Source: a virus. Taken from it: 64,000 nucleotides of DNA. The notes under the pieces were generated by a model. It had not been told where the DNA came from. It was given only the letters and a program-made list of their open reading frames with translations, and did no database searches. Numbering within the stretch: position 1 is the stretch's first letter; each line of letters begins with the position of its first letter. The position numbers and the translations under genes are program-made. Below, in pieces: positions 1-64,000 of the stretch. The DNA is taken from positions 1 through 64,000 of the IMG/VR virus record IMGVR_UViG_3300017963_000228, one strand, 5' to 3'.

Positions 1-19
1 GAAAAAGGGATAATTGATA

Positions 20-628
20 ATGGCAAAGGGAAAAAGTTTTGAAAGAGATACAAGCAGAGAATTATCCTCTTGGCTAACCAATGGAAAAGATGATGATGCC
101 GTATGGTATACCAAATCATCTGGTGGTAGAGCTACAAGAAGAAAAAAACTGTATAATGAATCACGAAAGTATGATCATGGAGATCTTGGACCTGATGATT
201 CAACAACAGAATATTTCTTTGATCGATTTAGCATTGAATTAAAAACAGGATATGCATCAAAGCGTAAAAAAAGCTATCAATTATGGTCTATACTGGATGC
301 ATTAGATTCAAATCAAAGTACGCCTTGGTTCTATCAGTTTTGGACTGAAGCTAAGATAGATGCTGATGCATCTAAACGTGAGCCAATGCTGATTTTCAGA
401 CGTTTACGGAGATTGCCATGTATTGCCATGCATGAAGATATTTTCAATCAATTTAAAAAGTGCGCTCTTGATGCACCCATTGATCATATAACTGTTAATA
501 TCAACAATGAACATCCTGTAACCGTTGCTAATATGCGTCATTTTTTCTATTGGACAAAAGGAATGATGAATCAAATATTCATAAGTTTTAGAATTAACAG
601 AGCAATTATGCATAGGAGACATGGATGA
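20..628 (+). CDS. PDDEXK-type nuclease, probable Holliday junction resolvase-like protein
   Basis: This 202-residue protein has the layout of small PDDEXK nucleases: a basic N-terminus beginning AKGKSFERD, an HGD acidic position near residue 55, and the E-x-K catalytic pair in IELKTGY near residues 72-78. Phage proteins of this type commonly resolve branched DNA or trim ends during recombination, which fits the SbcC/D-like genes that follow. The ATG at 20 is chosen over an in-frame TTG at 14 because GGGA at 7-10 sits nine bases before the ATG but only three before the TTG. The stop overlaps the next start. Family membership is read from the motif alone; a restriction-like nuclease of another type is possible. 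Confidence 0.6.
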   Translation: MAKGKSFERDTSRELSSWLTNGKDDDAVWYTKSSGGRATRRKKLYNESRKYDHGDLGPDDSTTEYFFDRFSIELKTGYASKRKKSYQLWSILDALDSNQSTPWFYQFWTEAKIDADASKREPMLIFRRLRRLPCIAMHEDIFNQFKKCALDAPIDHITVNINNEHPVTVANMRHFFYWTKGMMNQIFISFRINRAIMHRRHG

Positions 629-1188
629 AAAAGAAAAAGAAAACATTAACACGTCATGCAAATTGGAGGTTTGAAGATCGAACCGACCAATCTGTAAGTC
701 GTAAGAAGATAATCAATTATCTTCAAAATGGTGGTGAAATTATATATGCTAAACGATTGACCATTACCCGATCTTTAGCCTATCTGCCAATTGATAATGA
801 AATATTCAAAGTCATTATCAATCGTAAGAGTAGAATTATTGTGTCTATTCTTCCTTGGCAGGATGTATTCAAAGCTACATTCATATTCTTCAGTAAATAT
901 TACGATGAAAAAGATTATATCGTAGAATTATATCCTGATTGCTTTTTAGAAACAAAATCAAAACATGCTCTTACCAAAATCTATATGGGTAAAGATAAAA
1001 AACCAATTGGATATAATCATCCTTTCTTTGAAGGATTATTTGAAGCTGCATGGAATATGCATTTAGCTGGGAGAAAAATAAATGGTAAAAAAACTGAAGC
1101 TAAAGAGCAAACCACAACGTTTGAATTTGAAAAAAAAGAAGACAATAATAAAATCGAATCAGAAGAATCAACATACTGCAACCTATGA
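625..1188 (+). CDS. Hypothetical protein with DUF4258/BrnT-like N-terminus
   Basis: The start overlaps the upstream stop in an ATGA junction, so the two genes are probably translationally coupled. Residues 8-75 (TRHANWRFEDRT, then a helix and several short strands) resemble the small RelE/BrnT-like fold of the DUF4258 group, which has an N-terminal HA..R...R pattern. The last 45 residues are charged and low in complexity. The protein could be an RNA-binding or RNase-like domain, but no catalytic set can be assigned by eye. It lies between a resolvase-like nuclease and SbcC/D-like genes. Function unknown. Confidence 0.6.
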   Translation: MKKKKKTLTRHANWRFEDRTDQSVSRKKIINYLQNGGEIIYAKRLTITRSLAYLPIDNEIFKVIINRKSRIIVSILPWQDVFKATFIFFSKYYDEKDYIVELYPDCFLETKSKHALTKIYMGKDKKPIGYNHPFFEGLFEAAWNMHLAGRKINGKKTEAKEQTTTFEFEKKEDNNKIESEESTYCNL

Positions 1189-1510
1189 TAAGTTTTTTAT
1201 TAATAAAGTTAGTGAAAAAACACATACCCCTGAAGAAGCATTGACAATATTGCTGGAACAAAGGAATAAAGCTCCATTTGTAAATGAAAAAAACAAATGG
1301 TTTGAGATCAATGAATATTTACCACCAATAAAGTCAATACAAATAATGACTTTTGAACGCAATAGCAGTTATGTAATTCATGATTGTGTCAATTCTTGGG
1401 CTTTTCTACAACACTACCTTTTAAATAAATATTATTACACTGATAAAACTGGATGGTCTAAAAGAATATCTCATTTTATGATTTTGGGTGAACCCGATGT
1501 TGATAAGTGA
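1185..1510 (+). CDS. DUF551-like small protein, possibly expressed by -1 frameshift
   Basis: The C-terminal 75 residues (NKWFEINEYLPP ... ISHFMILGEP) match the pattern of DUF551 phage proteins: a W near the start, LPP, and a final ITHW/PLPEP-like motif. The reading frame is open far upstream but has no good start of its own; the ATG at 1082 lies inside the previous gene and would encode a lysine-rich shadow. An ATG at 1185 overlaps the upstream stop. Reading from it crosses T TTT TTA at 1193-1199, and a -1 slip there enters this frame to give about 108 residues. A lost T in the homopolymer would look the same. The start is therefore uncertain. Confidence 0.5.
1193..1199 (+). other. Candidate -1 frameshift heptamer UUUUUUA
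   Basis: In the frame set by the ATG at 1185, the codons AGT TTT TTA contain the heptamer T TTT TTA, which has the X XXY YYZ form of a classical -1 slippery site. Slipping back one base leads directly into the DUF551-like frame. No strong downstream hairpin is visible, so a natural indel or a homopolymer sequencing error remains equally possible. Confidence 0.35.
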
Positions 1511-2564
1511 AATAATACTCCACAATTTTCAAATTCATAAAGACCTACATATTAAGTTACAGCCGGGAGTCAATGTCATTCTTGGTGATACTGATGCTGG
1601 TAAGTCAGCAATCATCAGAGCATTGAAATTGATTCTTGATAATCAACCCCGTAGTGGTGAATCCATATTTCAAAATAAACACAATAAAGATCCTCTTAGC
1701 ATTGAAATCGTACATGCTAATGGTAGTCGTGTTAAAAGGGAAAAGCGCCGATACTATCTTAATGGAGAATTATTAAAAGCATTCGGTACAGATACCCTTG
1801 CGCCTATCAAAGAACTATTTCCACTAAAGGATATCAATTGGCAACGACAATTAGAACCTCATTTTCTTGTTCTTCAAACTGGTGGTGGTGCAACTAAATT
1901 ATTAAATGCTTCTACTGGAATGGAAGATCAAGAACTATTAATCAAAGAAGTTAAAACGAAGATAACTGAATCAAAATCCAATATTAAACGAATCAGTAAA
2001 AATAATGAGGAACATAAGGAAACTATAGATCGATTGCAAAATGTTAATCGATTTATGGATGATGCTCTATATATAAAAGCCGAAATAGATCAATATTATG
2101 ATCTTACTAATACTAATAAAGAATTAAGAATAATATTAGATAAAATCTATCAATGTCGTAAAAATAGAATCAATATTAAAATAATAAATGATCGATTAAA
2201 AGATATTACAACCATTGAAAGTGGAATTAAATCAATCAAAGGTAAAAAAGCAATAATTGCTGGTTTACAGGATTTACTCAATCACTTAAAAGAAGCACAA
2301 ATAGAAGTTCATAATAAACGTATCTATAACAAGCGTCTTCACTCCATAAATTTGATAATTGAGAAACACAATCAATTTTTCAAAACTACTTCAATAATAA
2401 AACAATTATTCAAGCTAATCCAACAAATCCAACAAATCAAAAAGGATAAAATTGCTGCTAAAAAGGAATACAAACGATTAGAGAAAAAATTGAATAATTA
2501 CCTTCTTGAGTTAGGCTATTGTCCCACTTGTGGAAGATCTATAACGGAGGAACACAAATGCTAA
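1497..2564 (+). CDS. Rad50/SbcC-like ATPase, N-terminal half ending at a zinc hook
   Basis: Residues 1-120 form the N-terminal ATPase lobe of an SMC/Rad50-type protein, with Walker A GDTDAGKS at about 30-37 and the LHNFQIHKDLHI strand that precedes it in SbcC. Residues 140-335 are predicted coiled coil. The protein then stops at YCPTCGRS (Cys 342 and Cys 345), the Rad50/SbcC zinc-hook motif. There is no Walker B, signature or descending coil. Those parts occur in a separate gene at 5002-5577, with the SbcD-like nuclease gene in between. With a partner it should form the DNA-bound ATPase of an end-processing complex. ATG 1497 is preferred to GTG 1488 because of GGGTGA at 1486-1491. Confidence 0.85.
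   Translation: MLISEIILHNFQIHKDLHIKLQPGVNVILGDTDAGKSAIIRALKLILDNQPRSGESIFQNKHNKDPLSIEIVHANGSRVKREKRRYYLNGELLKAFGTDTLAPIKELFPLKDINWQRQLEPHFLVLQTGGGATKLLNASTGMEDQELLIKEVKTKITESKSNIKRISKNNEEHKETIDRLQNVNRFMDDALYIKAEIDQYYDLTNTNKELRIILDKIYQCRKNRINIKIINDRLKDITTIESGIKSIKGKKAIIAGLQDLLNHLKEAQIEVHNKRIYNKRLHSINLIIEKHNQFFKTTSIIKQLFKLIQQIQQIKKDKIAAKKEYKRLEKKLNNYLLELGYCPTCGRSITEEHKC
2546..2550 (+). promoter_or_regulatory. Shine-Dalgarno GGAGG fixing the SbcD-like start
   Basis: GGAGG lies seven bases before the ATG at 2558 and inside the end of the upstream ATPase gene. It settles the start against an in-frame ATG at 2519, which would add 13 residues copied from the hook-coding region. Confidence 0.8.
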
Positions 2565-3490
2565 TTCTACATGTTGGGGATGGTCATCTTACCGGAAAGA
2601 ATCCAATAGCAAGGGTAGATGATATTGTAGAAGTTCAATTTAATAAATGGAAGGAAATTGTACGCATAGCCAATAAATTTAACTGTCCTATTATTACACC
2701 GGGAGATATCTTAAATGTTCCAATTATTGCGAATTCAATTCTTACACGTTTTGGTAGCATTCTGCAAGCTCTTGAGCATCCTATCTTTTTTACTTGGGGT
2801 AATCATGATCTTATGTATCACTCCCTTGATATGTGGAATCGCACTTCTTTGGGTGTTCTTTGGTCTAACAGCCCAAAGGTTAAACACATCTCCCAATTCC
2901 AAAGAGATTATGGAATAGCATGGGATTACATTGATTGGAATCAAGAATTAGTCAGTAATAATTCTCCTTTTTTACTTACACATAAAGCGGTTGTCTACAC
3001 CAAACAAATTGGTAAAAATTCTTGGATTCTTGATGATCCTGATTTTGCCTATAATATTGATGACGATAAATTCTTGGAGAAATACAAATTAATTATTTGT
3101 GGTCATTGGCACCGTCAATATCAATTTAAAAGAAAAAATACCACTGTTATCAATGCTGGTGTTATTTTAAGAAGAACAATAGAAGAAAAAGATATTCCCT
3201 GTGTTAATCTGATTAATCTGGATAATATGTTACGTACAAAAATTAAGTTAAAGTCAGCTAAACCTACAAGTGAAGTTATATCCAAAAAACACCTAAATGA
3301 AAAAATACATATTGTACAACATGATATCAAACAATTTGTTGATTCATTAAGAAATACCAAAATAAAAAATTCAGCTAAATTCCTTGATAATTTAATGAAC
3401 CTATTAGATAACCATGAATTAAATCCAGCAATTGAAAATATATTACGACAAATGATTGCTCAAGTTATGGAGAAGAAAGGGGGGCAATAA
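2558..3490 (+). CDS. SbcD/Mre11-like metallophosphoesterase nuclease
   Basis: All calcineurin-type phosphoesterase motifs are present in order: HVGDGH (residues 5-10), GDI (49-51), GNHD (81-84), a THKAV histidine near 142, and GHWH (182-185). This is the metal-binding set of SbcD/Mre11 nucleases, which trim DNA ends and hairpins together with the SbcC/Rad50 ATPase. The C-terminal third is helical and could be the partner-docking segment. The gene overlaps the N-half ATPase gene by seven bases, and the C-half ATPase gene lies about 1.5 kb downstream, so the three probably form one complex. The 310-residue length is somewhat short for the family. Confidence 0.9.
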   Translation: MLILHVGDGHLTGKNPIARVDDIVEVQFNKWKEIVRIANKFNCPIITPGDILNVPIIANSILTRFGSILQALEHPIFFTWGNHDLMYHSLDMWNRTSLGVLWSNSPKVKHISQFQRDYGIAWDYIDWNQELVSNNSPFLLTHKAVVYTKQIGKNSWILDDPDFAYNIDDDKFLEKYKLIICGHWHRQYQFKRKNTTVINAGVILRRTIEEKDIPCVNLINLDNMLRTKIKLKSAKPTSEVISKKHLNEKIHIVQHDIKQFVDSLRNTKIKNSAKFLDNLMNLLDNHELNPAIENILRQMIAQVMEKKGGQ

Positions 3491-3559
3491 TAGGAACACA
3501 TTTTAACTTGAATGATTGAGATTTTGACTTTTTAAAAATTTTGGGAGGAGAAATTCAAA

Positions 3560-3811
3560 ATGTTAGAAATTGTACGTAAGGCAGTTAAAATCGAAGATAA
3601 GTACTGGTCTGTTTACAGTAACACACGTCATGAAGAAGGAGACTTTAAGGCGCAATTTCATTGTGCTATCTGTGATCCTGAAGGAAAGAAATTTTATCCT
3701 AAACTTGTTAAAGTAGATAGTTTTCTCGTATGTGGACACTGTGTTATGAACATGACTAAGGCATTAAATAAAGCAACCATCAGTGATTGTAAAAAAGGAG
3801 AAAGGCATTGA
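3560..3811 (+). CDS. Small hypothetical protein with two CxxC pairs
   Basis: This 83-residue protein carries CAIC near residues 35-38 and CGHC near 58-61. That spacing would suit a single zinc ribbon. A GGGAGGAG Shine-Dalgarno lies just upstream of the start. A gap of about 70 bases separates it from the SbcD-like gene, one of the few gaps in this arm. It was not recognised as a known family; a role as a nucleic-acid-binding accessory factor is only a guess. Confidence 0.65.
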   Translation: MLEIVRKAVKIEDKYWSVYSNTRHEEGDFKAQFHCAICDPEGKKFYPKLVKVDSFLVCGHCVMNMTKALNKATISDCKKGERH

Positions 3812-3942
3812 AATCAGAGGAACAGATCAGAAGGAAATTAGAAGAAGTTAAAGAAAAAAGAAGTAACTGTCCATTTCGATTCATTGAAATTTACAAAGAA
3901 AAAATTAGAACATTACAATGGGTATTGGAGGAAAAAAAATGA
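3808..3942 (+). CDS. 44-residue charged helical protein, TTG start
   Basis: This short gene starts with TTG at 3808, seven bases after GGAG at 3797-3800, and overlaps the stop of the previous gene. It ends in an ATGA overlap with the thymidylate synthase-like gene. The product is charged and helical, and ends with a TLQWVLEEKK-type motif. Similar 'LKWVL' endings occur in many tiny phage proteins of unknown function. The tight couplings at both ends are the main reason to accept it as real. Confidence 0.6.
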   Translation: MKSEEQIRRKLEEVKEKRSNCPFRFIEIYKEKIRTLQWVLEEKK

Positions 3943-4691
3943 AACCTGTTTTTATTGAAGCAAGAGATCTAAACGATGCTTATTTCACATTACTTTGGGA
4001 ACTGTGGAATCATGGACATGAATACAAAATTGATGCAGGATCTTTTGCTGGATCAAAACGATTGGAATTCTATTATGCAGCAGGATTCATTCGTAATCCT
4101 CATGCAAGACCATTAGCACCTATAATGCCACAAGGTATTCCTCCGACAACCACTGATGAAAAGCTGGAACAGGATTATTTTCCAAACTATCTGATGGACC
4201 CCTTTCTTTCAAAAAATGAGCATTACCGTTATTCTTCATGGATTAATGGAACAGAACACTACTCTGAATTTGGCCGAATGTCAGAGCATCCGACAGATGA
4301 AACACCTATTGAATGGGTAATTCGACACTTCAAAGAAAAAGGATATCATAATAATCATTGCTACATTAACATTGGTAATGTTGATTCTGGTTTCAATTAT
4401 GATATTCCCTATACTAATGAAGCTAATCGTTTAACATCACCTTGTTTTCGTGGAATTGATTTTAAAATAAAAGATGAAATGCTTTTAACATCCGTTGTTT
4501 TTCGTTCATGGGATCTCTATGCTGGTTTCCCTGAAAACATGGGTGGATTCACATTGCTCAATGAATACGTAGCTGGCGAACTAAACATTCAACCGGGACC
4601 ACTATCCTTTGCATCGCAAGGTCTTCATGCTTACGACTATCAAATAGAACCAATTGCTGCTATTCTAAATAAAGAATACAGTCTATTCTAA
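3939..4691 (+). CDS. Thymidylate synthase homologue (ThyA superfamily)
   Basis: The C-terminal half carries the thymidylate synthase core: catalytic Cys 169 in TSPCFRGIDF, the phosphate-binding FRSWD at 188-192, GFPEN with Asn 200, and GLHAYDY with His 230 and Tyr 232. The RSWD and glHaYdy wording is closer to archaeal-type than to E. coli-type enzymes. An Asn rather than an Asp in GFPEN favours dUMP over dCMP as substrate, which is an inference from the known specificity switch. The ATG at 3939 is preferred to 3918 because GGAGG at 3927-3931 precedes it. A 23-bp duplication alters the C-terminus (see the repeat entry). Confidence 0.82.
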   Translation: MKPVFIEARDLNDAYFTLLWELWNHGHEYKIDAGSFAGSKRLEFYYAAGFIRNPHARPLAPIMPQGIPPTTTDEKLEQDYFPNYLMDPFLSKNEHYRYSSWINGTEHYSEFGRMSEHPTDETPIEWVIRHFKEKGYHNNHCYINIGNVDSGFNYDIPYTNEANRLTSPCFRGIDFKIKDEMLLTSVVFRSWDLYAGFPENMGGFTLLNEYVAGELNIQPGPLSFASQGLHAYDYQIEPIAAILNKEYSLF

Positions 4692-4705
4692 ATAAAGAAT
4701 ACAGT
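4661..4705 (+). repeat. 22-bp tandem direct repeat at the 3' end of the thymidylate synthase-like gene
   Basis: The 22-base unit beginning TATTCTAAATAAAG occurs at 4661-4682 and again at 4684-4705, a period of 23. The first copy is read in frame; the second is out of phase and supplies the stop codon at 4689-4691. Deleting one unit would extend the protein from NKEYS into KEPHIR before a stop near 4725. A recent slippage duplication has therefore probably replaced the original C-terminus. Confidence 0.85.
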
Positions 4706-4750
4706 AAAGAACCACATATTCGATAACCCAAAGGCGATTTGGAGATCATC

Positions 4751-5005
4751 ATGCCAACTGAGGAAGAAAAAAATATTACTGAAATAAAAGAAATGCTTGA
4801 ACAGAAAAAAGCAATGTCTGACAGAGCTGAAGTGCAAGAAGAATTCCTTCTTAAACAATTAAAGGAAACGTTTGATGTTAATTCAGTTGAAGAAGGAGAA
4901 GAATTAATTAAACAATTAACAGAAGAAGCAGAAGAAAACAAAAAGGAAAACAGTAAACTATTTAACGATCTCATAGATCGCTTAGAAAAAGATGGAATAT
5001 TATGA
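4751..5005 (+). CDS. Small acidic coiled-coil protein
   Basis: This 84-residue protein is almost entirely glutamate- and lysine-rich heptad-like helix with no cysteines. GGAG at 4741-4744 is six bases before the ATG at 4751, which is preferred to an upstream TTG at 4739. It overlaps the start of the C-half Rad50-like gene by four bases (ATGA). Its position, immediately before the separated ATPase half, makes it a candidate for part of the coiled-coil arm or a linker in that complex, but this is inference from context only. Confidence 0.65.
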   Translation: MPTEEEKNITEIKEMLEQKKAMSDRAEVQEEFLLKQLKETFDVNSVEEGEELIKQLTEEAEENKKENSKLFNDLIDRLEKDGIL

Positions 5006-5577
5006 TAGACACAATCATAGATCGTTTAAATAAGTTACAAACTGAATACAATCTTGCAAAAAAGAAGTATTCAAAAAATGTCATAGCCATAGCAAAGGAG
5101 AAAAAGTATATTGAACAACTGGAATTATGCAAAGCTATTCTGATAAAAGTTGGAGAAGATACCCAAAAAGAGCTAAAAAAGTATATCGAAGAAACAACCA
5201 CCATGGCACTACAAACCGTGTATGGTGATGACTATGAATTCCTGATAGAATTTGACTATACCAAACGAGATCAGATTGAAATCCGCTTTTTTATCAAGCA
5301 TTTAGGAATCAAATTAGAACCCCGAAAAGATACTTGCGGTGGCGGCGTAATTGATGTATGCTCATTTGCGCTTCGCATGATATGTCTAACGTTAGAAGAA
5401 CCCGATGTTGCTGCGGTTTTAATCCTTGATGAACCATTTAAAAATGTTTCTGCTAAATATGTTCCCTTGGTTGGACAAACAATTGTTGACATTGCTGATT
5501 TATTAAATCTTCAAATCATTATGGTTACGCACATCGAAGGATTTATTGAAACCGCTAACAATTTAATCTACATCTAA
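5002..5577 (+). CDS. Rad50/SbcC-like ATPase, C-terminal half
   Basis: Residues 1-65 are coiled coil. They are followed by a signature-like TCGGGVIDVCSFALRM (111-126), Walker B AAVLILDEPF (137-146) and an H-loop THIEG (176-180). This is the C-terminal lobe of a Rad50/SbcC ATPase without Walker A. The N-terminal lobe is a separate gene at 1497-2564 that stops at the zinc hook. Together they would restore the usual order: lobe, coil, hook, coil, lobe. The start overlaps the coiled-coil gene before it. The product presumably pairs with the N-half and the SbcD-like nuclease. Confidence 0.82.
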   Translation: MIDTIIDRLNKLQTEYNLAKKKYSKNVIAIAKEKKYIEQLELCKAILIKVGEDTQKELKKYIEETTTMALQTVYGDDYEFLIEFDYTKRDQIEIRFFIKHLGIKLEPRKDTCGGGVIDVCSFALRMICLTLEEPDVAAVLILDEPFKNVSAKYVPLVGQTIVDIADLLNLQIIMVTHIEGFIETANNLIYI

Positions 5578-5597
5578 TGAAGAAAGGATTTAAAGTA

Positions 5598-6398
5598 ATG
5601 TCAGGAATGCCACAACCTATTGAACCGGGATTGTATGATGGTCTAAAAGTATTCTCATTTGATTCTTCGCACTTCTTAAATATCGATTTAAAACTTCTTG
5701 ACATTTTTTGTGTAGCTGGAGATAGCATACTGTCTAAAGGAATTCGCTTTGTTACAAAAAATCAAAATCCAGATCGTGAATCCGAATTTAATCATACGGG
5801 TATTTTATCCGGTGGATCATGCACCCTTGAGTGTCTTTGGACATTAACAAGTAAAAATCTTTTCTATCACTATCAGGGTAAAAGAATATTAATTGGACGT
5901 TGGAATAAAATAAATGATAATTTAAGATTAAAAGCAATGTTAGCGACCAATAAACATATTGGTCAAATCTACCCTGCTTATCGCATTCCCCTTCATCTTA
6001 TCAATATAGCACATATATTCCACTGGAAAAAATTAGTATGTTCTGAATACGTTGCTAAAGTTCTTTTTAAAGCTGGCGCAAGGCATCACAATTTCTATGG
6101 CACCAATCCAGATCACTTAGCTGATGAAATTAGATGTGCTTTGAATGAAGAACGCACTGGTCCCAAGTATACTATTCTTTATGATGATTATCTTCCTGTT
6201 TTTTATTATCGGTATTGTCCTCTATGTAATAGTGTTCATCCAACACCTTATTTTAAAAATAAACTAATGTCTGTACATGAATGTCCAATACACAAACAGC
6301 CCTTAATGGAAATTACCCCTTCCTTCCAGTATAAGTATCCTATCATTAAAAAAATAATTAATTACGAAATAGACCTTACCAATTATATAACCAAATAA
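5598..6398 (+). CDS. YiiX/NlpC-P60-like cysteine hydrolase with C-terminal zinc-finger-like region
   Basis: The sequence fits YiiX/YebB-type permuted papain-fold hydrolases: GDSILSKGIRF, then FNHTGIL with a candidate catalytic histidine, a LECLW segment, and HWKKLVCSEYV with the candidate nucleophile cysteine. The C-terminal 70 residues add CPLC ... H ... CPIH, which looks like a zinc-binding module not usual for the core family. Substrate unknown; relatives cleave peptides, amides or thioesters. An ATG at 5577 overlaps the previous stop, but AAAGGA at 5583-5588 is better placed for the ATG at 5598. It is odd to find this hydrolase in a replication operon. Confidence 0.7.
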   Translation: MSGMPQPIEPGLYDGLKVFSFDSSHFLNIDLKLLDIFCVAGDSILSKGIRFVTKNQNPDRESEFNHTGILSGGSCTLECLWTLTSKNLFYHYQGKRILIGRWNKINDNLRLKAMLATNKHIGQIYPAYRIPLHLINIAHIFHWKKLVCSEYVAKVLFKAGARHHNFYGTNPDHLADEIRCALNEERTGPKYTILYDDYLPVFYYRYCPLCNSVHPTPYFKNKLMSVHECPIHKQPLMEITPSFQYKYPIIKKIINYEIDLTNYITK

Positions 6399-6413
6399 TA
6401 CAGGGGAAGTGCT

Positions 6414-6845
6414 ATGTTTTGCAAGAAGTTCAAATGCACTTTATCCACGGATGCCTGTATTAAACGTCAGATACTTATAAAGGAAGGGTTGATAATAAAA
6501 GAATTAAAATCATCATTTGATCAATGCCTTCAATGCAATCAGGGAAAAAGAGTAATTAAAAATCCAAAAAGATTCATTAACAGAGATGTTAGAATCCTGA
6601 TGGCAAAACAAATACAGGTAATAGAGGATAGAGGATTTGTATTAAAATTAAGTACTCTTGAAATCGAAGACACACTATGGAGGAAGCACAATGAAAAATG
6701 TATTAACGGATCAATCAAGCGAACGGTTACTTCAGGGGGAAGAATTATTAAATTTCATGGATTGCAACGGCATACTTCAAGAAATAAATCGTACATTCCT
6801 TCATCCCTTAGGAATAGAATTAAGACCAAACTACGAAAAAAATGA
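6414..6845 (+). CDS. Hypothetical cysteine-containing basic protein
   Basis: The N-terminal 45 residues have a possible zinc site: FCKKFKCT, a further Cys near 15, then QCLQCNQGKR. The rest is basic. The last 50 codons overlap the next gene by 155 bases on the same strand and read as low-complexity basic sequence, as a shadow frame would. The original stop was therefore probably lost by a frameshift, or the protein naturally extends. A DNA-binding or regulatory role is possible but unproven. Confidence 0.5.
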   Translation: MFCKKFKCTLSTDACIKRQILIKEGLIIKELKSSFDQCLQCNQGKRVIKNPKRFINRDVRILMAKQIQVIEDRGFVLKLSTLEIEDTLWRKHNEKCINGSIKRTVTSGGRIIKFHGLQRHTSRNKSYIPSSLRNRIKTKLRKK

Positions 6846-7350
6846 ATTTGAATTTTATACCAGTGATGATCCCAAAGGATATTTGCTGGACAAAATATCT
6901 CAAATGAAACGACAGGCATTTCAAAAATTCAATCTTCGTAGACAAACAGAACGTAATAAATTGTTGGGTTTTGGTATTCAAACTCAGGATCTATTCCGAT
7001 CTGAAAACATGACCAAATTAGCTGGCCTTGTCCTTGCACCAGATCGTGTTAAAATTGAAGCGATCACTGCTTGTTTTAATATTTTTTGTCACATCGTTTA
7101 TTCCAAAATCATGAGTAAACATAAAAAGTACGATAGCAATTTTGATCCAGAACAATTTTCCAAAGATGAATTGCTGGAAAATTTAAGAAAAAATTTAAGG
7201 GATGAAGATTGGGTTGATGTTGCAGCACTTGCCATGATGTTCAATCAAAAGGATGAATTACAAAAATCCATGGTAAAATGTTTAGAATACCGTGATAAAT
7301 ATTATGAGAACCAAAAGAAATTAGAAGAATCAAAGAAAGGAATTAAGTAA
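6691..7350 (+). CDS. Hypothetical protein preceding the ribonucleotide reductase gene
   Basis: The ATG at 6691 follows a GGAGG about seven bases upstream and is preferred to an in-frame TTG at 6658. The N-terminal half has the pattern INRTFLHPLGIEL ... DDPKGY, seen in a widespread uncharacterised small-domain family. The C-terminal half is helical and contains DWVDVAALAMMF. This recalls helical nucleotide pyrophosphohydrolase-like phage proteins, but no full catalytic set is visible. It overlaps the next start by one base (TAATG), so co-translation with the reductase is likely. Function unknown. Confidence 0.6.
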   Translation: MKNVLTDQSSERLLQGEELLNFMDCNGILQEINRTFLHPLGIELRPNYEKNEFEFYTSDDPKGYLLDKISQMKRQAFQKFNLRRQTERNKLLGFGIQTQDLFRSENMTKLAGLVLAPDRVKIEAITACFNIFCHIVYSKIMSKHKKYDSNFDPEQFSKDELLENLRKNLRDEDWVDVAALAMMFNQKDELQKSMVKCLEYRDKYYENQKKLEESKKGIK

Positions 7351-9716
7351 TGTACAGTGAGAATGCAATCGCAGTATATAAACGTTTATACTTTGATCAG
7401 TTGAGAAATGAATCTGAACCTTGGGAAGTACATACCAGAGTTGCCAATGCAATTGGTAAATCTCCACAAGAAATAGAAGAATTTGAAAATATATTAAATG
7501 AAAAAATATTTCGTCCCAATAGTCCCTGCATGATAAATGCTGGTCGTAGATCTGATAAGGCACATGATAAACAATTGGCAGCTTGCTTTGTGCTGGGCCT
7601 TGAGGATTCAATGGAATCCATCATTGAAATGTGGGGAGTATGCTCTAAAATATATGCATCCGGTGCTGGATCAGGTATTCCCATTACCAATCTTCGTGAA
7701 AATTCATCTCCTATTTCTACTGGTGGTATTGCTTCCGGTCCACTTCGTTATTTACGAGTTGTTGATTTAATAAGCGATACCGTTAAATCTGGTGGACGAT
7801 CAAGACGTGCCGCCAATATTGGTGTATTCCGATATGATCATCCTGAAGCAATGGATATCATTACTGCTAAATCAAATGGAAATGAAACATTACAAAGTTT
7901 CAATCTATCCATGTCGATTGATGATGAATTCATGCGTAAAGTAATGGAACAAGGAGAAGCAAATAAAGCTGTTAATATTGTTTCTCCTAATAAAAAACAA
8001 ATAGTAGGCACAGTCAATGCCGATGAAATATGGAATAAGGTCGTAAAATCAGCTTGGGAATGTGGTGATCCCGGCCTTTTATTTATCAATGCAGCAAACA
8101 AATACAATGCATTTCCGTCCGTCAGTAAAATTGATTGCACCAATCCTTGTGGTGAAGTTCCCCTACCACCTTGGAGTGTATGTAACATTGGTTCAATTAA
8201 TATAGTTCCTTTTATCCGTACCTCTCCCGGTATGGCTGATCCTGATTTTAAACCATTCTTTAATTGGGATGCCTTTAAAGAAAGTACATTTACAGCCGTA
8301 AAATTTCTGGATAATGTCATTGATGTATCAACATACATTCATCATAAATTTAAAGAGAATAGCCAATCACAACGTCCAATCGGTTTAGGTATAATGGGTT
8401 TTGCTGATGCCTGTATTAAGCTTGGTATCAGCTACGGTTCTGATGAATCCATACAATTTTTTGAAAGAATTTGTTTTGAATTAACCAAAAATGCAATCGA
8501 TGCTTCCATATCCCTTATTGAAAAGGAAGGTCGGACACCAATTGCTATACCTGAAAAAGATTTAAATCATTTTGTAAAATTACTGAAACACTATACTAAA
8601 AATGATGAAGAAATCATTCAACGCTTTGTCCATTTTGGTATTCGTAATTCCACATGGTCTTGCATTGCTCCAACAGGATCTATATCAATCAGTTCCGATT
8701 GTTCTTATGCTTGGGAACCTTTAATGGCACTGGTTTGGGAGAAACCACTGGTCGATTGCAATGACGTTTTAAAAATAGTACATCAGGATTTTGAAAACGA
8801 TTTAACAAAATGGATTCGTAGTAATATACATGATAGCAGTAAAAATGAAACTGAAGTTCAAAGACGTAAAACGATTATTATGAATAAGATCGTTGAAAAT
8901 CATGGATCAATTCAAAATCTAACTGAATTGCCCGAAAGTATGCGAAAACTATATAAGGTAGCTCATGATATTGATCCAATGCGTAAAATTGATATGCAAG
9001 CAGCAGGACAAAAATATATTTCTCTGGCTATTTCTTCTACATGTAATCTTCCCAATACCGCAACAATAGAAGATGTTGATAACATTTATCGTGAAGCATA
9101 TAAAAAAGGTCTGAAAGGTGTTACCGTATTCAGAGATGGTTGCCGTGATTCAGTTGTTCACTTTGGTAAAATGAAACGCAAAGAAGATCAAGTTATAGGA
9201 TTTGATCGCCCCATCAAACGTGTTGGGGAAACAGTTGAAATTAAAACTCCCTATGGTAAACTGTTTATCACTTGTAATTTTGATAATAAAAAGAAACCAT
9301 TTGAAATCTTCTTCCGCGTTGGAAAACAAGGAGCATTGACCAATGTTCTGATTGATGCTTTGGGACGTGTCTGTTCTAAAGCATTACAGGGTGGTATCCC
9401 TATGGATATTATCATTGATACCCTTCGTGGATTAAAAGGTGAGAAATTTTGGTTCAAAATCTCTGATGATATGACCAAAAGTGATAGTGCTGAATCAATC
9501 GTTGATGCCATTGCTAAATTGATTGAGTATCATTGGGATCAGAAAAACAAACGAGTAGATGCATTCATGGAATCCAATATCGGTGATGTTAATATGGATT
9601 GTATTTCTAAAACACAACAGGATACGTGTCCTATTTGTTATCGGAATACATTAAGACATGACACTGGTTGCCGTGGTGGTTATTGTACGGCTTGTGGCTA
9701 TAGTTCATGTGAATAA
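7350..9716 (+). CDS. nrdJ: Adenosylcobalamin-dependent ribonucleotide reductase (class II)
   Basis: This 788-residue enzyme reduces ribonucleotides to deoxyribonucleotides using an adenosylcobalamin radical. Visible marks are the N-terminal redox Cys 79 in LAACFVLGLED, the active site NPCGE (265-269) followed by SVCNIGSIN, and the later PTGSIS and SSTCNLPNTATIED motifs. A TSCPD-type domain (residues 620-720) and a final zinc ribbon (CPIC ... CTACGYSSC) follow, as in B12-dependent NrdJ. No class I or III partner gene is present. The gene starts in a TAATG overlap with the hypothetical protein before it. It supplies dNTPs together with the nearby thymidylate synthase homologue. Confidence 0.95.
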   Translation: MYSENAIAVYKRLYFDQLRNESEPWEVHTRVANAIGKSPQEIEEFENILNEKIFRPNSPCMINAGRRSDKAHDKQLAACFVLGLEDSMESIIEMWGVCSKIYASGAGSGIPITNLRENSSPISTGGIASGPLRYLRVVDLISDTVKSGGRSRRAANIGVFRYDHPEAMDIITAKSNGNETLQSFNLSMSIDDEFMRKVMEQGEANKAVNIVSPNKKQIVGTVNADEIWNKVVKSAWECGDPGLLFINAANKYNAFPSVSKIDCTNPCGEVPLPPWSVCNIGSINIVPFIRTSPGMADPDFKPFFNWDAFKESTFTAVKFLDNVIDVSTYIHHKFKENSQSQRPIGLGIMGFADACIKLGISYGSDESIQFFERICFELTKNAIDASISLIEKEGRTPIAIPEKDLNHFVKLLKHYTKNDEEIIQRFVHFGIRNSTWSCIAPTGSISISSDCSYAWEPLMALVWEKPLVDCNDVLKIVHQDFENDLTKWIRSNIHDSSKNETEVQRRKTIIMNKIVENHGSIQNLTELPESMRKLYKVAHDIDPMRKIDMQAAGQKYISLAISSTCNLPNTATIEDVDNIYREAYKKGLKGVTVFRDGCRDSVVHFGKMKRKEDQVIGFDRPIKRVGETVEIKTPYGKLFITCNFDNKKKPFEIFFRVGKQGALTNVLIDALGRVCSKALQGGIPMDIIIDTLRGLKGEKFWFKISDDMTKSDSAESIVDAIAKLIEYHWDQKNKRVDAFMESNIGDVNMDCISKTQQDTCPICYRNTLRHDTGCRGGYCTACGYSSCE

Positions 9717-9734
9717 ATAGAAAAGGAGATCGTT

Positions 9735-10298
9735 ATGCCCCGGTTAAAGTTGAATGCAAAACGACCTAAGTTAAAAACCAAATCAATTATTAAAAAAGGA
9801 ATGACTATTTCCCGTACTGTTACATCTGATACTCCAATTGTTCATGACGATTCTGATTTAGCATATTTAAGTTTCTTTGATCCAATGATAATGAAAATAT
9901 CAAGGGTTGATCGTTATTCTATTCAGCTTTATATAAAAACAAGAGTAAATGATGAACCAAAATGGGATAGAATATACGATCTTCTTTTTTATCCTTCCGG
10001 TCCCGGTATGGAACAAATTGAGGGATTTGCTACAGATGAAACATTTGTTGCCACTACTGGATTAGCGAATCAATTAACACATCGATTAAATCAACTGAAA
10101 GAATATGGTAATCCACATTGGCATATAGATGTGGATTACCAGATTACCTTTGACAATTGGAGAAACCTTTTCAAAAAATCAGAGTATAGTACAGTGGTTG
10201 ATGCAGTTCCTAAAAGAATGCCACTCAAAACTAAAACAATTAAAAGAGTAAAACTCAAACCCAAAAAGAGAATGAAACTAAAGGTTGCTTCCAAATGA
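9735..10298 (+). CDS. Hypothetical protein with lysine-rich ends
   Basis: AAAGGAG lies just before the ATG. The first 25 and last 30 residues are rich in K, R, L and P in a repeated 'KLK' style. The middle (residues 40-150) is a mixed alpha/beta domain with acidic patches. The ends suggest nucleic-acid or virion-DNA binding; the core was not recognised. The gene lies between the reductase and the FEN-like nuclease, overlapping the latter by four bases. Confidence 0.6.
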   Translation: MPRLKLNAKRPKLKTKSIIKKGMTISRTVTSDTPIVHDDSDLAYLSFFDPMIMKISRVDRYSIQLYIKTRVNDEPKWDRIYDLLFYPSGPGMEQIEGFATDETFVATTGLANQLTHRLNQLKEYGNPHWHIDVDYQITFDNWRNLFKKSEYSTVVDAVPKRMPLKTKTIKRVKLKPKKRMKLKVASK

Positions 10299-11203
10299 AA
10301 AGACATAATTTAAAAATAAAAGATGAAACTGGTGAATGTATTATGTTCATCGATGGAAAGCACCTTGTCTATCGATCACAGTATAGTAGCAATGTTTCCA
10401 GTTTATCATACGAAGATCAAGCAACGGGTATTTACTTTGGGTTTTTTAATACCTTAAAGTCAATGGCAAATCTATTTAATCCAGTAAACACAATTATTCT
10501 TTGGGATTCTTTTCATGATTCCGTTAGAAAACAAGAATATGCTGGATATAAAGAAAGAACCAGTAATCTAACTGATGAACAAGCTGAAGCAAAAAACAAA
10601 GTGCATGAAGAATATCCATTAATTGTGGAAATGTGTGAACAGCTTGGTTTTGCCAGTGAATTGCTTGAAGGATATGAAGCTGATGATTTGTTTGCTTTAT
10701 ACGTAAATAAATATCCATATTTAAATAAGGTTCTCATAACCAGAGATGAAGATCTTTATCAATGTCTGGATGAAAACACTATTATATATAGTCCTGACGA
10801 TAAAAAGAAAAAAGATCGCAAATGGTTCATACGTAAATATGGTATTGTCCCTGAACAATGGGGATTGTATAAAGCATTAGCTGGATGTTCTTCTGATACG
10901 GTGCCGGGAATAAAAGGTATCGGACCCAAAGGAGCATTAGCCTATTTAAAAAATGAAGCAAGCTCTAAAATATCCAAAAAAATTTCAGATAATATAGACC
11001 AATATGAACTTTGTAAACGATTAACTGTACTACCTCACCCTGATTTAAAAGAATACAATATTCGTTATAAAATAACGAATTTAAATATACTAAGGTGGTT
11101 TGAAATCTGTCAACAAATGGGTTTCAAATCGTTTATTGAAAGGATGCATGAATTTGAACGTGCATTCCAAAATCGTTTTTATAAGGAGATTGAAAATGGC
11201 TAA
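10295..11203 (+). CDS. FEN/Pol I-type 5'-3' exonuclease
   Basis: The protein has the 5'-nuclease layout: an IDGKH metal site near residue 19, WDSF near 70, LEGYEADDL near 127, TRDEDLYQ near 150, and AGCSSDTVPGIKGIGPKGA near 205-223 (helix-three-turn-helix DNA clamp). Such enzymes remove RNA primers and flaps during phage replication. At 302 residues it matches stand-alone phage and bacterial FEN proteins. It begins in an ATGA overlap with the preceding gene. One motif reads SSDTVPG where relatives usually have SSDNIPG, a mild change. Confidence 0.88.
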   Translation: MKRHNLKIKDETGECIMFIDGKHLVYRSQYSSNVSSLSYEDQATGIYFGFFNTLKSMANLFNPVNTIILWDSFHDSVRKQEYAGYKERTSNLTDEQAEAKNKVHEEYPLIVEMCEQLGFASELLEGYEADDLFALYVNKYPYLNKVLITRDEDLYQCLDENTIIYSPDDKKKKDRKWFIRKYGIVPEQWGLYKALAGCSSDTVPGIKGIGPKGALAYLKNEASSKISKKISDNIDQYELCKRLTVLPHPDLKEYNIRYKITNLNILRWFEICQQMGFKSFIERMHEFERAFQNRFYKEIENG

Positions 11204-11951
11204 AAAGAAAACTGAACGTAAACCTTTAAGAGCAAAAACCAGTGCAGCAGAAATCGCAAATTTCGGAGAGAAATACTTTAAAGATCGTCTTGCTCAAGGA
11301 ATCAATTATGCCTACTATGGAGATTGGCAAAGAAATTATGCAAAGTTACTTGTTTCTATTACAGATGTAGTTGAACAAGCAGCAAATGATCGTACTGCTC
11401 TTTTTGTTGATCTTGGAACTGCTTGTGGTGTCAATCTTCTTGGAATGAAAGAAACCAAAGTATTTGGAAATGTTAAAGGCTTTGATATTTCTGAATACAT
11501 GATTGATCTTGGCAAAAGAAGACATGGATTCTCTGATGATGAAATGCAAGTATTAAATATTGCAACAGAAGAACTTCCTCTGGAAGATAACTCTGTTACA
11601 ATGATCCATTGCTCTCATACTTTAGAACATGTGGATACAGATGGTATCCCATTCATCCTTGAAGAAATGAACCGTGTATTAAGTGAAGACGGTGTGGGTG
11701 TTATTGTTATTCCTGCTGTTAAAGTAGGAATGTCAAAAGATGACATTGAACTTGGAGATCAAACTCACATTAATGTTCAAACAGAATATTGGTGGAAAAA
11801 GAATATCTCAAAATTCCTTTCAATTGATTCCGCTATTCGTGAAAATTTTAAAGAAAATAAATTTAGCCCATCAATGGAAAAAGATGCACCATCTTTTTAC
11901 CAAAATTACAAGGATAGTTGGACACTTTTTGGAGTGCATAAAAAGAATTAG
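11196..11951 (+). CDS. SAM-dependent class I methyltransferase
   Basis: AAGGAG at 11183-11188 fixes the ATG at 11196; an upstream in-frame ATG at 11100 lies inside the nuclease gene. The fold is Methyltransf_11-like: motif I VDLGTACGVNLL near residue 72, GFDISEYMIDLGKR near 95, ELPLEDNSVTMIHC near 128, and SHTLEHV. No DNA-methylase DPPY/NPPY or PCQ motif is visible, so the substrate may be a small molecule, protein, glycan or modified base. It sits between a flap nuclease and the helicase. Confidence 0.8.
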   Translation: MAKKKTERKPLRAKTSAAEIANFGEKYFKDRLAQGINYAYYGDWQRNYAKLLVSITDVVEQAANDRTALFVDLGTACGVNLLGMKETKVFGNVKGFDISEYMIDLGKRRHGFSDDEMQVLNIATEELPLEDNSVTMIHCSHTLEHVDTDGIPFILEEMNRVLSEDGVGVIVIPAVKVGMSKDDIELGDQTHINVQTEYWWKKNISKFLSIDSAIRENFKENKFSPSMEKDAPSFYQNYKDSWTLFGVHKKN

Positions 11952-11966
11952 AAAGGATATCAAACT

Positions 11967-13370
11967 GTGTCTTATACTTCTGGTGCATTGAAATTCAATA
12001 ATCACTTTTTAAATCAGATCATCCTTCATTGTATCCAGAATGACGATTTTATCAAAAAAGTTAGACACACTGTTCCTCTGGACATTTTCAAAACCAGAGA
12101 TAAAAAATTCCTTATTGAGATATGCTTTGAGTTCTTCGATGATTTTAATGCTGCACCACAGGATAACTTTTTCGATATCTTTAAAGAACGTGAAAAGTCT
12201 ATTCCTTCTGATCTATATGATCGTTGCATTAATCTCATTGGAGTTCTCAAAGACATATCAGGATCAAACCCTGAATACATATTAAAAACGATTGATGATG
12301 CGATTCGACACTTCAGATTAGAGGAAGCAAGTGTCGAATTCGCTTCATTAATTAAAAGGGGTAAGTACAATGATGCCAAACTACTTATTCTAAAGGCAAT
12401 CAAAGATCCTGTTATTGAGGAACCATACTATAACTTTTTGGAAGATCGCTCATTCATTCATGATCGTATAAAAGAAAATCGTTTTGACATGTCAACCGGC
12501 ATCGATGTTTTAGATGCAACCATAGGGGGATATCGAAACTCTTGGTTAGTAACAGTATTAGGAGCAACCAAAGGTGGTAAAACTTGGTTCTTAATTGAAA
12601 TGGCTGTTACCGCTGTATTTCAAGGCAAACGTGTACTATTCATTTCATTAGAAATGGGTAAGGAACAAATTGATGAACGTTTTGACATGACCATTGGCTT
12701 TATGACTTCCCGTATGAATGGTGATAATGTAGAGGTCATGAGAAAAGTTGGTGAAGATTGGATCAAAAGTACTGAAAATATAGACAGCATTTACAATATC
12801 AATAAGGTTGTTGAAAACAGAAATCGAATGCGTAAAATCGGTGGTGGTGATTTGCGTGTCGTTGCTTTTAATCGTGGTCGTTTAAATTGTTTTGATGTTG
12901 AACGTATCATTGATGAATTAGAAGAATCAGGATTCTATACTGATGTAGTTATCGTTGACTATCTTGGTATTATGAAAGAAACTGCTGCTGGGCAAAGTAA
13001 GAAAGAAAGGATCAGTGAAAATTGTATTGGTTTAAAAGATCTAAGTGGTCGTAAAAATATGATTGCTATTTCTGCTATGCAGGGAAATCGTAAAGCCATG
13101 ACCGCTGAAATATTTCACTCTCACCTTGTTGCTGATGACATTGATACTATTTTTAACAGTGATCTTGTACTTGCATTCTGTCAAACTAAATTTGAAGAAG
13201 AACAAAATAAATACAGATTATATATTGCCAACTATCGCCATGGTAAACAGCACATGCAAATTGGTTTAGTGCGTGATCTGGAGATAGGTCAGGTTGCTCT
13301 TGATACCTATGAACTGAAAGAAAAACAAGATGAAGACGATAAATCTGCTGAAGCTGGAGTTGATTATTAA
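11967..13370 (+). CDS. DnaB-like replicative helicase
   Basis: The start is GTG at 11967, nine bases after AAAGGA. Residues 1-150 form a helical N-terminal domain. The RecA-like core has Walker A GATKGGKT (199-206), a SLEMGKEQ segment typical of DnaB, Walker B VVIVDYLGIM near 323, and an arginine-containing ANYRHGKQ near 420. It would unwind DNA ahead of the fork and recruit the primase encoded at 14749. The one-base overlap with the next gene implies coupled expression. Confidence 0.9.
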   Translation: MSYTSGALKFNNHFLNQIILHCIQNDDFIKKVRHTVPLDIFKTRDKKFLIEICFEFFDDFNAAPQDNFFDIFKEREKSIPSDLYDRCINLIGVLKDISGSNPEYILKTIDDAIRHFRLEEASVEFASLIKRGKYNDAKLLILKAIKDPVIEEPYYNFLEDRSFIHDRIKENRFDMSTGIDVLDATIGGYRNSWLVTVLGATKGGKTWFLIEMAVTAVFQGKRVLFISLEMGKEQIDERFDMTIGFMTSRMNGDNVEVMRKVGEDWIKSTENIDSIYNINKVVENRNRMRKIGGGDLRVVAFNRGRLNCFDVERIIDELEESGFYTDVVIVDYLGIMKETAAGQSKKERISENCIGLKDLSGRKNMIAISAMQGNRKAMTAEIFHSHLVADDIDTIFNSDLVLAFCQTKFEEEQNKYRLYIANYRHGKQHMQIGLVRDLEIGQVALDTYELKEKQDEDDKSAEAGVDY

Positions 13371-14776
13371 TGGATAAATCTTTAAAAATTAAAGAAATTC
13401 ATGCTGGAAGTTTCCGTTGTGAAAACAATGTTACGGGGGCATTTGTAAAAAATATATTATCCTATAAAGAAAAAAGAAAATACTTTGATAAATCAATTGG
13501 AAAAGAAATAGTAAAAGATGTGACATTTGATTATGGAGCATCACGTTATGGATTATACTATTTTCCAAGTGGTCTTGTAGGATATGTAAAACGAAAAGGT
13601 CTTTTATTAAGAAGACAAACAGTGGAGATCATTCGATCACCAGATTCTTATGAACTACCCCGTAAATTAATGCCATCCCTACCGGGAATTGAATTTGAAC
13701 CATATCAAGCAAAGGTATTCCGCAAAATAGGTCCGAATAAAATGGGTATCATTGTCGGACCTACTGGAATGGGTAAATCAATTATATTAGGTGGCATTAT
13801 TGATAAATTATACTGTCCCAATACCCTTCTTATTGTACCAACCAAATCAATTGGTAAACAAATGTATGATTCTTTTAAGAATTGGTTTGGTGATCGTGTA
13901 GGTATGATTGGTGACGGTATTTATGATCAACGGGATATCACTATCTGTTTATTTCAATCCCTTAATAAATTCACAGTCTCCAGAAATAATATTCAGCTTA
14001 TCCTATGTGACGAAGTACATTTAGTTAATGAAACAATAAAAAAATTTCTTAATAAAAATGGAAAAAATATTTACTATCGGTATGGTGTTACAGCCACACC
14101 ACAAAAATTCAAACATAATTTGAAAAAAACGTTTAAAATGATGGGTTGCTTTGGCAATATACTAAGTGAAGTCACTGATAAAGAAGCATCTAAACGAGTT
14201 CTTCCTGTTAAGGTCAACATGGTAAGCTACTATTGTCACAGTCCTCAAGGAATTGATTACAAATCAGTTATGCGTGAGGATATTCTATACAGTAAGATAA
14301 GAAATAATAAACTATTAAAAGCAGCAAAATCTCTGGCTATTTCAAAAGGAATGACTGTTCTATATTTGGTAGATGAAACTAAACAGGCATTAATTGTTGA
14401 AAAATTAGCATATCAATTAAATCTCAATCCCTACGTTGTCCATGGAAAAATGGATAATAAAGAAATCAATTACATAAAAGAAAATTTAAATAATAGAAAA
14501 ATTAATTTATGTATAGCAACAAGAGTATTCAGTGTCGGAACAGACATTCCTAACGTTGATTGTATTGTGCTGGGATCTGTACGCAAATCTGAAATTGACA
14601 CTCTCCAAAAAATAGGGCGTGGAAGAAGACGTACCAAACATGAACATCTCTTACTCATTGATTGTGTCGATAAAGTAAGAGATAAAAAATTCAATAAATA
14701 CTTCTACGGATACTCCATGCAAAGAATGCAAATATACAGAGAGAAAGAATGGGAAATAAGAAAAGTAATTTTATAA
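13370..14776 (+). CDS. SF2 DEXH helicase (UvsW/XPB-like)
   Basis: An N-terminal wing of about 100 residues is followed by a Q-like motif FEPYQAKVF. The superfamily 2 motifs then appear in order: GPTGMGKS (130-137), DEVH (214-217), TATP (241-244), TRVFSVGTDIPN, and QKIGRGRR near 424. Phage enzymes of this layout, such as T4 UvsW, remodel recombination and fork structures. The gene overlaps the primase gene by 28 bases. Assignment to a precise subfamily is not possible by eye. Confidence 0.85.
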   Translation: MDKSLKIKEIHAGSFRCENNVTGAFVKNILSYKEKRKYFDKSIGKEIVKDVTFDYGASRYGLYYFPSGLVGYVKRKGLLLRRQTVEIIRSPDSYELPRKLMPSLPGIEFEPYQAKVFRKIGPNKMGIIVGPTGMGKSIILGGIIDKLYCPNTLLIVPTKSIGKQMYDSFKNWFGDRVGMIGDGIYDQRDITICLFQSLNKFTVSRNNIQLILCDEVHLVNETIKKFLNKNGKNIYYRYGVTATPQKFKHNLKKTFKMMGCFGNILSEVTDKEASKRVLPVKVNMVSYYCHSPQGIDYKSVMREDILYSKIRNNKLLKAAKSLAISKGMTVLYLVDETKQALIVEKLAYQLNLNPYVVHGKMDNKEINYIKENLNNRKINLCIATRVFSVGTDIPNVDCIVLGSVRKSEIDTLQKIGRGRRRTKHEHLLLIDCVDKVRDKKFNKYFYGYSMQRMQIYREKEWEIRKVIL

Positions 14777-15768
14777 ATGAAAACTATCGTGATGATCCAA
14801 GATATGTTCTCGCGGCTGATAAATTTGATATCCTTACATTCCTTAGTGATAATGATGTTGATTACACTATGGATGGTAAAAACGTTGGAACAGATTTTAT
14901 CGGCGTAAACCCTTGTCCTAATTGTGGTGATTCAAGAAATCATTATGGTATAAACATTAAAAAAAAGTATGGTTCATGCTTCATTTGCAAGTATCACATA
15001 AGTCTTATCGGAATTATATGTCTTTATGGTAAAATGTCATTTGAGGAAGCATTCAAATATTTAATAGAAGAACAAGATGAAAATAAAGATGTTGAACAAA
15101 GAGTTAAAGAAATAATATATGGACAGGTAATACATGAAGAACATGTGTATCAAACAAAAACAGATGTATTACCAAATAGTAGATTAATTACAATGCGAGA
15201 TCTAAGAATAAATCCTCACCTGAATACATTTTTTAAAGAAAAAAAATTAAATTTATGGCACGTAAAACGATATGGCTTACGGATAGGTACTGAAAAAAAA
15301 TATCAAAATTATATTATATGGCCTGTATGGTATAAAAATCGATTGGTTTCTTATCAAAGAAGAAACTTTAAAGAAAAAAGATATTACAACCCAAAGAATC
15401 TTCAGCACTATATTTACGGATATGATTGGATCATCCCCGGCAACCCTTTGATTTTGGTAGAAGGATTTTTAGATTATACAAGAATTGATACTTATTTAAG
15501 GTGCTACCATCCAAATAATATATCAATTACCTCTGGATTATTAAAATCTATATCCAATAAACAAATTCAAATGATAATAAACGCAAAACCTTCTTCAATA
15601 ATTGTTATGTTTGACAATGATTCATGGTTTGATTACTGGCGTATTAGAAACTCTTTTCCTTTTAACGTATTCTTTGTTATCATACCAAAAGGTTTAGATC
15701 CAAACATGATGAATTGGAGTCAAATCAATAACATTTTTAAAAAGGAGATCCTAAATGTCATATCCTAA
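14749..15768 (+). CDS. DnaG-like primase
   Basis: The N-terminus carries a four-cysteine zinc ribbon (Cys 56, 59, 77, 80: CPNCGDS ... GSCFICK). The Toprim domain follows, with LILVEGFLDY (Glu 238) and IVMFDNDSW (Asp 289, Asp 291). This is a compact 339-residue phage primase without the C-terminal helicase-binding domain of bacterial DnaG. It lies directly after the two helicase genes. GAGAAAG precedes the start. Confidence 0.85.
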   Translation: MGNKKSNFINENYRDDPRYVLAADKFDILTFLSDNDVDYTMDGKNVGTDFIGVNPCPNCGDSRNHYGINIKKKYGSCFICKYHISLIGIICLYGKMSFEEAFKYLIEEQDENKDVEQRVKEIIYGQVIHEEHVYQTKTDVLPNSRLITMRDLRINPHLNTFFKEKKLNLWHVKRYGLRIGTEKKYQNYIIWPVWYKNRLVSYQRRNFKEKRYYNPKNLQHYIYGYDWIIPGNPLILVEGFLDYTRIDTYLRCYHPNNISITSGLLKSISNKQIQMIINAKPSSIIVMFDNDSWFDYWRIRNSFPFNVFFVIIPKGLDPNMMNWSQINNIFKKEILNVIS

Positions 15769-16228
15769 ATTTAATATCTACCAGTTCATTGAAAAAATCA
15801 ATTATATTATCATTCATCATTCCCTTACCAAAGACGGTACTACGGTCAACTGGCAAGCAATCAGACGCTATCATACAATCGATTTGGGATGGATTGACGT
15901 TGGATATCACTATGGATTAGAACTTATAAATAATAAAGTGGAGATACTGGCAGGAAGACCCCTACATACCAAAGGGGCGCACTGTAAACAAGGTGGTAGG
16001 AATCATGATTCAATTGGTATCTGTTGTGTTGGAAACTATGACAATTACCCCATCTCATTAAGCATGTTTTCTAAATTAACAGATCTATGCACTTCCCTGT
16101 GTTATACCTTCTCCATTCCAGCAGATAAAATAAAGGGGCATACAGAATATGCCCCTTATAAATCTTGTCCCGGTAAATTATTTGATATGGATAATCTAAG
16201 ATCTACCGTATCACTCCAGCTTGGTTAG
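15755..16228 (+). CDS. Endolysin: N-acetylmuramoyl-L-alanine amidase (T7 lysozyme/PGRP type)
   Basis: The sequence matches Amidase_2/T7 lysozyme: IIIHHSL with the first zinc histidine (21/22), GYHYGLE (Tyr 51), GAHCKQGGRNHDSIG, then GHTEY (His 129) and KSCPG (Cys 138) completing the zinc site. It cuts the amide bond between muramic acid and the peptide stem. The single domain (157 residues) has no signal peptide or wall-binding domain, so a holin is needed. AAGGAG is well placed before the start. It ends the + operon and overlaps the opposing holin candidate by 26 bases tail to tail. Confidence 0.92.
   Translation: MSYPKFNIYQFIEKINYIIIHHSLTKDGTTVNWQAIRRYHTIDLGWIDVGYHYGLELINNKVEILAGRPLHTKGAHCKQGGRNHDSIGICCVGNYDNYPISLSMFSKLTDLCTSLCYTFSIPADKIKGHTEYAPYKSCPGKLFDMDNLRSTVSLQLG
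16126..16157 (-). terminator. Rho-independent terminator of the late (-) operon, inside the endolysin gene
   Basis: A perfect 10-bp stem (AAGGGGCATA at 16133-16142 with TATGCCCCTT at 16148-16157) encloses a five-base loop. Read on the - strand it is followed by a U-rich TTTATTTTAT tract. It lies just after the end of the holin candidate. On the + strand there is no T-run after the stem. The hairpin spans the endolysin codons for KGHTEYAP, including zinc-ligand His 129. Confidence 0.7.
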
Positions 16229-16523
16229 GTGGTGTTGGGGAATTGGTTGGAACAACTCTGGCATTGACATTAATCACAGCATTATTCTTTTCCAGTTTAT
16301 GACCGATTCCCCAAACCGTAAATGCACCACCAACACCCGCAATAATAAAACCAATAAATTCAAGCCATGGTTCCATATCTGGATAAGGTGCTAATTTAGA
16401 AGAACCAGAAATAGTCCCTCCAATCGCAACCATTATTGCACCAGCCTTTGTTTTCCATCCTGTCATTGCCGGTGGTGCCGGTGGTGCAGTATAAGTTTTT
16501 GTTACTTCAACTGCCTTTGTCAT
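16203..16523 (-). CDS. Holin candidate, two membrane segments
   Basis: After a proline-rich N-terminus (TAPPAPPAMTG), two hydrophobic stretches follow: AGAIMVAIGGTISGSS, and EFIGFIIAGVGGAFTVWGIG, then a polar tail. The size (106 residues) and position beside the endolysin fit a holin, which would release the amidase through the inner membrane. The ATG at 16521-16523 is chosen because AAAGGGG is seven bases upstream; an ATG six bases earlier is too close to it. There is no sequence-level family match, so the call rests on topology and context. Confidence 0.55.
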   Translation of the reverse strand: MTKAVEVTKTYTAPPAPPAMTGWKTKAGAIMVAIGGTISGSSKLAPYPDMEPWLEFIGFIIAGVGGAFTVWGIGHKLEKNNAVINVNARVVPTNSPTPPNQAGVIR

Positions 16524-17374
16524 AACCATTCCCCTTTCTGAGTAAGAATTCTAAAAATACTACCATCCTTATACGAACTAACTTTAGTTGTAGAAATATG
16601 ACATGGCATAAAGTGATCGTGACGTTTACCATTAATCAAACCAATCAAACGATCATGGCCAAGTAATGCTCCAGCCAAATAGATAGGACCGCTATCTATT
16701 CCAATAAAAAATTTACATTTTCCTATTTCTTCAATCATACGTTTTAAATCTGGTTCTTCAAAACGTAGAGAATTTTTTTTCGTTGCAAGACAAAAATCAT
16801 CTGTTCCACGATCAGAACATTTGTACTCTTTGGAAAAACCGGGGCGCATGTGCATTTCAAATGGTTCAAAACCAGCGTCTTCAATTTCTTTCCATACTTT
16901 ATAAACAATTTCCTGCGGTACAAATTTATCAAGCATTCCAGTATGACCAAAGAAGTGAACACCCACTCTTTTTGAATCAGGATTAAATGTTTTATTGGTC
17001 ATCCTAAATGGTTTCCAGATAAAATCACGCATACCCATTTCATGAATAGCACACAAATATGGTTTTGCTGGCTCATTATGAAGCTCAATAGGATAATGAG
17101 AATCAATAGAATCAGGATAATGAACACGATAATGAATATCATATCGTGATCGTATATCTGTATCGTTTCCAACTATAATAATTTTGGGATCAATAAGATT
17201 AAATTGTCTCTTGGAACTGGAACCAAGAGTAACCTTTATTTTTGATTGACGACAAAATTCTTTATGAACAGGAAGATAATTTATAAGATCTCCCAAACCA
17301 TGTTCAAAAACGAATAATGCACCCTTGACTGACCGCTTAACCAACTCCATTGGTTTCATACTTCCGTAGACCAT
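16520..17374 (-). CDS. GT9-like glycosyltransferase (heptosyltransferase superfamily)
   Basis: The N-terminal lobe begins ALFVFEHGLGDLINYLPV, the glycine-rich start of glycosyltransferase family 9 (ADP-heptose:LPS heptosyltransferase type). The C-terminal lobe has KFFIGIDSGPIYLAGALLG, equivalent to the GT9 nucleotide-sugar motif 'D.gp.HlA.alg'. Such enzymes transfer sugars; the acceptor here is unknown and could be host surface glycan or a virion protein. The start at 17374 follows AGGGG closely, and later in-frame ATGs at 17359 and 17350 are alternatives. It overlaps genes on both sides by a few bases. Confidence 0.65.
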   Translation of the reverse strand: MVYGSMKPMELVKRSVKGALFVFEHGLGDLINYLPVHKEFCRQSKIKVTLGSSSKRQFNLIDPKIIIVGNDTDIRSRYDIHYRVHYPDSIDSHYPIELHNEPAKPYLCAIHEMGMRDFIWKPFRMTNKTFNPDSKRVGVHFFGHTGMLDKFVPQEIVYKVWKEIEDAGFEPFEMHMRPGFSKEYKCSDRGTDDFCLATKKNSLRFEEPDLKRMIEEIGKCKFFIGIDSGPIYLAGALLGHDRLIGLINGKRHDHFMPCHISTTKVSSYKDGSIFRILTQKGEWL

Positions 17375-18162
17375 GTTCCCCTCGCAGCAACAATGTTATA
17401 GATTTCATCAACTTTATCAGGAAAAGGAATCACATTATCAATATTCCCATCATAATCAATAAACAGAATTCCAGAAGAAGAAGTATCTTTTTCAACAAAA
17501 GCAATCCAATACCCACCATCATACGGGTCTTCTATCACACCACGAAAATAACAATTTGGATCAAGATGGAAAATATCATCGCCACAATGAAACAAACTAT
17601 GTCCTGATTCAAGGAAGCATAGTCTATCTTGAGAATTAAAAAAAATATTATTGGGATCTTCAATGCCAGAAAATACTACACGTTCATTTGATAAATCATA
17701 AATCCGTTTTTTCTCAAAACAGCTAATATACCACATATGACGATAAGCATATAAACAGTTTAATTTAACAGGACACTGATCTTTGCCTATTGTGTAATGG
17801 ATATCATCTTTAAAAGTACTAAAATTAACAGGATCATAATCAATAGATTCAATTGTTCTCGTTCCAGCAGAATCTACAAATAGTTTACCGGGAAAAATAG
17901 AAATAATGCTATTTATAAATTCACAATTAGTACATTGAAATATTTCTGTATTTTTAGTTATTGAATTTTTTACAAATAAAAAATCTTTCTTTTTATCCTT
18001 TCTTCTAAATGAAATAACGAGATCACTTCCAGAAAATGCTATTCCTCTACTAAATAATGTATCTTTTGGTAATAGAGAAATAAATTTACTATTGCCTTTT
18101 ACAGTATTAACAAACAGAAGATGACTTTTATGATGTTTCAGCGTAATCAACAATTTCATCAT
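17356..18162 (-). CDS. Propeller-like hypothetical protein
   Basis: The 268 residues contain repeated short beta-strand blocks, each centred on hydrophobic-aromatic stretches separated by turns (for example GIAFSGSDLVIS, KLFVDSAGTRTIESIDYD, LNCLYAYRHMWYISCFE, FRGVIEDPYDGGYWIAF). This spacing suggests a beta-propeller, loosely like the DUF4915-type proteins found with glycosyltransferases. No catalytic motif was recognised. It overlaps the GT9-like gene by 19 bases and abuts the receiver-like gene, so the three probably act together. Function unknown. Confidence 0.5.
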   Translation of the reverse strand: MMKLLITLKHHKSHLLFVNTVKGNSKFISLLPKDTLFSRGIAFSGSDLVISFRRKDKKKDFLFVKNSITKNTEIFQCTNCEFINSIISIFPGKLFVDSAGTRTIESIDYDPVNFSTFKDDIHYTIGKDQCPVKLNCLYAYRHMWYISCFEKKRIYDLSNERVVFSGIEDPNNIFFNSQDRLCFLESGHSLFHCGDDIFHLDPNCYFRGVIEDPYDGGYWIAFVEKDTSSSGILFIDYDGNIDNVIPFPDKVDEIYNIVAARGTWSTEV

Positions 18163-18686
18163 TATCTTTCCTTTTCTCTCTGGTACATGGCATTCATTCT
18201 ATTTATAACTTCTCGATCTCGCATAATCGATTCTCGCCAGAATGAACGTAAACCTTCAATAGTATTAAGTGTATGCATATTATACATATTGGTTATCGTC
18301 AACATTAAATTAACACGATGTTTTAATTTCTTTTTTGAAAAGGGATATTCAATAAAATCAAATAGATCTTTATGATAAATAACAGAAAGATCATCCCAAT
18401 CATTATCACGTATTTCTGTATCCATTATAAAGAGAAAAGGAACAATACGCAATCGTCCTTTTTGCTCAATATAAAGATTACGACCATCATAACCATTCTT
18501 TAAATCTACATCTGAAACAAACACATCAGCCGATTTAAAATCATTAGAACATAGCAATGCTAATGGATCATTATAAGATGCAATTCGCACGTCCTGAATC
18601 TCAATGATCGCAGATTTGTATTCATCAATCCTTTCATCATTTTTTCCCATTACAACAACTAACTGTTGCTTTGAATGTTCAATCAT
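18162..18686 (-). CDS. Response-regulator receiver-like protein
   Basis: The first 130 residues follow the CheY-like alternation: QQLVVVMGKNDERIDEY, ADVFVSDVDLKNGYDG with Asp 59 at the phospho-acceptor position, VPFLFIMDTE, and FDFIEYPFSKKKLKHRV. The usual Lys of the 'KPF' motif is replaced (YPF), so normal phosphorylation switching is doubtful. The C-terminal 45 residues are helical. The ATG at 18684-18686 is chosen because AGAGGA precedes it; the longer frame up to 18776 would overlap the neighbour and start with hydrophobic shadow sequence. A receiver-like domain in a virion operon is unusual. Confidence 0.55.
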   Translation of the reverse strand: MIEHSKQQLVVVMGKNDERIDEYKSAIIEIQDVRIASYNDPLALLCSNDFKSADVFVSDVDLKNGYDGRNLYIEQKGRLRIVPFLFIMDTEIRDNDWDDLSVIYHKDLFDFIEYPFSKKKLKHRVNLMLTITNMYNMHTLNTIEGLRSFWRESIMRDREVINRMNAMYQREKER

Positions 18687-18723
18687 TTTACGTTTTCCTC
18701 TCAATACTACAGAAATAACAGAT

Positions 18724-19116
18724 TTAAGGTGTTGGAACATTGGGCCATAGACGGTAAATAAGACCAATAAGAGCAATGATAGCTGAAGTCATTAATGTCA
18801 ATACTCCAAATACCTTTATATTTTGTTTGTAATGTCCTTGATCTGTATTTTTTTGAGAATCAGACATTGCTTCTTTTAAATCAGTAAGGTTATTAGATCT
18901 CTGTTCTCTACATGTAGCATGATGCTCACTTAATATTTTTAAAATTTCATCAAGTATTAAATTTGTTTTTTCAGAAATACCACTATAACTCTCCTTCATT
19001 AAAGTTTTTAATTGCTCTTGACCAGCAATTAAATTCAAATTAGACTCAATGACTGTTTTGTATGAGTCCATCAATAGCATTAATTCTTCTTTTGTTACTG
19101 ATCGATCTCCCGACAT
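18724..19116 (-). CDS. Coiled-coil protein with C-terminal membrane anchor
   Basis: Residues 1-100 are polar, helical and heptad-rich. One strong hydrophobic segment follows (FGVLTLMTSAIIALIGLIY), then a short RLWPNVPTP tail. GAGGGAG precedes the ATG. The tail-anchored topology and the position three genes from the holin candidate would suit a lysis accessory or superinfection-related protein, but no family was recognised. Confidence 0.55.
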   Translation of the reverse strand: MSGDRSVTKEELMLLMDSYKTVIESNLNLIAGQEQLKTLMKESYSGISEKTNLILDEILKILSEHHATCREQRSNNLTDLKEAMSDSQKNTDQGHYKQNIKVFGVLTLMTSAIIALIGLIYRLWPNVPTP

Positions 19117-19166
19117 AATTGGCTAACTCCCTCTGGCAACGTACCGGAATATGGGAACTTGTAACC

Positions 19167-20522
19167 TCATACAATTATCATAGATATAGGTTTAACACTA
19201 CTATATGTATAAATACCCTGACGAATGGCATCCATATCTTCAGTGGTAATAGAAGTATTAAAAATAACAAGTTCATCTAAACATATATCAGCATAATCCG
19301 CGTCATCAACAGCAGAACCAATTTGAACCGCATTTGAATTTGCTACCAGATTAACATTAACATTTGGAATATAATTGCCTAAAAGACTATCCGCTGAATA
19401 ATCCCAAATTCTAATTTGCATATAATTAGATCCAGAATCATAAGAAGCAGAAATATGATACCATTTATCCTGTTCGATAGTTCCTGAAACAGAATATCCA
19501 TCATTATCAAGATACAATGTTAATTGTGGTGTAGAACTACGAATAATACCTAAAGAAAAAGCAGTTCTACCTTTAGAAAAAATAAGATGATCTTTATCCC
19601 AAGCAACAATCGTATTAAATTTTACCCAAACACAAATGGCAAAATCAAAATTACTCTGACCACTCTTAAATGGAAAATTAGAAGATAAATTCGCATCATC
19701 TATATACATATACTGACTATTAGTATCATCAAGATCAACTGCAAAATTTCCCTCTTTATGATCTCCAAAAAAAGCAGTTGGTGGTGATGCTGATAATGTT
19801 AGATCATTTGTTCCTTTTGAATCTTTACCAATTTCAAAATCCTCAAACTGGTAAACAGAAATACAATGTGGGTTCCGTGTGAATCTATTATTTCCCAATC
19901 TTGCTTCTTTTAAAATAGTATATCCAACCGCTTGTGAAATACCACCAGTAGATTTTAAAACAGAATATCCATTAGCTTGAGAAATACCACCAGTAGATTT
20001 TAAAACAGAATATCCATTAGCTTGAGAAATACCCATCATAGGTATAGCATCATCTGCTGCATAAAATATTCTTTTATAAGAACTATTGGAATAACTGCCA
20101 AATGGATCTGAGGGACCATCACTGTAAGTATCAACATTATATTTATTAATACCTGATGAATAACCTGAAGCATATACGTCTACAGTGGTATCAACGATAA
20201 TTCCTAACCAATAATAACCAGCAGATAAATTAACAGGGGATGAAAATGGAAGATTTATAATATTTGCAACATCAGAACCTATAACTTCATTTGTAACTGC
20301 AATTAAAGCATCTGGTACACCAGCATTGTCTGAATAAATAAATCCTTTAATTTTAACAGTTGGTACTGTTTGTCTAATTCCTAATAAAACTAAAGAATAA
20401 ATATCATCTACCGAAAGTAATTCATATCTACCAGCATATTTATTATTTGCTATTAATACAGTATTATACTGATATGCTATCGAATCATTTCCAAATATAT
20501 ATGGATAAATAGAAAGAGACAT
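19167..20522 (-). CDS. Tail appendage protein with LamG-like lectin domain (A-type paralogue 1)
   Basis: Residues 1-150 form a beta-sandwich with the A-family marks YSDNAGVPDAL, YYWLGIIVD and DGPSDPFGSYS, shared with the proteins at 21560 and 23176. Residues 163-205 hold three 15-residue repeats of the form GISQANGYSVLKSTG. The C-terminal 230 residues resemble a concanavalin/LamG-type lectin domain (FDFAICVWVKF, KWYHISASYD, ICLDELVIFN). It ends with the family tail PISMIIV. Likely a virion adhesin or fibre component. The lectin domain is unique to this paralogue. Confidence 0.6.
   Translation of the reverse strand: MSLSIYPYIFGNDSIAYQYNTVLIANNKYAGRYELLSVDDIYSLVLLGIRQTVPTVKIKGFIYSDNAGVPDALIAVTNEVIGSDVANIINLPFSSPVNLSAGYYWLGIIVDTTVDVYASGYSSGINKYNVDTYSDGPSDPFGSYSNSSYKRIFYAADDAIPMMGISQANGYSVLKSTGGISQANGYSVLKSTGGISQAVGYTILKEARLGNNRFTRNPHCISVYQFEDFEIGKDSKGTNDLTLSASPPTAFFGDHKEGNFAVDLDDTNSQYMYIDDANLSSNFPFKSGQSNFDFAICVWVKFNTIVAWDKDHLIFSKGRTAFSLGIIRSSTPQLTLYLDNDGYSVSGTIEQDKWYHISASYDSGSNYMQIRIWDYSADSLLGNYIPNVNVNLVANSNAVQIGSAVDDADYADICLDELVIFNTSITTEDMDAIRQGIYTYSSVKPISMIIV
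19896..20030 (-). repeat. 45-bp tandem repeat encoding the SQ-VLK motif
   Basis: Two identical 45-base copies lie at 19941-19985 and 19986-20030. A diverged third copy occupies 19896-19940. Each encodes 15 residues of the form GISQANGYSVLKSTG. Perfect identity of two copies points to recent or ongoing expansion by slippage or recombination. The unit stays in frame when its number changes. Confidence 0.9.
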
Positions 20523-20545
20523 TTTAAATCCTTTTCAATTCTATT

Positions 20546-21535
20546 TTACGCAGTAGATTTGGATTTAAAAGCCAATTGAAGGGCATCTATTTCAACTGGA
20601 GTAAATTGACTTATTGTTTCTGGATTTTGATCATAAAAAACTTCATATTGATTCCACGTACCCTCTAATATAATTGTATCTCCCAAATGAACAGCACCAT
20701 TAGTTTTAATACCCATCTGCATACCAGTATCACCAGTACTATCTGTAGATCTGGCAATTATCTTAACTCCTTTACAAATAAAATTTCCTGCTGGCATACC
20801 TGTAAGATTAAATTGTACATCTTGTTCTACAACATTCGTATAAACTGTATCTGCATCATTTGCAATGATATCATCAATGTCCGTATAAGCACCTGTCCAT
20901 TGATTTGTATCTCCAGCAGCATTTGGAGCTAAAGTTTTTAAACTCATTAATCGTGTATCTTCATCAGCTACAATAATTTCTGATATAAAAGTTGACCAAT
21001 TATTATCCAATACACGTAACATTACTTGATCAAAATTGGTTGTTGTTCCTACACGAATATCTCCAGAATAAGTTAATAGTAAATGGCCATCTACATAAAA
21101 ACTAATAATTCCATTAGAACCATAGGTATCAATATGCAAATCATATTGAATACAATCTCCATTAAAAGTTTTAGAATTTTCTGAAACAAACCATGTAACT
21201 GTTCCATCTGAGGTTCTCTTACCTATTGACCAGTATTCATTAGTATCAAAACCAACACCAATAGCATCTCCTGTAACACTATTACATAGACTTATTGGAA
21301 AACAATCAACATCTATAGCAGCAATGCTTTGATGATACATAAACCAATGAAGCCAAATACCACTGCTTACGGGAGTAAAAGTATTAGAATAATAAGGACC
21401 ACCACCATCACCAAGTTGTATACCTCCGCGTGACATAGAAGGACGATAATAAGTGGAAGAATTTCCAAATTTAAGTGAAGCAACTGTGTTTTTCTTAAAA
21501 TCAATTGGTTCACCACCACACCATATTATACTCAT
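20546..21535 (-). CDS. Appendage protein, B-type paralogue 1
   Basis: The 329-residue B-type protein begins MSIIWCGGEPIDF. Its first 190 residues look like a concanavalin A-like jelly roll (IWLHWFMYHQ, IISFYVDGHLLLTYSGD). It then shares long blocks with the other B genes: SEIIVADEDTRLMSLKTL, GMQMGIKTNGAVHLGD and TPVEIDALQLAF. The C-terminal half resembles a module common in phage virion proteins. Probable role: decoration or host-surface binding. AGGAG precedes the start, and the upstream leader is duplicated at 23122-23180. Confidence 0.6.
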   Translation of the reverse strand: MSIIWCGGEPIDFKKNTVASLKFGNSSTYYRPSMSRGGIQLGDGGGPYYSNTFTPVSSGIWLHWFMYHQSIAAIDVDCFPISLCNSVTGDAIGVGFDTNEYWSIGKRTSDGTVTWFVSENSKTFNGDCIQYDLHIDTYGSNGIISFYVDGHLLLTYSGDIRVGTTTNFDQVMLRVLDNNWSTFISEIIVADEDTRLMSLKTLAPNAAGDTNQWTGAYTDIDDIIANDADTVYTNVVEQDVQFNLTGMPAGNFICKGVKIIARSTDSTGDTGMQMGIKTNGAVHLGDTIILEGTWNQYEVFYDQNPETISQFTPVEIDALQLAFKSKSTA

Positions 21536-21564
21536 TTTATTCTCCTATATAAATATTGATTATG
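21506..21564 (-). repeat. 59-bp direct repeat, copy 1 (A/B gene junction)
   Basis: These 59 bases are identical to 23122-23180. They cover the end of an A-type gene, the short intergenic leader with its AGGAG site, and the first codons of the B-type gene. The sequence diverges immediately outside. This is the footprint of a duplication or conversion of a gene-pair unit. Confidence 0.9.
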
Positions 21565-22174
21565 TAATAATCATTGATACGGCTTTATTTTGATAGTTCA
21601 CTTCTTTTAATACGGCATAGTAAACAACCTGAGATACACCAACTGTTACTTCTGTTGATAAAACAGCATAATAAACAGCCTTAGAAGCATCAAGCGTTTC
21701 CCTAAATTGTGCGCCATAAATAAGAAGATGAAAAGTACCCCCAGTACTATAAGAACCAAATGGATCTGAGGGACCATCAGCATATGTATCAGCATTATAT
21801 GGATAGTCATCCTGATAATAATAATCAAACTCTAAACGTATCGTGGAATCAACAATAATCCCTAACCAATAATTTCCTGCGGTTAAATTAACTTGCGATG
21901 CAAATTTAAGAATATTATAAAAACCTTGAGACAAACCAATATGTTCCTCTGTTGTTGCCAACAAAGAATCTGGTGCGCCAGCATTATCAGAATAAATAAT
22001 TCCCTTAATTTTAACAGAAGGATAATCACCAGCACTATAAACATTTAAAACATCAATATAATTGTTTGTTCCTAAAGTATATGGAGAAACATATTTATAA
22101 TTAGCAGATATGTTACGATCATAAACTGTAGTGCCGGGAGTCCAATCACCAATTATTTGACTTGCAATTGCCAT
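21560..22174 (-). CDS. Appendage protein, A-type paralogue 2
   Basis: This 204-residue protein has the A-family beta-sandwich (YSDNAGAPDSLLATTEE, NYWLGIIVDSTI, DGPSDPFGSYSTGG). Two loose SQ/YYAVL repeats follow (VGVSQVVYYAVLKE), and it ends AVSMIIT. It lacks the lectin domain of paralogue 1. It is flanked by B-type genes on both sides in the alternating array. Function is inferred from context as a virion appendage. Confidence 0.6.
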   Translation of the reverse strand: MAIASQIIGDWTPGTTVYDRNISANYKYVSPYTLGTNNYIDVLNVYSAGDYPSVKIKGIIYSDNAGAPDSLLATTEEHIGLSQGFYNILKFASQVNLTAGNYWLGIIVDSTIRLEFDYYYQDDYPYNADTYADGPSDPFGSYSTGGTFHLLIYGAQFRETLDASKAVYYAVLSTEVTVGVSQVVYYAVLKEVNYQNKAVSMIIT

Positions 22175-22188
22175 TATAAACCCCTATT

Positions 22189-23151
22189 TTAAGTAGTTGA
22201 ACGCGAAACAATAGCACCCTGCAAAGCATTCAATTCAGTAGTAGTAAAACGATTCATTGTATCAGGATTATAATGCCAAATTTCTTCTCCTAATTCCCAA
22301 ACACCACCCAATACTTTTGTATCTCCAAGGTATTGTGTACCATTAGTCTTAAAACCTATTTGCAAACCCATTCCACCAACACCATCTGTTACACGGTGAG
22401 CAGCTTTAAGAGCTTTACAAATAAAATTCCCTGATGGTATATCACTTAATTCACAATTATATGTTTTATCTGGTACATCTGTATAAATCGTATCATTATC
22501 ATTATATTCAGTTTCATCTATATTTGCATAGGTGCCATTCCATTCATTAACATCTCCATCAGCAACAGGTTTCATTGTTTTTAAACTCATTAAGCGAGTA
22601 TCTTCATCAGCAATAATTATTTCAGAAATAAAATGAGAACCATTTCCATAACCACGACAAAATGCTCTATTAAAATTACTTATACCTGAAATAGTTAAAT
22701 CACCCTCATAACGAATTATTTCATTACCACCAATATAAACAATAGCTACACCTGAAACTCCATAATCTACATAAAAATCAAGTTTATAAACAGTTGATAT
22801 TACTGTTACCGAACTTGATGTTTCTAAATCTGATCCCGTACCACCTTCAAATTTTCTAATAATATATGTATCTCCACGACGAAAAACACAAATTGAGTTT
22901 GAAAAATCTTTTCCAAATGTAAATCCCATAAGATAACCATCATAAGCTTCACCATTATGAAAATAACGATAGTGTATTGATCCCCATAATTCTGTATAAG
23001 TAGAAGAAAATTCTTGAGTATAATGTGTCGTTCTTATATCCAAAGCACATCTTGCAAAATCAGAACGATAATATATATCTGAAGTTTGTAAATTATAAAC
23101 ATTTGTTGGATCAAGATCTTGTGGTTCACCACCACACCATATTATACTCAT
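22189..23151 (-). CDS. Appendage protein, B-type paralogue 2
   Basis: The protein begins MSIIWCGGEPQDL, nearly identical to paralogue 1, and keeps SEIIIADEDTRLMSLKTM, GLQIGFKTNGTQYLGD and TTTELNALQGAI. The N-terminal jelly-roll half has diverged much more than the C-terminal half. That pattern suggests selection on the exposed domain and conservation of the attachment half. The leader and start codons lie in the 59-bp repeat. Probable host-surface-facing virion component. Confidence 0.6.
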   Translation of the reverse strand: MSIIWCGGEPQDLDPTNVYNLQTSDIYYRSDFARCALDIRTTHYTQEFSSTYTELWGSIHYRYFHNGEAYDGYLMGFTFGKDFSNSICVFRRGDTYIIRKFEGGTGSDLETSSSVTVISTVYKLDFYVDYGVSGVAIVYIGGNEIIRYEGDLTISGISNFNRAFCRGYGNGSHFISEIIIADEDTRLMSLKTMKPVADGDVNEWNGTYANIDETEYNDNDTIYTDVPDKTYNCELSDIPSGNFICKALKAAHRVTDGVGGMGLQIGFKTNGTQYLGDTKVLGGVWELGEEIWHYNPDTMNRFTTTELNALQGAIVSRSTT

Positions 23152-23180
23152 TTTATTCTCCTATATAAATATTGATTATG
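23122..23180 (-). repeat. 59-bp direct repeat, copy 2 (A/B gene junction)
   Basis: This is the partner of 21506-21564, with perfect identity over 59 bases including the Shine-Dalgarno leader. The two copies are 1,616 bases apart, which equals one B+A gene-pair unit. Confidence 0.9.
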
Positions 23181-23847
23181 CAATTATTATAGATGTAGCC
23201 TGATTTCTTTTTACTAATTCTTCTAAAACAGCATAGGATACAACTTTGGGAACTAAAAGAGATTCGGGTGGTGCCAAAACTACTTGAGACATTGTTTTCG
23301 GAACTATAAGAGATTGTGGTTGTCTGTTTACTGAGGTTGCTGATGCGATATTTAATTCCGTAAAATTACCAGTTAAATATCCAGTGGCATAAGCAGTAAA
23401 AGAAACATAAGTATCTATTGTGCCTGTACCAAAAGGGTCGCTGGGTCCATCTGAATATGTATCAGCATTAGTTGATGGATATTGACCTGCTACTCTATAA
23501 TAAAAACCTCTACAATTAATATTAGAATCACATATAAAACCAACATAATAATCTTCCAAAGGAAATGACTGATTAACAACAAATTCTGTTAATCCTGAAG
23601 GATTTGTTACTTCAGAAGAAGTCCAAACTAAATTTCCCGGTTGATCACTTCCTGCATAATCATATAATAAAGCTTTAACATTACCTGTTTGATTATCATA
23701 AAATTGAATCCAAATTGATTCAATATAAAATTGGCCAAAACCAAGTGAATAATCTAAATGCCTTTCAAAAAAACTAACTCTTTTATTATTTGCATCTACA
23801 GAAATAGTAGATGTATTATTTTGTTTTCCAAGTATTATAGAAGACAT
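23176..23847 (-). CDS. Appendage protein, A-type paralogue 3
   Basis: This 223-residue A-type protein is more diverged, but keeps ADTYSDGPSDPFG, an EDYYVGFICD strand and the closing ATSIIIA. Before the end it has repeat units of the form PQSLIVPKTMSQVVL and ESLLVPKVVSYAVLEE, a variant of the SQ-VL repeat. It lies between two B-type genes. Likely a virion appendage protein. Confidence 0.58.
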   Translation of the reverse strand: MSSIILGKQNNTSTISVDANNKRVSFFERHLDYSLGFGQFYIESIWIQFYDNQTGNVKALLYDYAGSDQPGNLVWTSSEVTNPSGLTEFVVNQSFPLEDYYVGFICDSNINCRGFYYRVAGQYPSTNADTYSDGPSDPFGTGTIDTYVSFTAYATGYLTGNFTELNIASATSVNRQPQSLIVPKTMSQVVLAPPESLLVPKVVSYAVLEELVKRNQATSIIIA

Positions 23848-23862
23848 AAATAGTACTTTCTT

Positions 23863-24879
23863 TTATTGTGTTTTAGATCTAAAAACAATTTGAAAAGCAT
23901 CTAATTCAGACCATGTAAAAGGATTGGACGTTTCTGGATTTACTAAAAATACTTCATTACCATTGATCCAATCACCTAAAAAATCTTGAGTAGAACCAAG
24001 GTGTATAACTCCATTGGTTTTAATACCAGTTTGCAAACCAATATTACCACTATTTCCATTAATGGCACGAAAATTAATTTTTAAACCAACACAATTAAGA
24101 CCAATGGTATTATATTCACGATCAAAAGAATCAGTATTTAAAATTATATCTTCTTCTGCTGTATCTGTTCCAACAGCATTTCCATCATCATTTAATTCTT
24201 CTGGAACAGAATATAAAACTGAAGAATCACCATCCCATTCAAAAGTATCAACACTCTCAGGCTCATGAGATCTTAAATACATTAAACGAGTATCTTCATC
24301 AGCAATAACTACTTCAGAAACAAACAAACTATATATACCTGAAGCATTATAAGCAAAAAACTGATCTAAAGAAGTTTGACTTAGTACAGTTAAATCTCCA
24401 GTATATTCTCCATCTAATTTACCATCAATATAATATTTTACATTTCCATTATTTGTATCATTATAATTTGTAATTTGAATATCAATATTAACTCTATGAA
24501 ATCGATTATGTCTATAAAGATTTGTCGCACTATTTATTAATGTAGTTACTGTTGTACCATCATATTTTACTAAATTAAAACGTTCATCACCAGCCATTAC
24601 ACCAATAAAGGCATCGGTTCCACTTTTAATCAAACCAACACGTCCCATTGGTTGTTGTTCCATCCCTGCCACAAATTTTAACCAAATAGATGTTACTGCT
24701 GGACTAAGAATATCTGCTGATGTTATATACCCACCTTCAGTTAAATCCATAGAACCGCGTACAAATTCAGAACGGCGTGTGTCTGTAACTCCAGTAGAAA
24801 ATAAACTATTTTTACCAATTAAATTAAAACCAGTAACATTAAAATCAGCTAACTCTGTTCCCCACCATAAAATAGACAT
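23863..24879 (-). CDS. Appendage protein, B-type paralogue 3
   Basis: This 338-residue protein starts MSILWWGTELADF. It carries the jelly-roll half (TSIWLKFVAGMEQQ, VKYYIDGKLDGEYTGD) and the shared C-terminal blocks SEVVIADEDTRLMYLRS, GLQTGIKTNGVIHLGS and TWSELDAFQIVF. The DTRLM block is the best-conserved mark of the family. Its leader differs from the 59-bp repeat, so it is not part of the most recent duplication. Confidence 0.6.
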   Translation of the reverse strand: MSILWWGTELADFNVTGFNLIGKNSLFSTGVTDTRRSEFVRGSMDLTEGGYITSADILSPAVTSIWLKFVAGMEQQPMGRVGLIKSGTDAFIGVMAGDERFNLVKYDGTTVTTLINSATNLYRHNRFHRVNIDIQITNYNDTNNGNVKYYIDGKLDGEYTGDLTVLSQTSLDQFFAYNASGIYSLFVSEVVIADEDTRLMYLRSHEPESVDTFEWDGDSSVLYSVPEELNDDGNAVGTDTAEEDIILNTDSFDREYNTIGLNCVGLKINFRAINGNSGNIGLQTGIKTNGVIHLGSTQDFLGDWINGNEVFLVNPETSNPFTWSELDAFQIVFRSKTQ

Positions 24880-24901
24880 TTTAAAAAATTCCTCTATAAA
24901 A

Positions 24902-25897
24902 TTATACAGGTGTTTTACTTCTAATAGTTAATTGAAGTGCATCTATTTCAGCCGGAGTAAAACGATTAGATGTTTCTGGATTAACTTGATATAATACTGA
25001 ATAATTAAAATAGTAACCATCCAAATTTTCAACACTGCCAAGATGTATAACTCCATTGGTTTTAATACCAACCTGTAAACTAATTCCACCGGAAACACCA
25101 CCATCGGCAGCATAACAATTTATTTTAAGTGCTTTACAAATAAACTCTCCTTCTGGTGGCATTCCTGTTACAGCACATTGAAAATCCTGATCAACTGTAT
25201 CTGTATGAATAATCTCAAGTACATCTACATTTATATCATCAACGTAATCATAACTGTTATTCCATTGATTCACATCTCCAGCAGCATTTGGAACTAAAGT
25301 TTTAAGACTCATTAAACGAGTATCTTCATCAGCAATAATTATTTCTGAAAATTCTGGTTGATAAGTATTACCATAATAATAATATGGAAATATATGTATA
25401 TTTGTTAAATCCGTAACACCAGAAACGGTAACATCACCAATATAATTTGATGCCAAAACACCATTTATATAAAAACGAATAAAACCAGAAGAACTATAAT
25501 TAACATTAACATCTATTTTATAAGGAATACCGGGAGTAGATTGTCCAATAAATGCCGGTGGTGCTACAGGTGTATTCAAATCTGTATGTGCAGAACCATC
25601 CCATGTTGTAAAATACACCGCATAATTTTCATCAATACGTACAGTTAAACCCTTCTCAGAAGAATCTTCAAAACGGAAAATAGTAACACCATCTTGTTGA
25701 GTAGATTTAGAATATTGACAACTAAACCAAAATGTATTTGTAGATAATGGAATATGAATATAAGAACTACTGCTATTCATCGCCAAAGAACATCTGGCAA
25801 AATCTGATCTTACAGCATTGCCCGGACTTTCAAATTGTATTAATCCTATAGCATCTTCAATATCTTCTAATTCACCACCAGCAAATAAAATAGTCAT
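24902..25897 (-). CDS. Appendage protein, B-type paralogue 4
   Basis: This 331-residue protein starts MTILFAGGELEDI. It keeps SEIIIADEDTRLMSLKTL, GISLQVGIKTNGVIHLGS and TPAEIDALQLTI. It directly precedes paralogue 3 with no A-type gene between them, so the alternating order breaks here. The N-terminal half (TFWFSCQYSK, FIRFYINGVLASNYIGD) again looks like a concanavalin-type fold. Confidence 0.6.
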   Translation of the reverse strand: MTILFAGGELEDIEDAIGLIQFESPGNAVRSDFARCSLAMNSSSSYIHIPLSTNTFWFSCQYSKSTQQDGVTIFRFEDSSEKGLTVRIDENYAVYFTTWDGSAHTDLNTPVAPPAFIGQSTPGIPYKIDVNVNYSSSGFIRFYINGVLASNYIGDVTVSGVTDLTNIHIFPYYYYGNTYQPEFSEIIIADEDTRLMSLKTLVPNAAGDVNQWNNSYDYVDDINVDVLEIIHTDTVDQDFQCAVTGMPPEGEFICKALKINCYAADGGVSGGISLQVGIKTNGVIHLGSVENLDGYYFNYSVLYQVNPETSNRFTPAEIDALQLTIRSKTPV

Positions 25898-25914
25898 AAT
25901 AAATACCTTTCTAT

Positions 25915-26664
25915 TTACTTACGATTACCTTTCAAGGTAATTCCAACATCAGCCAAAGTCGCATCAGCCGATGCCGGGGCAGTAATGGAAACCACATCTC
26001 CATCATTCAAATCAACGGCATTATTAAAGGTAAAACTACCTGAAGTCTGACCTGTCAAAATAGTAGCTGTTCCTTTAGAAACCCCATTCACCTTTATATC
26101 AAAATCAGCCTGTGCCGATGGTGATGTTCCACATTTTATTTGACTATAAAAAAGTTTTTTAGGCAGTTCAATATCTTCTCCACCAACTACCACATGAAAA
26201 AGAATTACCTGTTCATCTTCAAATGTTCCCGGCGCACTAACACCGATTACATAAAGATTACTTAATTTGGAAGGTTTTGCTGGAGTTTCTTCAGCATCAA
26301 TTACACCTGTTGCACCATTCCAATAAACAGAACCAACAGGAACCTGATTTGCCAAATTCCAAATGGTTTGAGATGCTGAAAGAACTCCATCAATATCGTA
26401 AGAAAAATACCATTGACCCGCTACGTCATCAATCACTACAAAATCTTCTTCCGTTTTTTCATAACGCACACCAAATGCATAAAAAATAAATGAATCACCA
26501 ACAGGGGTAATAGAAAATTTACGGGTAGGATCATCAAAGGCAAGAGTACTGGCAGCAGGATCAACAAAACCAGTGGAATCATTTACTTCATTATAATTAT
26601 TAATTACATTTGTTATTTCAGTTCCACCACCACCACCGCCCAGCATATTAATAGAAGTTGGCAT
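25915..26664 (-). CDS. Tail fibre/appendage protein with glycine-rich N-terminus
   Basis: The protein begins with MLGGGGGGTEITNVINNYN, followed by a beta module (STLAFDDPTRKFSITPVGDSFIFYAFGVRYEKT) that recurs in phage fibre and baseplate proteins. The C-terminal 90 residues are beta-rich (FDIKVNGVSKGTAT). A glycine-rich hinge then a fibre module suggests an assembled virion fibre component. It sits inside the B-type gene array. No enzymatic motif is visible. Confidence 0.55.
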   Translation of the reverse strand: MPTSINMLGGGGGGTEITNVINNYNEVNDSTGFVDPAASTLAFDDPTRKFSITPVGDSFIFYAFGVRYEKTEEDFVVIDDVAGQWYFSYDIDGVLSASQTIWNLANQVPVGSVYWNGATGVIDAEETPAKPSKLSNLYVIGVSAPGTFEDEQVILFHVVVGGEDIELPKKLFYSQIKCGTSPSAQADFDIKVNGVSKGTATILTGQTSGSFTFNNAVDLNDGDVVSITAPASADATLADVGITLKGNRK

Positions 26665-26685
26665 TTTGAATCTCCTTTTAAATAA

Positions 26686-26889
26686 TTAAATAATAACAGT
26701 CAATAAAGGTTTTACCCCTGAAGATACTTTACTCAATACTTCTATACATACATTAGATAAATTTACATCTAAATTGGTATCACCAGAACGCATAATTTCA
26801 ATAAATGATTGTGAAAGACGTGCATCTAAATCGGGATCACCAGAACGTAAAGTTTCAATAATTGTTTGAGAAACATATGCATCTGCCAT
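26686..26889 (-). CDS. Small repeat protein with SQ..IE..RSGD units
   Basis: The 67 residues contain three loose repeats of about 20 residues, for example SQTIIETLRSGDPDLDARL, SQSFIEIMRSGDTNLDVNL and SNVCIEVLSK. The SQ...VL spacing resembles the repeat tails of the A-type appendage proteins nearby. It ends LLTVII, like the A-type ...SMIIV endings. It may be a minimal repeat-only relative that docks on the same partner. Function unknown. Confidence 0.5.
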   Translation of the reverse strand: MADAYVSQTIIETLRSGDPDLDARLSQSFIEIMRSGDTNLDVNLSNVCIEVLSKVSSGVKPLLTVII

Positions 26890-26902
26890 TTAAAACACCC
26901 CT

Positions 26903-27940
26903 TTATGTTGTTACCTTTACGCCAGCTTCAAATGCATTGATATCTGTTTCTTCCCATACACTGGAATCATCAGGATTTAACTCCCAAACCTCTCCAAAAA
27001 ATTCATGTTCTACTGATAAAATAGTATTAGATGAATAAGTATAATTAGTTCCATTAATACGAAATACTCCAGCTAATGTTCTTGCTGCCGCATCTGTTTT
27101 TCTTGCTTGATAATTTATTTTTATTCCATAAATAGTTTTTGTATAAGTAGTAACAGGAAGATCTCCAAATGCGTATAATTCAATTTCATTCAAAGCATCC
27201 AGAGCTACATAATCAGTATCACCATTTGCATCTAATTCATCCACACATTCATAATTAGATCCTGCTGATGCTGTTCCATCATTTTGATTACCATTAGCCG
27301 TGGGATAAATAGCATCAACACGAACATTTCCAAGAAAATCATTATTTTCTGAACCAGAATTATCACAAATATATATATCATCATACCGAGCTGCTCCACG
27401 ACCAGAAAATCGTATTCTATTTATATATTCATTTGATCCGGTATTAAGTGTATCTATTCCACTAAGCAAATATAAAGGCACACCATTTACTCTTGCCTGT
27501 ATATATCCTGATGTATTACTCAATTTCATTTTTACTTCAAAAAAATTCCATTTTGATACATCAAATAAATTAGAATCAGAAGTATAAATTGTAGGATCAT
27601 ATGCACTTCCTTTTTTATAACTAACACTACCAGCCGGACCACTAAAAATTACAGTAGCTTGTTCATTATCATCATTATTACCAAAAGATATAGTCCAACT
27701 ATATTCAGTGGTACCTCTTTTACATGCTATTCCAAATATAACTTCTTCATAATTAGAAGAAAAATATTTTACTAAATTAAAAGCAGTAGCAATAGAAAGA
27801 TAGGCACATCTTCCAGAACCAAATCGTGTATCATTTGAATAATCAAAATAACTCGCTGACAAACCACCATAATCATTAAAAAATGGATGAAGCATATTAT
27901 TAGTTTGATTTTCAAATCCTGTGAAATCAATTAAAGACAT
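26903..27940 (-). CDS. Appendage protein, divergent B-type paralogue 5
   Basis: This 345-residue protein starts MSLIDFTGFENQTNNM. It shows a jelly-roll N-terminal half and the same general C-terminal plan (DIYICDNSG, RVDAIYPTANGNQ, IYGIKINYQARK, ELNPDDSSVWEETDINAFE), without the DTRLM block. This version resembles a virion protein type common in many phages. It may be the ancestral form from which the B-type array grew, an inference from pattern similarity only. Confidence 0.55.
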   Translation of the reverse strand: MSLIDFTGFENQTNNMLHPFFNDYGGLSASYFDYSNDTRFGSGRCAYLSIATAFNLVKYFSSNYEEVIFGIACKRGTTEYSWTISFGNNDDNEQATVIFSGPAGSVSYKKGSAYDPTIYTSDSNLFDVSKWNFFEVKMKLSNTSGYIQARVNGVPLYLLSGIDTLNTGSNEYINRIRFSGRGAARYDDIYICDNSGSENNDFLGNVRVDAIYPTANGNQNDGTASAGSNYECVDELDANGDTDYVALDALNEIELYAFGDLPVTTYTKTIYGIKINYQARKTDAAARTLAGVFRINGTNYTYSSNTILSVEHEFFGEVWELNPDDSSVWEETDINAFEAGVKVTT

Positions 27941-27951
27941 AATAATACTCC

Positions 27952-28380
27952 TTATTTACGTTCTTCAACATAAATAGTAGCTTCAGCAGGAAACTCACAA
28001 ATAACCTGATTTACATTATCACCAATAGGGATAATTCGTTCAGTATTCGGAAAAGATTTCAAGGGAGGAGTATTTGTTTTAGCATTCAAATAAACATTAA
28101 CAATCTGATCAGATTGATTCAAAATAGAAATTGTATTCGTATAACGATTAATTGATACTGTCTGATCATCTCCCGGTCCCGTTGACGTAACTGTTGCTCC
28201 AGCAGCACTCAATGGATTATAAAAGGGAGCATCACTGGTCTTTGTCAAATTGGCATTTAAAAGAATATATTGTGTCTGTAGTGTCTTTCCCGCTTCAATC
28301 GTTATTGTACGGTCCATGCCATCTACTGTACGGATTTTTTCTTTAATCGTTGCGGAAGTGTTATTCGTGTAAGTTGGCAT
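27952..28380 (-). CDS. Hypothetical virion-associated beta protein
   Basis: This 142-residue protein is rich in Thr, Asn and short beta segments (TNNTSATIKEKIRTVDG, TVSINRYTNTISILNQSDQ, NVYLNAKTN). The composition matches small decoration proteins. It was not recognised. It is the last gene before an 84-base gap and the second GT9-like gene; the gap holds no clear hairpin. Confidence 0.5.
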   Translation of the reverse strand: MPTYTNNTSATIKEKIRTVDGMDRTITIEAGKTLQTQYILLNANLTKTSDAPFYNPLSAAGATVTSTGPGDDQTVSINRYTNTISILNQSDQIVNVYLNAKTNTPPLKSFPNTERIIPIGDNVNQVICEFPAEATIYVEERK

Positions 28381-28464
28381 TTTGAATCTCCTTTCAAATG
28401 GTAAAAAAATTAATTGATTTTAATAATATTTTAAGCTAAAATTAAAAGTTTCGCAATCCTTTTA

Positions 28465-29379
28465 TTAATTAGGACATAAATCCATAAGTTCCTGATATAT
28501 AAGAACTTCACCAGCAATCATTTCTGGTGTTATCATTGTCATGCATGGTGGAAATCGTTGTTCATCATTTATTTTGTAACATTCTCCAATTTGAGTTTTC
28601 CAACATCCTTCATTTTCACAACAATCTAACTGACCAACACTACTCAAATAAGAGTGACCATTATACTTCTCCCAAGATGGTTCTTCTCTACCTCCAGCTA
28701 TTACAACACAAGGTTTATCAAATGCTGCGGCTAAATGCATTTGCATACTAATCGGTCCAATCATGCCATCGGCATGATAAGCCAATGCAAAATATTCACG
28801 AAGATCATTAGTACGACCAATAAAATTATGAACACCATCCAATCGGGGATGAAGATGGTGTGAATGTCCTGTTTGTATAAGATGGATTCTACCATTTGTT
28901 TTCTCATTAATTATATTAACCACCTTTTGATACAGAGAAGGTGGATATTGTTTAAGAGGGATATCTGATTTTATACCAGCATTAATTAACCAATAAGGTT
29001 TTTTAATTCCATATTTACACAAAAAATGTTTTTCACTTTTTTCTGCTGGATGCAACTCAACATGTGGAAATGGTGAAGATTTATGAATCTTAATTTTCAA
29101 TATATTTTCTATCATCGTAATAAAACAGTCGGAAAAATGCATACCACTTCTACGAAACTCTTTTAAATACGGACCATAATCTAAATTATAATGGGGAACT
29201 TTTGGATCATTCTTTGGAATATAAGTTATATATGGATTTAAGAAAAATACTTCAGGGTAACAAGTAATAACATCAGTTTCATAAACAAAAGGATGTGTCT
29301 TATGAAGATCACGCAACGCGACAGTCAGCATTAAAAGATCACCGGGAGCTTGCATTTGTTGGAAGATAATTTTATTCAA
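28465..29379 (-). CDS. GT9-like glycosyltransferase, second copy
   Basis: The opening QMQAPGDLLMLTVALRDL is the GT9 N-terminal glycine/aspartate motif. The C-terminal part has FIGRTNDLREYFALAYHADG, MIGPISMQMHLAAAF and KPCVVIAGG, the usual acceptor and nucleotide-sugar region of heptosyltransferase-like enzymes. A cysteine-rich segment near residue 260 (DCCENEGCW) is an addition seen in some GT9 relatives. It lies among fibre genes, suggesting modification of a fibre or of host surface sugar. It is only distantly similar to the gene at 16520. Confidence 0.72.
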   Translation of the reverse strand: MNKIIFQQMQAPGDLLMLTVALRDLHKTHPFVYETDVITCYPEVFFLNPYITYIPKNDPKVPHYNLDYGPYLKEFRRSGMHFSDCFITMIENILKIKIHKSSPFPHVELHPAEKSEKHFLCKYGIKKPYWLINAGIKSDIPLKQYPPSLYQKVVNIINEKTNGRIHLIQTGHSHHLHPRLDGVHNFIGRTNDLREYFALAYHADGMIGPISMQMHLAAAFDKPCVVIAGGREEPSWEKYNGHSYLSSVGQLDCCENEGCWKTQIGECYKINDEQRFPPCMTMITPEMIAGEVLIYQELMDLCPN

Positions 29380-29403
29380 TTAAAAATCTCCTATTAATTT
29401 TAA

Positions 29404-30615
29404 TTACGCAACACGAATATATTTGTACATTCCTGATATCGGTTGACCTGAAAAATGTGGAAGTTGAAAATGAGTAGATCGATCATAAGGAGTACCAGTA
29501 GATCTATAAATTCCTCTACGCTCATTATAATAGGTAAAAAACACTACCCAATCATCAGTATTATGACAAGCAGCAGTCTGACCGCCAATGTCAATTGGAA
29601 AGTTTTGCCAATTATATCCATCTTTACTAATCAAAATACCATTTCCAGAACTATTAAACATAATAAAATGCTCACCAGTATGAATCATATCAAGAGGGCC
29701 AAAACTACCTCCTTCAATAAAAGCGGGTGGATAATAATGTGGAATCCAATTTTCTTGGGTTATTGGATTCGCATCTTCATTAATCCAATAACGATGACAA
29801 CCTGTATATGAATAAAGACCAAACCATTTTCCATCCAAATATCGTATAACATCTGGCCAAGATTGGGAAACATCATAAAGCTGACCTTCAAATTTATCAG
29901 ATCGTGATGACCAATTTATTCCATCAGACGTAGTGTAAAAATACAAACCATCATAAGCACCAGAAGCTTGATCAGCAGTTAATATAACTGTATAAGAACC
30001 ACTTGAACCTAATGTATATACCTCCTCACCACTATAAGGTATAGAATAAGAAGTAAAAGAAGTCCCACTGGTAGAATAAAGATAATTTCCGGTATCATCA
30101 TAATGAAAAACAAGAAAAGCTGAACCATCGTAAGTCATCCAACGCCAATTAGCAGAAGTAGGTAAATTAACTTGAGTCCAAGTTGCTCCATAATTATCTG
30201 AATAAGCCGCAATGCTGGAAGCAAATTGTACTGCTACAAAACGAGAACCATTATTAGCAAGACAATACCATGTTCCTGACGATGGTAAATTTGTATTTGT
30301 ACTCCATGTTTCACCACCATCATCAGAATGCCAAACCCAATTACCAGCACCGATTATTACAATGTAATCTCCAATATTACTTATTGCTCTTATATAATTT
30401 GTATTATTAGCATCAACTGTAATGTATTCCCAACTATTCGTTCCCCATATTTTAGGATGCAATTCTACATCTGGAGCAGCCACATAATCAGGGTAATTTG
30501 ATTGAGATAGTATAGAACCATCGCATTTTAACCAATTGGAATTTGGGGGACCAACAGCATCAAGCATAAATCCAATTGGAAATTCATTTGATTGAACATT
30601 TAGTAAATCAGCCAT
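29404..30615 (-). CDS. Tail fibre: collar domain with inserted BNR/sialidase-like propeller, copy 1
   Basis: The N-terminus has the phage tail-collar motif (FPIGFMLDAVGPPNSNWLKC then DGSILSQSNYP). The matching collar end FQLPHFSGQ ... YKYIRVA is at the C-terminus. In between lie about 300 residues of Asp-box type repeats (SDDGGETWS, SDNYGATWT, TTSDGINWSSRS) typical of sialidase/BNR propellers. No sialidase Arg triad or catalytic set could be assigned, so binding is more likely than cleavage. It is a paralogue of the next gene upstream and overlaps it by one base. Confidence 0.7.
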   Translation of the reverse strand: MADLLNVQSNEFPIGFMLDAVGPPNSNWLKCDGSILSQSNYPDYVAAPDVELHPKIWGTNSWEYITVDANNTNYIRAISNIGDYIVIIGAGNWVWHSDDGGETWSTNTNLPSSGTWYCLANNGSRFVAVQFASSIAAYSDNYGATWTQVNLPTSANWRWMTYDGSAFLVFHYDDTGNYLYSTSGTSFTSYSIPYSGEEVYTLGSSGSYTVILTADQASGAYDGLYFYTTSDGINWSSRSDKFEGQLYDVSQSWPDVIRYLDGKWFGLYSYTGCHRYWINEDANPITQENWIPHYYPPAFIEGGSFGPLDMIHTGEHFIMFNSSGNGILISKDGYNWQNFPIDIGGQTAACHNTDDWVVFFTYYNERRGIYRSTGTPYDRSTHFQLPHFSGQPISGMYKYIRVA

Positions 30616-31763
30616 TATTTTACCCTTATGTATTTTTTAAGTTTAGTTATGTGTGCATAATCCTGAATTGCTTCAGAACTTGGTAACTGAAAATAAGTAG
30701 ATTCATCATAATAGAAATCTTTTTCAGCAATACATATGGTATCTTGATATCCATAAAGAATTAATTTTTCAGTGGTAGAATTATAAATAATATCGTAAAA
30801 TTCACCATCATCTAATACATTAATTGGTTCCCATACTTTTCCTTGATCCATAGAATATGCAAAATTATAAGTACCCCAACCCACAATAAAATACATATTA
30901 TCTACTTCACGTATACGATAAGGAGAAAATTGATATTCATTAACACTGCGATAATTATTTTTTTCCATCACACCGCACTTTTGGTATTCCCAAACTAATC
31001 CATCCGTAGAAAAACCAATTTCCCCTGTCTCTCCAGCACTTACAAATGTGCTATCAATAACACTAACATTACGACACGTTGTTGGAGGAATAATTTTATA
31101 ATCCCATGTCACACCACTATCTTCTGAATAAGCTAAATCACCACCAGAAGATAAAGCAAATACAATATCGGCATTTGCTCCCATGGCATAATACGTATCA
31201 GATTTACAAGTTCCCACTGTAGCCCAAGTGATTCCATCAGTAGAACGAATCACTGTTCCTGAATTATAACCCACTGCATAAAAATACGTTCCATCCCAAA
31301 CAACATCATACCAAGTGCCAGATACATTAAGTGTTCTTTGAGTCCATGTAACACCATCTGAAGAAGTAACAGCTATAGCAGAACTCTTTTGTATTCCTAA
31401 AAAAATAGAACCATTCCAAATAACATTATAACAATAATTTGTATGTGCGGCTGTTCCTTCCGTCCAATTCTCTCCATCCGTAGAATAAAAAGCCTGATTA
31501 GAAGTTAAAGCCACATAATTCGTACCATTATAAGCAATACAAAACGGTCCCTCATAACTCCCTTCTTCAAAAGCTTGCTGAACTTGCCATCTACCAAAAC
31601 GCAATGGATGTGGATTATCCATTAAAGAATAAAGAACAGGGTAATCAGCCTGTGCTAAAATAGAACCATCCAAAGGCAACCAGTTTTCATTCGGTGGCGC
31701 ATACGCTTCAGCTATTGATCCAATAGGAAACACTTCTGATGATTGTATAGGATGAAGTAACAT
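30615..31763 (-). CDS. Tail fibre: collar domain with inserted BNR propeller, copy 2
   Basis: This paralogue has the same nested design: VFPIGSIAEAYAPPNENWLP with DGSILAQADYP at the start, Asp boxes (STDGENWTEG, SSDGVTWTQR, STDGITWATV, SEDSGVTWDYK) in the middle, and YFQLPSSEAIQ ... KKYIRVK at the end. It is 21 residues shorter than copy 1. The pair probably arose by tandem duplication and could give two receptor specificities or a hetero-oligomer. Confidence 0.7.
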   Translation of the reverse strand: MLLHPIQSSEVFPIGSIAEAYAPPNENWLPLDGSILAQADYPVLYSLMDNPHPLRFGRWQVQQAFEEGSYEGPFCIAYNGTNYVALTSNQAFYSTDGENWTEGTAAHTNYCYNVIWNGSIFLGIQKSSAIAVTSSDGVTWTQRTLNVSGTWYDVVWDGTYFYAVGYNSGTVIRSTDGITWATVGTCKSDTYYAMGANADIVFALSSGGDLAYSEDSGVTWDYKIIPPTTCRNVSVIDSTFVSAGETGEIGFSTDGLVWEYQKCGVMEKNNYRSVNEYQFSPYRIREVDNMYFIVGWGTYNFAYSMDQGKVWEPINVLDDGEFYDIIYNSTTEKLILYGYQDTICIAEKDFYYDESTYFQLPSSEAIQDYAHITKLKKYIRVK

Positions 31764-32224
31764 TAAGTCACCCCCACATAAACTGAAATAGTATCACTGG
31801 CAGAAAGACTTGTTACATAAATTTTAATACTTTTAGCCCCAAAATCATTTGAATAAACAACATTTGTTCCAATATAACGAGAACCATCAAGAATAGCTAA
31901 ATTACTAATGGTTATTTCATTCGTATATCCAATCAAAGCATCAGCCGTATCATAGAATGCAATTCTATATTTTGCATTTGCTGCATTATCATTAAATGTA
32001 TTTTTACATATGATATAAAATCTACCTTGAACATCAATGTAGCTGGCTGATGGATAATGTCCCGTTGCTGATACGGCATCTAACTGTGGAGTGCTGGGAA
32101 GTGTAATAACACCCATCCCCTGTATAGCACGTTCAATCTGAACATTCGTAGAATTGATCGTTGCCTGTACAGAAGATACATTCTTACCTGATCCCTCTGT
32201 TACAGCAATATATGATTCAGACAT
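31763..32224 (-). CDS. Hypothetical virion beta protein
   Basis: This 153-residue protein has an N-terminal helix-like segment (SVQATINSTNVQIERAIQG) followed by a beta-sandwich (RFYIICKNTFNDNAANAKYR, KSIKIYVTSLSASDTIS). It precedes the twin collar/propeller genes with a one-base overlap. It could be an adaptor or short fibre for them. It was not recognised. Confidence 0.5.
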   Translation of the reverse strand: MSESYIAVTEGSGKNVSSVQATINSTNVQIERAIQGMGVITLPSTPQLDAVSATGHYPSASYIDVQGRFYIICKNTFNDNAANAKYRIAFYDTADALIGYTNEITISNLAILDGSRYIGTNVVYSNDFGAKSIKIYVTSLSASDTISVYVGVT

Positions 32225-32236
32225 AATTATTCTCCA

Positions 32237-32740
32237 TTAAACATCTTGAGAATTAATGGAATACGTCACATTTAATACTTCCGCAGCAATAAATGGACGT
32301 GGTGTACTGAATCGGGTAGCACACCACATAATACCAACACCACTGGCATTATCCCCTTTTGTTGAAACATTCACCACATATGATCCATAAATTGTAGTGC
32401 TTACACCAGTAGATGCCGTAAACGAAACTTGATCACTTAATGTATGATTAGAAATTGAACCGGGAGTCCATGTAGGACGTGCCGTTTCATCATAAGAAGT
32501 GAACTCTGTTTGATCCGTACCAATATCAGCATAAACCCAACCAGCAGCAGGGGTAGAATCTGAGTTAAAAAGAGCAACATACCAAGAAGAATATGCCGTT
32601 CCTCCCAAAAAAATAACATCCAATGAATGATCAATGCCTTCATCAACCACAATGTTTGGAATAACTTCCACCCATTTCAATTGACCATCAGGATAAAAAC
32701 ACTCAAATTTCCACCAATTATTTCGCAAACCACGTTTCAT
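32237..32740 (-). CDS. Conserved phage virion protein of unknown function
   Basis: The ATG at 32740 follows GGGAGGAAG and is preferred to an upstream in-frame start at 32782. The 167 residues (WYVALFNSD, DQTEFTSYDETARPTW, then beta-strands) match a type of protein often found among tail fibre genes. Probably a small adhesin or fibre-tip component. No enzymatic motif. Confidence 0.55.
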   Translation of the reverse strand: MKRGLRNNWWKFECFYPDGQLKWVEVIPNIVVDEGIDHSLDVIFLGGTAYSSWYVALFNSDSTPAAGWVYADIGTDQTEFTSYDETARPTWTPGSISNHTLSDQVSFTASTGVSTTIYGSYVVNVSTKGDNASGVGIMWCATRFSTPRPFIAAEVLNVTYSINSQDV

Positions 32741-32753
32741 AATTCTTCCTCCC

Positions 32754-33002
32754 TTAAAAACTGTGAATAACGTTCCAAGCACTATTATAATATACCTTTA
32801 ACTGATCATTACCTGTATCAAGCCACTGCATTCCATCAGTAGGAGTTACATCAGGATAATTATTAGTATGTCCCGGTGGATCACTGCTGGGAAAACCAAG
32901 CAATGCTGCTTCAATAATATCATAATTCAAATTTGCTTCCAAATCATAACGCAGTGTTTGATAAGGAGGTTTTGAAAGATGAAACGCTGGAGTAAAAGCC
33001 AT
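32754..33002 (-). CDS. Small hypothetical tail-fibre-region protein
   Basis: This 82-residue protein ends with the pattern DGMQWLDTGNDQLKVYYNSA, a short 'W.dt....lk.y....W' motif common at the tips of phage fibre proteins. The N-terminal part (FHLSKPPYQTLRYDLEANL) may be a docking segment. It lies between fibre-region genes with short gaps. Confidence 0.55.
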   Translation of the reverse strand: MAFTPAFHLSKPPYQTLRYDLEANLNYDIIEAALLGFPSSDPPGHTNNYPDVTPTDGMQWLDTGNDQLKVYYNSAWNVIHSF

Positions 33003-33013
33003 TTTAAATCTCC

Positions 33014-33814
33014 TTAATCCTCATGATAAACCTTTAATGCATCCGTAAGTAAAGCTTTTGCAAAAGAATATGTGCCATTGCTATCTTTTACAAATACTTC
33101 TATTTCCACCTGATCTGAAAAAACACCCCCACTAAAAGAAACATTATTTGCTGCCGTTAAAGTATAAGTAGCGTCAGCATCAGGATCACCTGTATCCGTA
33201 ATAGTGATAACTTGTTTCGTTAATCGATCTACATTATTAGGAGTCGTGCCATCAAGATATCTTGAATTACTTGGGCCATTAGGTTTCCAAATATGAATTT
33301 CAAAAGAGACAAGATTAGAAGCATCACCATCACCATAAGAAACAATAGCACCATACTCAGCAGCACCGTATCCATAAGATGGATCAACATTCGTGCGTGT
33401 TCTCCACGTAAATGTAATATCATGAGGATTATCAATTATATTATATCCAGTTAAATCAAAACCAATTGTTTCATTACAAGTAATATTATTCGATAATGCT
33501 CTTTCTACCGTATCATTAAAGGCAATTGTTTCCACTAAATAAACATTAAAGGTATCATCACCTGAATCATTTAATCCAATAGTTTCTTCTAATAAAACAC
33601 TAAATGCCGATTCTGATGAATCTCCCAATCCAATTGTTTCAGTTATTTCTTCAAATTTAATTTCAACCGGGATTCCACGAAGACCAATTGTATCCTCAAC
33701 CAAAACAGATGATGAAGCAATGGATAAAGTTTCACCAAATCCTATTGATTCATCAATAACAACATCAAGTCCCGGTCCTTCACCACCTTCTAATGTGAAT
33801 TTAAGTACATGCAT
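33014..33814 (-). CDS. Repeat-containing tail protein downstream of the hub genes
   Basis: Residues 15-130 contain about six repeats around a core such as ETIGLGDSSESAFSV or ETIAFNDTVERAL, a repeat style seen in phage tail proteins with 'DTVGLSD' units. The C-terminal half is a beta-sandwich (VSFEIHIWKPNG, FSDQVEIEVFVKD). It is separated from the large hub gene by a single base and may extend the hub as a fibre. Function inferred from context. Confidence 0.55.
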   Translation of the reverse strand: MHVLKFTLEGGEGPGLDVVIDESIGFGETLSIASSSVLVEDTIGLRGIPVEIKFEEITETIGLGDSSESAFSVLLEETIGLNDSGDDTFNVYLVETIAFNDTVERALSNNITCNETIGFDLTGYNIIDNPHDITFTWRTRTNVDPSYGYGAAEYGAIVSYGDGDASNLVSFEIHIWKPNGPSNSRYLDGTTPNNVDRLTKQVITITDTGDPDADATYTLTAANNVSFSGGVFSDQVEIEVFVKDSNGTYSFAKALLTDALKVYHED

Positions 33815-36800
33815 TTATAAATTCCGTTCATACCTTAAAAGAGTTGGTGAATATGGACGCCCACCAACGGGACCACGAAGAAGCAAATTAAAATAAGGTG
33901 CTGTACTGTAATCTGCTTCTTCTCCATAAGCTGAAAGAGAAACTGCTTTAATTCTAAGTAAAGGCTGATCATATTCGATTTGACTTCCTTCTGTTTGTGC
34001 TTGTTCTGCTGTCAAATCCACAAATTCAGAGGTTACTGGAAAAGAAAAAGTATTATAATTAGCTAATGTAATTAAAGGGTTTGTCCAATTTAAATAAGTA
34101 TCAGGGGCATCAACAGCATACTGTTCATCAGGAACTTCAACACATCGCACACATCCAATAAATTTATTATTAATTGTATCAATACCATTATAATAAATTA
34201 ATTCTTGATTTACCCAAATATAACCAGATGCGGGAAAAGTTCCCAACATTGTTGTTGAATCATATGGTATTTCCGTATAGATATATTCATAATTTTTTTC
34301 TTCACAATATTTACTAATTGTCTCAGCCATTACTGACGTTTCTGTTGTGCCTGTAGAACTAAAAATTACATTTGGTGTTACACTTGAACTAAAAGCAGTT
34401 CCAACAAATTGATCATTACCACCATCAATAGAACAATATATTTTAGCACCCAACCAAAAATTAGTTTCCACAGGACTATAAAAAGTAATATAAACTCGTT
34501 GAGTTACATAATCATAATAAGCAAAAAGTCTTCTTACATGAAATGGAATAATATTTGGACTCATATTTGTATTTAAGATACCGGATGAACCTGTTTGAAT
34601 ATGTATTTCAGAATAATCATTAAATATTTCCCTTTTATATTCTTCAAGAAGTAATTTACATTCAAAATCATCCCCAATTTCTTCTATACTTTTAATTCTA
34701 AATAATTTAATAAACCATCCGGTAACATTATGTGTTACTCCTACAATATCTCCAACGCACAGAGCATAACCAATTAAATCAGTATCAAAATTACAACTCC
34801 ATTCTATATAATTTTCATAATCTAAATAACGAAAAGCCATTCTACTTGCTTGTGTTGCACGACAAATTCCGCGCATATCCATTTGTTTAATATGTACATC
34901 TCCATCGTAAACATCTTGTCTATAATGATCACTTGCTTCCACAATATCTACATCATAACCTGTCATACGATTTGTAAACTCAACACGTACCTTATTAATT
35001 CTATCTACATTAGATTTTTTAAAATAAGAAAATGATCCTTCTTTAATATTTTGTTTTGAAATAAAAACTTCAACTCCATTAGGAGCATAAACTGGTAAAT
35101 CATCAGAAAGTCGTATGTAAGTACTTCCTTGTTCTATAATAATTATTTCATAATTAACATTATCAACTTTAATATAACCAATATCTCCTTTCCAGTAATC
35201 CTCTGGATAATCTTCAAAATTTATAAAAATAACATCATATTCATTAGAAAGAGCATTTGTAACAAAAGTGTTTTCATCAAATCCAAAATAAAATGAAACA
35301 GGTTCATTAGGTGTTGGAACTATAAGTCTATATGCCTTTAAATCATTATGACTATCGGGGCCACTAAAACCGGGACACCGATAAAACGCCCCTTGAAAAG
35401 TATCCAAAACTTCATCTATATAATCTTTCGCACTTTTTCTTTGTTCATAAGATTTTGAAAAAAGATATCGTCTTTCAACAATATCAAATGTACGTCCAGC
35501 ATAATTAATTTTAGCAGGAACATATTCTTGAATTTTATCATCTACATCTAAAGGAGTGTATAAACCTGTATAAGAATAATGAATAGGAGTGGTTGATTTA
35601 CTAATAATTGAACTAATAGCACCAACTGGATTAGCATCACACTGATAACTATAAACATGATTACCATCAACAGAACAAGCATATTTACAATTTCTTATTG
35701 TATAATTAAGAGAACCTTGTGTTACAGTACTTACTCTTGCCCTATCATTATTTCCATCTAAAGGATAAGCATATCCTGCTTTATTATATTCATTTGGGGG
35801 AAAATAGCACCAAGTTTCAAATTCACCACCAAGAGCATATGGAGGTCCGTTCTCATAAGAAAAAATTAATTTATTATCAAAATCAAATTTTCTTAAATTT
35901 GGACTATCTGTTCTGGTACTACGACTTTCTACATACATAGTCGTATAAAGTGGTCCCGTTGCCCAGCCACCTCTACGATACCATTTAACTAATCCTGCCA
36001 CATTAACACCTATAGCTAATGTAGAAGAATAATCTCCTTCTTCTGTACTTACAGGTTGATCTGCCGCAGGAAAAATACCTTGTGTTCCTAAATCCAGAAT
36101 ATATGCACCATTACTTGCATATGGTCCCAAATACTCATATAAAAGGGCATACCAACGCCATTGATAAGAATTTGATGCTAAATCAAAAACATATGCTTTT
36201 ACAGCACCCCTATAAACATGACCACTTAAATGAAGGTTTGTTCCTCCAAACTGACTTCTTCCTGCTCTATTATATGACTTTATCGAAAGATCACTTTTAT
36301 TAATTACAAGACCTAAATGGCGTTGAGTATTCGTTTGCATTATTAACCATGTAACAGCTATTTCAGAATCAGTAGATACCGAATGTATAGCCGAAGTTCC
36401 AGTATGTGGAATACAAATTTCAAATGCATCAGCGCCAGCATTATAAGCAAAAGGATAATTTTGATAAAGTTTTCCTAAATATGCCCCCGTATTTTTATTA
36501 AAACGTAAAACAACTAAACGTTCAAAACCATCAGCATGTAAAGAAGTATTAAACCAACTATTATATTCTAACACATTAAAACCAATATCCCAATCTATAA
36601 TTGGCAAATTATCTTCTTCTTCAAGTCGATTAAATAGATATTCGTAAAACCATTCATCTGTAGGATTATAATATCGATAATAATCTGAATCTGCCCCATC
36701 CCATCTATCATACACATCAGAAGAAAATGTAAAAAATATTTTATCTCCAACTACTGGATCACGATGTAATGAATCTGAACCAAAATCCACCCAAGAATTT

Positions 36801-38572
36801 CCTTCATCTGCAATAACAGTTAATGCTCTTGCTTCATACTCCCAATCTTGTGTCCATACTCCATCATAAGTTAATAAATAGGCACGATCATAATCCTCAT
36901 GCTGTTCTGGTACTATTTGAGGATTAAATATATCTGGTTTAACAACAATTACCCTATCTCTTGTACTTCCTTCACCCACATATCCCCAATCTGCTTGATA
37001 ACTTCTTTTTCTTGTAACACATACTTTATTTCCTACTTTTGGATAACACCCAAATTCTCCCTGTACATCTATATAAGTAGATGTTTGATGTATAACCTTT
37101 CTTCTTTCATAATGATTTTTTGTAAAATAAAACCATGTATAAGGTTCTTCCATATTAACCCAATAATTATCAGGGTATCCACTCCAATCGGCATAAATAC
37201 GATGAAGTGTACCATATACTGGATCTTCTATTAATTCTGCTTCTTCAGTCATATAACGATAATCATACATTATATTCCAAGACTGATATTCCCATCCAAA
37301 TACAAGAATTTCATCCCCAACAACTTCCATACTCTGACAATAAATGGGTGGAATAGCATTTGATACCTGATTTTGTCCGTTAATTGTTATTCGATTAGCA
37401 CGAATTACAGAATGAATTGTATTATCACTACGATCTAAATAAAAAATATCATATTCAAGAGAATAAGGCACATGATGTGTCTGCCAAACACTTCCTCCCC
37501 AATGATAATTTCTTCCTAAAAAGAAATACATATGATCAGGATTATCATCAATATCCTGTCTCCAAAATTTTTGACTATTATTATATCCTTTAGTTATATC
37601 ATCATAGTTTTTTTGAAGATCTTCTCCACCATATAAATATTCTTCTTCATTTAATAAATGATCATATTTAAAAAAACGTGGCAAACCATCATCATATACA
37701 GATTCAAATGTTAATGCATAAGAATAATCATTTTCGTTATCACGATAGGTAATCGAATATACTTTATTATTAGAATCTTTAAAAGCATAAGTACCACCTA
37801 AAGCACTATTACCTGTAACTTCAGTTTTAATATTAGGAAATTTATTATGAACATTACCAAGAACAGCATATTCTGGTTTTTCTAAGGAATACAAAAGAGT
37901 GCGTATGGTTTTTTGTGGTGCAGGGTCATTTATTATTCCTTCAAATTCAATAACATTATTATATGCATGATGCATATAACCATAAATTACATCCGTAGAA
38001 GAAGAATATTGATGAAAAATGGTGTAATGAGGAGTATCTGTATTGGCCTTTTGATATAAAAAATCATCCAAACGCATTAACATCCACCAATGTTTGCCAT
38101 CAAACCATGTATTATTTACAATACCTCCATCAACACTTGATAGACAAACAAAATGAGTTGTATATAAATTTGGTTCAATGGTTTGATCACTTCCAAAAAA
38201 CCCACCATCAATTTCTTCTACAAAAGTTTCTTCTAAAATACCACCATAATAACTTGCAGGATAAAGACCTGATTTTTGAACGTCTAACCAAATGCAATTA
38301 TTTGTTGAAATAAAAGTTCCTACCACAAAAGGTGCTGGAGATCCCTTAGTAATTTGTTCTGGACGAAGTAGTAAATTTGGAGCAACATTTTTGGCATCAT
38401 CTTTATTAAGCAAAAGACCTAACACTGAAACAAACATCATAATACCGGGGAAAGAACCAAGGTAATTAAAAAATTGATTAATACCTTGACCCATTCCTGC
38501 TCCGATAGAAGACATACTATCCATAACATATGGCTGAACAGTACCGCTTCCTTCACTAAAATTTGAAGTCAT
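33815..38572 (-). CDS. Large tail-tip hub/host-specificity protein (J-like), paralogue 1
   Basis: This 1585-residue protein starts with a hydrophobic, glycine-containing segment (FPGIMMFVSVLGLLL). The core shared with the neighbouring 750-residue paralogue lies at about 1190-1350: SNVDRINKVRVEFTNR, CRATQASRMAFRYLDYEN, and VGDIVGVTHNVTGW. These are marks of the J/GTA-type tail-tip family. Residues 150-1000 are a long aromatic-rich beta region absent from the smaller paralogue and probably exposed. It should sit at the distal tail end and contact the host. Confidence 0.78.
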   Translation of the reverse strand: MTSNFSEGSGTVQPYVMDSMSSIGAGMGQGINQFFNYLGSFPGIMMFVSVLGLLLNKDDAKNVAPNLLLRPEQITKGSPAPFVVGTFISTNNCIWLDVQKSGLYPASYYGGILEETFVEEIDGGFFGSDQTIEPNLYTTHFVCLSSVDGGIVNNTWFDGKHWWMLMRLDDFLYQKANTDTPHYTIFHQYSSSTDVIYGYMHHAYNNVIEFEGIINDPAPQKTIRTLLYSLEKPEYAVLGNVHNKFPNIKTEVTGNSALGGTYAFKDSNNKVYSITYRDNENDYSYALTFESVYDDGLPRFFKYDHLLNEEEYLYGGEDLQKNYDDITKGYNNSQKFWRQDIDDNPDHMYFFLGRNYHWGGSVWQTHHVPYSLEYDIFYLDRSDNTIHSVIRANRITINGQNQVSNAIPPIYCQSMEVVGDEILVFGWEYQSWNIMYDYRYMTEEAELIEDPVYGTLHRIYADWSGYPDNYWVNMEEPYTWFYFTKNHYERRKVIHQTSTYIDVQGEFGCYPKVGNKVCVTRKRSYQADWGYVGEGSTRDRVIVVKPDIFNPQIVPEQHEDYDRAYLLTYDGVWTQDWEYEARALTVIADEGNSWVDFGSDSLHRDPVVGDKIFFTFSSDVYDRWDGADSDYYRYYNPTDEWFYEYLFNRLEEEDNLPIIDWDIGFNVLEYNSWFNTSLHADGFERLVVLRFNKNTGAYLGKLYQNYPFAYNAGADAFEICIPHTGTSAIHSVSTDSEIAVTWLIMQTNTQRHLGLVINKSDLSIKSYNRAGRSQFGGTNLHLSGHVYRGAVKAYVFDLASNSYQWRWYALLYEYLGPYASNGAYILDLGTQGIFPAADQPVSTEEGDYSSTLAIGVNVAGLVKWYRRGGWATGPLYTTMYVESRSTRTDSPNLRKFDFDNKLIFSYENGPPYALGGEFETWCYFPPNEYNKAGYAYPLDGNNDRARVSTVTQGSLNYTIRNCKYACSVDGNHVYSYQCDANPVGAISSIISKSTTPIHYSYTGLYTPLDVDDKIQEYVPAKINYAGRTFDIVERRYLFSKSYEQRKSAKDYIDEVLDTFQGAFYRCPGFSGPDSHNDLKAYRLIVPTPNEPVSFYFGFDENTFVTNALSNEYDVIFINFEDYPEDYWKGDIGYIKVDNVNYEIIIIEQGSTYIRLSDDLPVYAPNGVEVFISKQNIKEGSFSYFKKSNVDRINKVRVEFTNRMTGYDVDIVEASDHYRQDVYDGDVHIKQMDMRGICRATQASRMAFRYLDYENYIEWSCNFDTDLIGYALCVGDIVGVTHNVTGWFIKLFRIKSIEEIGDDFECKLLLEEYKREIFNDYSEIHIQTGSSGILNTNMSPNIIPFHVRRLFAYYDYVTQRVYITFYSPVETNFWLGAKIYCSIDGGNDQFVGTAFSSSVTPNVIFSSTGTTETSVMAETISKYCEEKNYEYIYTEIPYDSTTMLGTFPASGYIWVNQELIYYNGIDTINNKFIGCVRCVEVPDEQYAVDAPDTYLNWTNPLITLANYNTFSFPVTSEFVDLTAEQAQTEGSQIEYDQPLLRIKAVSLSAYGEEADYSTAPYFNLLLRGPVGGRPYSPTLLRYERNL

Positions 38573-38591
38573 TATATTTTCCTAAAAAACT

Positions 38592-40844
38592 TTATGAAAT
38601 AATAATAGAATCTTCTGGTGCTGTATCAAAATCAGCTTCAATACCAACTATATTTTGTGATACAGCTTTAATATACCATGTACTTCCAACATCAGAAGCA
38701 TCAAAGGTTATATAACTATACATATTAGATCGTTTGTTATGACAATATTCGGTATCTGCATGAGAAGCAGCATTACTTCCTCTGGTACATCCCTCAAATT
38801 GATCTAATGTATCATTAATAGATGTATAAGAGATTAATTCATCTTCAATCCAAAATTCTCCTGAATCTGGAAATGTTCCATAAATAGTACTTAAATCGTA
38901 AGGAATAGAAGTTTGAACATCATCAATACCACCCGTTGCCAATTTTACACTTGAGGTAACAGATGATAATACTTTTTCTGCATTATACTCACCACTAACT
39001 CCCTTTTTTATGTAAATCATTGCACCATAAAACCAATTTTGATTTTCTGGTCTTTTAAAACAAATATACAGAATATTATTTGTTTCATCCTGAACAACAT
39101 GTAATCTTTCCACATGAGCAGGGGATGAATAAACAGATGGAATCATATATCCACTTGTTTCATATAGTTGTTGTGGTATTTCATCATCAAAAATAGTTCG
39201 ATCATATTCCATACAATTTATTTTTATTTCATCACTTTCTATTTCTTCTAAAGAAATAATTCTAAATTCTTTTCGTACCCATCCAGTTGTTGAATGAGAA
39301 ATCCCAATAATATCTCCAACTTTATAAAAGTAACCAACTAAATCCGTAGAGAATTCACAAAACCAACGCATACCCCTACCAGCATCACAATAATATTTTG
39401 CTAAACGAATTGCTTGTGATCTTCTTTTTACGCCAGCACAACGTATTTGTTGAGTTTTGTCATCTTCATTTTCAACTTCCAAATATGGATCTGGTGATTC
39501 CCATTCAACAACATCCCACTGATATTCGTTTGTATTACCTGAAACTAAATCTTTAAAATTTCTATTAATAAATTCAACTCTGCAAATTTTTACAATATCT
39601 AATTTAGATGTTTTACTAAAATTAAAAGTACCTTCTTTTATATTATCTTTTCTAATTGTAAAAGTTTCATTGGTAGGTGCAGAAGGAAGACTATCAATCA
39701 AATCAACATAATCTGTTCCCATTGTATTAATCGTAAATTCATATTCTATTCCACCCAATGTAATTTTTCCAACTTCTCCTTCCCAATAACCTAAAGGTTC
39801 TGTAAAAGCGGAACTAACATAAATACGATCAACAGTGCTTGACCCTGTAGCCGTAAAAGTTTCCTCATGTTCGTCACTAAAATATCCTTGTACTTCTTCT
39901 AAATCATTTTCAATAATAATATAAATTTTACCTTGACACCACGTAAGAATACCACGACATGTCATTAAAATATCTCTTACAAAATCATATCCTTTTGCTC
40001 TTGTATCAAGATAGTTTGAATAACGAAATCGTGGTTCCTGTATTGTGCTTCCTTCTTCATTTACATAAGAAACTATTTCATCACAATAATCAGCCGCAAT
40101 TTTCCAAGAAGAATCTACAGTATCAGGATCACCATCAAACCAAGCAGAATCAATAGCAGCACCTACTCTTGTATCCGTTAAAAAATGGTACAAAACCCTA
40201 ACTGGATTTGCATCTTCTTCTCCAGATTCAGTAAGAAATGCTTTCACTTCAGCAGAAAAAGAAGGTACATTATTAAAATACCCACCATCAAAAAAAGCAT
40301 AAACATATGAATATGTCGTATAAATATAAGGAATAGCAGGGGCAGCAGATCCAGAAAGAAAGGAATCTATAGAAGGATCTACAGTTTGACTATTAGTTCC
40401 TAAATAAGATCGAATAGTAAAATATTGGTCATCTTGAATATTTTCACCAATTGTTTTTTCATTAATCCAATATTTTAAAAATTCAATTGCTGGACCCTCA
40501 CAATGGGCAATAGCAAATTCCATCCACATTTGAGGGGTATACTCTGGATTCTTTTTACTTCCTCCTTCATCCATTTGCACACCCATATCACCTAACCACA
40601 AACAACCTCCATGTAATTTACATTGTCCATATGCTAATGTAACTGGAGCATTACGAATATAGGTGTTAATCCCAACATCTCCTAAAGGTGGAGGATTAGG
40701 AGCAGGGGGAGGATCAATCCAACCACCAATCATACCACCGATAGCCATACCCTGCATAGCACCGGGAAAATTTCCAATAACACCACCAATAATAGCACCA
40801 GCAACACTTCCAACAATTTGCCCCGTTGTCATATCACCAGACAT
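38592..40844 (-). CDS. Tail-tip hub protein (J-like), paralogue 2
   Basis: The N-terminus is a glycine-zipper-like hydrophobic stretch (GAIIGGVIGNFPGAMQGMAI) followed by proline-rich PPPAPNPPPLGD. The J-like core follows: FNFSKTSKLDIVKICRVEF, then RSQAIRLAKYYCDAGRGM, and VGDIIGISHSTTGWVRKEF. The 750-residue length is close to usual tail-tip proteins. It overlaps the NlpC/P60-like gene by 11 bases. It is likely the hub itself, with the 1585-residue paralogue as a second, enlarged copy. Confidence 0.78.
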   Translation of the reverse strand: MSGDMTTGQIVGSVAGAIIGGVIGNFPGAMQGMAIGGMIGGWIDPPPAPNPPPLGDVGINTYIRNAPVTLAYGQCKLHGGCLWLGDMGVQMDEGGSKKNPEYTPQMWMEFAIAHCEGPAIEFLKYWINEKTIGENIQDDQYFTIRSYLGTNSQTVDPSIDSFLSGSAAPAIPYIYTTYSYVYAFFDGGYFNNVPSFSAEVKAFLTESGEEDANPVRVLYHFLTDTRVGAAIDSAWFDGDPDTVDSSWKIAADYCDEIVSYVNEEGSTIQEPRFRYSNYLDTRAKGYDFVRDILMTCRGILTWCQGKIYIIIENDLEEVQGYFSDEHEETFTATGSSTVDRIYVSSAFTEPLGYWEGEVGKITLGGIEYEFTINTMGTDYVDLIDSLPSAPTNETFTIRKDNIKEGTFNFSKTSKLDIVKICRVEFINRNFKDLVSGNTNEYQWDVVEWESPDPYLEVENEDDKTQQIRCAGVKRRSQAIRLAKYYCDAGRGMRWFCEFSTDLVGYFYKVGDIIGISHSTTGWVRKEFRIISLEEIESDEIKINCMEYDRTIFDDEIPQQLYETSGYMIPSVYSSPAHVERLHVVQDETNNILYICFKRPENQNWFYGAMIYIKKGVSGEYNAEKVLSSVTSSVKLATGGIDDVQTSIPYDLSTIYGTFPDSGEFWIEDELISYTSINDTLDQFEGCTRGSNAASHADTEYCHNKRSNMYSYITFDASDVGSTWYIKAVSQNIVGIEADFDTAPEDSIIIS

Positions 40845-41298
40845 ATTTTATATCCTTATGCTTTAAAAAATAAGCAAACCTTTTATAATAACCAGAAGAA
40901 TGTAAATCTTCTAAATGAACTCCACGTAATCTACGAATTCGTGAACTACTGGCATGAATAAATTGGTTTTCATTAATCATTATACCAACATGATTTACTG
41001 GAACATCTTTACCAAATAGTCGAAAAGTTATTAAACATCCTTTTAAATAATCTGAAACTATTTCAAAACCACCAAAATTTGTTAATCCATTTAAAAGTCT
41101 TTCCCCTTGATACTTTTTATCTTTCCACCACGTAGGAGGATATGAAAGACCATCATTACGAACTAAAGATAACCCAGCCCTACTATGAGATAAATACACA
41201 AGACCCAAACAATCTAAACCAATTGTAGATCGTCCATAATGACAAAATGGAATTCCAATAAGTTTCTTGGTTTCCTGTACAATTCTTTCAGAATCCAA
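40834..41298 (-). CDS. NlpC/P60-type tail-tip protein (lambda K-like)
   Basis: Catalytic-type residues are visible: Cys 30 in GLDCLGLVYL, His 103 in VNHVGIMINE, and His 115 in FIHASS. This is the papain-like NlpC/P60 fold used by lambda gpK and relatives, which associate with the tail tip and may cut peptidoglycan at entry. The position between the L-like and J-like genes matches lambda order. Confidence 0.82.
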   Translation of the reverse strand: MDSERIVQETKKLIGIPFCHYGRSTIGLDCLGLVYLSHSRAGLSLVRNDGLSYPPTWWKDKKYQGERLLNGLTNFGGFEIVSDYLKGCLITFRLFGKDVPVNHVGIMINENQFIHASSSRIRRLRGVHLEDLHSSGYYKRFAYFLKHKDIKYVW

Positions 41299-41312
41299 TT
41301 TATTCTCTCTAA

Positions 41313-42143
41313 TTATATTATGGGTTGTTTTGGAACGTGAGGATAACCACCGTAGTTATTATAATTATTAAATATGTTTTGACAGGCATCTGGATTTTTA
41401 GCACACAGTTTTTGAATTTTTATTTCTGTACCAGATGTAATTGTATAGCCAAATGGGATTCTAACAGTAACACTATTTGTATCATTAGAAAGAACTGGAC
41501 GTACATCTCCAGCATATTCCCCATCCATAATTTCAACATATCCCGGCACATAATAATCGGTACTATGAGCATGATTGCAAGAAAGTGTGGTTCCATCAGA
41601 TTGAGCAGTTAATACTACAGTATCATTATAATTGTTAATATTTATATCACATTGATTTGGTGTTCCAAATAACCAATTACATCCAATTTGATAAACACGT
41701 TTAGGAAACTCACGGTCCAATAAAGGTAAGGGTCTTAATGTCATGGTAAGCCAGTGTTCATCTCCTTTAGGAGCATCTAACAATCCATAAAAAATTGGAA
41801 CTGTTCCTGCAACATTATAACCTCCAGAAAAAGGATATCCAAAAACAAGTTCAATCATACACCAACGATTATCATATAAACCTTTCATTACATCTTGTTT
41901 AAATGATAGATTAACATTATCAAGTCCAATTTCAACTTCATTCATTACAGTTCCTTCTTCAGATTTAATTGTAGACCTTTTTATAGCCAACGCAGTATAT
42001 TCATCAATATCTTCGTTGTTAGCTATAAAATATGTATCCCAAGAAGGATATGAGGAATTAATACAAAAACGATATCCTGTCCAAACCACAGTGGATTTTT
42101 TAAAAAAATATGGAAGTAAATTAGAATTTATTTCTTTAGGCAT
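41313..42143 (-). CDS. Minor tail protein L-like (DUF2163 type)
   Basis: The C-terminal part has paired cysteines at 155 and 165 (CNWLFGTPNQC) and at 247 and 254 (LCAKNPDAC), ending NIFNNYNNYGGYPHVPKQP. The same arrangement is found in lambda gpL, where four cysteines bind an iron-sulfur cluster, and in DUF2163 tail proteins. It should help close the tail tip between tape measure and hub. It overlaps the M-like gene by one base. Confidence 0.75.
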   Translation of the reverse strand: MPKEINSNLLPYFFKKSTVVWTGYRFCINSSYPSWDTYFIANNEDIDEYTALAIKRSTIKSEEGTVMNEVEIGLDNVNLSFKQDVMKGLYDNRWCMIELVFGYPFSGGYNVAGTVPIFYGLLDAPKGDEHWLTMTLRPLPLLDREFPKRVYQIGCNWLFGTPNQCDININNYNDTVVLTAQSDGTTLSCNHAHSTDYYVPGYVEIMDGEYAGDVRPVLSNDTNSVTVRIPFGYTITSGTEIKIQKLCAKNPDACQNIFNNYNNYGGYPHVPKQPII

Positions 42144-42502
42144 TACGGTAGTTCCTCCAAAAACGTAATTTCAAAATTCCATATATTATTCATACCAGCA
42201 ACATGAGTGTAGCTAAAACTTTCATAAGTTACGTAATATGGACTTCCACCAGTACTATCAAACCATGCTGGAGTAACAGTCCAATTAAAAGGAGTTAATC
42301 CTGCCGTCTGACCTGTATAATGAGCAAGAATTGCATCCTTTTCAGCATTTGTTCTACCACGAATTTCAATAGACCAACGACTTTGTGGTAGAGAAGATTT
42401 TAACCTTCTTTTAATTCTCCATCCCTCCATTTTTGTTTGAATAATATTATAAACTGGAGGTTCAGGATTAAAACTATGAATTTCAAATGTAAAATCAGCC
42501 AT
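42143..42502 (-). CDS. Minor tail protein M-like
   Basis: This 119-residue protein has the features of Phage_min_tail/DUF2460-type proteins: EGWRIKRRLKSSLPQSRWSI, an HYTGQTAGLTPFNW segment, and a final FEITFLEEL. It lies directly after the tape measure gene, as lambda M lies after H. Likely a structural tail-tip ring component. Confidence 0.75.
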   Translation of the reverse strand: MADFTFEIHSFNPEPPVYNIIQTKMEGWRIKRRLKSSLPQSRWSIEIRGRTNAEKDAILAHYTGQTAGLTPFNWTVTPAWFDSTGGSPYYVTYESFSYTHVAGMNNIWNFEITFLEELP

Positions 42503-45500
42503 TACATACCCCTCCGTACCATACTACGAATATTTTTATTATTTCTAAAAGATTTAGCAATGCTTGCTTCAATTACACTTTGATTCTGCATAATAAATTC
42601 AACTCCGGTACGAGTATCGATAGCATTAAGATTCAATGGCATCTGAAAAATAACCTGTTGAGAAGAACCACCCATATCTTTAGCTCTTTCAAACCATTCG
42701 CTAACAGGTGTTACCATTTCAGATTTACCATTCTTAGCAAATTCATATGTCTTTCCAGTTTTCATACCCTTACCAACAACAGGTTCCGTAATCATACCAC
42801 CAGTATCAAATAAACTAAAACCTCCTCCTAAACCACTTCCACCACCAAAGTATGAAGTAACAAACCCTAATGCTGTTTTTACATAACCCATGATATCACT
42901 ACCACCACCACCGCCGCCACCACTTCCACTTCCACCACCAAAAAGACCACCAACAAAATCAAAGATTCCTCCAAATAAATCTTTACCTCCTTGTACAACC
43001 CCACTTGCTAAAGTTGTTACAACTTTTCCTATCCATCCAAAAACTTCAGAAAATCCATTTTTTAATCTTGAATTAGTTTCCCCAACATTTTCTTCTATAA
43101 CAGCAGTACTTTCCTTTACGGCTTCCGTAACTTTAGTTTGTTGTGCTGCCATCATAGCTCTTGTATTTTCCGTATAACCAACTATAATTACGGGAACTGG
43201 ATTAGAAAAAGTATTCCCTAATCCAGATTTATTTTCTATAATAGATTTTTCTCTACCTTTTTCTCCAATTTTACCCAAGGCAACCGCAGCAGAACCAACT
43301 TGTTCAATATTCGTTGGTGGAGCATTCATAGTTGCTGTTCCTGCTCCAGATCCTAATTTATCCATTAAATTATCAACAACGAGTCTTTTAATGGATGCTT
43401 TTACCATATCTCTTACAATAGATTCCCAAAGGGATTTCATCGATTCGCCAAAATTTTCAAAATCCAAAACAAGATCAGTGAGAGAATCAGACAATCCATC
43501 AGCCCAATTCTTACTCATTTCAATCATGTCATTCCAAAGTGGATGTTGCTTTTTCCACAATTCTTCTTCAAATGTTTTTTGAATTTGAATAAATTCAGCT
43601 TGCAAAGCAGCAGAATATCTTTGAGCATTCTCAGCACCTTCTTTCCAATTACCCGCATCATCTTTCCATTTAGCATCAATTTCTTCCATTTGAGACTGAT
43701 AATTAATCAATGCTTTTTGCTGCTCAACATGTAATTGAAGCACTTCTCCTTCAAGTTGTTTAATCGGACTATAACTATTTACCAAACGAGAAGCTTGAGC
43801 ATTTTGAGCATCAAGTATTTTTAAACTTGCTTCTCTTGTTTGATTAATTTTTTCTAATTCAATTCGTTCTTTCTTTGCATTCATTACACCTTGCAGAGCT
43901 AACAGTTTATCATCTTCACTGAGTTCTTCATTAGCTCTTATTTTTTGACTGAGCTTATCCATCTCAGCATTTATTTCTTCATAAGGATTCATGACCTTAT
44001 GAGAATTAATGGTGTTAAAAAGCTCAATTAATTCTTCTTTATATTCTCTGGCGTCTTGAAGCTGGCGTTTCATAAAACCAAGATCCAATGCTTTCATCAA
44101 TGAATCAGCATTTTCTCTGGCAATCTCATTTGTATGGGTCATCTCAATGATTCGTTCTTCCATCAAGGTTTTCCACTTATTCGTTTTATCTTCCCTTGTT
44201 TCAGGACGATCATAGAGTTCAGTCATCAGTACATTAAACTGACGTTTTGCTTGAGCATATGCTTTTGTTTCTTTTTCATTTAAATCTTCAAGAGCTTTAT
44301 GACGTTTCTCTGCTGCTGCTTTTTCTACATATTCTATTTGAGCAAGGTATTCTTTAAAACCCTGAATTTGAGTAGCAAGAACTTTTTGTTCCCCAGCACC
44401 CAAACCAATACCCGCTTCATATGCACTTTGTAAAAATGCAATATTTTCTTTAAGTTTTCTTTTTGTTTCATCTAATCCTTCAACATCAATTTCATACTGA
44501 ACTTGAATTTTTTCTTTGTCTGATGCTGCGGCTTTTCTAAGCTCTTTAAATTTAGTACCAAGTTTACCCATTTCTTCAGCCATATTACTAAATGGATGTG
44601 GAATGGTTTTAAGTTTACCCAACTCTGTTTGTTTTTTAGCAGTTTTATCTAATGCTTTATATGCATTTTCAATTGATTTATTAATATCCTTCCAAATTTG
44701 GGGTATTTCAGCTAATTTACTCTTAAAATCGCCTGTAAGTGAATCAGAATTTTTTATAGCAGCATAAAACTGATCTACACCACTTTTAATTACTGGCATT
44801 TGCCATGTAGCGATACCATACAGAATATCACCCATTGCTTTAAACATGCTAAGAATAAATCGTACTCCAGTAGACCATCCTTCTGTTAATGCTTGAATTA
44901 CTGTCATCCATGAACGAATAATACCAAGAACCCGCATTATACCTTCAAAAACAACTCCTACTAATTTCATCTCTCCTTGAAACTTATTTGCATTATCAGA
45001 CAAACCACCAAACAAAGTAGTAAATATAGAACTAATTACACTTAATTCAGAAACAATTGTTTTGATTAAACCCCATATGGTCATAGTCACCTGTTGTACA
45101 GTTTCCATTGCCATACCAAGTCCAGTAGCAATTTCTTTACCTCTTTCTGTAAGCTGTAATCCCTTATCTGTTACTGTAGCTATAGATTCTGCCAAATTAA
45201 AAAGTTTTTCAGAAATTTCCACTAAAGTATATTCAGCACCAATACGTTGAATTAATCCCCAAATCGCTTTTAATCTATTTATTACTGCACCAAATTCTTT
45301 TTCCATTCTGCGGTTCATTTCATCAAATGGACGAAGTGCATCAGCTAAAGCATCAATCATATTGACGCCTTCTTCTCTGGCATCTTTAATTACCTGTTGA
45401 ATATCAATTCCGATAAATTTAAACATCATTGCTAATTGGTCTGTAGCTCTTTGTCTTCCAGCAATAATAGCATAAAGTTCCTGACGCATCTGTACACCAG

Positions 45501-47997
45501 CATTAGCCATACCCTCAGTCAATGCTTTAATTGCTGTACCAATTGTAGCAATATTTTGTATATCTTTATCAGTTTTTGGAATAATTCCAGCTTGAGCAAA
45601 AGTCTTTGTCAACATCAACATATCTTCGACAGTAAGAATTGTTTTTGCTGCTTGCATTTCAAGCTTAACCATTAAATCTCTTGCATATTGATATGCTGTT
45701 TCATAAGTATCTGATATATTGCCAATCATCTGCATAGAAAAAGATGCTGCAAGAGACATAGCATCCATTCTAAATTGTTGAATATTATTTAAAACAGCCA
45801 AAACAGTTCTTTGCACTGTCATAACTGCTCTTGAAATAAGATATATTACTGCTGCTACTTGCCAACGGAAATTACGAACAGATTCCCACGCATTTCTTAC
45901 AAAACTTTTTGATGCTTTTTTATTTATTTGATTCATTTCATTTGTAGCACGTCTATACTCATTACTTAAATTACGATAATGTCTCCTCATTTGTGAAATT
46001 TGATTTTCAAGAGCATCAGTTTGTTTTTGAATACCGGCTGTACCAAGTCCTGCTTTCTGAATTTGATTAAGTTTAGCCAATTGTTTCTGTGCATGTTCTA
46101 AACGATTACCATATATACGTGTTGCTTTTTCTAACGCCTTGGTTTTACTTTCTACTTCTTCAATATGTTTTGTATTAATAAAACGTTTTTGACTTAATTT
46201 ATTTGTTAAAACCTGTAAATCTCTAAAATCTTGTTTAATACGATTAAATTCTTCTCTTGGAAATGTATTGTTCGCAAAAGTTCTTCTGATAACATTTTGA
46301 GTGCGTTTAGCAACATTTTCAATTTCTACGAATTGTTTTTGTATATCACTTCGATTTACAACCTGTTTATTTATAACTCCTTTAACTTGACTAAGCTTAC
46401 CACGTAAAGAACGAATATATTTTTCATAAAGCGCAATTCGCTTTTTATTTGTTTCATTATCCTGTGCTAAAGTCGCATCATTAAGAATTTTCCGTGCCGC
46501 TTTAACTTGTTTATCAAGTTCTTTTCTTTTTCTACTATATTGTTCATAAATTTTTTCTGATTGTTGAACACGTTTATTTATCTCAAGAAAATTTTTGCTG
46601 TTAATGTCACCATAACTTTTAGTAACTTTAGATAATTTCTCATACTGTTTTCTCAATTTTCCTAAATCAATTGTACCATCAAATGTGGGCTTTTTGAGCA
46701 TAATTGATTGAATATTTTTCTGCTCTTGTTTATATCTCGCCCAAAATTTCTCATACTGTGCAAGAATAGATTTTACTTTAGAAATTTCTCCACTGGCATC
46801 AACCAAACCAGTAGCCTGTAATGCTTCCGCTTGCTGTTTATATTCTTTTAATTTAGCAATTTTTGTATTAAGAGATTTTTCTATAAATCCAGATTTTTGA
46901 ATGGAACTTTGCATTCCTTTTTGCAGACTTAAACCAGCGGCACGTCCATACTCCGTTAATTGTGTATCTAAATTTTTTAATTCATTGGTAATACTTCTGG
47001 AACTAATACCTTTAGCTAAAGAAGTTTTCAATTCTCTCGCAAGTGTATTTGTTTTGGCTTTTACTTTATCTACCTGATTACCATATTCCTTAACAGCATC
47101 TTGAATATTTGCATAACCCTTACGTACTTCACGCAAAGCCATTACAGAATCTTTTAACTGTGATCTGGCTTGCTTTTTTAACTTTTCATCGGTTTGATCA
47201 ATAAGAGCTTGTTTGCTCTTTTCCATATTCAATTCAGATTCAGCAACACGTTTTCGTTGTGCAGATAAAGCAGTATCCAAGGATGCCTTTTGCTTCTCCA
47301 TCCCGGCACCCATCTTCTTATACTGAGTAACACCCTGAATCCTATCAACTTCTTTTAACTTATTTTCTAATTTATTTAATTCAGCAATAGTATCTTTCGT
47401 GGTTGCTTTAACCGCATCTACTGCTGTTACAGTCTGTTTCGCTAATGCTCTATTTGCAGCAACAGAAACAGATGCCCACATTTTATTAAATTCACTGACA
47501 ATGCGTTTCTGTTCTGCTTTTCTTTTTTCCTGCAAAGCATCATATTGTGCTTGAGCTTTATCAAGCTTTACTTCTGCGGATTTACGAGAAGGATGTGTTG
47601 GATCATCTTCATATTTTGCAGCAATTCCAGCTTGTTTTTTAATGTGATCTTTTAACTTTGCTGCTTCAGCAATAAATTGACGTTGACGTGCAGTAAGTTT
47701 ATCAAAGCGATCAATATAAGTATCGATTACTTTGATACCCTGATTGCCAACCTGTTTCATTGCTCCTCTTGCTTGTCCAAGAGAAGATTTAATATTACGT
47801 TGAGTCTGATCAAACATTGAATCAACGCTTGAAGATACTTGCTTGGCAAGGCTATCAAATGAACCACCAAGACCACGTACAGTCTGACCCGTTGATTTAA
47901 CAAAACGGGTATATGAAGCCGCAGCATCTTTCAGAACAGATTCAAAGTTGGTTTCAAGATTTAATATTATTTTCTCAATATTTTCATTATCAGCCAT
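42502..47997 (-). CDS. Tape measure protein
   Basis: At 1831 residues this is the longest gene in the window. Residues 1-715 are almost continuous coiled coil. A hydrophobic segment near 720 (WQVAAVIYLISRAVMTVQ) and a helical region follow. The C-terminus has a glycine-rich linker (GGGSGSGGGGGGGSD) and the tape-measure end motif FDTGGMITEPVVG ... EMVTP. It sets tail length and is ejected at infection; the size implies a long tail. It follows the tail chaperone genes by four bases. Confidence 0.93.
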   Translation of the reverse strand: MADNENIEKIILNLETNFESVLKDAAASYTRFVKSTGQTVRGLGGSFDSLAKQVSSSVDSMFDQTQRNIKSSLGQARGAMKQVGNQGIKVIDTYIDRFDKLTARQRQFIAEAAKLKDHIKKQAGIAAKYEDDPTHPSRKSAEVKLDKAQAQYDALQEKRKAEQKRIVSEFNKMWASVSVAANRALAKQTVTAVDAVKATTKDTIAELNKLENKLKEVDRIQGVTQYKKMGAGMEKQKASLDTALSAQRKRVAESELNMEKSKQALIDQTDEKLKKQARSQLKDSVMALREVRKGYANIQDAVKEYGNQVDKVKAKTNTLARELKTSLAKGISSRSITNELKNLDTQLTEYGRAAGLSLQKGMQSSIQKSGFIEKSLNTKIAKLKEYKQQAEALQATGLVDASGEISKVKSILAQYEKFWARYKQEQKNIQSIMLKKPTFDGTIDLGKLRKQYEKLSKVTKSYGDINSKNFLEINKRVQQSEKIYEQYSRKRKELDKQVKAARKILNDATLAQDNETNKKRIALYEKYIRSLRGKLSQVKGVINKQVVNRSDIQKQFVEIENVAKRTQNVIRRTFANNTFPREEFNRIKQDFRDLQVLTNKLSQKRFINTKHIEEVESKTKALEKATRIYGNRLEHAQKQLAKLNQIQKAGLGTAGIQKQTDALENQISQMRRHYRNLSNEYRRATNEMNQINKKASKSFVRNAWESVRNFRWQVAAVIYLISRAVMTVQRTVLAVLNNIQQFRMDAMSLAASFSMQMIGNISDTYETAYQYARDLMVKLEMQAAKTILTVEDMLMLTKTFAQAGIIPKTDKDIQNIATIGTAIKALTEGMANAGVQMRQELYAIIAGRQRATDQLAMMFKFIGIDIQQVIKDAREEGVNMIDALADALRPFDEMNRRMEKEFGAVINRLKAIWGLIQRIGAEYTLVEISEKLFNLAESIATVTDKGLQLTERGKEIATGLGMAMETVQQVTMTIWGLIKTIVSELSVISSIFTTLFGGLSDNANKFQGEMKLVGVVFEGIMRVLGIIRSWMTVIQALTEGWSTGVRFILSMFKAMGDILYGIATWQMPVIKSGVDQFYAAIKNSDSLTGDFKSKLAEIPQIWKDINKSIENAYKALDKTAKKQTELGKLKTIPHPFSNMAEEMGKLGTKFKELRKAAASDKEKIQVQYEIDVEGLDETKRKLKENIAFLQSAYEAGIGLGAGEQKVLATQIQGFKEYLAQIEYVEKAAAEKRHKALEDLNEKETKAYAQAKRQFNVLMTELYDRPETREDKTNKWKTLMEERIIEMTHTNEIARENADSLMKALDLGFMKRQLQDAREYKEELIELFNTINSHKVMNPYEEINAEMDKLSQKIRANEELSEDDKLLALQGVMNAKKERIELEKINQTREASLKILDAQNAQASRLVNSYSPIKQLEGEVLQLHVEQQKALINYQSQMEEIDAKWKDDAGNWKEGAENAQRYSAALQAEFIQIQKTFEEELWKKQHPLWNDMIEMSKNWADGLSDSLTDLVLDFENFGESMKSLWESIVRDMVKASIKRLVVDNLMDKLGSGAGTATMNAPPTNIEQVGSAAVALGKIGEKGREKSIIENKSGLGNTFSNPVPVIIVGYTENTRAMMAAQQTKVTEAVKESTAVIEENVGETNSRLKNGFSEVFGWIGKVVTTLASGVVQGGKDLFGGIFDFVGGLFGGGSGSGGGGGGGSDIMGYVKTALGFVTSYFGGGSGLGGGFSLFDTGGMITEPVVGKGMKTGKTYEFAKNGKSEMVTPVSEWFERAKDMGGSSQQVIFQMPLNLNAIDTRTGVEFIMQNQSVIEASIAKSFRNNKNIRSMVRRGM

Positions 47998-48000
47998 TTT

Positions 48001-48734
48001 TTATACCCTCAACGCATTAAGTTTAGATTGCCAATCAGGGTCTTTTTGTTTCCAATCAATAGATGGTTTCCCACCTTTTACATTTTTACTCAAATACTGA
48101 TCTAATTCTTTATTCAATTGATTAAGGAGAGGTTTCGGATCATTAAATCCTCTATTAAAATCGTAGATTCTGGAAATGCGTGATGCCGTAGATTCAATCT
48201 CACATGCTCTTTTTAATATAAGATATTTTTTTACTGGCATGTTAATCAATTCATTGAAAGTAACGGCACCACGCATATAGTGACAGATTCTAACGTACTC
48301 CCGAACCTCTCCTAAGATTTTTTTTCAGATTCAGTACCCGCAACATCTCCAATAGTGATCGACATTTGTTCATTAATCAATTGCATAATTTTAGCACGAA
48401 GTTTTACCGGCCAAGATGCAAGATCACTATCAGAGAGTGATTCATCAATGCTTCCATCTACTCCTTTTTTCATAACCGCAGCAAGAAGATATTCATCTTG
48501 CATATCAAAAAAATCATTGGTTTTATCCAAATCATCTTTAGATATTTCACCTTCTTCTTCCGGTAATTTAGGTTCAGCATCAGTAAAAGCCACAAATTTG
48601 CGGCTAATTGACATTAGTTTGTCCAATTGTTTTTTAGTGAATGCAGGAATATAATAGATATTTTCTTTAAATTTAAACTCCAGCACATCATCCAGATCAG
48701 AAAAGTCCAAAATCTCATTAACATTTTTACTCAT
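48001..48734 (-). CDS. Tail assembly chaperone GT fusion, made by -1 frameshift
   Basis: The second frame (MRGAVTFNELINMP ... NALRV) is open back through ILGEVREYVRICHY to the A-run at the end of the G gene. Translation slipping -1 on A AAA AAA would join 139 residues of G to 105 residues of this frame, giving a 244-residue product. This is the standard G/GT arrangement before the tape measure gene. Reading the second frame as an independent 91-residue gene from the ATG at 48276 is possible but less likely, because coding-like sequence continues upstream of that ATG. Confidence 0.8.
48312..48734 (-). CDS. Tail assembly chaperone (G-like)
   Basis: The 140-residue acidic protein (IYYIPAFTKKQLDKLMSI, LLAAVMKKGVDGSI, SWPVKLRAKIMQLI) has the size and helical C-terminal domain of siphovirus G-type chaperones, which coat the tape measure during tube assembly. 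It stops at TAG just after the A8 run where the frameshift occurs. Confidence 0.8.
   Translation of the reverse strand: MSKNVNEILDFSDLDDVLEFKFKENIYYIPAFTKKQLDKLMSISRKFVAFTDAEPKLPEEEGEISKDDLDKTNDFFDMQDEYLLAAVMKKGVDGSIDESLSDSDLASWPVKLRAKIMQLINEQMSITIGDVAGTESEKKS
48318..48324 (-). other. Slippery heptamer A AAA AAA for the -1 frameshift
   Basis: On the - strand the zero-frame codons read GAA AAA AAA TCT TAG. The heptamer A AAA AAA within the A8 run allows both tRNAs to re-pair one base back and avoid the nearby stop. AGGAGAGG just downstream is not an upstream stimulator. No obvious pseudoknot was found by eye. Confidence 0.75.
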
Positions 48735-48764
48735 TTTCCATCTCCTTTAACAATAAGTTAGTTT

Positions 48765-49115
48765 TTAATCATGAATAACAGATTTTTTCAGTATAAAATC
48801 GATGACAGTAGATTTATCAATATCATCGGTTGTAAAGGTGGATTTTAATTCACTGACGTAAGAACCGGGTTCAAGAGCAACCGTATCAGAAGCAGTGATT
48901 GTCAAGTGAACATACCCCGTAGAAAGATCAGCTTTATCAAATGCAGCATCTAATTTTTCAAGAATATAGGATGAATCTTCCCTTTCTACTTTAACAGCCC
49001 ATTTAAACGTAGGAGCAGGGTTTAATGAAGACATATCATATGCCACTCCATTACGTTTAATTAAAAATGAATACGTTTTCGATTCACCTTTTTTAATTGT
49101 AATCTCAGATGCCAT
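48765..49115 (-). CDS. Small Ig/BppU-N-like virion protein
   Basis: The 116 residues read as a single beta-sandwich (ITIKKGESKTYSFLIKRNG, TFKWAVKVERE, PGSYVSELKSTF). The opening 'kG.t....i..nG' resembles the N-terminal domain of baseplate or appendage proteins such as BppU. It may be a connector for the neighbouring beta-rich proteins. Call based on pattern only. Confidence 0.5.
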   Translation of the reverse strand: MASEITIKKGESKTYSFLIKRNGVAYDMSSLNPAPTFKWAVKVEREDSSYILEKLDAAFDKADLSTGYVHLTITASDTVALEPGSYVSELKSTFTTDDIDKSTVIDFILKKSVIHD

Positions 49116-49116
49116 T

Positions 49117-49398
49117 TTATACCTCTACTGTTATTTCGTTAGACTCAAGAGTTATTTCAATCTGATCTTCCGTTGATTCTTCATCTTCCATTAATTCAAT
49201 TTCGATTGTTTCTGGTTCAATTAAAATAATATCAATAACTGCTTCTACTTCCTGTGTTTCAATCGTTACCGTTTCGGTGTCTACTTCCACATCAAAGATT
49301 CCTTCCACGTATTCCGTAACAGTTTCACCGGGACCAGTACCCGTACCTGTTCCAGTGAAATCTGGCAACATTCCTTTCGTTGCTAATGCTAAACTCAT
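49117..49398 (-). CDS. Small acidic hypothetical protein
   Basis: The start at 49398 is in an ATGA overlap with the beta-helix gene and follows GGTGAAGG. The N-terminal LALATKGMLPDFTGTGTGTG is followed by 75 residues rich in Glu, Thr, Val and Ile that alternate like beta-strands (TETVTIETQEVEAVI). The N-terminal 'LAL.TKGM' motif is found in small phage proteins near tail genes. Function unknown. Confidence 0.5.
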   Translation of the reverse strand: MSLALATKGMLPDFTGTGTGTGPGETVTEYVEGIFDVEVDTETVTIETQEVEAVIDIILIEPETIEIELMEDEESTEDQIEITLESNEITVEV

Positions 49399-50789
49399 AC
49401 CTTCACCACCTGATAAGATGTGCATTGACCATTAGACCAAGTAGCCGTAACTTGATACGTGGCCAATACAGACATTAACGTTTCATCCGTATATGTTCTT
49501 ATTCTTGCACTGGTTAATAGTTTAGCACCATTATAATCCTGATACGTTTGATTATCCAAACGATAGTTTTCCTGCATCAATCCAAGAAGTCTTGGAAAGG
49601 TTTGAAGCATATTATTGTAATCACCACCAATAGTACCGGGAGTTGTATGTGCATCAGTTGGAGTATCCCAAACCATTTTTGTGATTACTGATGGATTAAT
49701 AAGATAATCGGTATTCACAACAGCCGTTCCACCACTATTATCAATTACCTGACCCACTCCCCGAACTGTTATCTCCCCTGCTATCACCGTATTGTCCAGA
49801 ACTACCATTCCCGAATTCAGATCGATGCTTATCTGATTGTTTCCCGTTAAATTTTTTATTCCTATGGCCCCGTTGTAGTTTCTCATAATCAAGTCTTGAC
49901 CCGTACCACCCATATCGATGTAGGGGATGGTGTCCTGACTTGCTGATCCACTCCAACAATCTATGAATTGGGCCACGTTGGACCCTCCTAAAACTATATC
50001 TCCTGCGTCCAAAAGGCATTGTTCAACAATCCCGTAGATATATGATAAATTATTTAAAATACATCCTTTGACTTTACAATTACCATCCAAAACACCCTTT
50101 ACCGTAGCATCATAAAATTCAGAACCAATTACAGAAGCAGATGTATCAATATCAAATGTTGTTTTGGATTGTGATTCACCAACGAAAATAAAACCATCAA
50201 AATCGTTCAGCCCATCAATATCAGCATCTCCAATTACATAAAACGTAGTAAACCCACGTTCTAAAGCAATTGTAAGTGCATCTGGAAAATTATTAACCGG
50301 CTGTTGTGGTGTTCCTATAGGATAAACAGTTCCAGAATAAGAGGAAGTTCTATCAACAGTTACCCCACCACCAAAAGAAGCATACTCAATTTCAGTTAAT
50401 TGTTGAACAGTCGAATCAACAAGAGAAGATACTTGCTGCATAATACGAACTGTATATGTGCCTATAGGATCAAGGAAAGGATCAGAACCATCAGCAGCAT
50501 AAAGGTTGCCATTGATGGTCATGCGATGACTTGCATTATACGGTCTGATTTTCCAATCAGATGATAAAAAGAAAGTAGTTCCTAATGCTTTCTCTCCCGG
50601 CAATGGATTACCACCAACAGCCGAAATGGGAAAAACAAACTTTCTTAAATTTTCGTTATTAACCCAATCTTCTTTTCCATCACTATATAAATCCGTTTTA
50701 ACATCAATGAAAATTTCCCCATCAACATCGGGAGCAATGGTGATATTAATTATTTTATTTATTTCATCGAAGCTGACCTTTTCTCCCAT
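49395..50789 (-). CDS. Beta-helix-like virion protein
   Basis: Residues 1-130 form a beta domain with a DPIGTYTVRIMQQVSS transition. Residues 150-370 look like a right-handed beta-helix or repeated-strand domain (FYVIGDADIDGLNDFDGFI, IDMGGTGQDLIMRNYNGAI, SIDLNSGMVVLDNTV). The final 90 residues are shared in style with other phage tail-region proteins (MLQTFPRLLGLMQENYR). GGAGG precedes the start. The middle is locally G+C-rich (see the entry at 49741-50040). Likely a tail decoration or adhesin. Confidence 0.55.
   Translation of the reverse strand: MGEKVSFDEINKIINITIAPDVDGEIFIDVKTDLYSDGKEDWVNNENLRKFVFPISAVGGNPLPGEKALGTTFFLSSDWKIRPYNASHRMTINGNLYAADGSDPFLDPIGTYTVRIMQQVSSLVDSTVQQLTEIEYASFGGGVTVDRTSSYSGTVYPIGTPQQPVNNFPDALTIALERGFTTFYVIGDADIDGLNDFDGFIFVGESQSKTTFDIDTSASVIGSEFYDATVKGVLDGNCKVKGCILNNLSYIYGIVEQCLLDAGDIVLGGSNVAQFIDCWSGSASQDTIPYIDMGGTGQDLIMRNYNGAIGIKNLTGNNQISIDLNSGMVVLDNTVIAGEITVRGVGQVIDNSGGTAVVNTDYLINPSVITKMVWDTPTDAHTTPGTIGGDYNNMLQTFPRLLGLMQENYRLDNQTYQDYNGAKLLTSARIRTYTDETLMSVLATYQVTATWSNGQCTSYQVVKV
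49741..50040 (-). other. Locally G+C-rich patch within the beta-helix gene
   Basis: By eye this 300-base stretch is about half G+C, while the sequence on both sides is just over one third. Codon choice also changes to forms such as GGG TCC and GTG GCC. The encoded segment (NVAQFIDCWSGSASQ to VRGVGQVID) recurs as a module in other phage proteins, so a recombined cassette is plausible. Confidence 0.55.
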
Positions 50790-51067
50790 TCTTCGGCCTC
50801 CACAATTCCATCGGGAGTAATTACAGGAACAACTTTCTCAAGTTCATCATGCCATTGTTCCTCTAATGATTTATCTAAAGGGATTACTCTCCATGGATCA
50901 TCTGGATGTACATCCCATGTAACGTGATAATTAATCCATCCTTTAAAATGTTTTTGAATTTCAAATGATCTTTTAAAACCATTAGGTAAATCTAAATTAT
51001 GATCACGGTCCAGTTCAATTTCAGATTTAATAAGAGCAAGAAGTCTTTTTACGTTTAGATCGCTCAT
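50759..51067 (-). CDS. Small hypothetical protein
   Basis: This 102-residue protein is charged, with an N-terminal helix (VKRLLALIKSEIELD) and a WINYHVTWDVHPDDPWRVIP segment. AGGAG precedes the start. It overlaps the beta-helix gene by 31 bases and follows the 51.1 kb terminator. It was not recognised; possibly a tail chaperone or connector for the beta-helix protein. Confidence 0.5.
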   Translation of the reverse strand: MSDLNVKRLLALIKSEIELDRDHNLDLPNGFKRSFEIQKHFKGWINYHVTWDVHPDDPWRVIPLDKSLEEQWHDELEKVVPVITPDGIVEAEEWEKRSASMK

Positions 51068-51097
51068 TTCTCTCCTAAAACAAATATTAATAGAAAT

Positions 51098-51128
51098 ATG
51101 CCCAACCCATGAAAAAGCGGTTGGGCAT
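51098..51128 (-). terminator. Hairpin terminator after the 629-residue virion gene
   Basis: A perfect 10-bp stem ATGCCCAACC / GGTTGGGCAT (51098-51107 with 51119-51128) encloses an 11-base loop. On the - strand it is followed by ATTTCTATT, a modest U-tract, so termination may be partial. It lies 22 bases past the stop of the 629-residue gene. Confidence 0.65.
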
Positions 51129-51149
51129 TAATTAAACATCAGTTTTTAA

Positions 51150-53039
51150 TTAAGTCGGATTTTCGTAGTTAAGTTCATCAACCGCATTAATCGGAATTGT
51201 TTGACCAGTAGCTTTGGTAATTGTATAAGATGCCAAAACATACTGAGCGCCATCATAAGCAACGGCTACCACATATACCGGAGCATCCGAATCGGGTGTC
51301 CGTCCAGCTTGATTGTTATTGGTATAATCAAAGTCAAAACCAATATTGGCTGATGTAATCTGACCATCGATATTTACACCAGCATTATTGTCTACAATTT
51401 CAGCAGCAGGAGATTCAAACGGATTTTCAAGTGCAGTACAAGCTTCAGCCGATGCATTCGCTGGTGCCACACCATCAGCTTTAGTTGCTGTAACTGTATT
51501 TGATGAAGGCGCACCAGTAATTTCCCACAAACCATTATTTCCAGTTTCCGTTACAAAACCACTAATTTTTACATAATCACCATTTTGCAAATGATCCAAT
51601 TTACCCGTATCACCGGACCAATCCAGTGTTGCATTATCTCCAGAAGCACTCGTAATAGCAAGTGAAACAGAAGTACTGGTGATATACTGAAAATACATTG
51701 TGTATCGTGTTTCACCATCCGGTTCATCCACAAAATTCTGTGAGAAAACCAAACTCCCAGCAGCAGTATACGGAAACACACGATTAGTTGTATCAAGTGG
51801 TGCATCTTCTGAATCAAGACCACCACCATCAACTGTAATATCCCAAAAGACCATATCATTTTTATCATTAAGATCAAAATTATCGATATAGACTCCCGGT
51901 TGCGTATGGAGAGTGGAACCAACAAAATACGTAAATGGCAATGCTACATTGCCATAAACAGTTCCATAACCATCACCATTCACATCATCATTAATATCTC
52001 CGGTTTGTCGAAGTTGGTATTGCGCCCAAGAATGTATTTCCTGCAATCTTGCTTTAAAACTATTGGTAGTATCCTGCACATCCAAAATACGATTAAATGC
52101 ATAATACGAAGTACCAATCTGACGTTCACCGGGAAAGGATTCAAATACAGCCGTTCCTGCACCACCCATTGCCCCAAGATCATTGGCATCTGTAGCATCA
52201 ATCGTTCCCTGAGTTGTACAACGATACCATCTACCAGCACCATCCTGAAGAACTTCACCTACATTAATGGTTCCAATATTATTTGCTGCTAAACCAAACA
52301 AACTACCCGTAATGTAATCAATAGTTAATTCAGAATATTTAACACCTGAAACTGAACCAGCATCCGTAGTACCAATTACAGTATCATCATCAATTACGTT
52401 AAGATCGATGGAGTTAGCAAGCGGAAGACGATAAGCCTGATAGGTAAGAGCAGCAAGACCCTGCTCCACCAACAGGTTATAAGAAGCAAATGCTTTTCCT
52501 GCTTCACGAAGAAAAACCTTCAAATAACCGGAATAATCGGGAGTACCACCAGTACCTATAATGGCGATATTTTCATTTAATTCTCCGGTCTTGTCAAAAA
52601 CAGTTGTGGTTTGATCAAAACCAGTAATCTGAGCATAATACGCCAAATCGTTAGCAGAATCATTCATGGAACCAAGGGAGATAATACAAGCATTTTCACG
52701 ACCATCAACTTCCTGAAAACCAGCATCACGAATAAGATCTCTTGTTTGATCATCTTTTGGACCCCATCCATTAATCCACACAAATGATGCTTCATAAATC
52801 ATTTGAATGGGAAAACGATGCTTATTTAATGCATTATCATCTTTCCAAATCTCTTTCAATTTGGAATAAAGACATTTCCCCGAAATACCGGAAGTCGCAC
52901 CGGGAGCAGCATCCGATAACGTACCTTGAGGAAGCAACTGTATTGTCTTTGCACCAGTTTGGATCTCCATTTCATCAGATCCACCGGCAGTAGTATCGAC
53001 AACATAACTAATGTCATCAGGATCTACAATTTTAGCCAT
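51150..53039 (-). CDS. Virion structural protein, probably abundant
   Basis: This 629-residue protein has an alpha/beta N-terminal region (KLKEIWKDDNALNKHRFPI, WINGWGPKDDQTRDL), an extended middle, and Ig-like C-terminal domains (NGDYVKISGFVTETGNNGLW, VYVVAVAYDGAQYVLA). It ends DELNYENPT, much like the next protein's DENYYNPT. A strong terminator follows it, and its codon use is G+C-richer than the tail-tip genes, as in the capsid and tube genes. It may be a major tail or surface component. No known family was assigned. Confidence 0.6.
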   Translation of the reverse strand: MAKIVDPDDISYVVDTTAGGSDEMEIQTGAKTIQLLPQGTLSDAAPGATSGISGKCLYSKLKEIWKDDNALNKHRFPIQMIYEASFVWINGWGPKDDQTRDLIRDAGFQEVDGRENACIISLGSMNDSANDLAYYAQITGFDQTTTVFDKTGELNENIAIIGTGGTPDYSGYLKVFLREAGKAFASYNLLVEQGLAALTYQAYRLPLANSIDLNVIDDDTVIGTTDAGSVSGVKYSELTIDYITGSLFGLAANNIGTINVGEVLQDGAGRWYRCTTQGTIDATDANDLGAMGGAGTAVFESFPGERQIGTSYYAFNRILDVQDTTNSFKARLQEIHSWAQYQLRQTGDINDDVNGDGYGTVYGNVALPFTYFVGSTLHTQPGVYIDNFDLNDKNDMVFWDITVDGGGLDSEDAPLDTTNRVFPYTAAGSLVFSQNFVDEPDGETRYTMYFQYITSTSVSLAITSASGDNATLDWSGDTGKLDHLQNGDYVKISGFVTETGNNGLWEITGAPSSNTVTATKADGVAPANASAEACTALENPFESPAAEIVDNNAGVNIDGQITSANIGFDFDYTNNNQAGRTPDSDAPVYVVAVAYDGAQYVLASYTITKATGQTIPINAVDELNYENPT

Positions 53040-53056
53040 TTTCTTACTCCTTTAAA

Positions 53057-54676
53057 TTAAGTTGGATTGTAATAATTTTCATCTTCAAACATTGTTGCCT
53101 TAATAGATGAATTACTACTTGGTAATGTAATTCCATATTGATTAGAAATATCCGGTTTATATGATGGATGATGAATTAGAATATCAACCGATGCTCCCCC
53201 TGAATGTGAATACGTTACTTGATACTTACCATCACCATCTGAAGTTGTTGCATTTTCAACGTTGAACAAAACCGTTGTTGTTCCCGCCGTGACAATGGTT
53301 ACTTCAGTGTTTAATTCTAAACCTGTAATGGTAAATGAATAATTTGCAACGAGAGTAGTGCTTGCACCAGTACCATTGCGAACAGAAATATTTGCTACAC
53401 CACTCCCACCATCTATATTTATAGTGACAGCACCACCAGAATCGTTATAAATAACCTCATTACCTGTATTACCATCTGATGTTGCATAACCACTTACTAA
53501 AAGATTAGTTAATGTATAAGAATTTCCAGCACAAGCCGCTGTCAAACGAATTGCATGATTACTTCCATCAGATTCAAAATAACAATTTGTTACAACATCT
53601 GGATCATCAACTAAAAGGGATACAGCATCAGACATTTCAACAAAACTGCATCCATCAAAACTTCCTCCTCCCTGTGTGACCTGACCACATCTACGAAAAA
53701 TATTATCATTAATAGACGCATTTGAATCAAAAACAAAAGTTGCCATATCTGTAAACTGACAACTATTGAAAGTAAGAGTGGCATTAGCATTCATTATAAA
53801 AGCACCGGGAGATACCGTTCCAAGTGCTTTAAAAATAACATTATTCCAAGTCACAACTGAACTTGCATTATTTATTTCAATTAAATTAAAACCAGATGTA
53901 CAATTCTCTACAGCATCAATCAGAACAAAAGCATTGGAATCTACAAATTCACAAGCATTAGTAGTAGTACCAATCTGCATTCGACCTTTCCAGAGATAAC
54001 CACCACCATAAACTGAAAACAAACCCCATTTATTATATCCATTTGTTGCATCATTAGCGTCATTTTTTATAGCAGCATCAGAAAAATTTGCATAACCATC
54101 GGCTAAACTGCCATATTCAAAAATGATTGAACATCTTCCATATCGAATAGCATCAATTTTAAACGGTTGTCCTTTTGTCGGACCAGCAGCCGTTAAACTA
54201 ATTGCCATTCCAGCATATCTAAATGTTGTTCCCGGTCCACCACCAGCTTGATAATCATATGTTCTCGCTGTTGGATTAATTGCGTAATTATACCATCCAC
54301 CATAGGGATTTGGAATTCTATCATAACCACCAGCTTTCCATGCATTCCATGCAGAAGCAGATGATCCTATAACAATTCGCACACCACCATTAACCGTGGT
54401 TGCCAACAAACCACCAGCATCAAACTTATTCCAAATAAGAATAGCACCATCAGTTGGAATTGTGACACCACTACCGTAATCTGCATATATTGATTGAAGC
54501 TCACCAACTTTCAAAGAGCATTGTGCGCTTGTTAAATATGTTCCTTGAATGGGATCATCTATATCAGTACTATCTGGTGATCCACCATCGGCCATTCCTG
54601 TAAATTCACCGAAAGTGCCACTATTTTCACACAAATTAAAAGTACTGAGATCAGTCGTATAAGATGGAACCGTCAT
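53057..54676 (-). CDS. Beta-helix virion protein
   Basis: This 539-residue protein has an N-terminal jelly-roll-like region (TDGAILIWNKFDAGGL, GVRIVIGSS). Residues 220-420 follow, with asparagine- and cysteine-containing beta-helix coils (TLTFNSCQFTDMATFVF, SFDGCSFVEMSD, NCYFESDGSNHAIRL). A C-terminal Ig-like domain ends DENYYNPT, as in the 629-residue protein. Probably a surface-exposed tail or capsid decoration. No lyase catalytic residues identified. Confidence 0.58.
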   Translation of the reverse strand: MTVPSYTTDLSTFNLCENSGTFGEFTGMADGGSPDSTDIDDPIQGTYLTSAQCSLKVGELQSIYADYGSGVTIPTDGAILIWNKFDAGGLLATTVNGGVRIVIGSSASAWNAWKAGGYDRIPNPYGGWYNYAINPTARTYDYQAGGGPGTTFRYAGMAISLTAAGPTKGQPFKIDAIRYGRCSIIFEYGSLADGYANFSDAAIKNDANDATNGYNKWGLFSVYGGGYLWKGRMQIGTTTNACEFVDSNAFVLIDAVENCTSGFNLIEINNASSVVTWNNVIFKALGTVSPGAFIMNANATLTFNSCQFTDMATFVFDSNASINDNIFRRCGQVTQGGGSFDGCSFVEMSDAVSLLVDDPDVVTNCYFESDGSNHAIRLTAACAGNSYTLTNLLVSGYATSDGNTGNEVIYNDSGGAVTINIDGGSGVANISVRNGTGASTTLVANYSFTITGLELNTEVTIVTAGTTTVLFNVENATTSDGDGKYQVTYSHSGGASVDILIHHPSYKPDISNQYGITLPSSNSSIKATMFEDENYYNPT

Positions 54677-55128
54677 CTATACCACTCCTTTTTTAAATCA
54701 ATTACTTTTTTTATTTCAACCATAACATCTTGTTTATCCCATCCTTCAGGTAAAAACATTTCAGAATTATTTTTTGTTTTTAAAATTAATGGCCTACCCT
54801 TTTTTCTTAATTTTTCAATTACTTCTAATATTTCTTTTTCTTTCCAAGCATCCGGTCTTGCTGGATCAACAGATATAAGAATGGTAAAAACTCCCGGCAA
54901 TGCTTCAAATATAACTTTACATTTATCCGGTCTATATTTATCGGGCCAACTTTCTGCTCTCCAAAAACAATGATAGCCCTTACAAAAAGGTGGGCGACTA
55001 TCATGAATAGTACATCCACCTTCTTTTCTTCCCGGTTCACAATAAGGACACCATTCACCAGCTTCAGCAAGACCGGGAACTGCTATTAACTTACAACAAA
55101 GGGAACATTCACCACAATCTTTCATCAC
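54673..55128 (-). CDS. YkgJ-type cysteine-cluster protein
   Basis: The first 55 residues hold nine cysteines in the zinc/iron-chelating YkgJ (UPF0153) pattern: CGECSLCC (5-12), WCPYC (26-30), GCTIH (38-42), then FCKGYHCFW (48-56). The C-terminal 90 residues are helical. YkgJ proteins bind metal and their biochemical role is not settled. Placement between a membrane protein and a beta-helix virion gene is unexpected. It overlaps its downstream neighbour by four bases. Confidence 0.75.
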   Translation of the reverse strand: MMKDCGECSLCCKLIAVPGLAEAGEWCPYCEPGRKEGGCTIHDSRPPFCKGYHCFWRAESWPDKYRPDKCKVIFEALPGVFTILISVDPARPDAWKEKEILEVIEKLRKKGRPLILKTKNNSEMFLPEGWDKQDVMVEIKKVIDLKKEWYR

Positions 55129-55445
55129 TAATTCCCAATTCGTTTTTGCATAAGAATATTTAACTGACGATCAAGTTCTTCTTTTTTGTTTTCATAATCC
55201 ATATAATTTTTATAGGCATGTTCTGGCAAATCTTTTGGATCACGTTTATTACATCGTGTCATGATATATGCCATTTGATCCTGATACCATCGAATATCAT
55301 TTTTTATTTGTATAATTTGAATTTCAATTTTATTGGATTCAACATCTGCTGCTTTTGCATATTTGGTATCAAACCACACATAACCACTAACAAGTGATCC
55401 CAATAATACCAAAGCTCCAAGAACACCAGATATCTTCTTCCACAT
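55128..55445 (-). CDS. Membrane-anchored coiled-coil protein
   Basis: A single N-terminal membrane segment (VLGALVLLGSLVSGYVWF) is followed by TKYAKAADVE, a motif common after the anchor in small phage and bacterial proteins, and a charged coiled coil. The topology is that of an inner-membrane spanin subunit, but no outer-membrane partner gene was found. It lies just after the tube gene terminator. Confidence 0.5.
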   Translation of the reverse strand: MWKKISGVLGALVLLGSLVSGYVWFDTKYAKAADVESNKIEIQIIQIKNDIRWYQDQMAYIMTRCNKRDPKDLPEHAYKNYMDYENKKEELDRQLNILMQKRIGN

Positions 55446-55460
55446 TTTATTTACTCCTTA

Positions 55461-55500
55461 TAAAAAGGGGAGTCTCCCCATCTCCACAGAGGAGACTCCC
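55461..55500 (-). terminator. Rho-independent terminator after the tail tube gene
   Basis: The 10-bp stem GGGAGTCTCC / GGAGACTCCC (55468-55477 and 55491-55500) has a 13-base loop. On the - strand it is followed by CTTTTTAT, a proper U-tract. It would limit transcription from the tube gene into downstream genes. Confidence 0.85.
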
Positions 55501-55535
55501 ATCTGATGGGGGTGTAACGGTACTACATTGGTGGA

Positions 55536-56051
55536 TTAACTGGACGAGGAAAATCCACCAATTCGGAACAACTGATCCCCATGATCCCGCGCATCGTCAA
55601 TAAGACCAACAAAACGACATGCGAAAACCCGCTGGTTATCAGTAGTATAGGAGATTTCAACAGCACCACCAACGTTGGGTGCCGCATTGTAAACCTGAAT
55701 AATGTCAGATCCATCAATCGGTTCCAGAACCAGTTCTCCAGTATTAACTGGCTCACCAACAGGCTTACCAAAGGTAAGGTAGGTGGTTTCATCAGTAGCC
55801 GAAGCAAAAAGAATCTTCAAATTGGCAAAGGTTGCTTCAGTCATGTTTACCGTAATTTCCAAAACCAGACCAGCATCCAAAACACGCAAAGGCGTATCAC
55901 CATACTGATCCGATTTCAGTTCATACGTGTTCTGAGTTACGGACATGGTAACACCACCAAAGGTGTGACCAACGTGAGTACCAGCAAAGTACACGTAGGC
56001 GGGACCAATGGAAATGTTATCGGAATTCCAATTAGTAGAGTAGACGGTCAT
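55536..56051 (-). CDS. Major tail tube protein
   Basis: This 171-residue protein has the tube-protein pattern: NTYELKSDQYGDTPLRVLD followed by EITVNMTEATFANLKILF, then beta-strands and an acidic end. It lies after the tail terminator-like gene, its usual place. Its codons are G+C-richer than most neighbours and a strong terminator follows, both fitting high expression. Confidence 0.82.
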   Translation of the reverse strand: MTVYSTNWNSDNISIGPAYVYFAGTHVGHTFGGVTMSVTQNTYELKSDQYGDTPLRVLDAGLVLEITVNMTEATFANLKILFASATDETTYLTFGKPVGEPVNTGELVLEPIDGSDIIQVYNAAPNVGGAVEISYTTDNQRVFACRFVGLIDDARDHGDQLFRIGGFSSSS

Positions 56052-56080
56052 TTAAAATGTCCTCCTTAAAAATAAATCAA

Positions 56081-56374
56081 TTAAATTGTTGTCATTGTGT
56101 TACAAAATTTGCATTTTATGTGAACTTTATCCTGTTGATGATAATTCCGATCAGCATAACCAAGAATGAATCCACACTTCTCCCCTGCTTTTTTCCAAAG
56201 AGGTCGTCCACATTTTGGACAATAACCTTCTTTGACTACTTTTTTAGATTCATCGGTTTCACCATCTTCTTTGCAAAATTCACATGTCCTTATGGAACCC
56301 TCACAAACAATTCTTTGCATGGAATAACTATATCCAGCAGTTCCATATCGATTGTTCTTACCATTTTCAACCAT
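56081..56374 (-). CDS. Small zinc-ribbon protein
   Basis: Three pairs of cysteines are visible: CEFCK near residue 31, YCPKCGRPL near 52, and HIKCKFCNTM near 87. The spacing fits one or two zinc ribbons. It could be a tail assembly factor or a transcription or translation regulator of late genes; no family was assigned. It sits between the tail terminator and tube genes. Confidence 0.6.
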   Translation of the reverse strand: MVENGKNNRYGTAGYSYSMQRIVCEGSIRTCEFCKEDGETDESKKVVKEGYCPKCGRPLWKKAGEKCGFILGYADRNYHQQDKVHIKCKFCNTMTTI

Positions 56375-56820
56375 TATGTACCCCTTCTAACTGTAACAGA
56401 GAAAGTAAATGAAACATTTTTTGACATAATGGGCTTTGTCGGAGAACCTTCATTCATACCATCAGCATAACCGACCAACTCTATCCACTTTACAGCCCAA
56501 TTGGTAGAAATTAAAGATTGTTGATCAAATAACTCAATTAATCTTTCAGAAACTTGTCTGAGCTTCAATTGAGAAATTGACAACACTCTAAAGAAATACA
56601 GCATATCGGGCATTTGCGAAGGATACGACCAATTAAAAGGTCTTCCTCCCAAACTATTCCGATAAACGATACAAACTTCTTTTTGTCCAACAACATATTC
56701 AATATCAGTCGCAGGATACCATGCGTAAACTCTGGTATCACCAGCAGCAATGCCCATTAAAGATATCATTGTTGAATCAGTTTCAATTTGATTAACGACT
56801 AATGTATCTAATTCAAGCAT
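56374..56820 (-). CDS. Tail terminator/completion protein
   Basis: This 148-residue protein has the fold pattern of DUF3168/tail terminator-type proteins (LVVNQIETDSTMISLMG, YPATDIEYVVGQKEVCIVY, QLKLRQVSERLIELFDQ, SFTFSVTVRR). It lies two genes before the tube gene, where head-tail joining and tail-capping genes usually sit. Moderate confidence. Confidence 0.6.
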   Translation of the reverse strand: MLELDTLVVNQIETDSTMISLMGIAAGDTRVYAWYPATDIEYVVGQKEVCIVYRNSLGGRPFNWSYPSQMPDMLYFFRVLSISQLKLRQVSERLIELFDQQSLISTNWAVKWIELVGYADGMNEGSPTKPIMSKNVSFTFSVTVRRGT

Positions 56821-56829
56821 TGTATTTTC

Positions 56830-57528
56830 CTATTTAAAATAAACTTTAAAAACAATTGCACGACGAACACTTATTCTTCTGGTGGCTTTATTTAATGCTT
56901 TACGTGCTTCAGATCTTAATTTTTCACGATAACTTTTGCGAAGATCCAGCATTAACTCTTTAAACCATGTTAAATTTTTTGAACCACCACGAATCTTATT
57001 TAATTTGTTCCAATAATGATGTACAGGTTGCGAAGTTGTATCAGGACCGATTAAAATTTTACCACCGTAATATGCCGTAGATTTAAATTCTCTACCTGTA
57101 GTAAAACCGGGATTTAATAAACCAACGCTTAGATACCCTTTTGCATTAATTTCATACTGGATTCCTTCTACTAAAGACCCCGTAGGTGGTAAAAGTGGAT
57201 TACCAGTATTAAAACTAACGGGGGGTCCAAGATTAGATCCAGCAGTATAATCTTCTGCTATTTTTGTTTGTCGTTGACCATAAGGAGCATCAGGATTCCA
57301 TTCATAAATTTTATATGTTCTTCCCGTTCCCTGCCATGCCAACATATATGTTTTAATTTGTTCTGTAAGCCACTTACCAACGTTATCAAGAATATAAGGA
57401 TACTGTTCCTCTAAACTTTTTAAAATAGGAAAAAGAACATCTTCAGTAACCTTTTGAGCTAACTTATTACCAAAGGTCACTTTAATTAATCTTGCTCTTT
57501 CTTCCTCTATATCCTGACCTATTGACAT
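56830..57528 (-). CDS. Neck/tail completion protein (HK97 gp10-like)
   Basis: This 232-residue protein has an N-terminal helical region, a Trp/Tyr/Gly-rich middle (RTYKIYEWNPDAPYGQRQ, YYGGKILIGPDTTSQ), and a strongly basic helical end (RSYREKLRSEARKALNKA). Its order between a head-closure gene and the tail terminator gene points to a gp10-like neck protein. Length is above the family norm. Confidence 0.55.
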   Translation of the reverse strand: MSIGQDIEEERARLIKVTFGNKLAQKVTEDVLFPILKSLEEQYPYILDNVGKWLTEQIKTYMLAWQGTGRTYKIYEWNPDAPYGQRQTKIAEDYTAGSNLGPPVSFNTGNPLLPPTGSLVEGIQYEINAKGYLSVGLLNPGFTTGREFKSTAYYGGKILIGPDTTSQPVHHYWNKLNKIRGGSKNLTWFKELMLDLRKSYREKLRSEARKALNKATRRISVRRAIVFKVYFK

Positions 57529-57873
57529 TTAAGATTCCTGTAAGCCAAACATAACTTCCAAATGGTGAATCTGACTTCCCGCAGCAAAAATCGGATTAAC
57601 TGGACGTGCATACAAATAAACATTTTGCCAGTATATCCTATCTCCTGCTTGAATATCTGTATCAGATGCAAAGTAGCCGACATAATCATTTCCAGTAATT
57701 TGACCATTAGGCGTTTGTGAAATATAAGAAGAAGTCACAAACATATAATCAATTCGACAATTAACGTTATCAGCAATTAAAGTCCAAGTAGATTCCGTAA
57801 AACGTTGCTCACTAACTGTTGTCGTTTTACGATAAATGCTGCATGTTTGTGTTAATAGCGATTGATAAGTCAT
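57529..57873 (-). CDS. Head closure protein (H_T_join type)
   Basis: This 114-residue beta-rich protein (TCSIYRKTTTVSEQRF, VNCRIDYMFVTSS, QAGDRIYWQNVYLYARPVN) fits the small head-tail joining proteins such as SPP1 gp16. It overlaps the connector gene by four bases and directly follows it. Confidence 0.65.
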   Translation of the reverse strand: MTYQSLLTQTCSIYRKTTTVSEQRFTESTWTLIADNVNCRIDYMFVTSSYISQTPNGQITGNDYVGYFASDTDIQAGDRIYWQNVYLYARPVNPIFAAGSQIHHLEVMFGLQES

Positions 57874-58520
57874 CCGATTGCTTCCTTACGATAACGTTTT
57901 AATTCATTATAAACTTTAGGAGAGTATCCACTTAATGAATTGAGAAAATAAGGAGACAAAACCTTATAACTGTAATTACCAATTTTTTCAGATTCAAAGG
58001 TTTCGTTGTTGGGAGAGTTAATATAATCTTTCATTGCAGATATACACAGAAAACGCAAATGACTCATTTCAGCAGAATCTTCTGGATATCCACCTTTCCA
58101 TACTACCTGAATATTCTGAAGGTAATTATAATCAAATCCACCTTCATAAACTAAACGACCAGTACGCTTATTAAGAATGTAACCATCATCAGCCACATAA
58201 CCTGTAGCAGCAGTTATTTCAACACTGGAAATATAAAAACTGGTTATTGAAGCAACTGGATATGTTGGAAACCAGAATATATTTTTAGGTGGTGCATCGA
58301 AGATAGCATATTCAGGAACATAATAAATGTCATTCTGTGCAGATTCATCACCTTCAACATAAGTGTATGTTCTCTCTTTTAGCTTTCGATTACAAAACAA
58401 TTCAAAAGCAAGAGACATGGCATTTATAATGTTATCCAAACGATCAGGATCAATATCCTGACCCTGCCACATTTGATCAAAGAATGTTTTATCAATTAAT
58501 GCGTTTTCATTTAAAGCCAT
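57870..58520 (-). CDS. Head-tail connector (adaptor) protein, gp6-like
   Basis: This 216-residue helical protein begins with NIINAMSLAFELFCNRKL. It then has beta-strands (TYPVASITSFYISSVE) and the QVVWKGGYPEDSAEMSHL helix region typical of phage gp6/gp15-type adaptors. It lies between the capsid genes and the head closure gene, the normal place for an adaptor. Confidence 0.75.
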   Translation of the reverse strand: MALNENALIDKTFFDQMWQGQDIDPDRLDNIINAMSLAFELFCNRKLKERTYTYVEGDESAQNDIYYVPEYAIFDAPPKNIFWFPTYPVASITSFYISSVEITAATGYVADDGYILNKRTGRLVYEGGFDYNYLQNIQVVWKGGYPEDSAEMSHLRFLCISAMKDYINSPNNETFESEKIGNYSYKVLSPYFLNSLSGYSPKVYNELKRYRKEAIG

Positions 58521-58535
58521 GTCAATAACCCTTTT

Positions 58536-58838
58536 CTAAATTTGAGGGAACAATGTATCATTAGGACCGGGAAATGGACTTGTTATATTTTTAGGTATTG
58601 AAGAAAAAGTCTTTTTCTCTGGAGGAATCCACATTGTTTTATCCTCTGGAGGTCGATCACGATCTTTCTTACGTTTATCTTCAAACCGTTTCTTTTCATC
58701 TTCAGGTTTTTTTTCATCAACTGCAATTGCCCTTCCTGCTTTAATATATTTTCGTGCATGTGAATCGTTTATTATTGCTATTGTTGAACCAACCAAACGA
58801 ATTAAATCACGATCAAGAAGTTTAACTTTGATAGGCAT
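58536..58838 (-). CDS. Small basic hypothetical protein of the head region
   Basis: The ATG at 58838 follows GGGGG by about ten bases and gives 100 residues; a longer frame to 58886 would run into the terminator. The first 40 residues (LIRLVGSTIAIINDSHARKY) are folded-looking. The remainder is charged (EDEKKRFEDKRKKDRD) and proline-rich. It may bind DNA or the head interior. Confidence 0.55.
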   Translation of the reverse strand: MPIKVKLLDRDLIRLVGSTIAIINDSHARKYIKAGRAIAVDEKKPEDEKKRFEDKRKKDRDRPPEDKTMWIPPEKKTFSSIPKNITSPFPGPNDTLFPQI

Positions 58839-58871
58839 TCGTCCATACCCCCATTTTATCTCTTTTATAGT

Positions 58872-58906
58872 AAAAAAGGGGTACAAACCGGAATCTGTAC
58901 CCCTTT
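58872..58906 (-). terminator. Rho-independent terminator after the capsid/cement genes
   Basis: The stem AAAGGGGTACA / TGTACCCCTTT has the core GGGGTACA at 58878-58885 and TGTACCCC at 58896-58903. On the - strand it is followed by TTTTTTA. It lies about 40 bases beyond the stop of the cement-like gene and would boost the relative amount of capsid transcript. Confidence 0.85.
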
Positions 58907-58945
58907 AAAAATCCGGCCAAATTAGCCAGCAGAAAATACTAATTT

Positions 58946-59401
58946 TTAATCAATGGCACCACCGACCTTACCAACACGACCAGTACCAAAAGTCGCAGTA
59001 AGAGCAGTACCCTGCTGAGTAACCGGACGGCGCTGATTCTCAAACGTAAGATAAAGTGCCGACCAAAGAACGGCATCCGTACCCACCGTAACATTAAGGC
59101 GAACATAACGCATAGGATCAGGAACCATGTAGTAATACAGACCAGCTTCATCAATCTGATCAAACGTAATAAAATCTGCATCCCACGTAGACTGATCCGG
59201 TGAATCCTGAACAATAATATCCAATGTTCCACCAGAACCAACTGAACCAACATCAGCAATCAAAATGAAACTGTTCGGAAGTTGATTATCGGCCCAAAGA
59301 TCAATACCGTCATCATCGGGAGCATTTGCAGCAGCAGCCGCAGCATCGGAAACGGCTTGCTGAAAATAACCAATCTTGTAGTTGTTTACGAAATCATACA
59401 T
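58946..59401 (-). CDS. Capsid cement/decoration-like protein (Bbp16-like)
   Basis: This 151-residue protein (AVSDAAAAAANAPDDDGIDL, GGTLDIIVQDSPDQSTWD, RYVRLNVTVGTDAVLWSALYL) resembles Bbp16-type capsid cement proteins: an Ala/Gly-rich start, then a beta-barrel. The gene directly follows the capsid gene, the usual place for cement proteins, and has an ACGGAGG Shine-Dalgarno. G+C-rich codons suggest high expression. Confidence 0.65.
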   Translation of the reverse strand: MYDFVNNYKIGYFQQAVSDAAAAAANAPDDDGIDLWADNQLPNSFILIADVGSVGSGGTLDIIVQDSPDQSTWDADFITFDQIDEAGLYYYMVPDPMRYVRLNVTVGTDAVLWSALYLTFENQRRPVTQQGTALTATFGTGRVGKVGGAID

Positions 59402-59480
59402 TGATTGTTCCTCCGTAATTAAATGTTTTATTCATCAAAAAAATTATTATCAAACTCCTTATGTAAAGATTGATTTTTAA

Positions 59481-60722
59481 TTAACTAACGTCATCCAGCA
59501 TCACAAATGCTTGCGGTACTGCTGCCTGTCCATCCAACCGACCAGAGCAACGGAGGGAAGTACGGTTATGACGGAAACGATAATGACGCGAAGAATCCAT
59601 GCTGAAATCCTGACGGAAACCAATATAATACCACTGCCATGCACCCAGCACCACATCACCAGCAGTACCCAATGCAGGAACTTTACCATCAGCCAGCATA
59701 GCCGGTTTACCAAGAATGGTCATGTCATAACCATCCTTCAGATTGGCATAGGATTCCTGAAGAACAAGTTCATCGGAAGTTGCGGAGACTTTCTGACCGC
59801 GAAGGGCAGCACGTCCGGTCTTTGTAATAAACCAAACTGCGGCGGCATCAAACATGGCAGGAAGACGTGCATCCATGTTGAGAATATCGTCAACAACTAC
59901 CGTACTGGCAGTTTGACGATTGACAGTGAGAATATTGGGATCATTGAGAATACCCAGCGGTTTCTTTCCACCACTGCCATTGAGGAATTCTTTATCCGTA
60001 TACCAGTACCATGCTGACCGGAAAATACGGGTAAGATAATTCATGAGGTTAATAACAGAATCGTCCAACAGAGTATTGGTCAGTTCAGTGTAACCGGCCA
60101 ATTCATGGACGATCATTTCAACCAAACCGAATTCCGGTTGCGTTTCCTGCTTCTCGCCACCTTCCTCAGTCCACTCAAAAGATACACCAGCAAAATGATC
60201 AAAATCTTCCGATTGCACATCGGGATTCTGCATCAGTTTGGGGAAAGCCAGTTTTTCACCGGCCATCGGCCATACAGTGGCGCGGGACCATACCAGCGTG
60301 TCTTCCATATCGTACATGATCATCAATGCACGAAATTCTTCCGGTACGAGATAACCACCATCGTCATCCACTGCGGAAGAAAGCAGTTTGGAAGTCTGTC
60401 CAGTTTTGAGATACTTGGAGAAGTCGGTAGCCCACTGTTTTACTTCATCGGAAACCATCAGCCATGGATTCTGACGGTTGCGAAGATTGATGATTGATCC
60501 CTGTTTGGTGGTCATCATATGACCATCCATGGAAACAAAAGGCATACGTTGAACAAGCTGAGTACCAGAATGCGGCTGAAAAGGCGTCTGCACATCATTC
60601 TGGAGATCCTTTACCATATCCTGAATGGTTTCTTTCACCAGATTGCTGAAATCATCGCCACCCATAACATCCGAAACTTGGCCCTTCAACAATTCAATGA
60701 GTTCATCCTTGGTCAATTTCAT
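59481..60722 (-). CDS. Major capsid protein (HK97 fold)
   Basis: The 413 residues have an N-terminal helical delta-like domain (about 110 residues) ahead of SSAVDDDGGYLVPEEF, the start of the HK97 core. RATVWPMAGEKLAFPKL, WTEEGGEKQETQPEFG, NGSGGKKPLGILND and MLADGKVPALGTAGDVVLG follow. The prohead protease next door would remove the N-terminal domain near the core start. GGAGG precedes the ATG. The codons are the G+C-richest in the head region, matching high expression. Confidence 0.93.
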   Translation of the reverse strand: MKLTKDELIELLKGQVSDVMGGDDFSNLVKETIQDMVKDLQNDVQTPFQPHSGTQLVQRMPFVSMDGHMMTTKQGSIINLRNRQNPWLMVSDEVKQWATDFSKYLKTGQTSKLLSSAVDDDGGYLVPEEFRALMIMYDMEDTLVWSRATVWPMAGEKLAFPKLMQNPDVQSEDFDHFAGVSFEWTEEGGEKQETQPEFGLVEMIVHELAGYTELTNTLLDDSVINLMNYLTRIFRSAWYWYTDKEFLNGSGGKKPLGILNDPNILTVNRQTASTVVVDDILNMDARLPAMFDAAAVWFITKTGRAALRGQKVSATSDELVLQESYANLKDGYDMTILGKPAMLADGKVPALGTAGDVVLGAWQWYYIGFRQDFSMDSSRHYRFRHNRTSLRCSGRLDGQAAVPQAFVMLDDVS

Positions 60723-60764
60723 TTAAAAGTTCCTCCTAATAAATAGAATTAAATAAATAAAAAA

Positions 60765-62408
60765 TTAATCGATTTTCCCCGAAGCAGTTTTCATCGCTTC
60801 AGATAATTTTTCCCGCAATACATCCATCAACGTAGACTTCACAGAATCAACCACGACAGTTTTGGATGAATTCAGTATTTCATCGTCTATTTCGATTTCA
60901 TCTGTTTCAGAATTGGTTTTTTCATTGGCAGGGGAAATCAATGAATCATCCAATTCTATCAGATCATCGTTTTTAGTCGAATCCGTATCAGAATTCTCCA
61001 AACCCTGAGTCTCAATAGCATCATTATCAGTTATTTCATTAGGATTATCAAGGTCTTTTTTATCCTTGAGATCCGCAATGGATTTTTTCAATGCTTCAAT
61101 CTCGTCTTTAAGCAAAGATATCAGCTTGTTAGCTTCCAATTCATCGTATTCCGACAGCGTTTGCAGTTCCGCATTGGTTCCAATGATAATTGTCTGTTGA
61201 TCCAATACGTTACCTTCTACATCTTTCAGTGTTTTTACAAGCTCAATGGTACGGTTCAATGAAACCACTTGTTCAATCGGTGCCACATGATCCTTATCTT
61301 CAATTTCAGGATCATCCTCCGCGTCACCATCTCCATCGGTCTTGTTCTCACTATCGGCATCGTCAGGGGCATCTGATTTATTATCCTGATCATCTGAAAT
61401 CTCAATTTCATCTGCTTCAGTGTCTTTCTCCCCATCCTCCAAAGAAATATCTTGATCCGTATCAGTCTCAGAAGATTTAGTATCCTCAGTATCAGCAACA
61501 TCAACCGAAACAGATTCTTCAAATAATTTGATTGGCATTTTTTCTTCAACCGTATCCAAAACAATGCCGCCTTTTTTATCCACTTTGATATCAAAGTATT
61601 TTGTTTTCCATTCCTGTTCCACATTCTCCTTAATCCATTCATTAGCGGTTTTGTCATCAAATTGCTCTGGATCAAATAGATAGGCAACAGGATCTTTAAC
61701 AGAAATATCTTCATCAAGCGGAACAGCTTTAATGGCTGTTACCCCATCAGCAACTTCAAACTCTTTAGGTTGTGTAAAAATAGCAATATCCATAACGGGG
61801 TAAAAAAGACCAGATTTGGTTCTGGCAAATACTTCAGGATATCCCAAAGTAATCAAATTCTGATACTCTTTATCATTTTCACCCATACCCATATGAACAT
61901 TGGCATTTGGGTTAGCAGGAACAGCACAACAGGAAATCTCCAGTAATTCTTGTGAGGTAAATTCCCGACCTCCCCACCATTTATCATCTTCATCACGAAA
62001 ATCAAATTTAAGTCCCATAAAACCAACAGAGAAAGAAGTCAAAAATCCATTTTTATATTTGTTGAATATCTTCATGGATTCATCATCATTCTCGTCAAAC
62101 TTGGGCTGAAACAATAATCGATTAGTACTTTTATCAACCCATGTTTTCATTGATCTGGCAACCGGGACTCCATAATAGTTATGGGACCACGGAACCACAG
62201 GATTCTTCTTGAAATTAGACATTTTCCAACCGGATTGACGTACAATATCTTTGTCCCGGTCTTCATCTTCAGTTGAAGCAACCGCAATGAACGTTTTACC
62301 TTTTTCATCTAATTCCATCAACTTTATATTTGATACATTTGTTGCCAGAACGCTCTTACCTTTTTTCTTAAACGGAAGACCTTTTTCATTACGAAGTTGA
62401 TAAGCCAT
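60765..62408 (-). CDS. Prohead protease with long acidic C-terminal region
   Basis: The protease domain (residues 25-190) has the S78-type residues His 76 (VPWSHNYYG), Ser 127 (TSFSVGF) and Glu 157 (QELLEIS). The following 350 residues are extremely rich in Asp, Glu and Ser, with a helical segment near 430-460, and may act as an internal scaffold. Such fusions are known in phages. AAGGAG fixes the ATG at 62408; the frame to 62441 overlaps the portal gene. Autocleavage products would be expected inside proheads. Confidence 0.85.
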   Translation of the reverse strand: MAYQLRNEKGLPFKKKGKSVLATNVSNIKLMELDEKGKTFIAVASTEDEDRDKDIVRQSGWKMSNFKKNPVVPWSHNYYGVPVARSMKTWVDKSTNRLLFQPKFDENDDESMKIFNKYKNGFLTSFSVGFMGLKFDFRDEDDKWWGGREFTSQELLEISCCAVPANPNANVHMGMGENDKEYQNLITLGYPEVFARTKSGLFYPVMDIAIFTQPKEFEVADGVTAIKAVPLDEDISVKDPVAYLFDPEQFDDKTANEWIKENVEQEWKTKYFDIKVDKKGGIVLDTVEEKMPIKLFEESVSVDVADTEDTKSSETDTDQDISLEDGEKDTEADEIEISDDQDNKSDAPDDADSENKTDGDGDAEDDPEIEDKDHVAPIEQVVSLNRTIELVKTLKDVEGNVLDQQTIIIGTNAELQTLSEYDELEANKLISLLKDEIEALKKSIADLKDKKDLDNPNEITDNDAIETQGLENSDTDSTKNDDLIELDDSLISPANEKTNSETDEIEIDDEILNSSKTVVVDSVKSTLMDVLREKLSEAMKTASGKID

Positions 62409-62413
62409 AACTT

Positions 62414-64000
62414 TTACTCCTTTTCCATTGTAATTGTGCAATCACAATTAAAACTTAAAATGTCACCGGGAAATCGCAGTTTAGATCCCCCAACAAAAAA
62501 GTTGTCTTTTGAAACCATATTTTTTAATCGGCCTTTATGACCACATTCATTACTATTCACTACCCATACAACGTTTTTATCCAAATGACTTACCATTTGC
62601 CATTTGGTATAGTTTATACAAGATTTCAAAAGAGCATTGATAATTTTTGACAAACGGGGATTGGCGTTGAATTGTTCCTTAAAAAATTCTTTCCAATCCT
62701 TATCTTCCCATCCAGAAATCATTTTAATCGTTTTGTTATACTCAAACGCTGCTTTTTCAGCAATCTGCTTAATCCATTTATCATTTAACCATTCAAGCAA
62801 TGTTTCCTGATATCCAAAATGTTTGGCATAAACTTCAACAGATGCTTCTACACAATCTACCAGAATATCTTTTAAATATGTTTCAAAATTACTTGGGTGA
62901 ATGTCTTTCATAGCCTGAAAGATCATATCGTTCCAAGTCTCCCTTGACAATGTGATTAAATTAAAAAAATCATCTAATTTATTAATTTGTTTTTGATTAG
63001 TAGGTTCAACAGAACGTCCATCAGTGGGATTATCATCACGATCATCTGTTCCATCAGGATTGGTATGTGGTTCGTCATCATCACGATCACGATCTCCATT
63101 TGCCGGTGGCGCAGGGGGATTCGCCGCTTGCTGGGAGATCTTTGGTAAATCTTTTAACAATACATGGTTTGCAGGAATAATAATTTCGTCACCACCAGCA
63201 ATGGCCGGTTTATTCTGTATTTCTTGACGAAATTCATTAATCGTCATTGTAGGAACACCAACATATGCTTTGGATTCCTGAACCTCCAGTTGACGATCAC
63301 GCGGAATAGGATTCTTATGACGCAATTGAAGACGTTCATCAAATGATTTACAAACCCCATCTGTTAATTCTTCGTCCCAAATATTTAAACGTGGTGCAAT
63401 TGACTCACGGTTAAAAGAGATATCAGTATATACAGCCCCGGCACGATTGGAGTCCGTAGATCCCAGCTTGTTTGTTGGCACCCGATAAGCCGATAGGATC
63501 TTTTCCTTAGACCATCCTGCCAAAGACATAAATTCAAAATCTTTATTGGTATACTCCAACGGTATTGGTTTTAAGCCACTATCCAAAACAGCTACTTGGT
63601 GAAATGTTCCCTGATATTTTTCCATCCATCGGGCTTTTAATTCATCAGCTTTTTCTTGATCAATTTGAGCATCCGTTGTTAATGCAAAATCAATTCTTGC
63701 ACTATTTTTAAAGAAGTCCCGTTCATATACTTCAACATAAGTATCAATGTCAGTCGCATATGCTTGTGCTTGAATAGGACTCATACCCGACCATGGATCA
63801 ATAGGATGGGGATAATTGATAACAATCAATTCATTAATATCAAAATCAATATATCCTCCCGCTTTACCGGATTTAAAAATATATTTAACAGAAGGATTAA
63901 CAGGATTATCTGAAACTTCTACTTTCATAAAATCATTCATATTCAAAGGCCATAATTCCCAAACCTGCCCCAGCTTATTTTTGGCCTTATAAATAACGGT
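62414..64000 (-). CDS. Portal protein fused to a MuF-like domain (5' end beyond the window)
   Basis: The frame is open to base 64000, reading back from MNMNDF through KNKLGQVWELWPL, so the start is outside the window. The portal core is visible (YIDFDINELIVINYPHPIDP, YGY-free clip region, GWSKEKILSAYRVPTNKLG). After a Pro/Asp linker (about residues 290-330 of the visible part), a helical domain follows. It ends VVNSNECGHKGRLKNMV and FNCDCTITMEKE, the Cys/His ending of MuF-type head proteins. It would be the DNA-packaging portal carrying a MuF-like extension. Confidence 0.82.
   Translation of the reverse strand, partial: TVIYKAKNKLGQVWELWPLNMNDFMKVEVSDNPVNPSVKYIFKSGKAGGYIDFDINELIVINYPHPIDPWSGMSPIQAQAYATDIDTYVEVYERDFFKNSARIDFALTTDAQIDQEKADELKARWMEKYQGTFHQVAVLDSGLKPIPLEYTNKDFEFMSLAGWSKEKILSAYRVPTNKLGSTDSNRAGAVYTDISFNRESIAPRLNIWDEELTDGVCKSFDERLQLRHKNPIPRDRQLEVQESKAYVGVPTMTINEFRQEIQNKPAIAGGDEIIIPANHVLLKDLPKISQQAANPPAPPANGDRDRDDDEPHTNPDGTDDRDDNPTDGRSVEPTNQKQINKLDDFFNLITLSRETWNDMIFQAMKDIHPSNFETYLKDILVDCVEASVEVYAKHFGYQETLLEWLNDKWIKQIAEKAAFEYNKTIKMISGWEDKDWKEFFKEQFNANPRLSKIINALLKSCINYTKWQMVSHLDKNVVWVVNSNECGHKGRLKNMVSKDNFFVGGSKLRFPGDILSFNCDCTITMEKE

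Follow-up and report, generated by a model that had tools for sequence, protein, structure and literature searches.

The DNA analysed here (the window) is a 64 kb stretch, positions 1 to 64,000, of the 88.7 kb IMG/VR virus record IMGVR_UViG_3300017963_000228, and it starts with a plus-strand gene set of replication type. An earlier note on this DNA had recognised a Rad50/SbcC-like ATPase divided over two genes. Our analysis agrees with this, as the open reading frames and motifs are as described there and profiles of the two products match Rad50 N and C fragments. The two genes, called here N-half and C-half, are separated by 2,437 bp that encode an SbcD/Mre11-like nuclease, an 83-aa CxxC protein, a thymidylate-synthase-like protein and an 84-aa helical protein (Table 1). 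The nuclease gene overlaps the stop of the N-half gene and the small helical protein gene overlaps the start of the C-half gene. The earlier note had also considered that a full-length homologue might lie elsewhere in the genome; the 88.7 kb record holds no second copy of either half.

Table 1. Features of the split ATPase module in the window.
Feature	Position	Strand	Basis
N-half: Rad50-type N-lobe, long helix, half zinc hook, 355 aa	1497..2564	+	PF13476 2.9e-12
Walker A GDTDAGKS, residues 30-37	1584..1607	+	G30, G35, K36 invariant in 107 sequences
N-half basal coil, residues 143-199, predicted to pair with C-half helix	1923..2093	+	DCA band
N-half distal coil, residues 200-339, C-half return arm absent	2094..2513	+	AF2 helix 181-339; covariation register
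Half zinc hook CPTCG, residues 342-346	2520..2534	+	C342, C345 invariant in 107 sequences
SbcD/Mre11-like nuclease, 310 aa	2558..3490	+	PF12850 7.8e-8, PF00149 1.7e-7; phosphoesterase motifs
Small helical hairpin protein, 84 aa, conserved family without Pfam name	4751..5005	+	AF2 helices 4-41, 46-80, pLDDT 97
C-half: short coil and Rad50-type C-lobe, 191 aa	5002..5577	+	3qkr_B profile match; phrog_15167 1.4e-29
ABC signature region GGGVIDVCSFALR, residues 113-125	5338..5376	+	R125 invariant; G113-G115, D118 at least 90%, 95 sequences
Walker B and D-loop VLILDEPFKNV, residues 139-149	5416..5448	+	D143, E144 invariant
H-loop T176-H177	5527..5532	+	H177 at least 90% conserved

The N-half carries the N-lobe of a Rad50/SbcC ATPase, with Walker A and a Q-loop (Q118). 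Its profile matched Rad50 3aux (1.1e-18) and also the P. furiosus Rad50 fragments, with a weak match to the Rad50 hook 6zff (0.0018). The AF2 model (pLDDT 86) consists of the N-lobe and two helices, 143-179 and 181-339, running to the hook, and its best Foldseek matches were 9a9j_A and 1f2u (Rad50 N fragments). The protein ends with the tail CPTCGRSITEEHKC, stopping 10 residues past CPTC, and it matches phrog_16465 (annotated as 'exonuclease'). The family is divergent, with a mean column identity of 19% among 107 aligned N-halves. The N-halves of three related loci (L017 5187-6551, L018 5338-6669 and L019 5049-6395) have an additional four-Cys ribbon in the N-lobe, at about residues 83-110.

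In the C-half we read the motifs CGGGVIDVCSFALR, LILDEPFKNVS and MVTH, and its profile matched the Rad50 C-fragment 3qkr_B at 6.1e-13. The doubt raised earlier, that the second half might lack a true ABC C-lobe, is thus answered by a C-lobe with signature, Walker B and H-loop; residues of the hook are absent. The corresponding family, phrog_15167, is annotated as 'ATPase'. The single-sequence scores of both halves are modest and their homology rests on the profile matches, which are clear.

The nuclease of the window has all the motifs of a canonical Mre11/SbcD phosphoesterase (DxH, GD, GNHD, H and GHxH), and a single-sequence phmmer search of it against the PDB gave no match. Across its family GNHD is replaced by GQHD in 101 of 157 sequences and GHxH by GDNH in 135 of 157, so the active-site chemistry may differ in much of the family. 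The small helical hairpin protein belongs to a family with a conserved G and the motif F-G-C-x-T-x-E-E-A, and a Foldseek search with the hairpin structure returned no significant matches. At least one Cys is found in 158 of 235 members; the Cys of the motif is conserved in 92 of 166 and is Val in the window protein.

The thymidylate-synthase-like gene (3918-4691; PF00303 4e-7, phrog_160 2e-11), located between the nuclease and the small-protein genes, was present only in a near-identical contig (L006) and in L007 among the related loci compared first. The 83-aa protein (3560-3811), with the CxxC motifs CAIC and CGHC and no significant family matches, is also found in these two loci. Upstream of the N-half, positions 14-628 encode a PDDEXK/RusA-like nuclease (PF24608 5e-9, phrog_244 4e-9), which is upstream in several related loci too.

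Distribution and gene order

A single IMG/VR scan with C-half alignments recovered 438 stretches encoding a C-half relative. After duplicates were removed, 248 distinct C-half loci remained, drawn from IMG/VR and from named phages; sampling of the IMG/VR loci overlaps, and the N-terminal starts were set mechanically. None of the 248 loci had fused halves, and no ORF was matched by both half profiles, so the single polypeptide with both lobes that defines Rad50/SbcC was not found. A search of phage genomes for the split pair, proposed in the earlier note, gave the same split in hundreds of contigs, and the DNA-break-processing ATPase Rad50 is encoded in separate pieces by tailed phages of many kinds, hundreds in all. 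The pair occurs in four named phages, Bacillus phage vB_BboS-125, Microcystis phage Mvi-JY20, Tunturiibacter phage Tunturi_5 and Microbacterium phage Magritte, and the recorded hosts of phages with the module span several bacterial groups. Three matches came from bacterial or archaeal assemblies, each on a MAG contig.

The module is also conserved in content and order. Among 218 loci with at least 3.5 kb of upstream sequence, the N-half was present in 208, the nuclease in 214 and the small protein in 213, and the order N-half, nuclease, small protein, C-half was kept in 208 of 210 complete cases, which extends to the family the earlier observation that the nuclease and a small coiled-coil gene lie between the halves. 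The small-protein and C-half genes overlap or abut in 150 of 235 loci, and the N-half and nuclease genes in 111 of 213. When no N-half was adjacent, it was found elsewhere in the record in seven of nine IMG/VR records. Furthermore, the CxxC hook expected at the coil apex of Rad50/SbcC is present as a sequence motif, at most 20 residues from the end, in 203 of 210 complete N-halves, with CX4-5C-like variants in three more.

Covariation between the chains and a proposed complex

To locate the contacts between chains we aligned the four proteins across 202 paired loci and analysed covariation by mean-field DCA and reduced-alphabet mutual information (MI). Of the 30 strongest DCA pairs that link the N-half coil to the C-half helix, 20 fell in one antiparallel register (i+j 191-203; 1.8 expected), led by the pairs 194-6, 187-13, 170-23, 148-47 and 153-44. 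This antiparallel band had a z of 13.4, compared with a maximum of 5.3 over 53 random re-pairings and with 4.8 in the parallel direction; covariation separates contact from shared ancestry only in part and re-pairing removes both, and the contrast between antiparallel and parallel is the main guard. With reduced-alphabet MI the same register was equalled in 0 of 200 re-pairings. Top-ranking DCA pairs that join C-half residue 28 to N-half residues 188, 212, 213, 218 and 260 were taken to reflect a hub in the alignment, and we omitted residue 28 from the DCA register test. Some DCA pairs, such as L110-V139 and L21-I173, also appear to couple the N-lobe to the C-lobe.

The nuclease covaries with the same region: its C-terminal helices gave 6.0 with C-half residues 42-60 (maximum 3.9 in 88 re-pairings) and a weaker 4.7, against 4.1, with the N-half coil. 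The matching site is where Mre11 binds Rad50 in T. maritima (summarised in PMC3175470), and for this placement on the coil base, expected of Mre11/SbcD, the evidence is the covariation itself. The N-half to C-half and nuclease covariation together suggest that the head and the base of the coil, not the hook, are where the halves come back together. In this regard, the crystal structures 1f2t, 1ii8 and 3qkr of P. furiosus Rad50 contain the N and C parts as separate chains, which gives an in vitro precedent for assembly in trans.

In this register the first residue of the C-half lies opposite N-half residue ~199, some 140 residues before the tip, and consequently N-half residues ~200-339 have no return arm. 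The arms are of about 195 residues in the N-half and about 60 in the C-half helix, so the matched antiparallel arms that run from head to hook in Rad50/SbcC are not found here. The part of the earlier claim that placed the cut at the hook holds for the N-half, which stops just past CPTC; taken as a whole, the split is better seen as a loss of the entire distal return arm than as a symmetric cut.

All these data make it likely, in our view, that the module is a Mre11-Rad50 machine that tailed phages assemble in trans. In the proposed complex, the N-half and C-half would fold into one ABC ATPase head, as homology and the covariation between lobes indicate, and would be held by an antiparallel coiled coil of C-half residues 1-62 on N-half residues ~143-199. 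The SbcD-like nuclease would dock on the coil base through the C-terminal helices that covary with it, and two such units may dimerise on ATP, as is known for the family. The N-half beyond residue ~199 would extend as an arm of about 140 residues without return strand, with the half hook CPxCG at its tip.

The small hairpin protein could act on this arm. Reduced-alphabet MI places its helix 1 antiparallel on N-half residues ~212-250, just beyond the C-half helix (0-2 of 200 re-pairings as high), and we take this weak evidence as a lead that the arm, unpaired here, is probably braced by the small protein. A second reading, to which we give somewhat less than an even chance, keeps the head as proposed and lets the distal arm pair with a second N-half or stay as a single helix, with the small protein working elsewhere, for example as a regulator or DNA-end adaptor. 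Such a reading agrees with the DCA, where no significant register between the N-half and the small protein appeared in the 202 loci, and with the length of the hairpin helices (~35-38 residues), which are too short for an arm of 140 residues; the MI register speaks against it, as does the near-constant presence of the small gene, usually abutting the C-half gene. Helix 2 gave no significant register on the N-half with either reduced MI or DCA. Somewhat less likely, and doubtful to us, is a three-piece Rad50 in which the small hairpin is the distal part of the return coil, now a separate protein that attaches to the arm of the N-half like a clip. If so, the arm would be modular rather than a fixed double coil, and it could be assembled, opened or shed under regulation.

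Relation to known systems and likely role

The phage module shares with Mre11-Rad50/SbcCD, including T4 gp46-gp47, the ABC head motifs, an antiparallel basal coil, a CxxC hook and a calcineurin-like nuclease docked at the coil base. It differs in that its Rad50 is made of two, possibly three, chains, lacks the distal return arm and has an added small hairpin protein. Since neither the single-chain architecture nor the matched arms were found when tested, it is not a canonical Rad50. The usual view is that Rad50 needs an unbroken double coil to pass signals between its hook and its head. A widespread and conserved Rad50 that lacks the return arm would allow a direct test of which part of the arm matters and of whether the hook alone tethers. 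The P. furiosus fragments (1f2t, 1ii8 and 3qkr) similarly build one head and basal coil from two chains, but they are engineered and hookless, whereas the phage split is natural and conserved. Mre11/Rad50 fusions are an already known rearrangement (PMC3175470), and in viruses the Mimivirus R555-type fusions rearrange this same module, although in the opposite direction, with the nuclease fused to the ATPase (PMC3175470). We found no description of a natural split Rad50 or SbcC in the full text of open-licence PMC papers, and the earlier impression that a complex with this layout had not been described agrees with the literature searched.

By analogy with T4 gp46/gp47 and SbcCD, the module likely acts as an ATP-driven nuclease and tethering machine in resection and recombination at the ends of replicating phage DNA. 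This role fits the surrounding replication region, since genes for a DnaB-like helicase, a DEAD/ResIII helicase, a CHC2-type primase zinc finger and a 5'-3' exonuclease neighbour the module. It appears improbable that the module is instead a defence or counter-defence ATPase-nuclease of the Lamassu, PARIS, Gabija or MADS type. The PADLOC profiles AriA, LmuB, GajA and mad3 do match the ATPase lobes, but most of these matches are confined to the Walker A region that such ATPases share, no named effector is matched by the nuclease and the module sits among the replication genes of the phage. In addition, scans of the four module proteins gave no match to partner genes or effectors of these systems. 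The replication and recombination reading would give a likely function to phrog_16465 and phrog_15167, annotated until now as unrelated genes and not as halves of one enzyme, and to the nameless small protein. The split design is widespread, for a repair machine that is usually made as a single chain.

The half zinc hook

For the Rad50 hook, PMC5093744 gives -20.4 kcal/mol for the bare CXXC tetrapeptide, compared with -5.8 for the beta-hairpin and just -2.1 for the coil. Given the value of the tetrapeptide core, the half hook of the N-half should still bind zinc. No further Cys or His was found in 152 of 208 N-half tails, so that a four-ligand zinc site needs a second chain, as in Rad50. The half hook belongs to the N-half alone and most likely links two N-halves, which would be joined through one Zn2+ and four Cys, so that a ring is closed or two DNA ends are tethered. 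The tail of the window protein has an additional H and C, and with them it could form a single-chain zinc site (C2HC).

The earlier note had the two chains rejoining through the zinc site or the coil tips, and our data leave this very little room. It would suit the position of the cut, which in almost every relative follows CxxC by a few residues, but the C-half is hookless and its helix covaries with N-half residues 143-199, far from the tip, and the small protein offers a single Cys, conserved in about half of its family, instead of a CxxC. Practically negligible is the idea that the split is an artefact (a frameshift in sequencing, an intron, an intein or programmed recoding, with one chain as the true product), which has nothing in its favour except the two separate ORFs and is contradicted by hundreds of contigs with the identical split and other genes in between, by the halves of Tunturi_5 and Magritte lying more than 90 kb apart by record coordinates, and by an N-half that stops at the hook with no intein-like extension. 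Lastly, the divergent N-half of Magritte (L267 1501-2553) does not end in CxxC and represents a natural hookless variant.
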